Source: Nitrospirota bacterium (GTDB lineage: Bacteria > Nitrospirota > Thermodesulfovibrionia > Thermodesulfovibrionales > JdFR-85). From it: a stretch of 35,413 bases of DNA. Position 1 is the stretch's first letter. Each line of letters begins with the position of its first letter. The notes beneath the pieces were generated by a model. The model was not told the origin of the DNA and ran no database searches. It saw nothing but the letters and a program-made list of their open reading frames with translations. Positions 1-35,413 of the stretch are shown here, piece by piece. The position numbers and the translations under genes were made by a program. The stretch covers positions 1 through 35,413 of the forward strand of contig WGEZ01000057.1 in assembly GCA_015492515.1 (NCBI GenBank), written 5' to 3'.

Positions 1-2
1 CG

Positions 3-3000
3 GATTATCTGATTGCCCATCAGGATGCAGATGGTGGCTTTGGTTCGGCTGGATCAACAGTATATGAGACCGCTCTGGCATACATGGCCCTGGTTGGCGA
101 GATAACGGATGCAACGGTGCTTGGGAGTGCAATCAATTATTTAACAACAAATCAATCTGCTGATGGCTCATGGCTTCAAGACCCGTATTCAACAGCCCTG
201 GCCCTCAGGGCACTCTATCTCTCAGAGAACAAACCCCCTCCACCCCCTGAGCCAACAACAGGTACAGTGACAGGCAAGGTTATAGATGCATCAACAGGGC
301 AGCCTTTGAGCGGGGTCTCTGTGGTTCTTGAGAGTGACCCTGCAATAAACACACTGACAGATACAGTTGGAGACTTTACACTGTCAGACATACCTGAAGG
401 AAGCCAGACTATAGGGTTCAGTTTATCAGGGTATGGACCTGCTTCAGTCACTGTGGATATTACGGCAGGCACTATACTCAATGTTGGAAACATATTGTTA
501 TATACGAACCCGACCACTGGGATGATAAAGGGCACTGTGACGGATGCAGACAGTGGCCTGCCTCTTGAAGGGGTAACAATCACAGTAACAGGCTCCTTCA
601 ACGGGAGTACTGTCACTGACATCGATGGAAGCTTTGTCTTCACCAATGTCCCACCTGGAGACGTAACCCTGACAGCAGAAAAGGCAGGCTATTACAATGT
701 TACAGGCACGGGTACAGTAGTGGCAGGAGGAATACTGTTCTTCAGCCCCCGGTTGAGCACACAAACTCCTCAACCAACAACAGGCACGGTAACAGGGACA
801 GTTATAGATTCGTCTACTCTTCTTCCATTAAGTGGCGTCTCAGTGGTCCTTCTGTCCGACCCCGGAATAAATACACTGACAGATGCAGCGGGAAGTTTCA
901 CACTTTCAGATATCCATGAAGGGAGCCGGCAGATAAGTTTCTCTCTCACAGGCTATGCAACATCGATAGTTACGGTAAATATCCCCGGAGGCTCTGTCGT
1001 CAATCTTGGAACCATCCCACTTTCGACAAACCCGACCACAGGGATAATAAAAGGCACGGTAACAGATACGAACGGACTGCCGATAGAGGGAGTAACCATC
1101 ACCGTAACAGGCTCCTTCAGTGGAAGCACTATCACCAATATTGATGGAGGGTTTATCTTCACTGATGTCCCACCTGGTACTGTAACCATAACGGCATCGA
1201 AGACAGGATACACTACGGTTACAGGGACAGGGACGGTAGAGGCAGGAAGTATCTTCTTCTTTAATATTGAACTGGGGTCATCTACGGGTAAGCTTACAGG
1301 AAAGGTCCTTGACAGCTCTACAAACAACCCGATACAGGGCGCAGCAGTCTCCCTCTCAGGAGGCCCGTCTACAAGCACGGATGCACAGGGGGTCTTCCTG
1401 ATTGACAATATTATACCGGGGACATATCAGGTGAGCATTTTAGCCTCAGGGTTCATCAGCCAGGTCTATCAGGTGATGATATTGGAAGGGGTTACGACTG
1501 ACATGGGGATGATATATCTTACAGCAGCCCCTGAGTCCACAACAGTGTCCGGTAAAGTGACGGATGCCTCAACAGGGAAGCCGATAGGAGGTGCAGATGT
1601 GGTGGTTGTAGGGACGGGGCTGTCTGCCAAGACCGATTCTGCCGGTATATACAGCATCTCAGGGATAGACCTGCTGGAGTTTGACATGAGGGCATCTGCC
1701 ATTGGGTATGACAGCGTGACATACAATATCAGTACAGGTGCTTACGGGGAGTATACAGTAGATTTTGAACTAACACCGAGTGAGGTGAGTGACCTCAGGA
1801 TAACCGCTCTGGGCACTGACAGGCAGAGCTATATGGCCCGTCAGGATGTCATTATTACAGCTACCATAGAGAACCGGGGGAGCACAGATGCAGAGGGGCT
1901 TGTAATGGCAGAGATAGAGGATGGCTTAGGTAATGTGATAGCCCTTGTATCACCCACAGACCCTCTGATAACCCTTGCACCATCAGGGAGCATTCAAGTG
2001 GAGATGCAATGGAACACGGGGCAGTTCCCTTCAGGGGAGTATAGCATTATAGTGATGGTTACAGATCCGGCAACAGTGAGTTATACGAACCCAACCGGCG
2101 ATCTGCTTACTGAAAGGGCAGCATCCATATCCATAACCCCGACACCTGCCTTAGGGGGTTCGATAGCCTTGAACCCTCCGGTGACCCAGGCAGACATGCA
2201 GACACCGGTAGCCATCACAGCAGCCGTAAGGAACACAGGGAATGTGATGATAAGCACGACCCTCGGGCTTGAGGCATCCCTTAACGGAGCAGTGGTTTAT
2301 TCGACAGAAGTGGAAGTAACAGAGCTTCTGGTGAACGGGATAGAGGAGCTTGACCTGGGGAGCTTTGTACCGCAGGATGGTGGTGAGTATGTAATAACCC
2401 TGAAGCCCGCAGATACGTCAATAACCTCTGACATCTCAGCAACACTCTATGTTGGCCCCCATGCAACCGCCATATTCACGGTTGAGCCAACAGAGGCTCC
2501 GGCAGGGGATGTGGATGTGACAGGGAAGGTCCATATAACAGGAGCTGGAGCAGCAACCGGCGTAACACAGGATCCATTAGTTCCATTGATAAAAGAGGCC
2601 ATACAGAGGGGGGTGGATTATGAACAGACAAAGGTTATGCAATGGCAAAACAATCATAAGTGTTATGGGTGTCATGTGCAAACCCAGACTCTGGTGGGCT
2701 TGGCACTTTCAAAAGAAAAAGTGGCGGTGGACGAGACCCTACTGCAGGAGCTGCTGACCAACCTACAGGGCATACAGACCGATCAGGGCAAGGTCTCTAA
2801 CTCCTGGTTTGGCTACACTGACTCAACACTTCTGGCCCTGTGGGCCTTTTCCTACTGGCATGATACTTCCCAGGTCCAGGATAACATCCTGAAGGCCGCG
2901 GGCTATCTGACAACCCGCATGATCCCCTATGGCACAGATGTCGGCTACTGGCAAAGCGACGATCCCTATCCTTGGAACATCAGCTGGTGGCGGCACGAGC

Positions 3001-4298
3001 TCTCCATGACCTCCATGATTCTCGCAGGTTTTGCCAAAGCCTATACCCTGAGCCAGGATCCGGCCCACCTGGATACCCTGAAGAAAGCGGCGAGGTATGT
3101 CCTCACGCCAGGGGTGGTTCAGACTGATGATCTGATGATTGCGGCGCACCAGATCATGGGTCTGGTGGAGGCCGCCCCGGTGGTCACGGATCCAGATTTG
3201 TCCGCTCAGGCCACGGAACTGATCAACAGCAACCGGGCTTTGCTCGAAAGCAACCAAAACCTTGACGGGGGCTGGGGCCGATTGATCGGCAACGTCAGCG
3301 ATTCCATGGTCACGGCTCAGGTTCTTTATGCCTTGCTCAAGGCTGGAGCCGATCCTGGGTCCTCGTTGGTCCGAGACGCTGTTCAGTTCCTTCTGAACAC
3401 CCAGGAGGCTGACGGCTCATGGAGAAGCCAGAATGGTGTTATGAACACCCGACTGGCTGCTACCACCTGGGTGATCATCTCCTTGCCTGTTGTCCTGGGG
3501 AAACTTGGTGGTATAGATACGGACCTATATCTTACCTTTCCTGATAATATAGTCCTCAACTCCTCCAACCCTACGCCAACTGACTTTAGTGGTAACAGTT
3601 ATCACTGGAAGCTACCGGGAGTCATGGAGGAAGGCAAGGATATAGCCCTTGATTTAACCCTTAACTCACTCGTACTTGATGAGACAAGAGAGATTGCTAC
3701 ATCAGCAAAACTTGCCTTTACAAACACATATACGAATGAAACTATAACAATTCCAATAGAGATACCGGCTGTTACAGGGATATCTCCGGTATCAATAGGG
3801 GTTATAACTGACAAAACAGAGTATACCTCAGATGAAGATGTAACAATTACAACCAGTATCATAAACATAAGCTCGGGACTAAAAACCCCGACAGCACGGA
3901 TTACAGTAGAAGACTCTGGGGGGAATCTTGTTGTTGAAGTAGCAGAATTCCCTGTGGATAACCTCAACCCTTCAATAACGCAGACCTATACGTTTACCTG
4001 GAACACTGGCACAACGCTGTCAGGGGATTACCTTGTGAGGGCAGAGCTGTATGAAGGCGGGATATTCCTCACAGAGGATACAGGCAGGTTTACGATCCTT
4101 GCGGAGAAGCCTGTAACCTCAAAGGTCACGGCAGACAGGATGTTTTACAATGCCAATGAGACCGTTACCATTACCTCCACTATCCAGAGTGAGAGCCTGA
4201 ATTATATCTTTGAGAACCTCACTGCCAGGATAACCATAACAGACAGTCAGGGGGCAGGCCTATTTACAGAAGAAAACACCATTGCCATCGGGGTATAA
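3..4298 (+). CDS. Giant exported modular protein, 5' part (open at window edge, truncated by an IS element)
   Basis: The reading frame is open from base 3, so the true start lies upstream of the window. The first ATG at 84 lies inside a helical-toroid repeat (YLIAHQDADGGFG, then NQSADGSW), typical of prenyltransferase/squalene-cyclase-like repeats. A proline-rich linker near 235-250 leads into at least six carboxypeptidase-regulatory-like beta-sandwich modules (about 255-1790), then CARDB/Ig-like modules. A second alpha/alpha-toroid follows (about 2590-3520) with one CxxCH heme motif, CYGCH, at 2661-2675, and then more CARDB-like modules. The last two residues and the TAA stop (4290-4298) come from the IS element, so this is a truncated product. 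The rest of the gene resumes at 5664. The family is probably a large secreted or surface protein. Its role is unknown, and the covalent heme site is inferred from the motif alone. Confidence 0.8.
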   Translation, partial: DYLIAHQDADGGFGSAGSTVYETALAYMALVGEITDATVLGSAINYLTTNQSADGSWLQDPYSTALALRALYLSENKPPPPPEPTTGTVTGKVIDASTGQPLSGVSVVLESDPAINTLTDTVGDFTLSDIPEGSQTIGFSLSGYGPASVTVDITAGTILNVGNILLYTNPTTGMIKGTVTDADSGLPLEGVTITVTGSFNGSTVTDIDGSFVFTNVPPGDVTLTAEKAGYYNVTGTGTVVAGGILFFSPRLSTQTPQPTTGTVTGTVIDSSTLLPLSGVSVVLLSDPGINTLTDAAGSFTLSDIHEGSRQISFSLTGYATSIVTVNIPGGSVVNLGTIPLSTNPTTGIIKGTVTDTNGLPIEGVTITVTGSFSGSTITNIDGGFIFTDVPPGTVTITASKTGYTTVTGTGTVEAGSIFFFNIELGSSTGKLTGKVLDSSTNNPIQGAAVSLSGGPSTSTDAQGVFLIDNIIPGTYQVSILASGFISQVYQVMILEGVTTDMGMIYLTAAPESTTVSGKVTDASTGKPIGGADVVVVGTGLSAKTDSAGIYSISGIDLLEFDMRASAIGYDSVTYNISTGAYGEYTVDFELTPSEVSDLRITALGTDRQSYMARQDVIITATIENRGSTDAEGLVMAEIEDGLGNVIALVSPTDPLITLAPSGSIQVEMQWNTGQFPSGEYSIIVMVTDPATVSYTNPTGDLLTERAASISITPTPALGGSIALNPPVTQADMQTPVAITAAVRNTGNVMISTTLGLEASLNGAVVYSTEVEVTELLVNGIEELDLGSFVPQDGGEYVITLKPADTSITSDISATLYVGPHATAIFTVEPTEAPAGDVDVTGKVHITGAGAATGVTQDPLVPLIKEAIQRGVDYEQTKVMQWQNNHKCYGCHVQTQTLVGLALSKEKVAVDETLLQELLTNLQGIQTDQGKVSNSWFGYTDSTLLALWAFSYWHDTSQVQDNILKAAGYLTTRMIPYGTDVGYWQSDDPYPWNISWWRHELSMTSMILAGFAKAYTLSQDPAHLDTLKKAARYVLTPGVVQTDDLMIAAHQIMGLVEAAPVVTDPDLSAQATELINSNRALLESNQNLDGGWGRLIGNVSDSMVTAQVLYALLKAGADPGSSLVRDAVQFLLNTQEADGSWRSQNGVMNTRLAATTWVIISLPVVLGKLGGIDTDLYLTFPDNIVLNSSNPTPTDFSGNSYHWKLPGVMEEGKDIALDLTLNSLVLDETREIATSAKLAFTNTYTNETITIPIEIPAVTGISPVSIGVITDKTEYTSDEDVTITTSIINISSGLKTPTARITVEDSGGNLVVEVAEFPVDNLNPSITQTYTFTWNTGTTLSGDYLVRAELYEGGIFLTEDTGRFTILAEKPVTSKVTADRMFYNANETVTITSTIQSESLNYIFENLTARITITDSQGAGLFTEENTIAIGV
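255..1275 (+). repeat. Tandem duplication of a two-module unit inside the giant gene
   Basis: Two copies of an A-B pair of beta-sandwich modules lie head to tail, 255-776 (174 codons) and 777 to about 1275. Both A modules start TTGTVTG and both B modules start TTG(M/I)IKGTV. The two B modules share the words VTITVTGSF and DVPPG/NVPPG. DNA similarity is high enough to see by eye, especially in the B modules, which suggests a fairly recent internal duplication. A later module near 1276 starts similarly (TGKLTGKV) but is more diverged. Confidence 0.8.
4282..4289. repeat. Target-site duplication, left copy (TTGCCATC)
   Basis: The 8-bp sequence TTGCCATC directly abuts the left inverted repeat of the IS and recurs at 5656-5663 just outside the right one. 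An 8-bp duplication is normal for IS256-family transposition. Confidence 0.93.
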
Positions 4299-4316
4299 TC
4301 AAAAGGTGTGTAAAAA
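4290..4316 (+). repeat. IS left terminal inverted repeat
   Basis: 27 bp, pairing with 5629-5655 in reverse complement with five mismatches. The outer tip is GGGGTAT and the conserved inner core is GGTGTGTAAAAA. Its bases 4296-4298 supply the TAA that ends the interrupted host gene. Confidence 0.9.
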
Positions 4317-4377
4317 AAGGGGCAGGTGGTATATCCTATCTGGGAACACCAAAACCAGAAGAAAGGAGATACCACCT

Positions 4378-5625
4378 ATGAGAAAGGTTAACACTGCAGG
4401 GGACAATTCGTCAAGGGCATTTTACGAAGAACTTGAGAGATATTTAAGGCAGAAGATTCAGGAATTGATTCAAGATTTACTTGAAGAAGAGGTAGCTGAG
4501 TTTTTAGGGCGAGGCAAGTATGATCGGCAGAAGGCAGTAGATGGGAAGAGGGGTTACAGGAACGGATATGGTAAGCAAAGGAAGTTTACAGTAATGGGCG
4601 GAACGATAACGATAAGGCGGCCGAGGGTGCGGAACACAGAGGAGAGGTTTGAGAGCAAAGTGCTGCCGTTATTTAAGCGGAGGACAAAAGAAGTTGGGGA
4701 AATGATACCTGAGTTATATCTGCATGGGCTTGCTAAGGGGGATTTTGAGTTAGCGTTGAGGGGATTATTAGGAGAAGGTGCACCTCTTTCGGCTGCCTCT
4801 ATACAGAGGCTGAAGGGAAAGTGGCAGGTAGAGTATGAGGTATGGAAGGAGAGGGATTTGTCTGGATTAGAGGTAGTTTATGCGTGGGCAGATGGGATAT
4901 ATGTGAAGGCAGGGCTTGAGAAGGACAAGGCGGCACTTTTAGTGATTATTGGGGCATTGACCAATGGGGAGAAGGTATTACTTGCCTGTGAGTCTGGATA
5001 TAGGGAGAGCAAGGAATCATGGGCGGAGGTGTTAAGGGATTTAAGGAGGCGGGGATTGAAGCCGATGCGGTTGATGATAGGGGACGGGCATCTTGGGATA
5101 TGGGGTGCATTGAGGGAGGTATATCCTGAGAGTGAGGAGCAGAGGTGCTGGAACCATAAGATAACGAATGTACTTGATGCACTACCCAAGAGGTTAAGGG
5201 CCGAGGCAGGGGAGTATTTGAGGAAGATACCATATGCAGAGACGAGGGCAGAATGTGAGCGGTTGAGGGATGAATTTGTGAGGCGATATGGAGAGGAATT
5301 TCCGAAGGCAGCGGAGAAGTTATTAAGAGACTGGGATAGGATGGTGAGGTTTTATAGGTATCCGAAGGAGCACTGGGTGCACATAAGGACGACGAATGTG
5401 GTGGAATCGCCGTTCAGTGCAATCCGGTTGAGAACGGATGCAGCAAAGAGATTCAAGAAGGTGGCAAATGCGACGGCAATGATCTGGAAGTTGTTAAGGG
5501 TAGCAGAGAAGCGATTCAGAAAACTTAACGCCTATGAACTTTTGAAGGATGTATATGCAGGTAAAGAGTTTGTTGATGGAGTTATGAAGGTTGAAATTAA
5601 CAACCCAGAAAGGATGGCCGCCTGA
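4378..5625 (+). CDS. IS256-family (mutator-type) DDE transposase
   Basis: Cuts and joins the IS ends. The protein has 415 residues from ATG 4378, which follows a good ribosome site (AAAGGAG, 4361-4367). The frame is open upstream to 4282, but that stretch runs through the inverted repeat and is not likely coding. The mutator-type catalytic acids are visible: D172 in AWADGIYVK, D236 in MIGDGHLGIW and E343 in NVVESPFSAIR, with a CWNH motif between the last two, as usual in this family. Length is normal for IS256 transposases (about 400 residues). The stop codon TGA (5623-5625) overlaps an ATG (5625) that opens the downstream remnant of the host gene. Confidence 0.95.
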   Translation: MRKVNTAGDNSSRAFYEELERYLRQKIQELIQDLLEEEVAEFLGRGKYDRQKAVDGKRGYRNGYGKQRKFTVMGGTITIRRPRVRNTEERFESKVLPLFKRRTKEVGEMIPELYLHGLAKGDFELALRGLLGEGAPLSAASIQRLKGKWQVEYEVWKERDLSGLEVVYAWADGIYVKAGLEKDKAALLVIIGALTNGEKVLLACESGYRESKESWAEVLRDLRRRGLKPMRLMIGDGHLGIWGALREVYPESEEQRCWNHKITNVLDALPKRLRAEAGEYLRKIPYAETRAECERLRDEFVRRYGEEFPKAAEKLLRDWDRMVRFYRYPKEHWVHIRTTNVVESPFSAIRLRTDAAKRFKKVANATAMIWKLLRVAEKRFRKLNAYELLKDVYAGKEFVDGVMKVEINNPERMAA

Positions 5626-7484
5626 TGCTTTTTACACACCTATTGACAAAACCTCTTGCCATCCTCACTCCGGGGCAGCTTGCAGAGCTTAAGACCCACT
5701 GGGATACATCCACGCATCCAAAGGGGATATACACGGTAACCCTTGAGGTGTTTGAAGGGACAGCAGTCCTGAGCAGCTCGTCAACGACCTTTGAGGTGCT
5801 GGGGACAACCGAGACAGGTGAAGGGCTTACGGGCATGATCACAGCCACACCAGACCCTGTCTACCAGGGAAAGGATGAGACGCTGACTTACAGCATTACA
5901 AACATGGGTAATGAAGATATCAGCAGTCTGGATGTGAAGGTTCTTATTGTTGACCCTGAGACAGGGGAGATAAAGATAGAATTAAACAGCCTGTATCCAG
6001 TGGGCAGGGGTGAGACGGTTACAGGGGCACGCATGGTCTCTACCGCAGGGCTTGTGCCAAAGACCTATCTTGCAATCCTTCAGGCTGCCACATCTGCAAT
6101 GTCTGAAGCCAGGGCCCTGGCAAGCACGACCTTTGAGGTAATGCCCGGCATTGAGGTGACAAAGACCATCCCTGATGTCACGAACCTCCTCGTATGGGTG
6201 AATGGGAGTTGTGACGGAGATCATGGATACAATAAAGTCAAAGAAAAGAGCTCGAAAAACGATGATGGGGAAATCTGCATCCGTGTCGACCTCCTTGAGG
6301 GGATACTCGGCGAGGCGGTAGAGAGCTACTACATAGTATATGACAAGGAGGAATTTCAGGCAGAGCTGAGAAACCCCTATTACACCGACTTCCTGATACT
6401 CGGCAACCGCCATCCCCTTGAGGATCATTTCTATGAGGAGCTGAGGGAGCAGGTCTACTCAGGCAAGGGGGTTATATCATCGCTTTATCTGAAACATGGT
6501 GAGGCTCATAAACATAAGGGGGGCCATGGTGAGGATTATGACCCTCTGTTCGGCATAACGTATGAGGGGCAGTTGTCGGGCAAGGAGCATGAGGTAGAGC
6601 TCCTTGACAGCCCTGTTTCAGCGGCAGGGGTGCTTGATGCCAGAGGGAAGGCAGCGAGGGTTGAGGCTTCAGAGGGGGCAACCGTTGCAGGGTGGATAAA
6701 GGAAGAGAAGGGTCACCATAAAGGCAAAGAAGAAGATTATCCTGCCATAGTACTGAATGAGTATGGCAGTGGAAGGGCTGTATACTATGCCTTTGACCTG
6801 GGCCTGACGCTGAATGATGAGAACTACGACCAGATCTCGGAACTCCTCAGGAGCTCCATTGCATATGTCCATAATCCGGCAGTTGCCTCTACATTCTATC
6901 CCTACCAGATGATCCCTGTAGAGGTAGAGGTCAAGAGCCTCGGGGGCGCCTTTGACCTCAGGATAACGGAGAGATATCCTGAAGAGATGAAGCTCTACGA
7001 TCCTGTGACCGGACAATGGATAGCAGAGAATCCCAGGACAGTGCAGATCCACCTTGAGCCTGACGAGACAGTGAGGATTCTATACTATGCACTCACGCCA
7101 GAAGCGGGGGGTACATACACCATCCAGACAGAGGTGGGCTATGTCGAGAGGGGGGGTTACAGTTTCTATCAGAACCTGAGTATAGAGATAGTGGTTGATG
7201 GAGATACCGCCGTGATGACAGGTGATATTGTTACTGTACTGGAAGCGCTTCCCGTGACCGGGAAGGAGAGAGAGAAGGTGGACGATGCCGTGAGGTATCT
7301 GGAGAAGGTCCTCGACAGGGTTGTTGTGAGTAATGAGGAGATAGAGAAGAATATCCGCGACGTACTGAAGGCGATAAAGTCACTGCTTTCGGTGACCAGT
7401 GTCGATATATCAGACGTGAGGTTGATGCTGGACGACCTCCTCATGGCTGAGGAGGGATGGTTTTATTACGAGAATGCCGGCTGA
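5625..7484 (+). CDS. Giant exported modular protein, 3' remnant beyond the IS
   Basis: Host-derived coding resumes at CTC 5664. The ORF itself opens at ATG 5625 inside the IS right end, overlapping the transposase stop (TGATG), so the first 13 residues are IS-encoded. It encodes the rest of a CARDB-like module (LTPGQLAELKTHWDTS...), another such module, a domain of about 230 residues starting near NLLVWVNGS with GSGRAVYYAFDLG (resembling class-I glutamine-amidotransferase-like or DUF4350-type domains, uncertain), a beta-rich segment, and a helical C-terminus (about 7230-7450). It has no signal peptide of its own, so a protein made from 5625 would stay in the cytoplasm. It is probably a dead fragment unless the IS excises. 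Confidence 0.8.
   Translation: MLFTHLLTKPLAILTPGQLAELKTHWDTSTHPKGIYTVTLEVFEGTAVLSSSSTTFEVLGTTETGEGLTGMITATPDPVYQGKDETLTYSITNMGNEDISSLDVKVLIVDPETGEIKIELNSLYPVGRGETVTGARMVSTAGLVPKTYLAILQAATSAMSEARALASTTFEVMPGIEVTKTIPDVTNLLVWVNGSCDGDHGYNKVKEKSSKNDDGEICIRVDLLEGILGEAVESYYIVYDKEEFQAELRNPYYTDFLILGNRHPLEDHFYEELREQVYSGKGVISSLYLKHGEAHKHKGGHGEDYDPLFGITYEGQLSGKEHEVELLDSPVSAAGVLDARGKAARVEASEGATVAGWIKEEKGHHKGKEEDYPAIVLNEYGSGRAVYYAFDLGLTLNDENYDQISELLRSSIAYVHNPAVASTFYPYQMIPVEVEVKSLGGAFDLRITERYPEEMKLYDPVTGQWIAENPRTVQIHLEPDETVRILYYALTPEAGGTYTIQTEVGYVERGGYSFYQNLSIEIVVDGDTAVMTGDIVTVLEALPVTGKEREKVDDAVRYLEKVLDRVVVSNEEIEKNIRDVLKAIKSLLSVTSVDISDVRLMLDDLLMAEEGWFYYENAG
5629..5655 (-). repeat. IS right terminal inverted repeat
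   Basis: Reverse complement matches the left repeat at 22 of 27 positions. It begins three bases after the transposase stop codon. Confidence 0.9.
5656..5663. repeat. Target-site duplication, right copy (TTGCCATC)
   Basis: Identical to 4282-4289. It marks the right boundary of the insertion. Confidence 0.93.
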
Positions 7485-7694
7485 AGAACCGGCACTCAAT
7501 ATCTTGAGTGCCCGGGATTCAAGCAAGAGGCGCTGTCAGACCTGCGTCCCGATGAATTTAAGGACACAGAGACAGGCTCTGCATCGAAGCTTCCGCAGAA
7601 GGCTGAGCTGAATGCCCTCCTGTGCAGGCTGACCATGCGCAGAGAGGCGCTCGCGATGCATGTTACATCGGAGAAATCCGTGAAGGAGCGGTGA
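7485..7694 (+). other. In-frame open extension after the giant gene's TGA (69 codons)
   Basis: Reading on in the same frame past TGA 7482-7484 gives 69 sense codons and a second TGA at 7692-7694. The translation (RTGTQYLECPG..., ending SEKSVKER) has a charged, helical look in its second half and no good start codon near its beginning. It could be an ancestral C-terminus cut off by a stop mutation, a readthrough product, or chance. The 9-bp hairpin at 7491-7512 lies inside it. Otherwise I see no gene in 7485-7777. Confidence 0.35.
7491..7512 (+). terminator. Hairpin just after the giant gene's stop (possible terminator)
   Basis: A perfect 9-bp stem GGCACTCAA / TTGAGTGCC with loop TATC starts 7 bases after the TGA at 7482-7484. 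No T-run follows, so it may be a Rho-dependent or transcript-stabilising structure rather than an intrinsic terminator. Confidence 0.5.
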
Positions 7695-7737
7695 GCGAAT
7701 CGTGGACGGCCATCCCGAGCGGCCACTCCCGCCGTTA

Positions 7738-7753
7738 CCGTATTCCAATACGG
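7738..7753. other. Short hairpin upstream of the SEC-C gene
   Basis: CCGTAT / ATACGG pair around the loop TCCA, and outer C/G-rich flanks (CCCGCCG before, CGGCGGG overlapping) offer an alternative 7-bp stem. No T-run follows. It lies 13 bases upstream of a TATAAT. Confidence 0.35.
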
Positions 7754-7766
7754 CGGGCGGAGGGGT

Positions 7767-7772
7767 TATAAT
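7767..7772 (+). promoter_or_regulatory. TATAAT -10 element directly before the SEC-C gene
   Basis: A perfect -10 hexamer ends 5 bases before ATG 7778. The -35 region at usual spacing (TTCCAA, 7743-7748) is poor. If used, transcription would start at or next to the A of the ATG, giving a leaderless mRNA. A GGAGGGG (7759-7765) lies 12 bases from the ATG, which is long for a ribosome site. Confidence 0.4.
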
Positions 7773-7777
7773 GTAGG

Positions 7778-9121
7778 ATGCAGAAGATCGGGAGAAACGA
7801 TCCCTGCCCCTGCGGCAGCGGGAAGAAATACAAGAAGTGCTGCCTCGTCAGATCCTGGACGCCTCCGGGGAGGGAGGAGTTCATCAAGTCGAAGCTCCTG
7901 CAGGAGATACTCGCCTTTGTCAGGAGAAACTACCGCAATAGAATCGATGATGCCTACGATTACTTCTGGGACGACTTCGATCCCGAAGAATATCTTGATG
8001 CCTATTCTTTCAGTCTGGCCGACATAAACTTCTGGGAGTGGCTCGTCCATGACTGGGAGCCGGAGGAAGACAACGGAAAGACCCCCATAGAGCTGTACAT
8101 GGAAAGCGCCAGGGGCCTCGGACCGGAAGATAAGAAGGTGCTCCTCAGGATGAACGATGCGGTTATAAGTCTCTACGAGGTCCAGGAGGTCTTCCCCGAA
8201 GAGGGACTGCTCCTGAAGGACCTTCTTCTTGGAGGGGAATGCTATGTAAGGGAGCGGGCGGCGACAAGGAGCCTGAGACGGTGGGATATCTTCGCCACGA
8301 GGCTTCTTCGCCTCGATGACAACATAATCATGAGCGGTTGCATCTATCCTTACTCCCGGACTCATAAGGAGCCGATGATCAATTATTTGAAGAAATGCTT
8401 CAACTCTTACAGGAAAGACTTCCCGGAGAGTACCATGCGGGAGTTCCTAAAACGGTGCAGCGACGTTTTCAATTATTGCTGGTACGAGAATATCAGGAGG
8501 CCCTTCAGACCGATACTGATGACCACAAGCGGCGAGTCCATGGTCTTTTCCCATGCTCTCTTCACCGTCAATGACAAAGACAGCGTGCTCGATGGGCTCG
8601 GAAAGATGGACGAACTGGACGAAGGGGAAGGGGGTGTTTTCAACTGGCTCGATGCAGAGAAAGAGGACGGTACCGCGACGATACTGGGCGTAATCAGGAT
8701 AGAGGGATCAACCCTGAGGCTTGAGTGCAATTCAAGGGAGAGGCTTGAACAGGGGAAGGCCATTCTTATGGAGCGTTTAGGCGGTTTGATCATCCACGAG
8801 ACCGATACGTTTCAGGACCCCTACCAGGCGATCAAGGATATGCCGAAGCCCTCCCGAAAGGATGACAGCGGGATCCCGAAAGAGCTGGAGCAGATGCTTT
8901 ATGACCAGTTCATGCGGAGGCATTACGAGAACTGGCTCAACGAAAAAATTCCGGCCCTCGGTGGCAAGACGCCGCTTGAAGCGGTAAAAAGGCCCTGGGG
9001 GAAGAAGAAAGTGGCCGAGCTCCTCAAGTCGATCGAGAATTCAGAAGAACACAGGAAGGCGGATGGAATGCCCTGGTTCGACACCTCATGGCTCTGGAAG
9101 AGACTCGGCCTTGAGCGATGA
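7778..9121 (+). CDS. SEC-C zinc-motif protein, 447 aa
   Basis: The N-terminus carries a SEC-C metal-binding motif with cysteines C10, C12, C21 and C22 (CPCGSGKKYKKCC), the same small zinc finger found at the C-terminus of SecA and in many stand-alone proteins. The middle (about 40-330) is acidic and unrecognised. The C-terminal part (about 375-430) contains WLNEKIPALGGKTPLEAVK, a pattern seen in other SEC-C proteins and resembling the C-terminal domain of MbcA/ParS-type antitoxins. No toxin partner is adjacent. No signal peptide is seen, so it is probably cytoplasmic. The start is supported by the motif beginning at residue 5. Function unknown. Confidence 0.85.
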   Translation: MQKIGRNDPCPCGSGKKYKKCCLVRSWTPPGREEFIKSKLLQEILAFVRRNYRNRIDDAYDYFWDDFDPEEYLDAYSFSLADINFWEWLVHDWEPEEDNGKTPIELYMESARGLGPEDKKVLLRMNDAVISLYEVQEVFPEEGLLLKDLLLGGECYVRERAATRSLRRWDIFATRLLRLDDNIIMSGCIYPYSRTHKEPMINYLKKCFNSYRKDFPESTMREFLKRCSDVFNYCWYENIRRPFRPILMTTSGESMVFSHALFTVNDKDSVLDGLGKMDELDEGEGGVFNWLDAEKEDGTATILGVIRIEGSTLRLECNSRERLEQGKAILMERLGGLIIHETDTFQDPYQAIKDMPKPSRKDDSGIPKELEQMLYDQFMRRHYENWLNEKIPALGGKTPLEAVKRPWGKKKVAELLKSIENSEEHRKADGMPWFDTSWLWKRLGLER

Positions 9122-9155
9122 GTCGGAGAGGGGGCCTGAGACTGATCACGTCCGG

Positions 9156-9923
9156 ATGAGAAAGGTCAGGTTGACGCTCCAGTACGACGGGACCGGTTAT
9201 TCGGGCTGGCAGGTGCAGCCCGGCAGGAGGACCATCCAGGGTGTCATAGAGGCCGGCCTGGAGAGGATCACCGGCGAGAGGCCGTCTCTGGTGGCCGCCG
9301 GAAGGACCGACGCAGGGGTCCACGCCCTGGAGCAGGTCGCCTCCTTCCTCACCTCATCCCTCCACCCGCCGGAGGTCTTCAAGAGGGCGCTCAACGGGGT
9401 CCTCCCCGGAGAGATCAGGGTCCTCTCGGCGGAGTATGCAGCGGTGGACTTCCATCCCCGGTACGATGCGAGGTCGAAGCGTTATTTCTACCTGATCGAT
9501 TCCTCGGAGGTAGCGAGCCCCTTCCTCCAGAGGTACAGCTATCACCTCGGCCGGGGTCTTGACACGGAGGAGATGGCGAGGGCCGCCTCTTCGCTTGCGG
9601 GCAGGCACGACTTCGCCTCCTTCATGGCCTCGGGCTCGAGCGTGAAGTCCACGGTGAGGGAGGTCTACGGCATAAGCGTCGAACAGGCGGAGGAGGTAGG
9701 CTTCCTCGGGGCGGTCATCCCGGGACGTTTCGTCAAGATCACGATCGAGGCCAACGCCTTCCTCAGGCACATGGCGCGCAACATCGTGGGAACACTGATC
9801 GAGGTCGGTCTGGGAAGGATGGGGGCGGAGGATGTGAAGGCCGTTGTAGAGGCAAGGGACAGGAGGTCAGCCGGAGCCACCGCTCCAGCCAGGGGGCTTT
9901 TCCTTGAGAGGGTCTTGTACTGA
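9156..9923 (+). CDS. truA: tRNA pseudouridine(38-40) synthase TruA
   Basis: Converts U38-U40 in the anticodon stem-loop of tRNAs to pseudouridine. The product has 255 residues, close to the usual 245-270. The catalytic aspartate is D52 in AAGRTDAGVHA, the TruA signature. The N-terminal YDGTGYSGWQ and the later FLRHMARNIVGTLIEVG are also family landmarks. I chose ATG 9156 (MRKVRLTLQYDG) because an upstream in-frame ATG at 9063 would overlap the SEC-C gene by 59 bases and add 31 residues with no counterpart in TruA. The gene converges with the minus-strand DksA-type gene, 21 bases away. Confidence 0.96.
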   Translation: MRKVRLTLQYDGTGYSGWQVQPGRRTIQGVIEAGLERITGERPSLVAAGRTDAGVHALEQVASFLTSSLHPPEVFKRALNGVLPGEIRVLSAEYAAVDFHPRYDARSKRYFYLIDSSEVASPFLQRYSYHLGRGLDTEEMARAASSLAGRHDFASFMASGSSVKSTVREVYGISVEQAEEVGFLGAVIPGRFVKITIEANAFLRHMARNIVGTLIEVGLGRMGAEDVKAVVEARDRRSAGATAPARGLFLERVLY

Positions 9924-9944
9924 CGGTTCCCGTCTGCTGCAGGG

Positions 9945-10409
9945 CTAAGGCCCTTCCCCCCTCTCGAGCTCTTCGAGCTGCTCCCTCCTCTCCATGCAGT
10001 CAACACAGTAGAGGGCGTAGGGTATCACCTTCAGCCTCTCCTCACCGATCTCGGAGCCGCAGTCCTCGCAGATCCCGTAGGTGCCCTCCTCCAGCTTCCG
10101 CAGGGCCTCGTCGATCTTGTTCAGGTTCTGCTTATGGAGGGAGAGCTTCCTCAGGTTGAGGTCCTCCACCAGGTCGACGACCGACCAGTCACCGTCGTCC
10201 AGGGCGGTCTCGACGATCTGTTTGTTCTCACCCCTGATGAACTTGCCGATGTCTTCCTTGGCCTCCTTGATGACCTGGTTCCTCCAGTCTATGAGCAGCC
10301 TTCTCAACCGTTCCTTCCTCTGGTCATCCGTCTCGGCCGCCTTCTTCTGCTTTCCGCCTCCGGCCTTCCTCTGTGAGGTCTGTCTCGACCTACTCGTCTT
10401 CCTGGGCAT
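9945..10409 (-). CDS. DksA/TraR-type zinc-finger transcription factor, 154 aa
   Basis: The C-terminal zinc finger is complete: C114 and C117, 17 residues, then C135 and C138 (CEDCG...YCVDC). It is preceded by a long charged helix with the shape of a DksA coiled coil. The acidic tip is DDGDW rather than the DPADRA of E. coli DksA, so I do not claim true DksA function. A basic, low-complexity N-terminus (about 30 residues) is added. Proteins of this family bind the secondary channel of RNA polymerase. Start ATG 10409 follows GAGGTGGAG. It overlaps the end of the 51-aa gene by 20 bases and appears to be the last gene of the rpsB-tsf-pyrH-frr run. Confidence 0.85.
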   Translation of the reverse strand: MPRKTSRSRQTSQRKAGGGKQKKAAETDDQRKERLRRLLIDWRNQVIKEAKEDIGKFIRGENKQIVETALDDGDWSVVDLVEDLNLRKLSLHKQNLNKIDEALRKLEEGTYGICEDCGSEIGEERLKVIPYALYCVDCMERREQLEELERGEGP

Positions 10410-10545
10410 TCTCCACCTCTTTCTTCTCCTTCTCCTCTTTGTACACCTGGATTATGCTCCGCACCTTTATGCCGGCGGCCTTCAGCGCCTTCTGGATGTC
10501 GGGCAGCTTTGCATCCTCGACCTTCACCATAAAGTTTGCGTTCAT
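10390..10545 (-). CDS. Small protein of unknown function, 51 aa, coupled to the DksA-type gene
   Basis: ATG 10545 follows a perfect AGGAGG at good spacing. The frame is open to 10575, but that longer start has no ribosome site. The product begins MNANFMVKVEDAKLPDIQKALKAAGIKVRSI, which looks like a compact alpha/beta fold, and ends in a lysine/glutamate-rich tail. Its last 20 bases overlap the start of the zinc-finger gene in another frame, an arrangement that usually means translational coupling. I do not recognise the family. Confidence 0.75.
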   Translation of the reverse strand: MNANFMVKVEDAKLPDIQKALKAAGIKVRSIIQVYKEEKEKKEVENAQEDE

Positions 10546-10609
10546 GATACCTCCTCTCTCTTTCCGTCCCTCCACGACCGGGACATACCGTCGCGTAAGC
10601 GAGCGGTCC

Positions 10610-11167
10610 TTAGACCTCCATGATCTCCTTTTCCTTGTGCTCCAGTATCGCGTCGACCTTTTCTATACAGGAGTCCGTGAGCTTCTGGATCTCGTCGAGG
10701 GCCCTCTTGACGTCGTCCTCGCTCAGGTGTGCATCCTTCTGGAGCTTCTTCAGCGACTCGTTCGTGTCCCTCCTGATGTTCCTGATCGCCACCCTCGCCT
10801 CCTCGGCCCTCTTCCTGACCACCTTCACGAGCTGCTTCCGCCTCTCCTCCGTCAGGGGGGGGATGGCTATCCTGATCGTCTTGCCGTCGTTCGCGGGGTT
10901 CAGGCCGAGATCGGACTGGAGGATGGCCTTCTCGATCACCGGTATCAGCCTCTGCTCCCAGGGCTGGATGGTGATCAGGCGTGGTTCAGGCACTGAGAGG
11001 GAGGCGACCTGGTTCAGGGGGGTCTGCGTACCGTAGTAGTCTATGCTTATCCCGTCCAGCAGCGAAAGCGACGCACGGCCCGTCCTGATGGAGCCGAGGT
11101 CCTTCTTCAGCACCTCGATGGCCTTCTCCATCCTCTCCCTGGCGTTCTTTTTCAGTTCCTTCTCCAT
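10610..11167 (-). CDS. frr: Ribosome-recycling factor
   Basis: Works with EF-G to split post-termination ribosomes. The product has 185 residues, the standard RRF length. Family motifs are present: [24 protein letters not shown], then [22 protein letters not shown] and [11 protein letters not shown]. Start ATG 11167 follows GAGAGG. It lies 27 bases downstream of pyrH, in the conserved order rpsB-tsf-pyrH-frr, and is probably co-transcribed with them. Confidence 0.97.
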
Positions 11168-11194
11168 GGGGTGCCTCTCTTCAGACCCTTCGCA

Positions 11195-12518
<1,324 letters not shown>

Positions 12519-12522
<4 letters not shown>

Positions 12523-13337
12523 TCCGACACCTCCTCCGTTGCCTGCTGTCCCGCTGCCTGGTATGCGGCCTCCGCGGGGGCCTCCTCTTCCTCCTCCGCT
12601 GCGATCTTCTCCTCGATCTCCGCCTCCTCCGCCGCTGCCTCCATCTCCTTGGCGAGGATCCCCTTACCCTCGATCACGGCGTCGGCCATCTTCGAGGTGA
12701 GCAGCTTTATCGCCCTTATGGCGTCGTCGTTGCCGGGGATGACGTAATCGATCTCGTCGGGATCGCAGTTGGTGTCGACTATGGCCACGATGGGTATCCT
12801 CAGCGTCCTTGCCTCCTGCACGGCTATCCTCTCCTTCTTCGGGTCCACCACGAAGAGGGCTCCGGGGAGGGCCTGCATCTCCTTTATCCCCCCGAGGTTC
12901 CTCTGGAGTTTCTCCCTCGTCTTCTCCAGCTTGGCCACCTCCTTCTTCGTGAGGGCCTCATAGGTGCCGTCTTCCCTCATCCTCTCTATCTTCTTGAGCT
13001 TCTCGATGCTCCGCTTTATGGTGGCGAAGTTCGTGAGCATGCCGCCGAGCCATCTCTGGTTCACGTAGAAGACCCCGGCCCTCTCGGACTCGTCCCTGAT
13101 CGAGTCCTGGGCCTGCTTCTTGGTGCCTACGAAGAGGACGTGCTGTCCCGATGCGGCGACGTCCCTCATGAACCTGTAGGCCTCTTCCACGCCTCTCATC
13201 GTCTTCTGAAGATCGATGATATAGATGCCGTTCCTCTCACCGAAGATGTACCGCTTCATCTTCGGGTTCCATCGCTTGACCTGGTGTCCGAAATGGACGC
13301 CGGCCTCCAGCAGCTCCTTCATGGTCACTACCGACAT
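12519..13337 (-). CDS. rpsB: 30S ribosomal protein S2
   Basis: A small-subunit ribosomal protein. The family start [27 protein letters not shown] is intact, and [10 protein letters not shown]-type ([11 protein letters not shown]), [11 protein letters not shown] and [18 protein letters not shown] motifs follow. The product has 272 residues, including an acidic alanine/glutamate-rich tail of about 35 residues ([17 protein letters not shown]). The start ATG follows AAGGAGGAG. First gene of the rpsB-tsf-pyrH-frr operon, preceded by a leader of about 130 bases with an apparent hairpin. Confidence 0.97.
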
Positions 13338-13372
13338 TTACTCTCCTCCTTCCCGGTTTCTCCTCCGCCTAT

Positions 13373-13422
13373 TCTCCTGAACCCCGGGGTGACGATCACC
13401 TCTTCGGAGACCACTCAGGAGA
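13373..13422 (-). promoter_or_regulatory. Structured 5' leader of rpsB (candidate autoregulatory RNA)
   Basis: In the rpsB transcript an 8-bp outer stem pairs 13415-13422 with 13373-13380 (TCTCCTGA / TCAGGAGA). It encloses a second hairpin GGTGA-TCG-TCACC (13388-13400). The structure ends 35 bases before the ATG and clear of the ribosome site. S2 operons in several bacteria are controlled through leader RNA. Assigning that role here is inference from pairing alone. Confidence 0.45.
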
Positions 13423-13472
13423 GATACAAGGCGTGTGTTCTGGATACGCAGGTGCGTACATAGTGACTGAAA

Positions 13473-13501
13473 AATTAACATAAAAGACGGTCAAAATTCA
13501 A
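13473..13501 (-). promoter_or_regulatory. Possible rpsB promoter
   Basis: An AT-rich island. On the minus strand TTGAAT (13496-13501), a 17-base spacer and TTAATT (13473-13478) give a weak sigma-70-like match. A 14-base palindrome TACGCA-GG-TGCGTA (13445-13458) lies 15-28 bases downstream, near the predicted start of transcription, and could be an operator. Confidence 0.3.
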
Positions 13502-13511
13502 CCTGGGGAGG

Positions 13512-14042
13512 CTAAAGGGAGTTGTAGTACTCGAGGGCGAGGAGCCTCATCTTGAGCCTCACCCCGGAGGAGTAACCGCCGGGCCTTCCGTCGGATTGGA
13601 CGATCCTGTGGCAAGGGAGTATCACCGGCAGGGGGTTTCTGCTCAGTGTCTGCCCCACGGCCCTGCCCGCACCGGGAGAACCGACCCTCTCTGCAAGCCA
13701 CTTGTACGTGCGGGTCTGCCCGTAGGGGACCTCCCTGAGGGTGAGGAGGACCTTCTTATCGAAGTCTGTCCCGAGAAGGACGAAGGGTACATCGAACTCC
13801 CTCCGTCTCCCTTCGAAGTACTCCCTGAGCTGGCCCTTCACGGCCTCGAGGCCTTCCTCCTCCTGGGTGTAGAGTCCCTTCGGTATCTTTGCCGGTCTTT
13901 TGTCCGACAGCGGTCTGGGTGCCTTGAAGTCGAGGGCGGCGAGGCGGAGCCCTTCCGGTGCAGTGGTGTAGGTGAGGTACACCGTTCCCAGCGGTGTGGA
14001 GAGGGTGTCGTAGAAGGCGTCGTGGCTGCGGTGTATGTTCAT
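13512..14042 (-). CDS. ogt: Methylated-DNA-protein cysteine methyltransferase
   Basis: Repairs O6-methylguanine by moving the methyl group to its own cysteine. The active site is C144 in PVILPCHRIV, with the recognition-helix segment REVPYGQTRTYKWLAERVGSP and the RAVGQTLSRNPLP loop upstream. The product has 176 residues, the normal size for an Ogt/MGMT of the single-function type; no Ada domain is present. Start ATG 14042 has only a weak ribosome site. It lies 16 bases after the DUF3553-like gene and is probably read from the same promoter. Confidence 0.93.
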   Translation of the reverse strand: MNIHRSHDAFYDTLSTPLGTVYLTYTTAPEGLRLAALDFKAPRPLSDKRPAKIPKGLYTQEEEGLEAVKGQLREYFEGRRREFDVPFVLLGTDFDKKVLLTLREVPYGQTRTYKWLAERVGSPGAGRAVGQTLSRNPLPVILPCHRIVQSDGRPGGYSSGVRLKMRLLALEYYNSL

Positions 14043-14058
14043 CTCAGGCGGTCCGTTT

Positions 14059-14274
14059 CTAAAGAAGCCTCAACCCGGCGTAGTAGCAGCAGCACTCGTT
14101 GTCGAGGTCGTTTATGAAGGACCGCTCCTCGCCGTCCTGGAAATGGACCTTGACCAGGCAGAAGCCGCCCTCCAGGCAGGAGTGCCTCTCTTCGACCACC
14201 ACGCCTTCCCCCCAGTAGTGATAGCGGAGATGCCTCACCCTGTCACCCACCTTCAGATAGAGCTTGGGCCTCAT
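14059..14274 (-). CDS. DUF3553-like small protein, 71 aa
   Basis: Begins MRPKLYLKVGDRVRHLRYHYWGEG, followed by a beta-rich body (VKVHFQDGEERSF) and ...GLRLL. The pattern 'VGDRVRH..-WG.G-V...V.F..G' resembles the short DUF3553 beta-barrel domain also found at the C-terminus of some UvrD-like helicases. Its role is unknown. The frame is open to 14394, but the extra 40 residues are unlike the family. ATG 14274 has GGAG six bases upstream and a TATAAT just beyond. Placement with ogt hints at a DNA-repair connection, which is only an inference. Confidence 0.75.
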   Translation of the reverse strand: MRPKLYLKVGDRVRHLRYHYWGEGVVVEERHSCLEGGFCLVKVHFQDGEERSFINDLDNECCCYYAGLRLL

Positions 14275-14280
14275 TGCTCC

Positions 14281-14350
14281 ATTATACCATTCCGCAGCTG
14301 TTTTGATCTCCCCGATATCGGATTGTGATATAATTGAGATGGTCATGACC
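14281..14350. promoter_or_regulatory. Divergent promoter region between the DUF3553-like/ogt pair and the cytochrome operon
   Basis: Two perfect TATAAT hexamers point outward. The first is at 14281-14286 on the minus strand, ending 6 bases before ATG 14274. The second is at 14329-14334 on the plus strand, 77 bases before the cytochrome ATG. The plus-strand one has a TTGATC (14303-14308) at a long 20-base spacing. A perfect 10-base palindrome GGTCATGACC (14341-14350) falls where the plus-strand transcript should begin. Confidence 0.45.
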
Positions 14351-14411
14351 GGGTGACGGACAGCTGAGACGGAGGCCTCGACATCTAAAACCACTGTGGG
14401 AGGAGGATCTC

Positions 14412-15758
14412 ATGGCTAAAGGGATGACCGTCAAGGGTATCGTCTTGATCTTTCTACTGTCTGCATCACTGACACTCCTCGTCATCCAGCAGGGGGAAGC
14501 AGCCGCAAAGGGAGAGGAGGTGGGGAAGTGCGTCAGCGGGAAGTGCCACAGCGAGATGGGCAGGGAGAAGTACGTGCACGGCCCCGTGGCGGTGGGGGAA
14601 TGCAGGATATGCCACAAACCGGTTGGCAAGCACGAGTTTGAACCGATAAAGAAGGCCTCCGACATCTGCTATCAGTGTCACGACAAGAAGGACACCATGA
14701 GCAAGGTCCATATCCCGGTCAAGGAAGGGATGTGCACGAGCTGCCACAGCCCGCACCAGTCCCCGTACAGGTTCCAGCTCTATGAAGAGCCGCCGAAGCT
14801 CTGCTTCATGTGCCACGACGAGGGGATGGTGAAGGGGAAGTTCGTCCACGGTCCGGTAGCGGTCGGCGGGTGCGTGGTGTGCCATAACCCTCACCAGAGC
14901 GACCATCCAAGGATGCTGATGGCCGAAGGCAACAACGTATGCTTCACCTGCCACACCGACAAGGCGGAGACGTTGAAGGGCGCGAAGTTCGTCCATAAGC
15001 CGGTTGCCGAGGGCTGCATCAACTGCCACAGCCCCCACGCCGGTGATTACAAGTACAACTTCAAGTCCGAGGGCTCGATGGACCTCTGCCTCGGTTGTCA
15101 CCAGGAGAAGAAGGAGTGGATCTCCAAGGTGAAGGTGAAACACGGGGGGCTCGAGACGGAGCGTAGATGTCTCGCCTGTCACGACCCCCACGGGGCAGCC
15201 TACTCGAAGCAGCTCGTGAAGCAGCCGATGGACCTCTGTCTCACCTGCCATGACAGGGAGTACAAGAAGGCCGGGGACGGAAAGATCATCAACATGAAGG
15301 AGTATCTCGCCAAGAACGTGGACCACCACGGCCCGATAAGGCAGAAGGACTGTTCGGCCTGTCACAACCCCCACGGCTCGGACAACTTCAGGATGCTGAA
15401 GAAGTACTTCCCCCCGGTCTTCTATGCACCCTTCAACATCAAGAACTATGAGCTCTGTTTCAGCTGTCACGAGAACACCCTCGTGCTCGATCCCAAGACC
15501 ACGACGCTGACGGGGTTCAGGAACGGTGACATGAACCTCCACTTCAAGCACGTCAACAAGCCCGTGAAGGGCCGTACGTGCAGGGCCTGTCACGACGTGC
15601 ACGCCACGAACAACCCGAAGCACATCAGGGACGCCGTCCCCTTCGGCGCCTGGGGGCTGCCCGTTGGATACAAGAAGACGAAGACGGGCGGGTCCTGCTC
15701 TCCCGGGTGCCACCAGACCTTCCGCTATGACAGGGCGAAGGCCGTCAAGAACAGGTGA
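14412..15758 (+). CDS. Exported multiheme c-type cytochrome with 13 CxxCH plus two irregular motifs
   Basis: A periplasmic or surface electron carrier. The 448-residue protein starts with a signal peptide (hydrophobic run about 8-25, ending QQGEAAA). Thirteen classical CxxCH heme sites follow (CRICH, CYQCH, CTSCH, CFMCH, CVVCH, CFTCH, CINCH, CLGCH, CLACH, CLTCH, CSACH, CFSCH, CRACH). A CX4CH (CVSGKCH) lies at the N-terminus and a CX3CH (CSPGCH) near the C-terminus. Pairs of the type 'C..CH-x-n-HGP-C..CH-NPH' match the doubled-CXXCH (paired) family. Start ATG 14412 follows AGGAGG. It heads a tightly packed operon; the next gene starts 4 bases after its stop. Confidence 0.93.
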   Translation: MAKGMTVKGIVLIFLLSASLTLLVIQQGEAAAKGEEVGKCVSGKCHSEMGREKYVHGPVAVGECRICHKPVGKHEFEPIKKASDICYQCHDKKDTMSKVHIPVKEGMCTSCHSPHQSPYRFQLYEEPPKLCFMCHDEGMVKGKFVHGPVAVGGCVVCHNPHQSDHPRMLMAEGNNVCFTCHTDKAETLKGAKFVHKPVAEGCINCHSPHAGDYKYNFKSEGSMDLCLGCHQEKKEWISKVKVKHGGLETERRCLACHDPHGAAYSKQLVKQPMDLCLTCHDREYKKAGDGKIINMKEYLAKNVDHHGPIRQKDCSACHNPHGSDNFRMLKKYFPPVFYAPFNIKNYELCFSCHENTLVLDPKTTTLTGFRNGDMNLHFKHVNKPVKGRTCRACHDVHATNNPKHIRDAVPFGAWGLPVGYKKTKTGGSCSPGCHQTFRYDRAKAVKNR

Positions 15759-15762
15759 GCCG

Positions 15763-16281
15763 ATGGAGAGGCCCCTGATGATCTTCCCCGCCCTGCTCCT
15801 CTGCCTCTGGGCCCTTCTGCTTCAGCCTTCCGGAGCCGGTGCGGTCGAGGGGGGGAGGGAGAGGGCTGCTGCACTGTACAGGGAGGCCGTCAGGCTCCAG
15901 GAGGAAGGAGAACTGGAGAGGGCCGCCGCACTGCTGAGGGACGCCCTCGCCGCTGACCCGGATTATGCCGAGGCGTACGACCGGCTCGGATACGTACTGT
16001 TGGGAAAGGGGGAGGTGGAGCAGGCCCTCAGGGCCTTCAGGTCGGCCCTTGAGATAAACCCGAGGCTTCAGTCCGCGAGGACGGGTGTGGGGTTCGCCCT
16101 CTACAGAAAGGGTGAGCTGAGAGAGGCGGAGGAGGTACTGAAGGAGGCCCTTGTGCTGAACCCCTACCCGTCTATGACCCACTACGTGCTGGGCCTCGTC
16201 TACGAGGGGCTCAAGGATTACGACAGGGCGATAGCCCATTACAAGAAGGGGATAAGAAAGCTCAGGAGCGCCGGGAGATGA
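15763..16281 (+). CDS. Exported TPR protein, 172 aa
   Basis: ATG 15763, four bases after the cytochrome stop, gives a clear signal peptide (IFPALLLCLWALLLQPSGAGA). At least three tetratricopeptide repeats follow, with conserved spacing (ALYREAVRLQEEGELERAAALLRDALAADPDYAEAYDRLGYVL, and so on). A longer in-frame start at 15664 lies inside the cytochrome gene and would bury the signal peptide, so I rejected it. TPR proteins are scaffolds. Here it probably helps to assemble or hold the neighbouring cytochromes in the periplasm. Its stop overlaps the next start (ATGA). Confidence 0.87.
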   Translation: MERPLMIFPALLLCLWALLLQPSGAGAVEGGRERAAALYREAVRLQEEGELERAAALLRDALAADPDYAEAYDRLGYVLLGKGEVEQALRAFRSALEINPRLQSARTGVGFALYRKGELREAEEVLKEALVLNPYPSMTHYVLGLVYEGLKDYDRAIAHYKKGIRKLRSAGR

Positions 16282-17375
16282 GCGGAGCGTCAAGGATGGT
16301 TTTGCTTCAGGCGGTGGTCCTCGTCGTCAGCCTGATCGTCTCCTTCTCCTACACCGCCGAGGCCCAGGCGCTGCTTCAGGCCGGGATGGACGCACCCCCC
16401 TTCTCCCTCAAGGACATCGAGGGCCGTGAGGTGAGCCTCTCGGGATACTCCGACAGGAAGGCCGTCGTGGTCGTGTTCTGGTCCACCTGGAGCGCCAACT
16501 CAAGGAAGGCCCTGAAGCGTTTCGAGGAGTTCTACAGGAAGTACAGGGCGAGGGGGATAGAGGTGATCGGCATAAACGCGGACAGACAGGTCCTTTCCGA
16601 CAAGGACATCGAGGAGATAAAGGGGTTTGTAGGGGGGCTTGATATCACCTTCCCCGTGCTCCTCGACAGGGGGTTGAGGACCTTCCACAGCTACAACGTG
16701 ATCGCCCTGCCCTCGACGATAGTGATCACGGGGGGGAAGATCGCCTACGAGCTGCCCGGCTTCCCCCTTGTCGGTACGGAGGAGATGTTCGACTACCTGC
16801 TGGTGCTCGCCGGAGAGAGCCCGAGGAGGAAGGTCGAACCGGGATACAGGCCGCCCCATCGGGCTGTTGCGGACACGAACCTGGCTAGACAGTTCATGAG
16901 GAAGAGGATGTATGCCATGGCCCGGCCCCTGCTCAGGAAGGCGATCGACAGGGCGCCTGAGTACATGCTCCCCTACGTCGAACTGGCCAGGGTCTACGAG
17001 GAGGAGGGCAGAGGCGGGGAGGCGGAGGCCGTGTTGAGGAAGGCCCTCTCCGTGAAGCCCGGCAATGTGGTGGTGATGACAGAGCTGGGGCACCTCCTTT
17101 CGAAGGAGGGCAAGACGAAGGAGGCCCTCAAGGTCCTCAGGGAGGCGGTGAAGGACGACTCCTACACCCCGGCTCACTACTACCTGGCCTACGCCCTCTT
17201 CAGGGACGGACGGATGAAGGAGGCGCTGGAGGCCTTCGAGAGGGCCATCTCCCTGAACCCCTACGATACCAGGGCCTACATGCTGAGGGCGGAGGCCTAC
17301 GAGGCCGCGGGCATGTCGAAGGAGGCCGCCGCTGACTACAGGAAGGCCCTCGAGCTCCTCCTGAAGCTCCGTTGA
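16278..17375 (+). CDS. Cysteine-free thioredoxin-fold/TPR fusion, 365 aa
   Basis: A signal peptide (about 8-30, ending TAEAQA) is followed by a TlpA/AhpC-type thioredoxin fold (about 36-175), including the cis-proline region IALPSTIVI, and then about four TPRs (about 200-360). In the active-site position, where relatives have WCxxC, it reads WSANS (71-75). Both cysteines are serine, and no cysteine occurs anywhere in the protein. It therefore cannot do dithiol redox chemistry and is probably a binding module or scaffold derived from a cytochrome-maturation thioredoxin. It lies between two multiheme cytochrome genes, with 4-base and 1-base junctions, so a structural role in the same complex is likely. 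Confidence 0.9.
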   Translation: MSGASRMVLLQAVVLVVSLIVSFSYTAEAQALLQAGMDAPPFSLKDIEGREVSLSGYSDRKAVVVVFWSTWSANSRKALKRFEEFYRKYRARGIEVIGINADRQVLSDKDIEEIKGFVGGLDITFPVLLDRGLRTFHSYNVIALPSTIVITGGKIAYELPGFPLVGTEEMFDYLLVLAGESPRRKVEPGYRPPHRAVADTNLARQFMRKRMYAMARPLLRKAIDRAPEYMLPYVELARVYEEEGRGGEAEAVLRKALSVKPGNVVVMTELGHLLSKEGKTKEALKVLREAVKDDSYTPAHYYLAYALFRDGRMKEALEAFERAISLNPYDTRAYMLRAEAYEAAGMSKEAAADYRKALELLLKLR

Positions 17376-17376
17376 G

Positions 17377-18360
17377 ATGAGGGCGGTCGTCTTTGTGCTG
17401 ATGATCTCCGCAGCCCTCGGCCTCCCGGTTCGGTCAGATGCCTCCGAGGGCTTCACCGTCGTCGAGCCCCTTGACGGGAGCTCCTTTGAATGGGAGCTGG
17501 TGACGGTGGTGGTGAGGCTGAGGACCGAAGGCGTCGAGGGGGTCCTGGTGAGGGTCGGTGAAGGGGAGACGAGGGTGCCCCTCAGCGAGGGGAGGAGATA
17601 CATCTGCCTCACCGTAACCCTCGAGTACGGGCCGAACGAGATCGTCGTGAGCACCGAGGCAGGGGGGGAGGTGGTGGAGTCGGAGAGGTTGAGGGTCTTC
17701 TACAGGTCGGACGTCTCCAAGGAGTACAGGGTCATCCCGCCAGGGTTCCGACGGAGACCCTTCCACCTGCGGTCCAGGGAGGACAACTGCAGGGGATGCC
17801 ACAGGATGGACGTCACGGAGACGGACCTGAAGCCTGTGAGGAGCGTGGACTCGCTCTGTCATCGATGTCACGGGAGGATAACCGCCTACAGCAACGTCCA
17901 CGGCCCTGCAGCGAAATGGGACTGCCTCCGGTGCCATGACCCGGCCTCGAGCCCCCTCAGGTATGAGACACCGAAGCCGGACAGGGACCTCTGCTTCCGC
18001 TGTCACGAGGAGAAGAGGCAGCAGTGGAAGACGAGGAAGTACTTCCACGGACCGGCGGCGACGGGGAAGTGCTCCATCTGCCACAACCCCCACGGCTCGG
18101 AGAACATCTTCAGGCTGAGGAAGCCGATATGGGACCTCTGCGTCTCGTGCCACGAGGAGAAGGGCTCGGGGAGGCACGTCCTCGCAGGTTTTGTATTCGG
18201 CGACGCCCACCCCACGAGGGGGAGGCCCGACCCGGTACGCTACGGCAGGGAGCTCGTCTGTTCGAGCTGCCACGACCCTCATGCATCCAACTCACGCTAC
18301 CTCTTTGCCAACGACGTGCTGAGCCCAGGGAGCCTCTGCCGGATGTGTCACAGGAAGTGA
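17377..18360 (+). CDS. Exported octaheme c-type cytochrome with N-terminal Ig-like domain
   Basis: The product has 327 residues. A signal peptide (MRAVVFVLMISAALGLPVRSDA) leads into a beta-sandwich of about 85 residues (FTVVEPLDGSSFEWELVTVVV...), of a type seen in bacterial Ig-like domains. Eight CxxCH sites follow: CRGCH, CHRCH, CLRCH, CFRCH, CSICH, CVSCH, CSSCH and CRMCH, the last only three residues from the C-terminus. The motif context (HGPAA..., NPHGSENIFRL) resembles that of the large cytochrome at the head of this operon, so they share a family. It is the last gene of the 14412-18360 operon. Confidence 0.92.
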   Translation: MRAVVFVLMISAALGLPVRSDASEGFTVVEPLDGSSFEWELVTVVVRLRTEGVEGVLVRVGEGETRVPLSEGRRYICLTVTLEYGPNEIVVSTEAGGEVVESERLRVFYRSDVSKEYRVIPPGFRRRPFHLRSREDNCRGCHRMDVTETDLKPVRSVDSLCHRCHGRITAYSNVHGPAAKWDCLRCHDPASSPLRYETPKPDRDLCFRCHEEKRQQWKTRKYFHGPAATGKCSICHNPHGSENIFRLRKPIWDLCVSCHEEKGSGRHVLAGFVFGDAHPTRGRPDPVRYGRELVCSSCHDPHASNSRYLFANDVLSPGSLCRMCHRK

Positions 18361-18423
18361 TGCCCGCCACCCCGTGGATCAGACGATCCATACCAGACAG
18401 ACGGCACGGACGAACAACCCTTG

Positions 18424-18452
18424 TTGACAGTGGGGCTTTCCATATGTTAATA
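18424..18452 (+). promoter_or_regulatory. Promoter for the NHL lipoprotein gene
   Basis: A perfect TTGACA (18424-18429) with a 17-base spacer reaches TTAATA (18447-18452), a poor -10. The ATG follows 7 bases later, so this promoter would give little or no leader. No strong ribosome site is present before ATG 18460. Confidence 0.4.
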
Positions 18453-18459
18453 AAGAAGC

Positions 18460-19521
18460 ATGTTGCAGTCATACCGGTTACTCGCCGCCGTCTTTATCAC
18501 CGCACTGCTGGCTGCCTGCGCCCCGCCCGAGAAGAAGGAGGTCGAGCTGTACTGGCCTTTGCCTCCCGAGAAGCCGAGGATAAAGTGGGTCGGCTGGATA
18601 AGGGGGGAGACGGACATCAAGGAGACCGATGCAGGCGAGCAGCTCCTCAAGACCATCGTGGGTGAGAAGGACAGGGGCATCCTCCTCGGAAAGCCCTACG
18701 GTGTGCACGCCTCGAAGGGAAGGGTGTACGTCACCGACACGGGAGCGGGTAAGGTCGCCGTCTTCGACAGGAAGGCGGGGAAGGCCTTCTACATCGGTGA
18801 GGAGGGCCTGGGGATGCTCAAGAAGCCGATAGGGGTCGTCACCGACGGAGAGGGTAACATATACGTCACCGACACGGCCCAGGACAGGGCGGTCGTCTAC
18901 GACAGAAACGGGAAGTTCCTCCGCGCCCTCGGCGGCAAGGACCAGTTCAAGCAGCCCGTGGGCATCGCCGTGAACGACGGCCTCGGCAGGGTCTACGTGG
19001 TGGATACGAAGAAGCACGCCGTTCAGGTCTTCTCAAAGGACGGCGCGTTCCTCTTCGAGTTCGGCAAGAGGGGGACCGGTGACGGTGAGTTCAACTTCCC
19101 CACCAACATATTCATCGACAGGAAGGGGAGGGTCCTGGTCACGGACAGCATGAACTTCCGGGTCCAGATATTCGACCCCGACGGGAGGTTCATAAAGAAG
19201 TTCGGCCGGATAGGGGATGTCCCGGGGATGTTCGCGAGGCCGAAGGGGATCGCCGTGGACTCGGAGGGGCATATCTACGTGGTGGATGCGGCCTTCAACA
19301 ACGTCCAGATATTCAACGAGGAGGGCCGGATACTCCTCTTCTTCGGAGAGATGGGGGTCGGACCGGGGAGGTTCTGGCTCCCCGCCGGGATGTGGATTGA
19401 TGAAAACGACCTGATCTATGTGGCGGATCAGTACAACAGGAGAGTGAACATATTCCAGTACCTGGGCGAGAAGTACAGGAAGGCCCGGAAGAGAGAAACC
19501 GGTCAAGAGGTATCCCGGTGA
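18460..19521 (+). CDS. NHL-repeat (six-bladed propeller) lipoprotein
   Basis: A lipoprotein signal is clear: LLAAC with C20 as the lipidated cysteine, followed by Ala, which favours outer-membrane sorting. After the conserved lead-in WPLPPEKPRIKWV come about six NHL blades of the form 'KPIGVVTDGEGNIYVTDTAQDRAVVYDRNGKFL'. NHL propellers bind proteins or ligands. Many lie beside multiheme cytochrome genes, where their exact role is not settled. The 353-residue protein is a paralog of the NHL protein at 26543, which keeps the same lead-in but has no lipidation cysteine. Confidence 0.9.
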   Translation: MLQSYRLLAAVFITALLAACAPPEKKEVELYWPLPPEKPRIKWVGWIRGETDIKETDAGEQLLKTIVGEKDRGILLGKPYGVHASKGRVYVTDTGAGKVAVFDRKAGKAFYIGEEGLGMLKKPIGVVTDGEGNIYVTDTAQDRAVVYDRNGKFLRALGGKDQFKQPVGIAVNDGLGRVYVVDTKKHAVQVFSKDGAFLFEFGKRGTGDGEFNFPTNIFIDRKGRVLVTDSMNFRVQIFDPDGRFIKKFGRIGDVPGMFARPKGIAVDSEGHIYVVDAAFNNVQIFNEEGRILLFFGEMGVGPGRFWLPAGMWIDENDLIYVADQYNRRVNIFQYLGEKYRKARKRETGQEVSR

Positions 19522-19562
19522 GAGGGTAGGCGTACGACCCCGGAGCCCGCACCCCGAGATCA

Positions 19563-20540
19563 ATGGCCCGTTGCCCGTCGGCTCAATCAAGGATAGCGAT
19601 CCTCATCCCCTGCCACAACGAGGAGAAGACCATAGCCTCTGTGGTAAGGGACTTCAGATCAGAGCTTCCCCATGCCGAGATCTACGTCTATGACAACAAC
19701 TCCACTGACCGGACCGTGGAGGAGGCGAGGCGGGCGGGGGCGCTGATCCGGTTCGAGAGGAGACAGGGGAAGGGCAACGTCGTCCGTTCCATGTTCAGGG
19801 AGGTGGAGGCCGACGTCTACGTGCTCGTCGACGGCGACGGGACGTATCCACCGGAGAGCGTCCACGACCTGATCGCCCCGGTCCTGGAGGACGAGGCGGA
19901 CATGGTGATCGGTTCCCGTCTTCACGCCCAGTCCGAGAGCAGGTTCAACCCGATAAACCGGATGGGGAACAGGCTCTTCCTGCTGCTGCTGAACACCGTC
20001 TTCAGGGTCCAGCTGACGGACCTCCTCTCCGGCTACAGGGCCTTCAGCAGGCGTTTCGTCAAGGGCCTCCCTCTGTTGAGCCGGGGCTTCGAGATAGAGA
20101 CGGAGCTGACCGTCAAGGGCCTTGAGCGGGGCTACAGGGTCATGGAGGTGCCCGTCGACCTCTCGCCGAGGCCCGAGGGGAGCTCGTCGAAGATCAGGAT
20201 CTTCCGCGACGGCATGCTGATCTTCAATACGATCTTCGCCCTGCTGAGGGATTACAAGCCGATGACCGCCTTCGGCATGGCGGGGCTGATACTCGTCCTG
20301 GCCGGTTTGTTGCCCGGTGCGGTGGTGGTGGAGGAGTTCATCTCCACGGGGTACATCCAGCGTGTCCCATCGGCGATACTCGCCGTCGGGCTCGTGCTCT
20401 CAGGGCTCATCGTTGCCTTCGTCGGTCTGATCCTCCACACCATCGCGCGGCGGTTCCAGGAACTCGACCGCCAGCTCCAGGGCATAAGCGAGGCGATCCA
20501 CGGGGATAGAGGAGGGGACGACAGGGGTGTAGATGTATAG
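19563..20540 (+). CDS. GT2 glycosyltransferase (polyprenyl-phosphate hexose synthase type)
   Basis: Probably moves a sugar from a nucleotide donor to a membrane polyprenyl phosphate. The GT-A fold signatures are present: ILIPCHNEEKTI, YDNNSTDRT, the metal-binding VDGDGTYP, and GSRL. Two membrane helices follow (about 240-265 and 275-300), as in DPM1/GtrB-like enzymes with a C-terminal anchor. The product has 325 residues. It overlaps the methyltransferase gene by 8 bases. Together with the GT-C protein two genes on, it makes a plausible sugar-transfer pathway to exported proteins. The sugar is not predictable. Confidence 0.9.
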   Translation: MARCPSAQSRIAILIPCHNEEKTIASVVRDFRSELPHAEIYVYDNNSTDRTVEEARRAGALIRFERRQGKGNVVRSMFREVEADVYVLVDGDGTYPPESVHDLIAPVLEDEADMVIGSRLHAQSESRFNPINRMGNRLFLLLLNTVFRVQLTDLLSGYRAFSRRFVKGLPLLSRGFEIETELTVKGLERGYRVMEVPVDLSPRPEGSSSKIRIFRDGMLIFNTIFALLRDYKPMTAFGMAGLILVLAGLLPGAVVVEEFISTGYIQRVPSAILAVGLVLSGLIVAFVGLILHTIARRFQELDRQLQGISEAIHGDRGGDDRGVDV

Positions 20541-21240
20541 TGCGGACCCCGTTGTGCGCGACCTGGAGGTGATGGCCTCGGCCGTCAATTACAGGAGATG
20601 GGTCTACGGACTTATCAGCGGATACATCGGCGAAAGGGTCGTGGAGCTCGGGGCCGGTATCGGCAACTTCACCGAGATGCTCCTGGGCCGGAGGGTCGTT
20701 GTGGCCGTGGACAGGCACCCACCCTGCATCGAGTATCTGAAGAGGCGCTTCTCCGGCAGGGTCGTCACCGTGAATCTCGATATCTCCGGACCGGGGCTCT
20801 CCGAGCTCAGCCGCTACAGGCCTGACACGGTCATCTGCCTGAACGTCCTCGAGCACCTGAGGGATGACCTGACGGTGCTCCTCGGGATCCACCGGCTCGT
20901 GGAGGACGGGGGGCACCTGATCCTCATGGTCCCGGCATTCTCCTTCCTCTACGGCAGCATCGACCGCCTCGTGGGGCATCAGAGGCGGTACAGCAGAGGA
21001 GAGGTGGTCGGGAAGCTCACCCGCTCCGGGTTCAAGGTGAAGGATGTCTTCTACATGAACTCCCTGGGGGTGGCGGGCTGGTTCCTGAACAACCGGGTGC
21101 TCCGTATCGGTGGGGAGTCGCCCCGGCAGGTGAGGTTCTACGACAGGTTCGTGGTCCCCTGGCTGAGCCGCCTCGAGGCGGTGATGAGGCCCCCCTTCGG
21201 GATGTCCCTGATCGGAGTGGGTGGAAAGGAGGGGGGCTGA
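20533..21240 (+). CDS. Class I SAM-dependent methyltransferase
   Basis: A 235-residue protein with a clear SAM-binding motif I, VVELGAGIGNF (36-46), an acidic motif II (VVAVDRH), and CLNVLEHL at motif IV, the pattern of UbiE/Methyltransf_11-type enzymes. The substrate is unknown. Its position between a GT2 enzyme and a GT-C membrane protein suggests a lipid-linked sugar or the glycan. ATG 20533 overlaps the previous gene, and its stop shares a base with the next start (TGATG), so the three genes are translationally coupled. Confidence 0.88.
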   Translation: MYSADPVVRDLEVMASAVNYRRWVYGLISGYIGERVVELGAGIGNFTEMLLGRRVVVAVDRHPPCIEYLKRRFSGRVVTVNLDISGPGLSELSRYRPDTVICLNVLEHLRDDLTVLLGIHRLVEDGGHLILMVPAFSFLYGSIDRLVGHQRRYSRGEVVGKLTRSGFKVKDVFYMNSLGVAGWFLNNRVLRIGGESPRQVRFYDRFVVPWLSRLEAVMRPPFGMSLIGVGGKEGG

Positions 21241-23648
21241 TGACCGGAGGGCGGTTGAACCATGAGCGGGCGGTCACCTGCCTCTTCCTGGCCTCGGTCT
21301 TCCTCCTTGCACTGACGAAGGTCCAGGACACCGATGCATGGATGCACCTCAGCTTCGGGCGGCTCATCTGGGAGCTGGGAGGGCTGCCGGAGAAGGAGCC
21401 CTTCATCTACCCGAGCCTTGACAGACCCTTCTCCTACAGCTCCTGGCTCTTCGGTCTCCTGTACTATGCCGCCTACCGGGTCTTCGACCTCTACGGACCG
21501 GTGCTGCTGAAGGCCCTCACCGTCACGGCGGCGTTCTCCATACTCCTGAAGGACTCCCTCCTGCCGGGAAGGAACATGGTGGTCTCAGCCCTGACGATGA
21601 CGGTCGTCGTGATCATGGCCAGGCACCGCTTCGTGCTCAGGCCCGACACCTTCCTGATGCTCTTCCTCTCCTTCAGCATCTATGCACTGAACGCCTACCT
21701 CTACGAGGGCAGGAGGTACCTCTACGCCCTCCCCCTGGTCCATTTGCTCTGGGCGAACAGCCACTCGAGCATAAACCTGATGTTCGTGCCCTTCCTCTCC
21801 TTCATCGTCGGCGGGCTGATCCAGATCCAGCTCGAGAGGCGGGGGCTTGTCTTCTCCCGCACACCGACGCCCTCCCGGCTGAAGAGGGTGGGTGTTCTGT
21901 TCATCGCCTCCTTCGCCGCTTCACTGGTGAGCCCCTATTTCTTGGATCAGTACACCTTCGGCGCCCAGTTCCTGGCATCGGACTGGTGGAGGCAGGAGAT
22001 CATAGAGCTGGCCAGCCCGACGTGGCAGACCACCAAGTGGCCTTTCGTCACCGCAGCCGCCCTCGGCCTCAGCTTCCTCCTGAACCGGAGGCAGCCCTCG
22101 CTCATCCATCTCCTCCTGGTGGTCCCCTTCGCCGTCCTCGCCTTCACCGCCCTGAGGTTCGTCTTCCTCTTCGGGATCGTCTCCGGGCCTGTCCTGGCGA
22201 GGAACGTCTCCCTCTCCCTCCGTGACTCGGGGGTGCTGAGGAGGCTCCTCAGCGGCAGGGCGGCGACGGCCGTCGTCTCGGTCTGGATACTCGGTTATTC
22301 AGCACTCACCCTCCTGGCCGTCGAGCCCTTCGGCAACAGGCCGATGGCCTTCGGTTTCGGCTTCGACTACACCTTTGTGCCCGAGGGTGCGCTCAGCTAC
22401 ATGGACCGGAGGGGCATAACCGGAAGGGTCTTCAACCTCTTCCAGTGGGGGGGCTACATCACCTGGAGGGACTACCCGGAGAGGACGGCCTTCGTCGACG
22501 GAAGGGGGTACCTCCCGGTGGGGCTGCTGGAGAGACAGAACCTGGCACGGCGGAGGCCCCTCGTCCTGGACGAACTCCACGAGACCTACGGGTTCGAATC
22601 GATACTCGTGGAGTATCCCATAGACGACGCAGGCGTATCGGGGATACCCTACGATACGGACCTCTCCCTCTCACACGAGGGATGGGCCCTCGTCTACTGG
22701 GACGACGTCGCCCTCCTGTACCTGAGGAGGGGCGGGCCATATGAGGGGGTGATAAGGGAGGACGAGTACAGGTTCATAAAGCCTGCCAACAGGATCGCCG
22801 CCGTGAGGGCGCGCCTCCGTGATCCCGGGTTCAGAGAGGGCCTCATCGCCGAGCTGAAGCGGAACATCAAGGAGACGGGCTCATCCAAGGCCCATGCCTT
22901 CCTCGGCTTCGTGTACAACGAGATCGGGCTCTACAGGGAGGCGATAGAGGTCCTCTCGAAGGTGAGGGACGTCAGGCCCGTCGGCCACCTTGCAGACGCC
23001 TACAGCGGTATCGCCTACGCCTACGGCAACCTCGGAGACCTGGAGAAGGCCGTCAGCTACTACAGGAGGTCGCTGCAGGAGGAGAAGAACGCCACCACCC
23101 TCTACAACCTGGGCATAGCCTTCCTCAAGATGGGTGAGAAGAGGGAGGCGGCCCGGTACCTGTCGAGGGCGGTGGAGCTGAACCGGAACCTCATCTCCGC
23201 CTATCCCCAGCTGATCGGCATCTACCGCAGCCTCGGCATGGCGGAGGAGGCGGAGAGGACCGAGAGGATGTACAGCGCTGCAAAGGCCGGCAGCAGGGGC
23301 GAGGAGCACTTCAAGAAGGCCCTGAAGGCCTACTTCGAGAAGAGATACGACGTTGCAGCCAGGGAGTACCGAAGGTCCATCGAGGTGAACCCGGCCAACC
23401 CGGCCCCCTACAGCAACCTCGGCTACATCTACTTCGATATGGGTATGATGGACCGGGCCTATGAGTACCAGAGGATGGCCCTCGACATCGACCCCGACTT
23501 CGCAAACGCCCACTACGGCCTGGCCCTGATATACAGGAAGGCCGGTGACCGTGAGATGGCGGTGAAGCACTTCAAGGAGTACATAAGGGTCGAACCCAGG
23601 GGTTACTACACCAGGAGGGCGAAGGAGGCGATCGAGGCGCTGAGATGA
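21240..23648 (+). CDS. GT-C-like polytopic membrane protein with C-terminal TPR domain, 802 aa
   Basis: The N-terminal half (about 1-400) is hydrophobic, with roughly nine to ten membrane helices. The first periplasmic loop carries DTDAWMHLSFGRLI and LPEKEPFIY, a signature of GT-C-type membrane glycosyltransferases, in which an acidic pair after the first helix takes part in catalysis. A soluble segment (about 400-540) is followed by about six TPRs (550-800, for example NPAPYSNLGYIYFDMGMMDRAYEYQRMALDIDP). I read it as a periplasmic-facing transferase using a polyprenyl-linked sugar made by the GT2 enzyme upstream. The family is common but its acceptors are largely unknown. Start ATG 21240 has AAAGGAGG upstream. 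Confidence 0.85.
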   Translation: MTGGRLNHERAVTCLFLASVFLLALTKVQDTDAWMHLSFGRLIWELGGLPEKEPFIYPSLDRPFSYSSWLFGLLYYAAYRVFDLYGPVLLKALTVTAAFSILLKDSLLPGRNMVVSALTMTVVVIMARHRFVLRPDTFLMLFLSFSIYALNAYLYEGRRYLYALPLVHLLWANSHSSINLMFVPFLSFIVGGLIQIQLERRGLVFSRTPTPSRLKRVGVLFIASFAASLVSPYFLDQYTFGAQFLASDWWRQEIIELASPTWQTTKWPFVTAAALGLSFLLNRRQPSLIHLLLVVPFAVLAFTALRFVFLFGIVSGPVLARNVSLSLRDSGVLRRLLSGRAATAVVSVWILGYSALTLLAVEPFGNRPMAFGFGFDYTFVPEGALSYMDRRGITGRVFNLFQWGGYITWRDYPERTAFVDGRGYLPVGLLERQNLARRRPLVLDELHETYGFESILVEYPIDDAGVSGIPYDTDLSLSHEGWALVYWDDVALLYLRRGGPYEGVIREDEYRFIKPANRIAAVRARLRDPGFREGLIAELKRNIKETGSSKAHAFLGFVYNEIGLYREAIEVLSKVRDVRPVGHLADAYSGIAYAYGNLGDLEKAVSYYRRSLQEEKNATTLYNLGIAFLKMGEKREAARYLSRAVELNRNLISAYPQLIGIYRSLGMAEEAERTERMYSAAKAGSRGEEHFKKALKAYFEKRYDVAAREYRRSIEVNPANPAPYSNLGYIYFDMGMMDRAYEYQRMALDIDPDFANAHYGLALIYRKAGDREMAVKHFKEYIRVEPRGYYTRRAKEAIEALR

Positions 23649-23754
23649 TGGGGCTGCGTGATTTCACCCAGGCGTGCGTATTTTACCGCAGGAGGCCTTC
23701 TCCGGCAGGCTGAAGAAAAGGCCCTTCTTTCAATGGGTTGTCTGAGGCTGTCTG

Positions 23755-23770
23755 TGGCACGGTAATTGCA
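23755..23770 (+). promoter_or_regulatory. Sigma-54 promoter (TGGCACG-N4-TTGCA)
   Basis: TGGCACG (23755-23761), four bases, then TTGCA (23766-23770): a full match to the -24/-12 consensus, with GG and GC exactly 10 bases apart. It lies 80 bases before the tetraheme cytochrome start. Transcription should begin near 23781 and needs an AAA+ enhancer-binding activator, none of which is encoded in this window. Confidence 0.88.
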
Positions 23771-23850
23771 CCCCATCAGGCGGATGGGTCGGGCATTACT
23801 CTAAAGGAATCATTCATTTGGACTATACTGTGAAGGGAGGTGAAGGGGTA

Positions 23851-24531
23851 GTGAAGAGGGCACTATTGGTTTTAACGGCGGTACTGCTCTCCGTCGGGGT
23901 CGCCTATGCGGCGGAGGATGTGAGGAACACGAAGCACAACCTCTCCTCCACGGGCTCGCTCAGTCCGTACCTGACGACCACGACCGACGAGGTCTGCGTC
24001 TTCTGTCACACGCCTCACTTTGCATCCATCGCTGAGGCGCCGCTCTGGAACAGGACGGAGCCGACAGGGCCGTACAACATGTACAGCAGCGCCACCATCG
24101 ACATGACGATCGCCGGTAGTCCGCAGGGTGTATCGCTGGCGTGCCTCAGCTGCCATGACGGCACGGTTGCCTTCGATTCGCTGGTCAACGAACCCGGCAG
24201 CGGGCTGGACACGATCGGGACCTGGTCCTGGAACAACAACGGCAACATCATGACCAGCTCCACCAGTCCTTCAGCGATGATCGGCACGGACCTCACGAAC
24301 GACCACCCGATCTCGATCACCTATGATACCACCAAGGACCCGCAGTTCAGAGCCCCTGTGAACAACAGGATAGCGGTCAACGGCACCAACGTCACGCTGC
24401 CGCTGTACGGTTCGAACAAGGATCAGGTCGAGTGCGGTTCATGCCACAACCCCCATGAGAAGGATGTGGCGACGTTCCTGAGGGTGGCGAACACGGGGAG
24501 CCAGCTCTGTCTGGCCTGTCACATCAAGTAG
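23851..24531 (+). CDS. Exported tetraheme c-type cytochrome
   Basis: Four CxxCH sites: CVFCH, CLSCH, CGSCH and CLACH, the last two residues from the C-terminus. I chose GTG 23851 because GGAGG precedes it by 10 bases and it gives a compact signal peptide (VKRALLVLTAVLLSVGVAYA). A TTG at 23818 would add 11 residues without a ribosome site. The product is 226 residues. It shares a module with the cytochromes at 27592 and 29851: a 'C.(F/Y)CH.PH...PLWN...Y..Y.S' block, 'LCLSCHDGT(V/I)A' (or LACLSCH), and 'TDL..(D/H)HP'. Driven by a sigma-54 promoter and followed by a strong terminator, it is its own transcription unit. Confidence 0.9.
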   Translation: MKRALLVLTAVLLSVGVAYAAEDVRNTKHNLSSTGSLSPYLTTTTDEVCVFCHTPHFASIAEAPLWNRTEPTGPYNMYSSATIDMTIAGSPQGVSLACLSCHDGTVAFDSLVNEPGSGLDTIGTWSWNNNGNIMTSSTSPSAMIGTDLTNDHPISITYDTTKDPQFRAPVNNRIAVNGTNVTLPLYGSNKDQVECGSCHNPHEKDVATFLRVANTGSQLCLACHIK

Positions 24532-24586
24532 CTGGACTTCAGAGGTGGATTTTATCCACAACCGTCAGAGGAGATCGTTTCTCCAT

Positions 24587-24617
24587 GGGGTGTGCGAGAG
24601 GCACACCCCGCTTTTTT
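24587..24617 (+). terminator. Rho-independent terminator after the tetraheme cytochrome
   Basis: A perfect 9-bp stem GGGGTGTGC / GCACACCCC around the loop GAGAG, followed by GC and six T (24612-24617). It lies 55 bases after the cytochrome stop. Confidence 0.93.
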
Positions 24618-24721
24618 GATCCGGGCTGGTTCCATCATTCATTGCTCCCCTGTTTTTGTTGATTTTTGGGTTGTTCATCCTTTATCCTTTAGGATATTTT
24701 TATCTCCTGTAATGAAAAAAG

Positions 24722-26440
24722 GTGCCTCTTTTATCGATCCTATCAGGGCTGTCAGTACGTCTCCGGCCGGGGAAGCCGAGGGCTCTCATCCCGGTCATCC
24801 TCTCCGTCGTCCTTCTCTCGGCCGCCGCGGCATACGCCCAGGGATACGGGCTCTCCGGCCTCATCCAGCTCACGTACAGGAGAGACCTGCTGACCTCGGA
24901 AGGGGAGACGACCGGTGAGCAGTGGAGCATCGAACAGAGGTATCACCTGAGATACAGGGGCTACATCTATCATCCCAGGCTCCTTGAGTTCCGCCTGGGC
25001 GGGGCGTTCGTGAAGGAGGACGGCAAGAAGGACGGAGGGGACCTCTCGGCGAAGGGGACCGACTACGATATAAGGCTGGACTTCCTCGGCGGTACCGACT
25101 TCCCCTTCTCCCTCTTCGCCTCTAAATACACCGAGAGGTCCATCACGCCCGTGACGGAGGGCACGGAGGTGATCATCGAGCAGAGGAGGAGGAACATCGG
25201 GCTGGAAGGGGCGGTCTACTCGAGGAGGTTTCCCACCTTCCGGTACAGGGCCTGGGAGGAGCTGAGGAGGGTCCTGGGGACCGCGAGCGCGGCCGACGAG
25301 AGGACGAGGAACGTATCCCTCGGGCTGAGCAAGTCCTACACGGGCTTCAGGGCGTCCCTCGACTACCTCTTCGTGAACAGGCTGGATCGGACCAGGGAGG
25401 AGACCGAGAACACACACGACGTAAACCTCAACATCTTCGCCAGGCTCTCGCCCGCGCTGCGGCTCACCGAGTACGCCTCGTACAGCACCAGCTCGCTCGA
25501 CGACTTCACGGAGGCTACGTCCACCACGAGCCTCGATTATCAGCCCTCACGGAGGTTCAGGGCCAACCTCAGTACGTACTTCAGCTTCATAAAGCAGCCG
25601 GACAGGGAGGGCAGCTTCCTCACGAACTATCTGAACGCCCGGTACAGGATCTCGGGGAGCCTCACCGCCGACGCTACGGCGATGGTCCTCTACAACAGGG
25701 GCGACTTCGGGAACGAGTCAGCGGAGTCGGCCTCTGTCTCGCTGAGCTACGGCAAGACGCTGGCCAGGGACACCACCGTCGCCGCCGACGTCTCCGCAGG
25801 CTTCGGTGCGGAGCAGAGGGAGGAGGACGAGGACAGGACCACCCACCATGCACGGATCGGGTCCAGGATCAGCCACAGGTTCCGGGCGGTGAAGACGAGC
25901 CTCACCCTCGGCGGTTCTTACTACTACTACAGGACCTCCCTCGAGGGCAGGACCGACAGGTTCGACGCCGTCTTCAGGTTCTTCAACGACTACGTCAAGA
26001 GGCTAACGATCCAGAGCGAGGTGCTGTACATAAACGAGAAGACCCTCCAGGACAGGGAGGCCTCCGGACAGCAGAGGGAGATCATCAAGGACGAGCTCCA
26101 TACCGACTCGTCGCTCACCTACTCCCTGCCCCTGGGGCTGAGGGGTACGGCGAACTTCAGCTCCGGGCTCTCCACCGTGAGCGGGACGCTGGAGAGGGTG
26201 TACTACTACGGCGAGGGGAGCCTCATGTACATCCTCCGCAGGAACCTCATGACGCGGTTGACCGCGAGGTACTCCCGTGAGACCGTCGAGTCCGTGGACG
26301 AGATCTACGGCAGCGCCGGGGTCGACTACAGGTTCAGGATGATCTTCGTGAGGTTGAGCTATGAGTACTTCCGTGAGAAGAGGAAGGCGTCGGACTCGGA
26401 GAGGCAGAGCATTTTCCTGCAGGTCTCGAGGCCCTTCTGA
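24722..26440 (+). CDS. Outer-membrane beta-barrel protein, 572 aa
   Basis: The start GTG 24722 is the only reasonable one before the signal peptide (ALIPVILSVVLLSAAAAYAQG); its ribosome site is weak. The rest is a series of alternating amphipathic strands (for example FRANLSTYFSFIKQ, TSLTLGGSYYYYRTSL, RMIFVRLSYEYFRE) ending in QVSRPF. A terminal Phe is the usual signal for barrel assembly by BamA. The strand count is compatible with a large barrel of about 20 strands or more. No plug or TonB box is evident. Next to NHL and polyheme cytochrome genes, I infer the pore of a porin-cytochrome conduit. Sequence identity to known conduit porins was not testable here. Confidence 0.8.
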   Translation: MPLLSILSGLSVRLRPGKPRALIPVILSVVLLSAAAAYAQGYGLSGLIQLTYRRDLLTSEGETTGEQWSIEQRYHLRYRGYIYHPRLLEFRLGGAFVKEDGKKDGGDLSAKGTDYDIRLDFLGGTDFPFSLFASKYTERSITPVTEGTEVIIEQRRRNIGLEGAVYSRRFPTFRYRAWEELRRVLGTASAADERTRNVSLGLSKSYTGFRASLDYLFVNRLDRTREETENTHDVNLNIFARLSPALRLTEYASYSTSSLDDFTEATSTTSLDYQPSRRFRANLSTYFSFIKQPDREGSFLTNYLNARYRISGSLTADATAMVLYNRGDFGNESAESASVSLSYGKTLARDTTVAADVSAGFGAEQREEDEDRTTHHARIGSRISHRFRAVKTSLTLGGSYYYYRTSLEGRTDRFDAVFRFFNDYVKRLTIQSEVLYINEKTLQDREASGQQREIIKDELHTDSSLTYSLPLGLRGTANFSSGLSTVSGTLERVYYYGEGSLMYILRRNLMTRLTARYSRETVESVDEIYGSAGVDYRFRMIFVRLSYEYFREKRKASDSERQSIFLQVSRPF

Positions 26441-26460
26441 GCGAGGCTTCGGGAAGGGCC

Positions 26461-26490
26461 TTGCCAATGCGGGGGACCTGCAATTATTAT
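26461..26490 (+). promoter_or_regulatory. Sigma-70-type promoter before the second NHL gene
   Basis: TTGCCA (26461-26466), an 18-base spacer and TATTAT (26485-26490), each one base off consensus. It lies 52 bases upstream of ATG 26543, just after the barrel gene's stop (26440). Confidence 0.6.
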
Positions 26491-26542
26491 ACTATTGCAT
26501 CGCCGCTTCGCGGCCTTCACAGAGAGTAGATCCGGGGAGAGA

Positions 26543-27595
26543 ATGAGGCGAGGACCGGGGAAGAGAGCCCTTTCGGTGCTGCTGGTGCTCCTGGTGCTGC
26601 CCCTGATGGGGATGGGACCCGACGTGGCCGAGCGGAAGGAGGAGAGGATCGTATGGCCGCCTCCGCCTTACAAGCCGAGGATAGAGTACGTAAGGTCCAT
26701 CTCCACCCCTGACGACATGGAGATAAAGAAGGGCTTCTTCCGCCGTCTCTGGGAGTTCGTCGCGGGCAGGAGGCTTGAGGGGATCATAAAACCCCTCGGC
26801 GTGTATGCCGACTCGAAGGGGAGGCTCTACGTGACCGATACGGCCGGACAGTCCGTCCACGTCTTCGATCCCGAAGAGGGCCGGTATTTCATGATCGAGG
26901 GCAGCGGGAGGGAGCGCTTCGTCTCTCCCGTGGGTGTGACCGTGGGGGACGGGGAGGAGATATACGTATCCGATTCCGTCCTGCGGAGGGTCTTCGTCTT
27001 CGACAGGGACGGAGGGTACCTGAGGGAGATCGGCGGTGAGGGGCTGCTGAAGCGGCCCACGGGGATCGCCGTCGCCGGGGGGACCCTCTACGTCGTCGAT
27101 ACCCTCGCAGACAGGATCCATCTCTTCGGCACCGACGGCAGGTTCAAGACCTCCATCGGCGGCAGCGGAAGGGGCGACGGAGAGTTCAACAGGCCCACGT
27201 TCATCACCATCGGAGGCGACGGCAGGCTCTACGTCACGGACTCGATGAACGCCAGGGTCCAGATACTGGACAGCTCCGGGAGGTTCATCGCCAAGTTCGG
27301 CAGGAGGGGTGACGGCACCGGTGACCTGGCCAACCCCAGGGGGATTGCCCTCGACAGCGACGGCAACATCTACCTGACGGACACCCTCTTCGAGGCGGTA
27401 CAGATATTCGATCCCACCGGGAGGCTCCTCCTCGTCTTCGGCAGACACGGCTCGGCCCGCGGCGAGTTCGCCGTGCCTGCAGGGATCTCCATAGCGGATG
27501 ATATAATATACATAGCCGATTCCTACAACAGCAGGGTCCAGGTCTTCAGGTATCTGAAGGACGACACGGGCGGAACGAAAGGAGGGTCTCCATGA
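26543..27595 (+). CDS. NHL-repeat propeller protein, exported, 350 aa
   Basis: ATG 26543 follows GGGGAGAG. An earlier in-frame ATG at 26495 lies right at the predicted transcript start and has no ribosome site. The signal peptide is ALSVLLVLLVLPLMGMG, with no lipobox cysteine. The lead-in VWPPPPYKPRIEYV matches the other NHL protein (18460), and about six blades follow (for example NPRGIALDSDGNIYLTDTLF). It overlaps the following cytochrome start by 4 bases (ATGA), so the two are co-translated and probably form one complex with the beta-barrel protein upstream. Confidence 0.9.
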   Translation: MRRGPGKRALSVLLVLLVLPLMGMGPDVAERKEERIVWPPPPYKPRIEYVRSISTPDDMEIKKGFFRRLWEFVAGRRLEGIIKPLGVYADSKGRLYVTDTAGQSVHVFDPEEGRYFMIEGSGRERFVSPVGVTVGDGEEIYVSDSVLRRVFVFDRDGGYLREIGGEGLLKRPTGIAVAGGTLYVVDTLADRIHLFGTDGRFKTSIGGSGRGDGEFNRPTFITIGGDGRLYVTDSMNARVQILDSSGRFIAKFGRRGDGTGDLANPRGIALDSDGNIYLTDTLFEAVQIFDPTGRLLLVFGRHGSARGEFAVPAGISIADDIIYIADSYNSRVQVFRYLKDDTGGTKGGSP

Positions 27596-29676
27596 GGCCT
27601 CTGATCATCTCGATGGTGGTGGCGGCTCTGGTGCCCCTGTTCGCCGCAGCCGCAGGCGCAGGTGTTGTGAACACGGTCCATAACCTCTCCACGACCGGCC
27701 CCGGCGCGATCAAGGCCACGGAAGAGGCGGAGATATGCATATTCTGCCACGTGCCGCACAACGCCAACCCGGCCGTCCCCCTCTGGAACCACGACATGTC
27801 CGGCGCCGCCTACACGATGTATGACAGCGAGTACCTGAAGAGGGCCGGCTATCCCACGCCTTCCGAGCTCGGGGCCGCTCCCGCGGAGCCCGGATTCGTC
27901 TCCAGGCTCTGCCTCAGCTGTCACGACGGCACAGTGGCTGTGGGCGCCCTCTACATTGTGAGGGGGACGATACTCGGTGACAGCATCATAGCGATGACCG
28001 GGGTGGAGCCGACGGGTGAGATGCCCGCCACGGCGGCCGGTTACATAGGCACCGACCTCACGAGGCATCATCCCGTGGGGATCAAGTATGACTCCAGCAT
28101 CGCCGTCACCTTCGGCTCAGCCGGCTCAGGTGTGAACCCCCGACCGATCGAGCTTCACGCCTCACCTGCCGCACCCCTGAAGGTATACGCCTATGCGACG
28201 GGCAACTACGTTGAATGCGCATCCTGCCACGACGCCCACGTGGAGAACGAGAAGTTCCTCAGGGTGACGACGGGGGCGAACCTGGCGGCGAAGATAGACA
28301 CCACCTGCAACTCCTGCCACTCCAAGATCGACTGGAACGGAAGCATCCACAGCACGAGCACGGCATCCTACACGGACAGCAACGTACTGGACACCTTCGG
28401 GACCGGTGCAGTGGCGTCCCTGGCCTGCATGAACTGCCACAGGACCCACAGGGGAGGGGGTGTGCCCTATCTCCTGAGGCAGCCAGAGGAGAACACCTGC
28501 TTTCAGGGTGCGGCCGGCTCGGCAGCCGGAGGGCCCTGCCACGGTACGGGTGCAGCAGGAGGCGGGAAGGATATCGAGACGGTCATAACCAGGACCTATT
28601 CGCATCCCACGACGGGTATCTCCGGCGTCCATACGAACCTCGACGTCCTCTACCCCGAGGGTGGAACACCGCCCGGGAGCAAGGGGCTCGTCTGGGACAC
28701 CTCGAAACACGCAGAGTGCGTGGACTGCCACAACCCCCACAGGGCGGCCCAGGGCACACATGCACCGTCGGGGCAGTGGTATCCCTCACTGCCGGCAGCG
28801 ACGACGAACACCGTGTCGAACGCCCTGAAGGGTGTGACGGGTGTCGAGCCGGAGTGGCCTTCGGCGGGGATCCAGCCGGTGAACTTCACCACCCTGGAGT
28901 CTGCATCGAAGGAGTACCAGATATGCCTGAAGTGCCACTCCTACTATGCCCTCGGGGTCGCATCCGACGGCGTGACATCCTATCCGACCCTCTCCGACCC
29001 GACGATCAACTTCACCGATCAGGCGTGGGAGTTCAACCCGAACAACCTCTCCGTACACCCCGTGGTCGTCACCCTGAACAGCCAGACCGGCTCCTATGCA
29101 CCGCAGGCGCTTACCTCTTCCCAGCTCTCCCCTCCCTGGACCGCCCCGGGCAACCAGACCATGTACTGCTCCGACTGCCACGGTGCAGAGAACGAGACGA
29201 CCCAGGACCCGAAGGGCCCCCACGGCTCCAGTTACGAATTCATGCTGAAGGGTACGGGCAGGTACTGGCCCACAAAGCCCGACGGCTCGCTCTGGCTCCT
29301 GAACACGACGGATGCAAGCGACCCGGACCTCTTCTGCAGGAACTGCCACCCCATATACGACGGCAGCTGGAAGAACAACGTCCACTCCCAGCAGGGAGGG
29401 ATGGGAGGCGGCGGCGGAGGTGGAGGCGGTATGGGGCGACACCGGAACAGGCCCTGTGTGAACTGCCATGTGGCCGTGCCCCACGGCTCCAGGAGGTCGA
29501 GGTTGATCGGTTACGCCTCGGACCCTTCACCTTACAACTACAACGGCAACAGCCTCAAGCCCGTCGGCTTCGCCAAGGCCTCGGGTCCGTTCAACTACGA
29601 CGACAGGAACTGCAGCTTCCCCATGGGGGTCTGCCACGGACCACAGACCCCACCACCGGGAGGCTACGACCCCTGA
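27592..29676 (+). CDS. Large exported multiheme cytochrome, 10 CxxCH plus CX12CH and CX6CH
   Basis: A 694-residue protein with a signal peptide (MRPLIISMVVAALVPLFAAAAGA). Ten CxxCH sites are visible: CIFCH, CLSCH, CASCH, CNSCH, CMNCH, CVDCH, CLKCH, CSDCH, CRNCH and CVNCH. In addition, C-x12-CH (CFQG...GPCH, 28498-28542) and C-x6-CH (CSFPMGVCH, 29611-29637) sit where further heme sites would be expected. The N-terminal 170 residues share the PLWN module with the cytochromes at 23851 and 29851. A run of nine glycines lies just before the last CxxCH. Start ATG 27592 has AAAGGAGGG. Its size and neighbours make it the best candidate for the main cytochrome of an outer-membrane conduit. Confidence 0.93.
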   Translation: MRPLIISMVVAALVPLFAAAAGAGVVNTVHNLSTTGPGAIKATEEAEICIFCHVPHNANPAVPLWNHDMSGAAYTMYDSEYLKRAGYPTPSELGAAPAEPGFVSRLCLSCHDGTVAVGALYIVRGTILGDSIIAMTGVEPTGEMPATAAGYIGTDLTRHHPVGIKYDSSIAVTFGSAGSGVNPRPIELHASPAAPLKVYAYATGNYVECASCHDAHVENEKFLRVTTGANLAAKIDTTCNSCHSKIDWNGSIHSTSTASYTDSNVLDTFGTGAVASLACMNCHRTHRGGGVPYLLRQPEENTCFQGAAGSAAGGPCHGTGAAGGGKDIETVITRTYSHPTTGISGVHTNLDVLYPEGGTPPGSKGLVWDTSKHAECVDCHNPHRAAQGTHAPSGQWYPSLPAATTNTVSNALKGVTGVEPEWPSAGIQPVNFTTLESASKEYQICLKCHSYYALGVASDGVTSYPTLSDPTINFTDQAWEFNPNNLSVHPVVVTLNSQTGSYAPQALTSSQLSPPWTAPGNQTMYCSDCHGAENETTQDPKGPHGSSYEFMLKGTGRYWPTKPDGSLWLLNTTDASDPDLFCRNCHPIYDGSWKNNVHSQQGGMGGGGGGGGGMGRHRNRPCVNCHVAVPHGSRRSRLIGYASDPSPYNYNGNSLKPVGFAKASGPFNYDDRNCSFPMGVCHGPQTPPPGGYDP

Positions 29677-29713
29677 TCCTCCCTGGGTGAGATCACGCAG
29701 AGGGGGGTCTTTT
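29675..29713 (+). terminator. Weak terminator after the large cytochrome
   Basis: GATCCTCC (29675-29682) can pair with GGGGGGTC (29702-29709) through eight pairs, two of them G-U, and four T follow. It overlaps the stop codon. Confidence 0.4.
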
Positions 29714-29793
29714 CACGCATCCCCGGGGTCTCCGTCACGGTCAAGCCCCTTGCAACGCCCCCAATCGAGGCGCCCTGACCCGCAGGTCGGTGC

Positions 29794-29809
29794 TGGCTTG
29801 TTATTTGCA
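29794..29809 (+). promoter_or_regulatory. Sigma-54 promoter (TGGCTTG-N4-TTGCA)
   Basis: TGGCTTG (29794-29800), four bases, TTGCA (29805-29809), with GG and GC exactly 10 bases apart. Only two consensus bases differ from the site at 23755. Transcription should begin near 29820, 31 bases before the pentaheme cytochrome ATG. Confidence 0.82.
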
Positions 29810-29850
29810 TCCCTCCGGGCGAAACCGTTGGGAGGGAGTTGCAAGGGAGG

Positions 29851-30627
29851 ATGGTCTCAGGGAAGCGGTGGCTCTCCATGCTATTTGTCCTCTTCGTGCT
29901 CACGGCAGGAAGGGTGCTCGATCCCTTGACTCCCTCAACGGTTTTCGGCGGCAGCATCGTGGGCTCCAGGCACGACCTCAAGAGCGACTGGGAGAAAGGG
30001 AGCGTTCTCATGAAGGAGAGCCTCAACAACTACGGTGAGGTCTGCGTCTACTGCCATACACCCCACGGCGGGGACGAATCGCTCGGACCGCTCTGGAACA
30101 GGGACTACACACCGGCGTCCTTCAACGTCTACACCAGCCCCACGATGGATACCACCGCGGCCGGCATCCCCGGTGCGGTCTCACTCGCCTGCCTCAGCTG
30201 CCACGACGGGACGATCGCCGTCGATTCCATCATCAATGCACCCGGCTCAGGGCCGAACCTCACCGGACCGTGGTACGGCCAGGGAGCTGCCACCTATCAT
30301 TTCGCGATGAAGGAGGGCGCCAATGCCTGCGGAGAGTGCCACGTGGGGAGCCCGGCTCACGACGCGCGGCACACCTACCTCACCACCGACCTCAGCGACG
30401 ACCACCCCATATCGATGCCCTACCCGAGCCCTTCCGAAGACCCCCAGTTCAACACCCCTCCCGATGCGATGAAGGGCTGGGGCGGTGCCTCTCCCGGAGA
30501 CGTGAAGCTCTACGCGGGGAAGGTGGAGTGCCCGTCGTGCCACAACGTCCATGACCCGGACGTGGTCCCCTTCCTGAGAAAGGCCAACACCGGGAGCGCG
30601 CTCTGCTACACGTGCCATATAAAATGA
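29851..30627 (+). CDS. Exported pentaheme c-type cytochrome
   Basis: Five CxxCH sites: CVYCH, CLSCH, CGECH, CPSCH and CYTCH, the last two residues from the C-terminus. A hydrophobic signal (LSMLFVLFVLTAG) lies near the N-terminus. The start is uncertain: ATG 29851 (258 residues) is preceded by purine-rich sequence with GGAGGG 14 bases away, while TTG 29839 is four codons earlier and very close to the same site. It is a paralog of the tetraheme cytochrome at 23851 with the same PLWN, CLSCHDGT and HPI blocks, plus an inserted fifth heme (CGECH). Both have their own sigma-54 promoter. A receiver-domain gene follows 7 bases after the stop. Confidence 0.9.
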   Translation: MVSGKRWLSMLFVLFVLTAGRVLDPLTPSTVFGGSIVGSRHDLKSDWEKGSVLMKESLNNYGEVCVYCHTPHGGDESLGPLWNRDYTPASFNVYTSPTMDTTAAGIPGAVSLACLSCHDGTIAVDSIINAPGSGPNLTGPWYGQGAATYHFAMKEGANACGECHVGSPAHDARHTYLTTDLSDDHPISMPYPSPSEDPQFNTPPDAMKGWGGASPGDVKLYAGKVECPSCHNVHDPDVVPFLRKANTGSALCYTCHIK

Positions 30628-30634
30628 GGTCTCC

Positions 30635-31031
30635 GTGAAGATACTGGTGGTGGATAACGAGAGACTGATCTGCTGTGCCCTGAAGATGTATCTGGAGAGG
30701 CATACCGGGAGCAAGGGTGCTCTGTTCCAATTCCGGAGACGAGGCCCTCCGGATGATGGAGGAGGAGCGGTTCGACGCGGTGATCACCGACCTCGGCCTC
30801 CCGGATATCACCGGTGCGGAACTCGTCAGGAGGATAAAGGGTGGGCACAGGGACGTCCCGGTGATCGCCATCACGGGGCTTCTCAACCTCGACGCGGAGG
30901 AGATCAACGAGCTGGGGGTCTTCAGATGCATCTACAAACCCTTCCGTATCAGCGAGGTGGTGGAGACGCTGAGAGAGGCGCTGGATGCAACCCCGGTCAC
31001 CGGAGAGGGAAGGGCTGAAGAGGGTGGATAA
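30635..31031 (+). pseudogene. CheY-like receiver (response regulator) with a +1 frameshift
   Basis: GTG 30635 opens MKILVVDNERLICCALKMYLERHTGSK; the match to a receiver domain then continues in another frame from VLCSNSGDEALRMM (30717) to 31031. Dropping one G from the GGG at 30715-30717 joins the two into a normal domain of about 130 residues. It would have the acidic pair D-N near the start, phospho-acceptor D in VITDLGLPD, the threonine of AITG and the lysine of IYKPF. No output domain is present. The cause may be a real mutation or a sequencing or assembly error in the G-run. The gene is 7 bases behind the sigma-54-driven pentaheme gene, so it would be co-expressed with it. Confidence 0.85.
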
Positions 31032-31035
31032 AGGG

Positions 31036-31064
31036 GCTGCTGCCCACGGGGTATGGGCAGCAGC
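31036..31064. terminator. Hairpin between the convergent receiver and debranching-enzyme genes
   Basis: A perfect 11-bp stem GCTGCTGCCCA / TGGGCAGCAGC with the loop CGGGGTA, 4 bases after the receiver stop. No T-run adjoins it on the plus strand, so termination in either direction is inferred from position and stem strength. Confidence 0.6.
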
Positions 31065-31168
31065 AAAGGGAGGTAAACGAGGCGCTTAGATACTTTATTT
31101 TTAGCATAAACAGAGAGAAAAGTCAAGTAAAAAATATAAATGATCTTATAATTAAAACTTTAGGTCTC
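31065..31168. other. AT-rich spacer, no gene seen
   Basis: About 100 bases, far richer in A and T than its surroundings, between two convergent genes. I see no ORF and no clear second terminator in it. Confidence 0.6.
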
Positions 31169-33334
31169 TTACTTCCTGATCACGATCTCCACTTCGCCCT
31201 CCTTCCTCACCACGTTGATCCCCACGTCCTGCTCATGGCGCGTGAAGACCAGATCGAGTGCGGCCTTCCCGACCCTGAGGTTCTTGATCGTGACCCTCTG
31301 GAGGAAGGGCGGCAGGACGGGGCTGTTGAAGTAGATCCTCTTGTCAGGGGCCTGGATGGAGAGGCCCAGGCATGCCTGAATGAGGAGGAAGGCCGTGCCG
31401 GAGGCCCAGCTCTGCGGATCGCAGGCAACCGGGTAGAGCGTGGGACCCTCGCCACGCCGTCTCTTGAACCCGCAGAACAGCTCCGGCAGCCTGTGGAGGT
31501 CCAGAAAGAGGCTTGCATCGAAGAGGCCCGCGAGGACCCTCATCGCCTCCTCCTTGAACCCGTAGCGGGCCATGCCCGAGGCGATCAGGGCGTTGTCGTG
31601 GGGCCAGACAGAGCCGTTGTGATAGGACATGGGGTTGTAGCGGGCCTGTCCGGAGGCTATCGTCCTTATCCCCCATCCGGTGAAGAAGTCCTCATCCATC
31701 AGGCCCTCCACTATGGAACGGGCATGCCCCTCTGAGGCGATCCCCGAGAAGAGGCAGTGCCCTGTATTAGAGCTCCTCACCCGGCAGGGGCGTTTATCCG
31801 CATCGAGGGCGAGGGCGTAGACCCCCTCCTCCTCGCACCAGAAGGACCTCAGGAACGCCTCACGGAGTGCACCGGCCTCCCTCCGGAGCCTCTCGGCCTC
31901 CCGGTCCCTGCCGAGTGCGAGGGCTATCCTCGCCGCCTTCTCTTTTGCCTCGTAGACATACCCCTGGACCTCACAGAGCGCGATGGGAGGGCTGGCGAGG
32001 GTTCCGTCCTCGTGGAAGATCGAGTCCTCGGAGTCCTTCCAGCCCTGGTTGCCGAGTCCCGTGCCTGACCGCCTGACATACTCCACGAAGCCGTCGCCGT
32101 CGAGGTCGCCGTAGCTGTCGATCCACTCGATGGCGCGTTCGATGCCTGGCCAGAGCCGCTCCATGAAGCCTCTCTCCCCCGTCCGCTCGTAGTAGTAACC
32201 CGCCAGCACCACGAAGAGGGGGGTTGCGTCTACGGTGCCGTAGTAACGGCCGAAGGGGATCTCGCCCAGGGCGGCCATCTCGCCCCTTCTCAGCTCGTGG
32301 AGGATCTTCCCCGGCTCGGCGTCCTGTTCGGGGATGACCGCATCCGCCTGGTTGGAGGCGAGGAACCCCAGGACACCGCGGGCGATCTCGGGGCAGAGCC
32401 AGAGGGTCTCCAGGGCCGTGATTATCCCGTCCCGTCCGAAGACGGTGTTGTACCAGGGGATCCCGGCATAGGGGTAAGGCCCGAAGGGGGTATCGGTGAG
32501 CATCATGAAGACGTCGGCCCTCGAGCGGTTGAGCCAGTCGTTGAACTGTTCATTCGACGTCTCGACGATGCAGGCGGACTCGTGATGCCGCCTGTACGTT
32601 TCCTTCACCTCCCGGAAGGCCTGCTCGAAGGGGACGGAGGGCGACGGCAGCCCCTCGATCTCGGCGGAGGTCACGATCCGGTATTCAGCCTCCTCGTGGG
32701 GTGCGAGCCTCAACCTGAAGACGGCACGGCCCATGCCGAGCCGATCCGGCGGGGGTGAGAACCCGATCCGAGTCCTCCGCACCACACCGTCGAGACCGCT
32801 GTAGCCGAGGACCACCTCTCCGTCCTTCAGCACGGGCTCGAGCATGCTTCCCCTCCTCAGCCTCTTCACCCCCCGCACCTCGAAGATGTCCACGAAATCG
32901 GCGTCGAACTCGACGGAGAAGGAGAACTCGACGGGATGGAGCGCGAAGTTCGTGATCTTGATCCCCTCGTAGCAGCGGCCCTCCCAGAGGAAGACGGTCC
33001 GGTGCAGGTGGATGCTCCCCTTCCGTACCAGGGTGCCACCTTCGGAGTCGAAGTCCGGGTTGGTGAGGTCCGCCATCAGGAAGTCGTTGTCCTCGGTGAT
33101 GGTGGAGCTCAACAGCAGGGGGCTCCTCTCCTGCATCCTGAGGACGAGGCGGGAGAGGAACCGCGTGCCCTCATGGAAGAGCCCGTGGTCCTCGAAGCCG
33201 AGGGGTCTGATGTCGCCGTGGCGGTCGGTTATGAGGAAGGTCTCGGCGTGCTTGAGGACACGCGTCGTCTCCTCGGCGATGGAGGAGGCTGCCAGGATGT
33301 AGAACCGGTCTTCGATACGGATGACCTCTTCCAC
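31169..33334 (-). CDS. Amylo-alpha-1,6-glucosidase-type (glycogen debranching) enzyme, 721 aa
   Basis: Likely cleaves alpha-1,6 branch points of glycogen-like glucans in the cytoplasm. The N-terminal part (about 1-240) matches the bis-type GDE N-terminal beta-domain (FLITDRHGDIRPLG...GLFHEGTRFLSRL). The C-terminal (alpha/alpha)6 barrel carries YNTVFGRDGIITALE, GLGNQGWKDSEDSI and MSYHNGSVWPHDNALIASG, the conserved active-site region of the GH133-like family. The start GTG 33334 lies 6 bases after the glycosyltransferase stop, with a weak ribosome site, so translation is probably coupled. It is the third gene of a diadenylate cyclase > GT4 > debranching run. Confidence 0.9.
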   Translation of the reverse strand: MEEVIRIEDRFYILAASSIAEETTRVLKHAETFLITDRHGDIRPLGFEDHGLFHEGTRFLSRLVLRMQERSPLLLSSTITEDNDFLMADLTNPDFDSEGGTLVRKGSIHLHRTVFLWEGRCYEGIKITNFALHPVEFSFSVEFDADFVDIFEVRGVKRLRRGSMLEPVLKDGEVVLGYSGLDGVVRRTRIGFSPPPDRLGMGRAVFRLRLAPHEEAEYRIVTSAEIEGLPSPSVPFEQAFREVKETYRRHHESACIVETSNEQFNDWLNRSRADVFMMLTDTPFGPYPYAGIPWYNTVFGRDGIITALETLWLCPEIARGVLGFLASNQADAVIPEQDAEPGKILHELRRGEMAALGEIPFGRYYGTVDATPLFVVLAGYYYERTGERGFMERLWPGIERAIEWIDSYGDLDGDGFVEYVRRSGTGLGNQGWKDSEDSIFHEDGTLASPPIALCEVQGYVYEAKEKAARIALALGRDREAERLRREAGALREAFLRSFWCEEEGVYALALDADKRPCRVRSSNTGHCLFSGIASEGHARSIVEGLMDEDFFTGWGIRTIASGQARYNPMSYHNGSVWPHDNALIASGMARYGFKEEAMRVLAGLFDASLFLDLHRLPELFCGFKRRRGEGPTLYPVACDPQSWASGTAFLLIQACLGLSIQAPDKRIYFNSPVLPPFLQRVTIKNLRVGKAALDLVFTRHEQDVGINVVRKEGEVEIVIRK

Positions 33335-33340
33335 CGCCTA

Positions 33341-34393
33341 TCAGGCAACCTTCCTCTCGAGGGCCTCCTGCTGCAGGATGAGCCGACGATACACCTCGAG
33401 GTAGTCCCTGGCCATCCTGACAGAGGTGAACCGTTCCTCGAAGACCCTCCGGCATCGCCTCCTGTCGAGTGAAGAGACCCTCTTCACGGCCCTCACCGCC
33501 TCGTCCAGGTCGTTCACGATGAAGCCCGTCACGCCGTGCTCCATCACCTCCGGCACCGAGCCGCACCGGTAGGCTATCACGGGTGTGCCGCAGGCCATGG
33601 CCTCTATCATCACCAGCCCGAAGGGTTCGGGCCAGTCGATGGGGAAGAGGAGGGCATAGGCGCCGCCCAGGAAGTCGTCCTTCTCCGCCTGACCGATCTC
33701 GCCGATGAACTCCACAAGCGGGTGGTTCAGGAGGGGCTTCACCACCGTCTCGAAGTACTCCCTGTCAGCCCTGTCCACCTTTGCGGCGATCTTCAGCTCC
33801 ATACCGGCCCGCTTCGCGATCTCCACCGCCCTGTCCACCCTCTTCTCAGGGCTTATCCGGCCGAGGAAGGCGAGATAACCGCCGTGGGCCTCCCTGAAGG
33901 TGAAGAGGTTCTCCGGGATGCCGTGATAGACCGTGCCCTGCCAGTTGATCCAGGGGAGGGGCTCCCTCTGGGCGTTGGATATGGAGACGACGGGTATCTC
34001 GGAGAACTCCATGAACAGCGGCACCAGGTCGGGTATGTCGAGCCTTCCGTGAAGGGTGTTCACCGAGGGCGTCCTGATCAGACGCATCACGGTGAAGGGG
34101 AAATAATCGATGTGGGAATGGATTACGTCGAACTCACCGGCCTTCTGAAAGACCTTCTCCACCATCAGGACGTGGTGGACTATCTGGTCGATGCACCCCC
34201 TGTCCAGCCTCAGGGAGCTGCGGCACATGGGTTCGAGCCGTGCACTGGTGACGGAGTCACCGCTTGCAAAGAGGGTCACATCGTGGCCCATCCGGACCAG
34301 CTCTTCCGTAAGGTATGAAACGATCCGCTCCGTCCCTCCGTAGTACCTTGGAGGGACGCTCTCGTAAAGCGGTGCAACCTGGGCGATCTTCAT
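33341..34393 (-). CDS. GT4-family glycosyltransferase, 350 aa
   Basis: A GT-B fold retaining glycosyltransferase. Visible features: N-terminal IAQVAPLYESVPPRYYGGTERIVSYLTEEL, GRISPEKRVDRAVEIAKRAG at the start of the donor domain, and EPFGLVMIEAMACGTPVIAYRCGSVPEVM with the E-x7-E motif that binds the nucleotide sugar. I chose ATG 34393 because AAGGAGGG precedes it; a start at 34477 would overlap the cyclase gene and add 28 unlikely residues. No signal peptide. Next to a debranching enzyme it may build or modify a storage glucan or a compatible-solute glycoside. The exact product cannot be told from sequence. Confidence 0.88.
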   Translation of the reverse strand: MKIAQVAPLYESVPPRYYGGTERIVSYLTEELVRMGHDVTLFASGDSVTSARLEPMCRSSLRLDRGCIDQIVHHVLMVEKVFQKAGEFDVIHSHIDYFPFTVMRLIRTPSVNTLHGRLDIPDLVPLFMEFSEIPVVSISNAQREPLPWINWQGTVYHGIPENLFTFREAHGGYLAFLGRISPEKRVDRAVEIAKRAGMELKIAAKVDRADREYFETVVKPLLNHPLVEFIGEIGQAEKDDFLGGAYALLFPIDWPEPFGLVMIEAMACGTPVIAYRCGSVPEVMEHGVTGFIVNDLDEAVRAVKRVSSLDRRRCRRVFEERFTSVRMARDYLEVYRRLILQQEALERKVA

Positions 34394-34449
34394 CGGACAT
34401 CCCTCCTTCTTGACGTGATGCCGGGCCCCGAAGGAGCCCATCGTCATCT

Positions 34450-34468
34450 TCCGCCTTCCGGAGGCGGA
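34450..34468. other. Hairpin between the diadenylate cyclase and GT4 genes
   Basis: TCCGCCT / AGGCGGA pair around a 5-base loop, 6 bases after the cyclase stop on the minus strand. No T-run follows, so it is more likely an RNA-processing or attenuation element inside the operon than a full terminator. Confidence 0.4.
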
Positions 34469-34473
34469 CAGGC

Positions 34474-35055
34474 TCATTCCTTCTCACTGACCACCGCCAG
34501 CTCGTCTCCGGTCTCCGTCGAATAGGGGCCTTTGAGATGGAGACTGAACCTCTGCAGCAGCCACACCTCGGGCAGTATCTCGGCTATAATCCTGCCCTTC
34601 TCAAAGACCCGCACCACCGAGCTCTCCGATACAACGATGGCGATCGCCTTGGTCTTGCTCGTGATGGACGCGGCAGCCACGTGGCGGCTCCCCAGACCGA
34701 GTGGAAGCTCGATCCCCTCAGATGAAGCGTTTATGTACCTGCAGGCCGAGAGGAAGACCCCGTCCTCGGAGATGATGAAGGCCCCGTCAAGCTGGGCCAG
34801 CTCCTTCACCGTTTCCCGGAGGCCCGCGTTCTCTATCCGTCTCTCCTCAACGGGATGGTGCCACAGGGGATCGAGGATGAGGGGACGTGAATTCTTGAGC
34901 ACATTCTCCGAGTCGGCGAAGACGAAGAAGGTCCCCACCTTCCGGCCCTCCCTGCCCTCCCTGGCGATCTCGATGGCAAGGACGAGGACCTTCTCCAGGG
35001 TGACGGGATCCACACCCCTCTTCTCGGTGCATATCCCTTTCAGTACGTCTATCAC
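34474..35055 (-). CDS. Diadenylate cyclase (DAC/DisA_N-domain protein), 193 aa
   Basis: Probably makes cyclic di-AMP from two ATP. The two hallmark motifs of the DAC fold are present: DGA at 90-92 (QLDGAFIISEDG) and GSRHVAA at 122-128, the counterpart of GTRHRAA in DisA/CdaA. These are followed by ITSKTKAIAIVVSESSVVRVFEKG. The third motif position is V rather than R (RHV), which also occurs in stand-alone, archaeal-like DAC proteins, so activity is likely but not certain. There are no membrane helices and no DNA-binding domain, so it is a soluble cyclase. The start is GTG 35055 with GAGG 10 bases upstream. A sigma-70 promoter with a CIRCE operator lies 79 bases upstream, and no other gene lies between. 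Confidence 0.87.
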   Translation of the reverse strand: MIDVLKGICTEKRGVDPVTLEKVLVLAIEIAREGREGRKVGTFFVFADSENVLKNSRPLILDPLWHHPVEERRIENAGLRETVKELAQLDGAFIISEDGVFLSACRYINASSEGIELPLGLGSRHVAAASITSKTKAIAIVVSESSVVRVFEKGRIIAEILPEVWLLQRFSLHLKGPYSTETGDELAVVSEKE

Positions 35056-35133
35056 TTCAGTTTGACCTCGAACGGAGCCACCGCTGCCGCGACGATGATC
35101 CGACGGAAGATGACCCCTCTCCGGACAGGCTTG

Positions 35134-35160
35134 TTAGCACTCTCAAGGAAGGAGTGCTAA
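35134..35160 (-). promoter_or_regulatory. CIRCE operator (HrcA binding site)
   Basis: TTAGCACTC (35134-35142), nine bases, GAGTGCTAA (35152-35160): a perfect match to the CIRCE inverted repeat bound by the heat-shock repressor HrcA. It begins 4 bases downstream of the -10 of the minus-strand promoter at 35165-35194, the usual place for repression at the transcript start. The only gene downstream on that strand is the diadenylate cyclase gene. No groES, groEL, dnaK or grpE gene is present in the window. Confidence 0.93.
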
Positions 35161-35164
35161 TTCT

Positions 35165-35194
35165 TATTTAGCACACAACGGGGGCGGCTGTCAA
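35165..35194 (-). promoter_or_regulatory. Sigma-70 promoter of the diadenylate cyclase operon
   Basis: On the minus strand TTGACA (35189-35194), an 18-base spacer and TAAATA (35165-35170). The -35 is perfect and the -10 is weak. A third CIRCE-like half-site, TTAGCACAC (35168-35176), overlaps the -10. Confidence 0.65.
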
Positions 35195-35208
35195 GGGTGG
35201 TCCTTGCC

Positions 35209-35413
35209 TCAGATGGCCTCTTTCCCGCGCTCGCCCGTCCTGATCCGCACCACGTCCTGGAGGCTGTAGACGAAGATCTTTCCGTCGCCGATCTCCCCTG
35301 TCCTCGCCGACTCCTGTATGGTGTTAAGTATCTCGTCGAGCTTGTCGTCAGGCACGGCCACCTCGATCTTCACCTTCGGGAGGAACCTCACCTCGTACTT
35401 GGCCCCCCTGTAG
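35209..35413 (-). CDS. PII nitrogen-regulatory protein, C-terminal part (5' end off window)
   Basis: The frame is open to the right edge and reads YRGAKYEVRFLPKVKIEVAV at the visible start, which is the T-loop of a PII (GlnB/GlnK) protein, including the tyrosine that is uridylylated in relatives. RTGEIGDGKIFV, the signature of the nucleotide-binding site, and VVRIRTGERGKEAI at the C-terminus follow. An internal GTG at 35391 is not the start. PII proteins sense ATP/ADP and 2-oxoglutarate and control nitrogen and carbon metabolism. Whether it is GlnB or GlnK, and whether amtB is upstream, cannot be seen here. It is read toward the cyclase gene on the same strand, with the CIRCE promoter between them. 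Confidence 0.93.
   Translation of the reverse strand, partial: YRGAKYEVRFLPKVKIEVAVPDDKLDEILNTIQESARTGEIGDGKIFVYSLQDVVRIRTGERGKEAI

Follow-up and report, generated by a model that had tools for sequence, protein, structure and literature searches.

The window, by which we mean the whole 35,413-nucleotide stretch of Nitrospirota DNA analysed here, carries near one end a compact group of minus-strand features (Table 1). Read in that direction, the end of the PII gene glnB is followed by TTGACA, 17 bp, the hexamer CTAAAT, a CIRCE element (the operator of the repressor HrcA), 78 bp, and then genes for a short diadenylate cyclase (DAC), a glycosyltransferase (GT) and, after a further 6 bp, a debranching-type enzyme (GDE). 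The downstream glycosyltransferase and debranching enzyme of the original prediction are thus both present, collinear behind DAC, and the three genes look like a single operon. The start of GT is most likely the Met codon given in Table 1, because relatives begin there; for GDE, the GDE_N_bis score is 208 bits against a Pfam cut-off of 22.1. The glnB stop lies near 35207-35209, 48 bp before the CIRCE, and the gene reads in the same direction as DAC; we treat it simply as a neighbour of DAC-GT-GDE. Elsewhere in the window, at 26495-30627, genes for an NHL beta-propeller protein and multihaem cytochromes with paired CXXCH motifs have the appearance of an extracellular electron transfer cluster.

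Table 1. Features of the DAC-GT-GDE locus, in window coordinates.
Feature	Position	Strand	Basis and details
GDE, debranching-type: GDE_N_bis plus six-hairpin glycosidase domain	31169..33334	-	Pfam GDE_N_bis, E 1.5e-61
GT, family 4 type glycosyltransferase (start most likely)	33341..34393	-	Pfam Glycos_transf_1, E 5e-23; open frame from 34477
DAC, short soluble DacZ-like diadenylate cyclase	34474..35055	-	193 aa, GTG start; Pfam PF02457, 68 bits, E 7e-19
CIRCE (HrcA operator)	35134..35160		0 mismatches; perfect 9-N9-9 inverted repeat, TTAGCACTC-N9-GAGTGCTAA
-10 CTAAAT, weak, directly upstream of CIRCE	35166..35171	-	Sequence; hrcA promoter has TTAAAT at the equivalent place
-35 hexamer TTGACA, presumed promoter	35189..35194	-	Sequence; perfect; TTGACAGCCG also in hrcA promoter
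glnB (PII), 3' part	35207..35413	-	tblastn 100%; full gene on contig C148

The perfect CIRCE that had been claimed to precede the DAC-domain gene was recovered exactly. It is the sole match in the window at up to three mismatches, where shuffled sequences lead to an expectation of 0.01; across the whole genome every CIRCE match is perfect, and a reversed control pattern gave no match. Chance origin of the element is excluded. The contig ends 253 bp away from the site, and its terminal part (35105-35413, the end of contig C57) coincides, but for a few base differences, with one end of contig C148; the differences are probably strain variation within the metagenome. The CIRCE and its near flanks are repeated on C148 with such differences, below a whole glnB, and we rejected this copy as a fourth genomic site, treating it as an overlapping variant of the same locus. 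An assembly artefact was likewise rejected as the origin of the CIRCE-DAC linkage, since operator and gene lie 78 bp apart on one contig and so were not brought together by an assembly join. The sigma-70 promoter proposed ahead of the operator fared less clearly: its -35 hexamer is perfect, and the layout TTGACAGCCG-N17-(C/T)TAAAT-CIRCE is common to the DAC locus and to the genome's own hrcA (TTAAAT at hrcA), but the -10 is weak, and TTGACA-N17-CTAAAT was not listed by a consensus promoter scan because its -10 is poor.

HrcA represses its targets until misfolded proteins occupy GroEL, whereupon repression is relieved. The presence of hrcA in this genome had been set as a check on the prediction, and the gene is there, intact (HrcA match 200 bits) and preceded by its own CIRCE. 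Apart from the DAC locus, only two CIRCE loci were found in the genome, one before hrcA, which dnaK follows, and one at groES-groEL. The original prediction had limited established CIRCE/HrcA control to groE and dnaK operons; both are represented here, but the limit is too narrow for this order, in which extra CIRCEs precede Hsp20 clusters in genomes G053, G056, G028, G037 (twice) and G032 (loci L240, L246, L251, L254, L255 and L276), and precede htpG, identified by eye from sequence, in G028, G074, G082, G067 and G043 (loci L249, L258, L265, L272 and L273). In this Nitrospirota order the heat-shock response may be governed mainly by HrcA. In the delta-proteobacteria, reported HrcA targets comprise groESL, hrcA-dnaK and rpoH (Geobacter sulfurreducens; PMC545781). 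A perfect CIRCE also stands before a gene for a PsiE-like (phosphate-starvation-inducible E) membrane protein in G038 (L268:1028-1054; G038:C3:205627), which may be another unexpected HrcA target.

What is conserved in relatives is a CIRCE followed by GT and GDE, with no DAC between: this arrangement was found in five other genomes of the same family, in one genome of another family and in one gammaproteobacterium. Within the family, the third CIRCE directly before GT-GDE is perfect in G001 and G008, and carries one mismatch in G002 and G012 and two in G009; in G031, from another family, a perfect CIRCE lies ~60 bp before GT-GDE. The gammaproteobacterium, an Ectothiorhodospiraceae MAG (G439), has a one-mismatch CIRCE ~115 bp before GT-GDE, and CIRCEs also before hrcA, groESL and clpB (ClpB identified by eye from sequence), that before the clpB-like gene being perfect (L261:1729-1755). 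Physical linkage to chaperone genes takes further forms, including the orders CIRCE-groES-groEL-GT-GDE (G023) and GT-GDE-dnaK (G403). Plasmids of Pelagibacterium, Neorhizobium and Rhizobium (L310, L311 and L312) carry islands of groES-groEL-GT-GDE-Hsp20-Hsp20. In each of the three, groES is preceded by a site that resembles CIRCE at 2-3 mismatches, and two also encode a Do/DegQ protease; on a Mesorhizobium plasmid a Do protease adjoins GT-GDE. Such heat-shock neighbours were absent from the other sampled annotated plasmids. Of the 33 genomes of the class in which GT occurs, 23 had no CIRCE or chaperone neighbour among those sought. In a maximum-likelihood tree of GT, some forks of which are weakly supported, the CIRCE- or chaperone-linked members fall on several separate branches, which suggests repeated coupling rather than one inheritance. 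By this comparison of gene neighbourhoods, the association of GT-GDE with heat-shock genes is recurrent, not universal. One further site, in Thermodesulfovibrio sp. (L137:4952-4978), is a perfect palindrome just before GT, TCAGCGCTC-N9-GAGCGCTGA, resembling a compensated CIRCE variant with 4 mismatches to CIRCE; by our estimate, ~2-3 such matches would occur by chance in the scanned sequence, and as a result its standing as a diverged operator, as against a chance match, is unproven.

The genome has two DAC genes, one of CdaA type on contig C129 and the short DAC of the window, whose domain identity is settled by Pfam. Its class is less typical. The NCBIfam model for DacZ scores it best, at 128.7 bits over model positions 122-269 of 270 only; the full-length DacZ score (>430) was not reached, and the 193 aa protein is devoid of the N-terminal PK_C-like domain. 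Scores against the other classes were well below their cut-offs, at 26.6 bits (cut-off 188.8) for CdaA, 20.8 (201) for DisA, with no HhH match in Pfam, and 21.3 (225) for CdaS, and no strongly hydrophobic 19-residue window was detected in a check for transmembrane segments. A search of the PDB with the DAC sequence alone returned no match; a profile search recovered CdaA and DisA, with alignments that begin at the DGA motif. Among 231 genomes of the class the sole orthologue is in G302, a member of another family, which encodes a 70% identical protein with the same C-terminal tail at the end of the cluster Hsp20-Hsp20-Hsp20-GT-GDE-HtrA-DAC. No CIRCE at up to 4 mismatches occurs within an 18-kb stretch around that cluster. 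A CIRCE before DAC is accordingly known from one genome only, and the proposed check for CIRCE before orthologous DAC genes yielded one negative case, G302. The 43-53% identical DACs of relatives were rejected as orthologues, those inspected being two-domain proteins of ~300 aa, none beside GT-GDE or CIRCE.

These observations bear on whether the cyclase itself belongs to the regulated unit. The functional HrcA target could be GT-GDE alone, with DAC a passenger inserted between the CIRCE promoter and GT and devoid of any role in heat stress, as the usual CIRCE-GT-GDE form without DAC and the single case of a CIRCE preceding DAC would suggest. We consider this unlikely, however, given that the sole orthologue, in a different family, also keeps company with GT-GDE, in a cluster that includes Hsp20 and HtrA genes, has a different gene order and carries a GT that branches elsewhere in the tree. 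That both known genomes with the short DAC place it with GT-GDE, despite these differences, favours a real functional link, on a base of two genomes. The claim of CIRCE control over DAC therefore survives in part: a CIRCE does stand before DAC-GT-GDE, but it is not aimed at DAC in particular, as relatives have CIRCE-GT-GDE without the cyclase. Emphasis should shift to the conserved GT-GDE unit as an accessory heat-shock operon, putatively HrcA-controlled, to which a short DacZ-like DAC appears to have been added.

A second alternative concerns the activity of the cyclase. In the alignment, DAC retains the DGA motif and reads RHV in place of RHR, and replacement of RHR by AAA in Mycobacterium tuberculosis DacA abolishes both ATP binding and activity (PMC3328451); together with the missing N-terminal domain, this could indicate a dead or degenerate enzyme which, if it acts at all, does so as a binding protein. 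Such a loss of function is improbable in our assessment, as DGA and the first two residues of RHR are intact, the last residue of that motif varies among DacZ-like relatives (M, L, Y, R), an archaeal protein annotated as DacZ has H there, and a triple-alanine mutant tells little about a single position. Finally, although a terminator scan listed the palindrome as terminator-like on the plus strand, an intrinsic terminator or chance repeat with no operator function is very improbable and was rejected, as no plus-strand gene terminates there, only 4 of the 11 stem pairs are G-C, the CIRCE match is exact, and the box recurs ahead of hrcA and groESL in this genome and ahead of GT-GDE in relatives.

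Taken together, we judge it likely that DAC-GT-GDE is an HrcA-repressed, heat-inducible accessory heat-shock operon; HrcA binding, heat induction and c-di-AMP synthesis at this locus are inferred, the repression step from the established biology of HrcA. Under this proposal, misfolded proteins would occupy GroEL, leading HrcA to lose activity and leave CIRCE, and the release of HrcA would allow transcription of DAC-GT-GDE together with groESL and hrcA-dnaK. DAC could then supplement the basal c-di-AMP supplied by CdaA with a stress-induced pool. GT and GDE might assemble or cut back a glucan-like polymer or a glycoside that supports cells during heat stress. The nucleotide might act on GT-GDE, or on separate targets, for example in potassium or osmolyte balance. 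A more specific proposal, which we advance tentatively and hold to be rather doubtful, is that c-di-AMP serves this lineage as a second messenger of heat shock: HrcA would directly gate a dedicated short DAC, and the product of that enzyme would control the co-transcribed GT-GDE. If so, protein misfolding would be converted into a nucleotide signal directed at a carbohydrate reserve or protectant.

The open-licence literature held no paper joining CIRCE with a DAC or with a GDE or debranching enzyme, none combining HrcA, CIRCE and glycogen debranching, nothing relevant on debranching enzymes within heat-shock gene clusters and no description of c-di-AMP synthesis under heat-shock control; the CIRCE element and c-di-AMP co-occurred only in a paper treating them separately. 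Background in favour of the proposal comes from Lactococcus lactis, in which gdpP mutations that raise c-di-AMP have been associated with an ability to grow at high temperature, according to work cited in PMC4585701, and from the cyanobacterial control of glycogen branching described below. Should the operon prove to be as proposed, a second messenger and carbohydrate enzymes would join the HrcA regulon, which is commonly regarded as a narrow switch for chaperones, and a path would lead from protein misfolding to c-di-AMP. DAC aside, the uncharacterised GT-GDE pair is repeatedly wired to CIRCE, groESL, Hsp20 and HtrA across Nitrospirota and Proteobacteria, a pattern that points to a branch of the heat-shock response, based on sugar polymers, that has been overlooked.

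Several known systems offer partial parallels. The locus shares with the HrcA/CIRCE regulon (groESL, hrcA-grpE-dnaKJ) the operator sequence, its place just downstream of a presumed promoter and an hrcA gene with its own CIRCE, but the presumed targets here are one diadenylate cyclase gene and a pair of genes for carbohydrate enzymes instead of a chaperone operon. The cyclase resembles the DacZ class, as represented by DacZ of Haloferax volcanii (PMC6741144), in that the DacZ model scores best and DGA is kept; it differs in being bacterial, in reading RHV rather than RHR, in the absence of the N-terminal PK_C-like domain and in a C-terminal tail common only to the G302 orthologue. In cyanobacteria, c-di-AMP controls glycogen synthesis and branching via SbtB and GlgB (PMC10117731), and there a PII-like protein connects the nucleotide with an enzyme that modifies glucan; HrcA plays no part in that system, whereas in the window the link consists of gene order only and the upstream PII gene is an ordinary glnB. 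The rhizobial plasmid islands and the G302 cluster resemble the locus in having the GT-GDE pair, there set among heat-shock genes. The plasmid islands have no DAC, unlike the window, and in contrast to both arrangements the chaperones of this genome lie elsewhere, while the CIRCE stands directly before DAC-GT-GDE.
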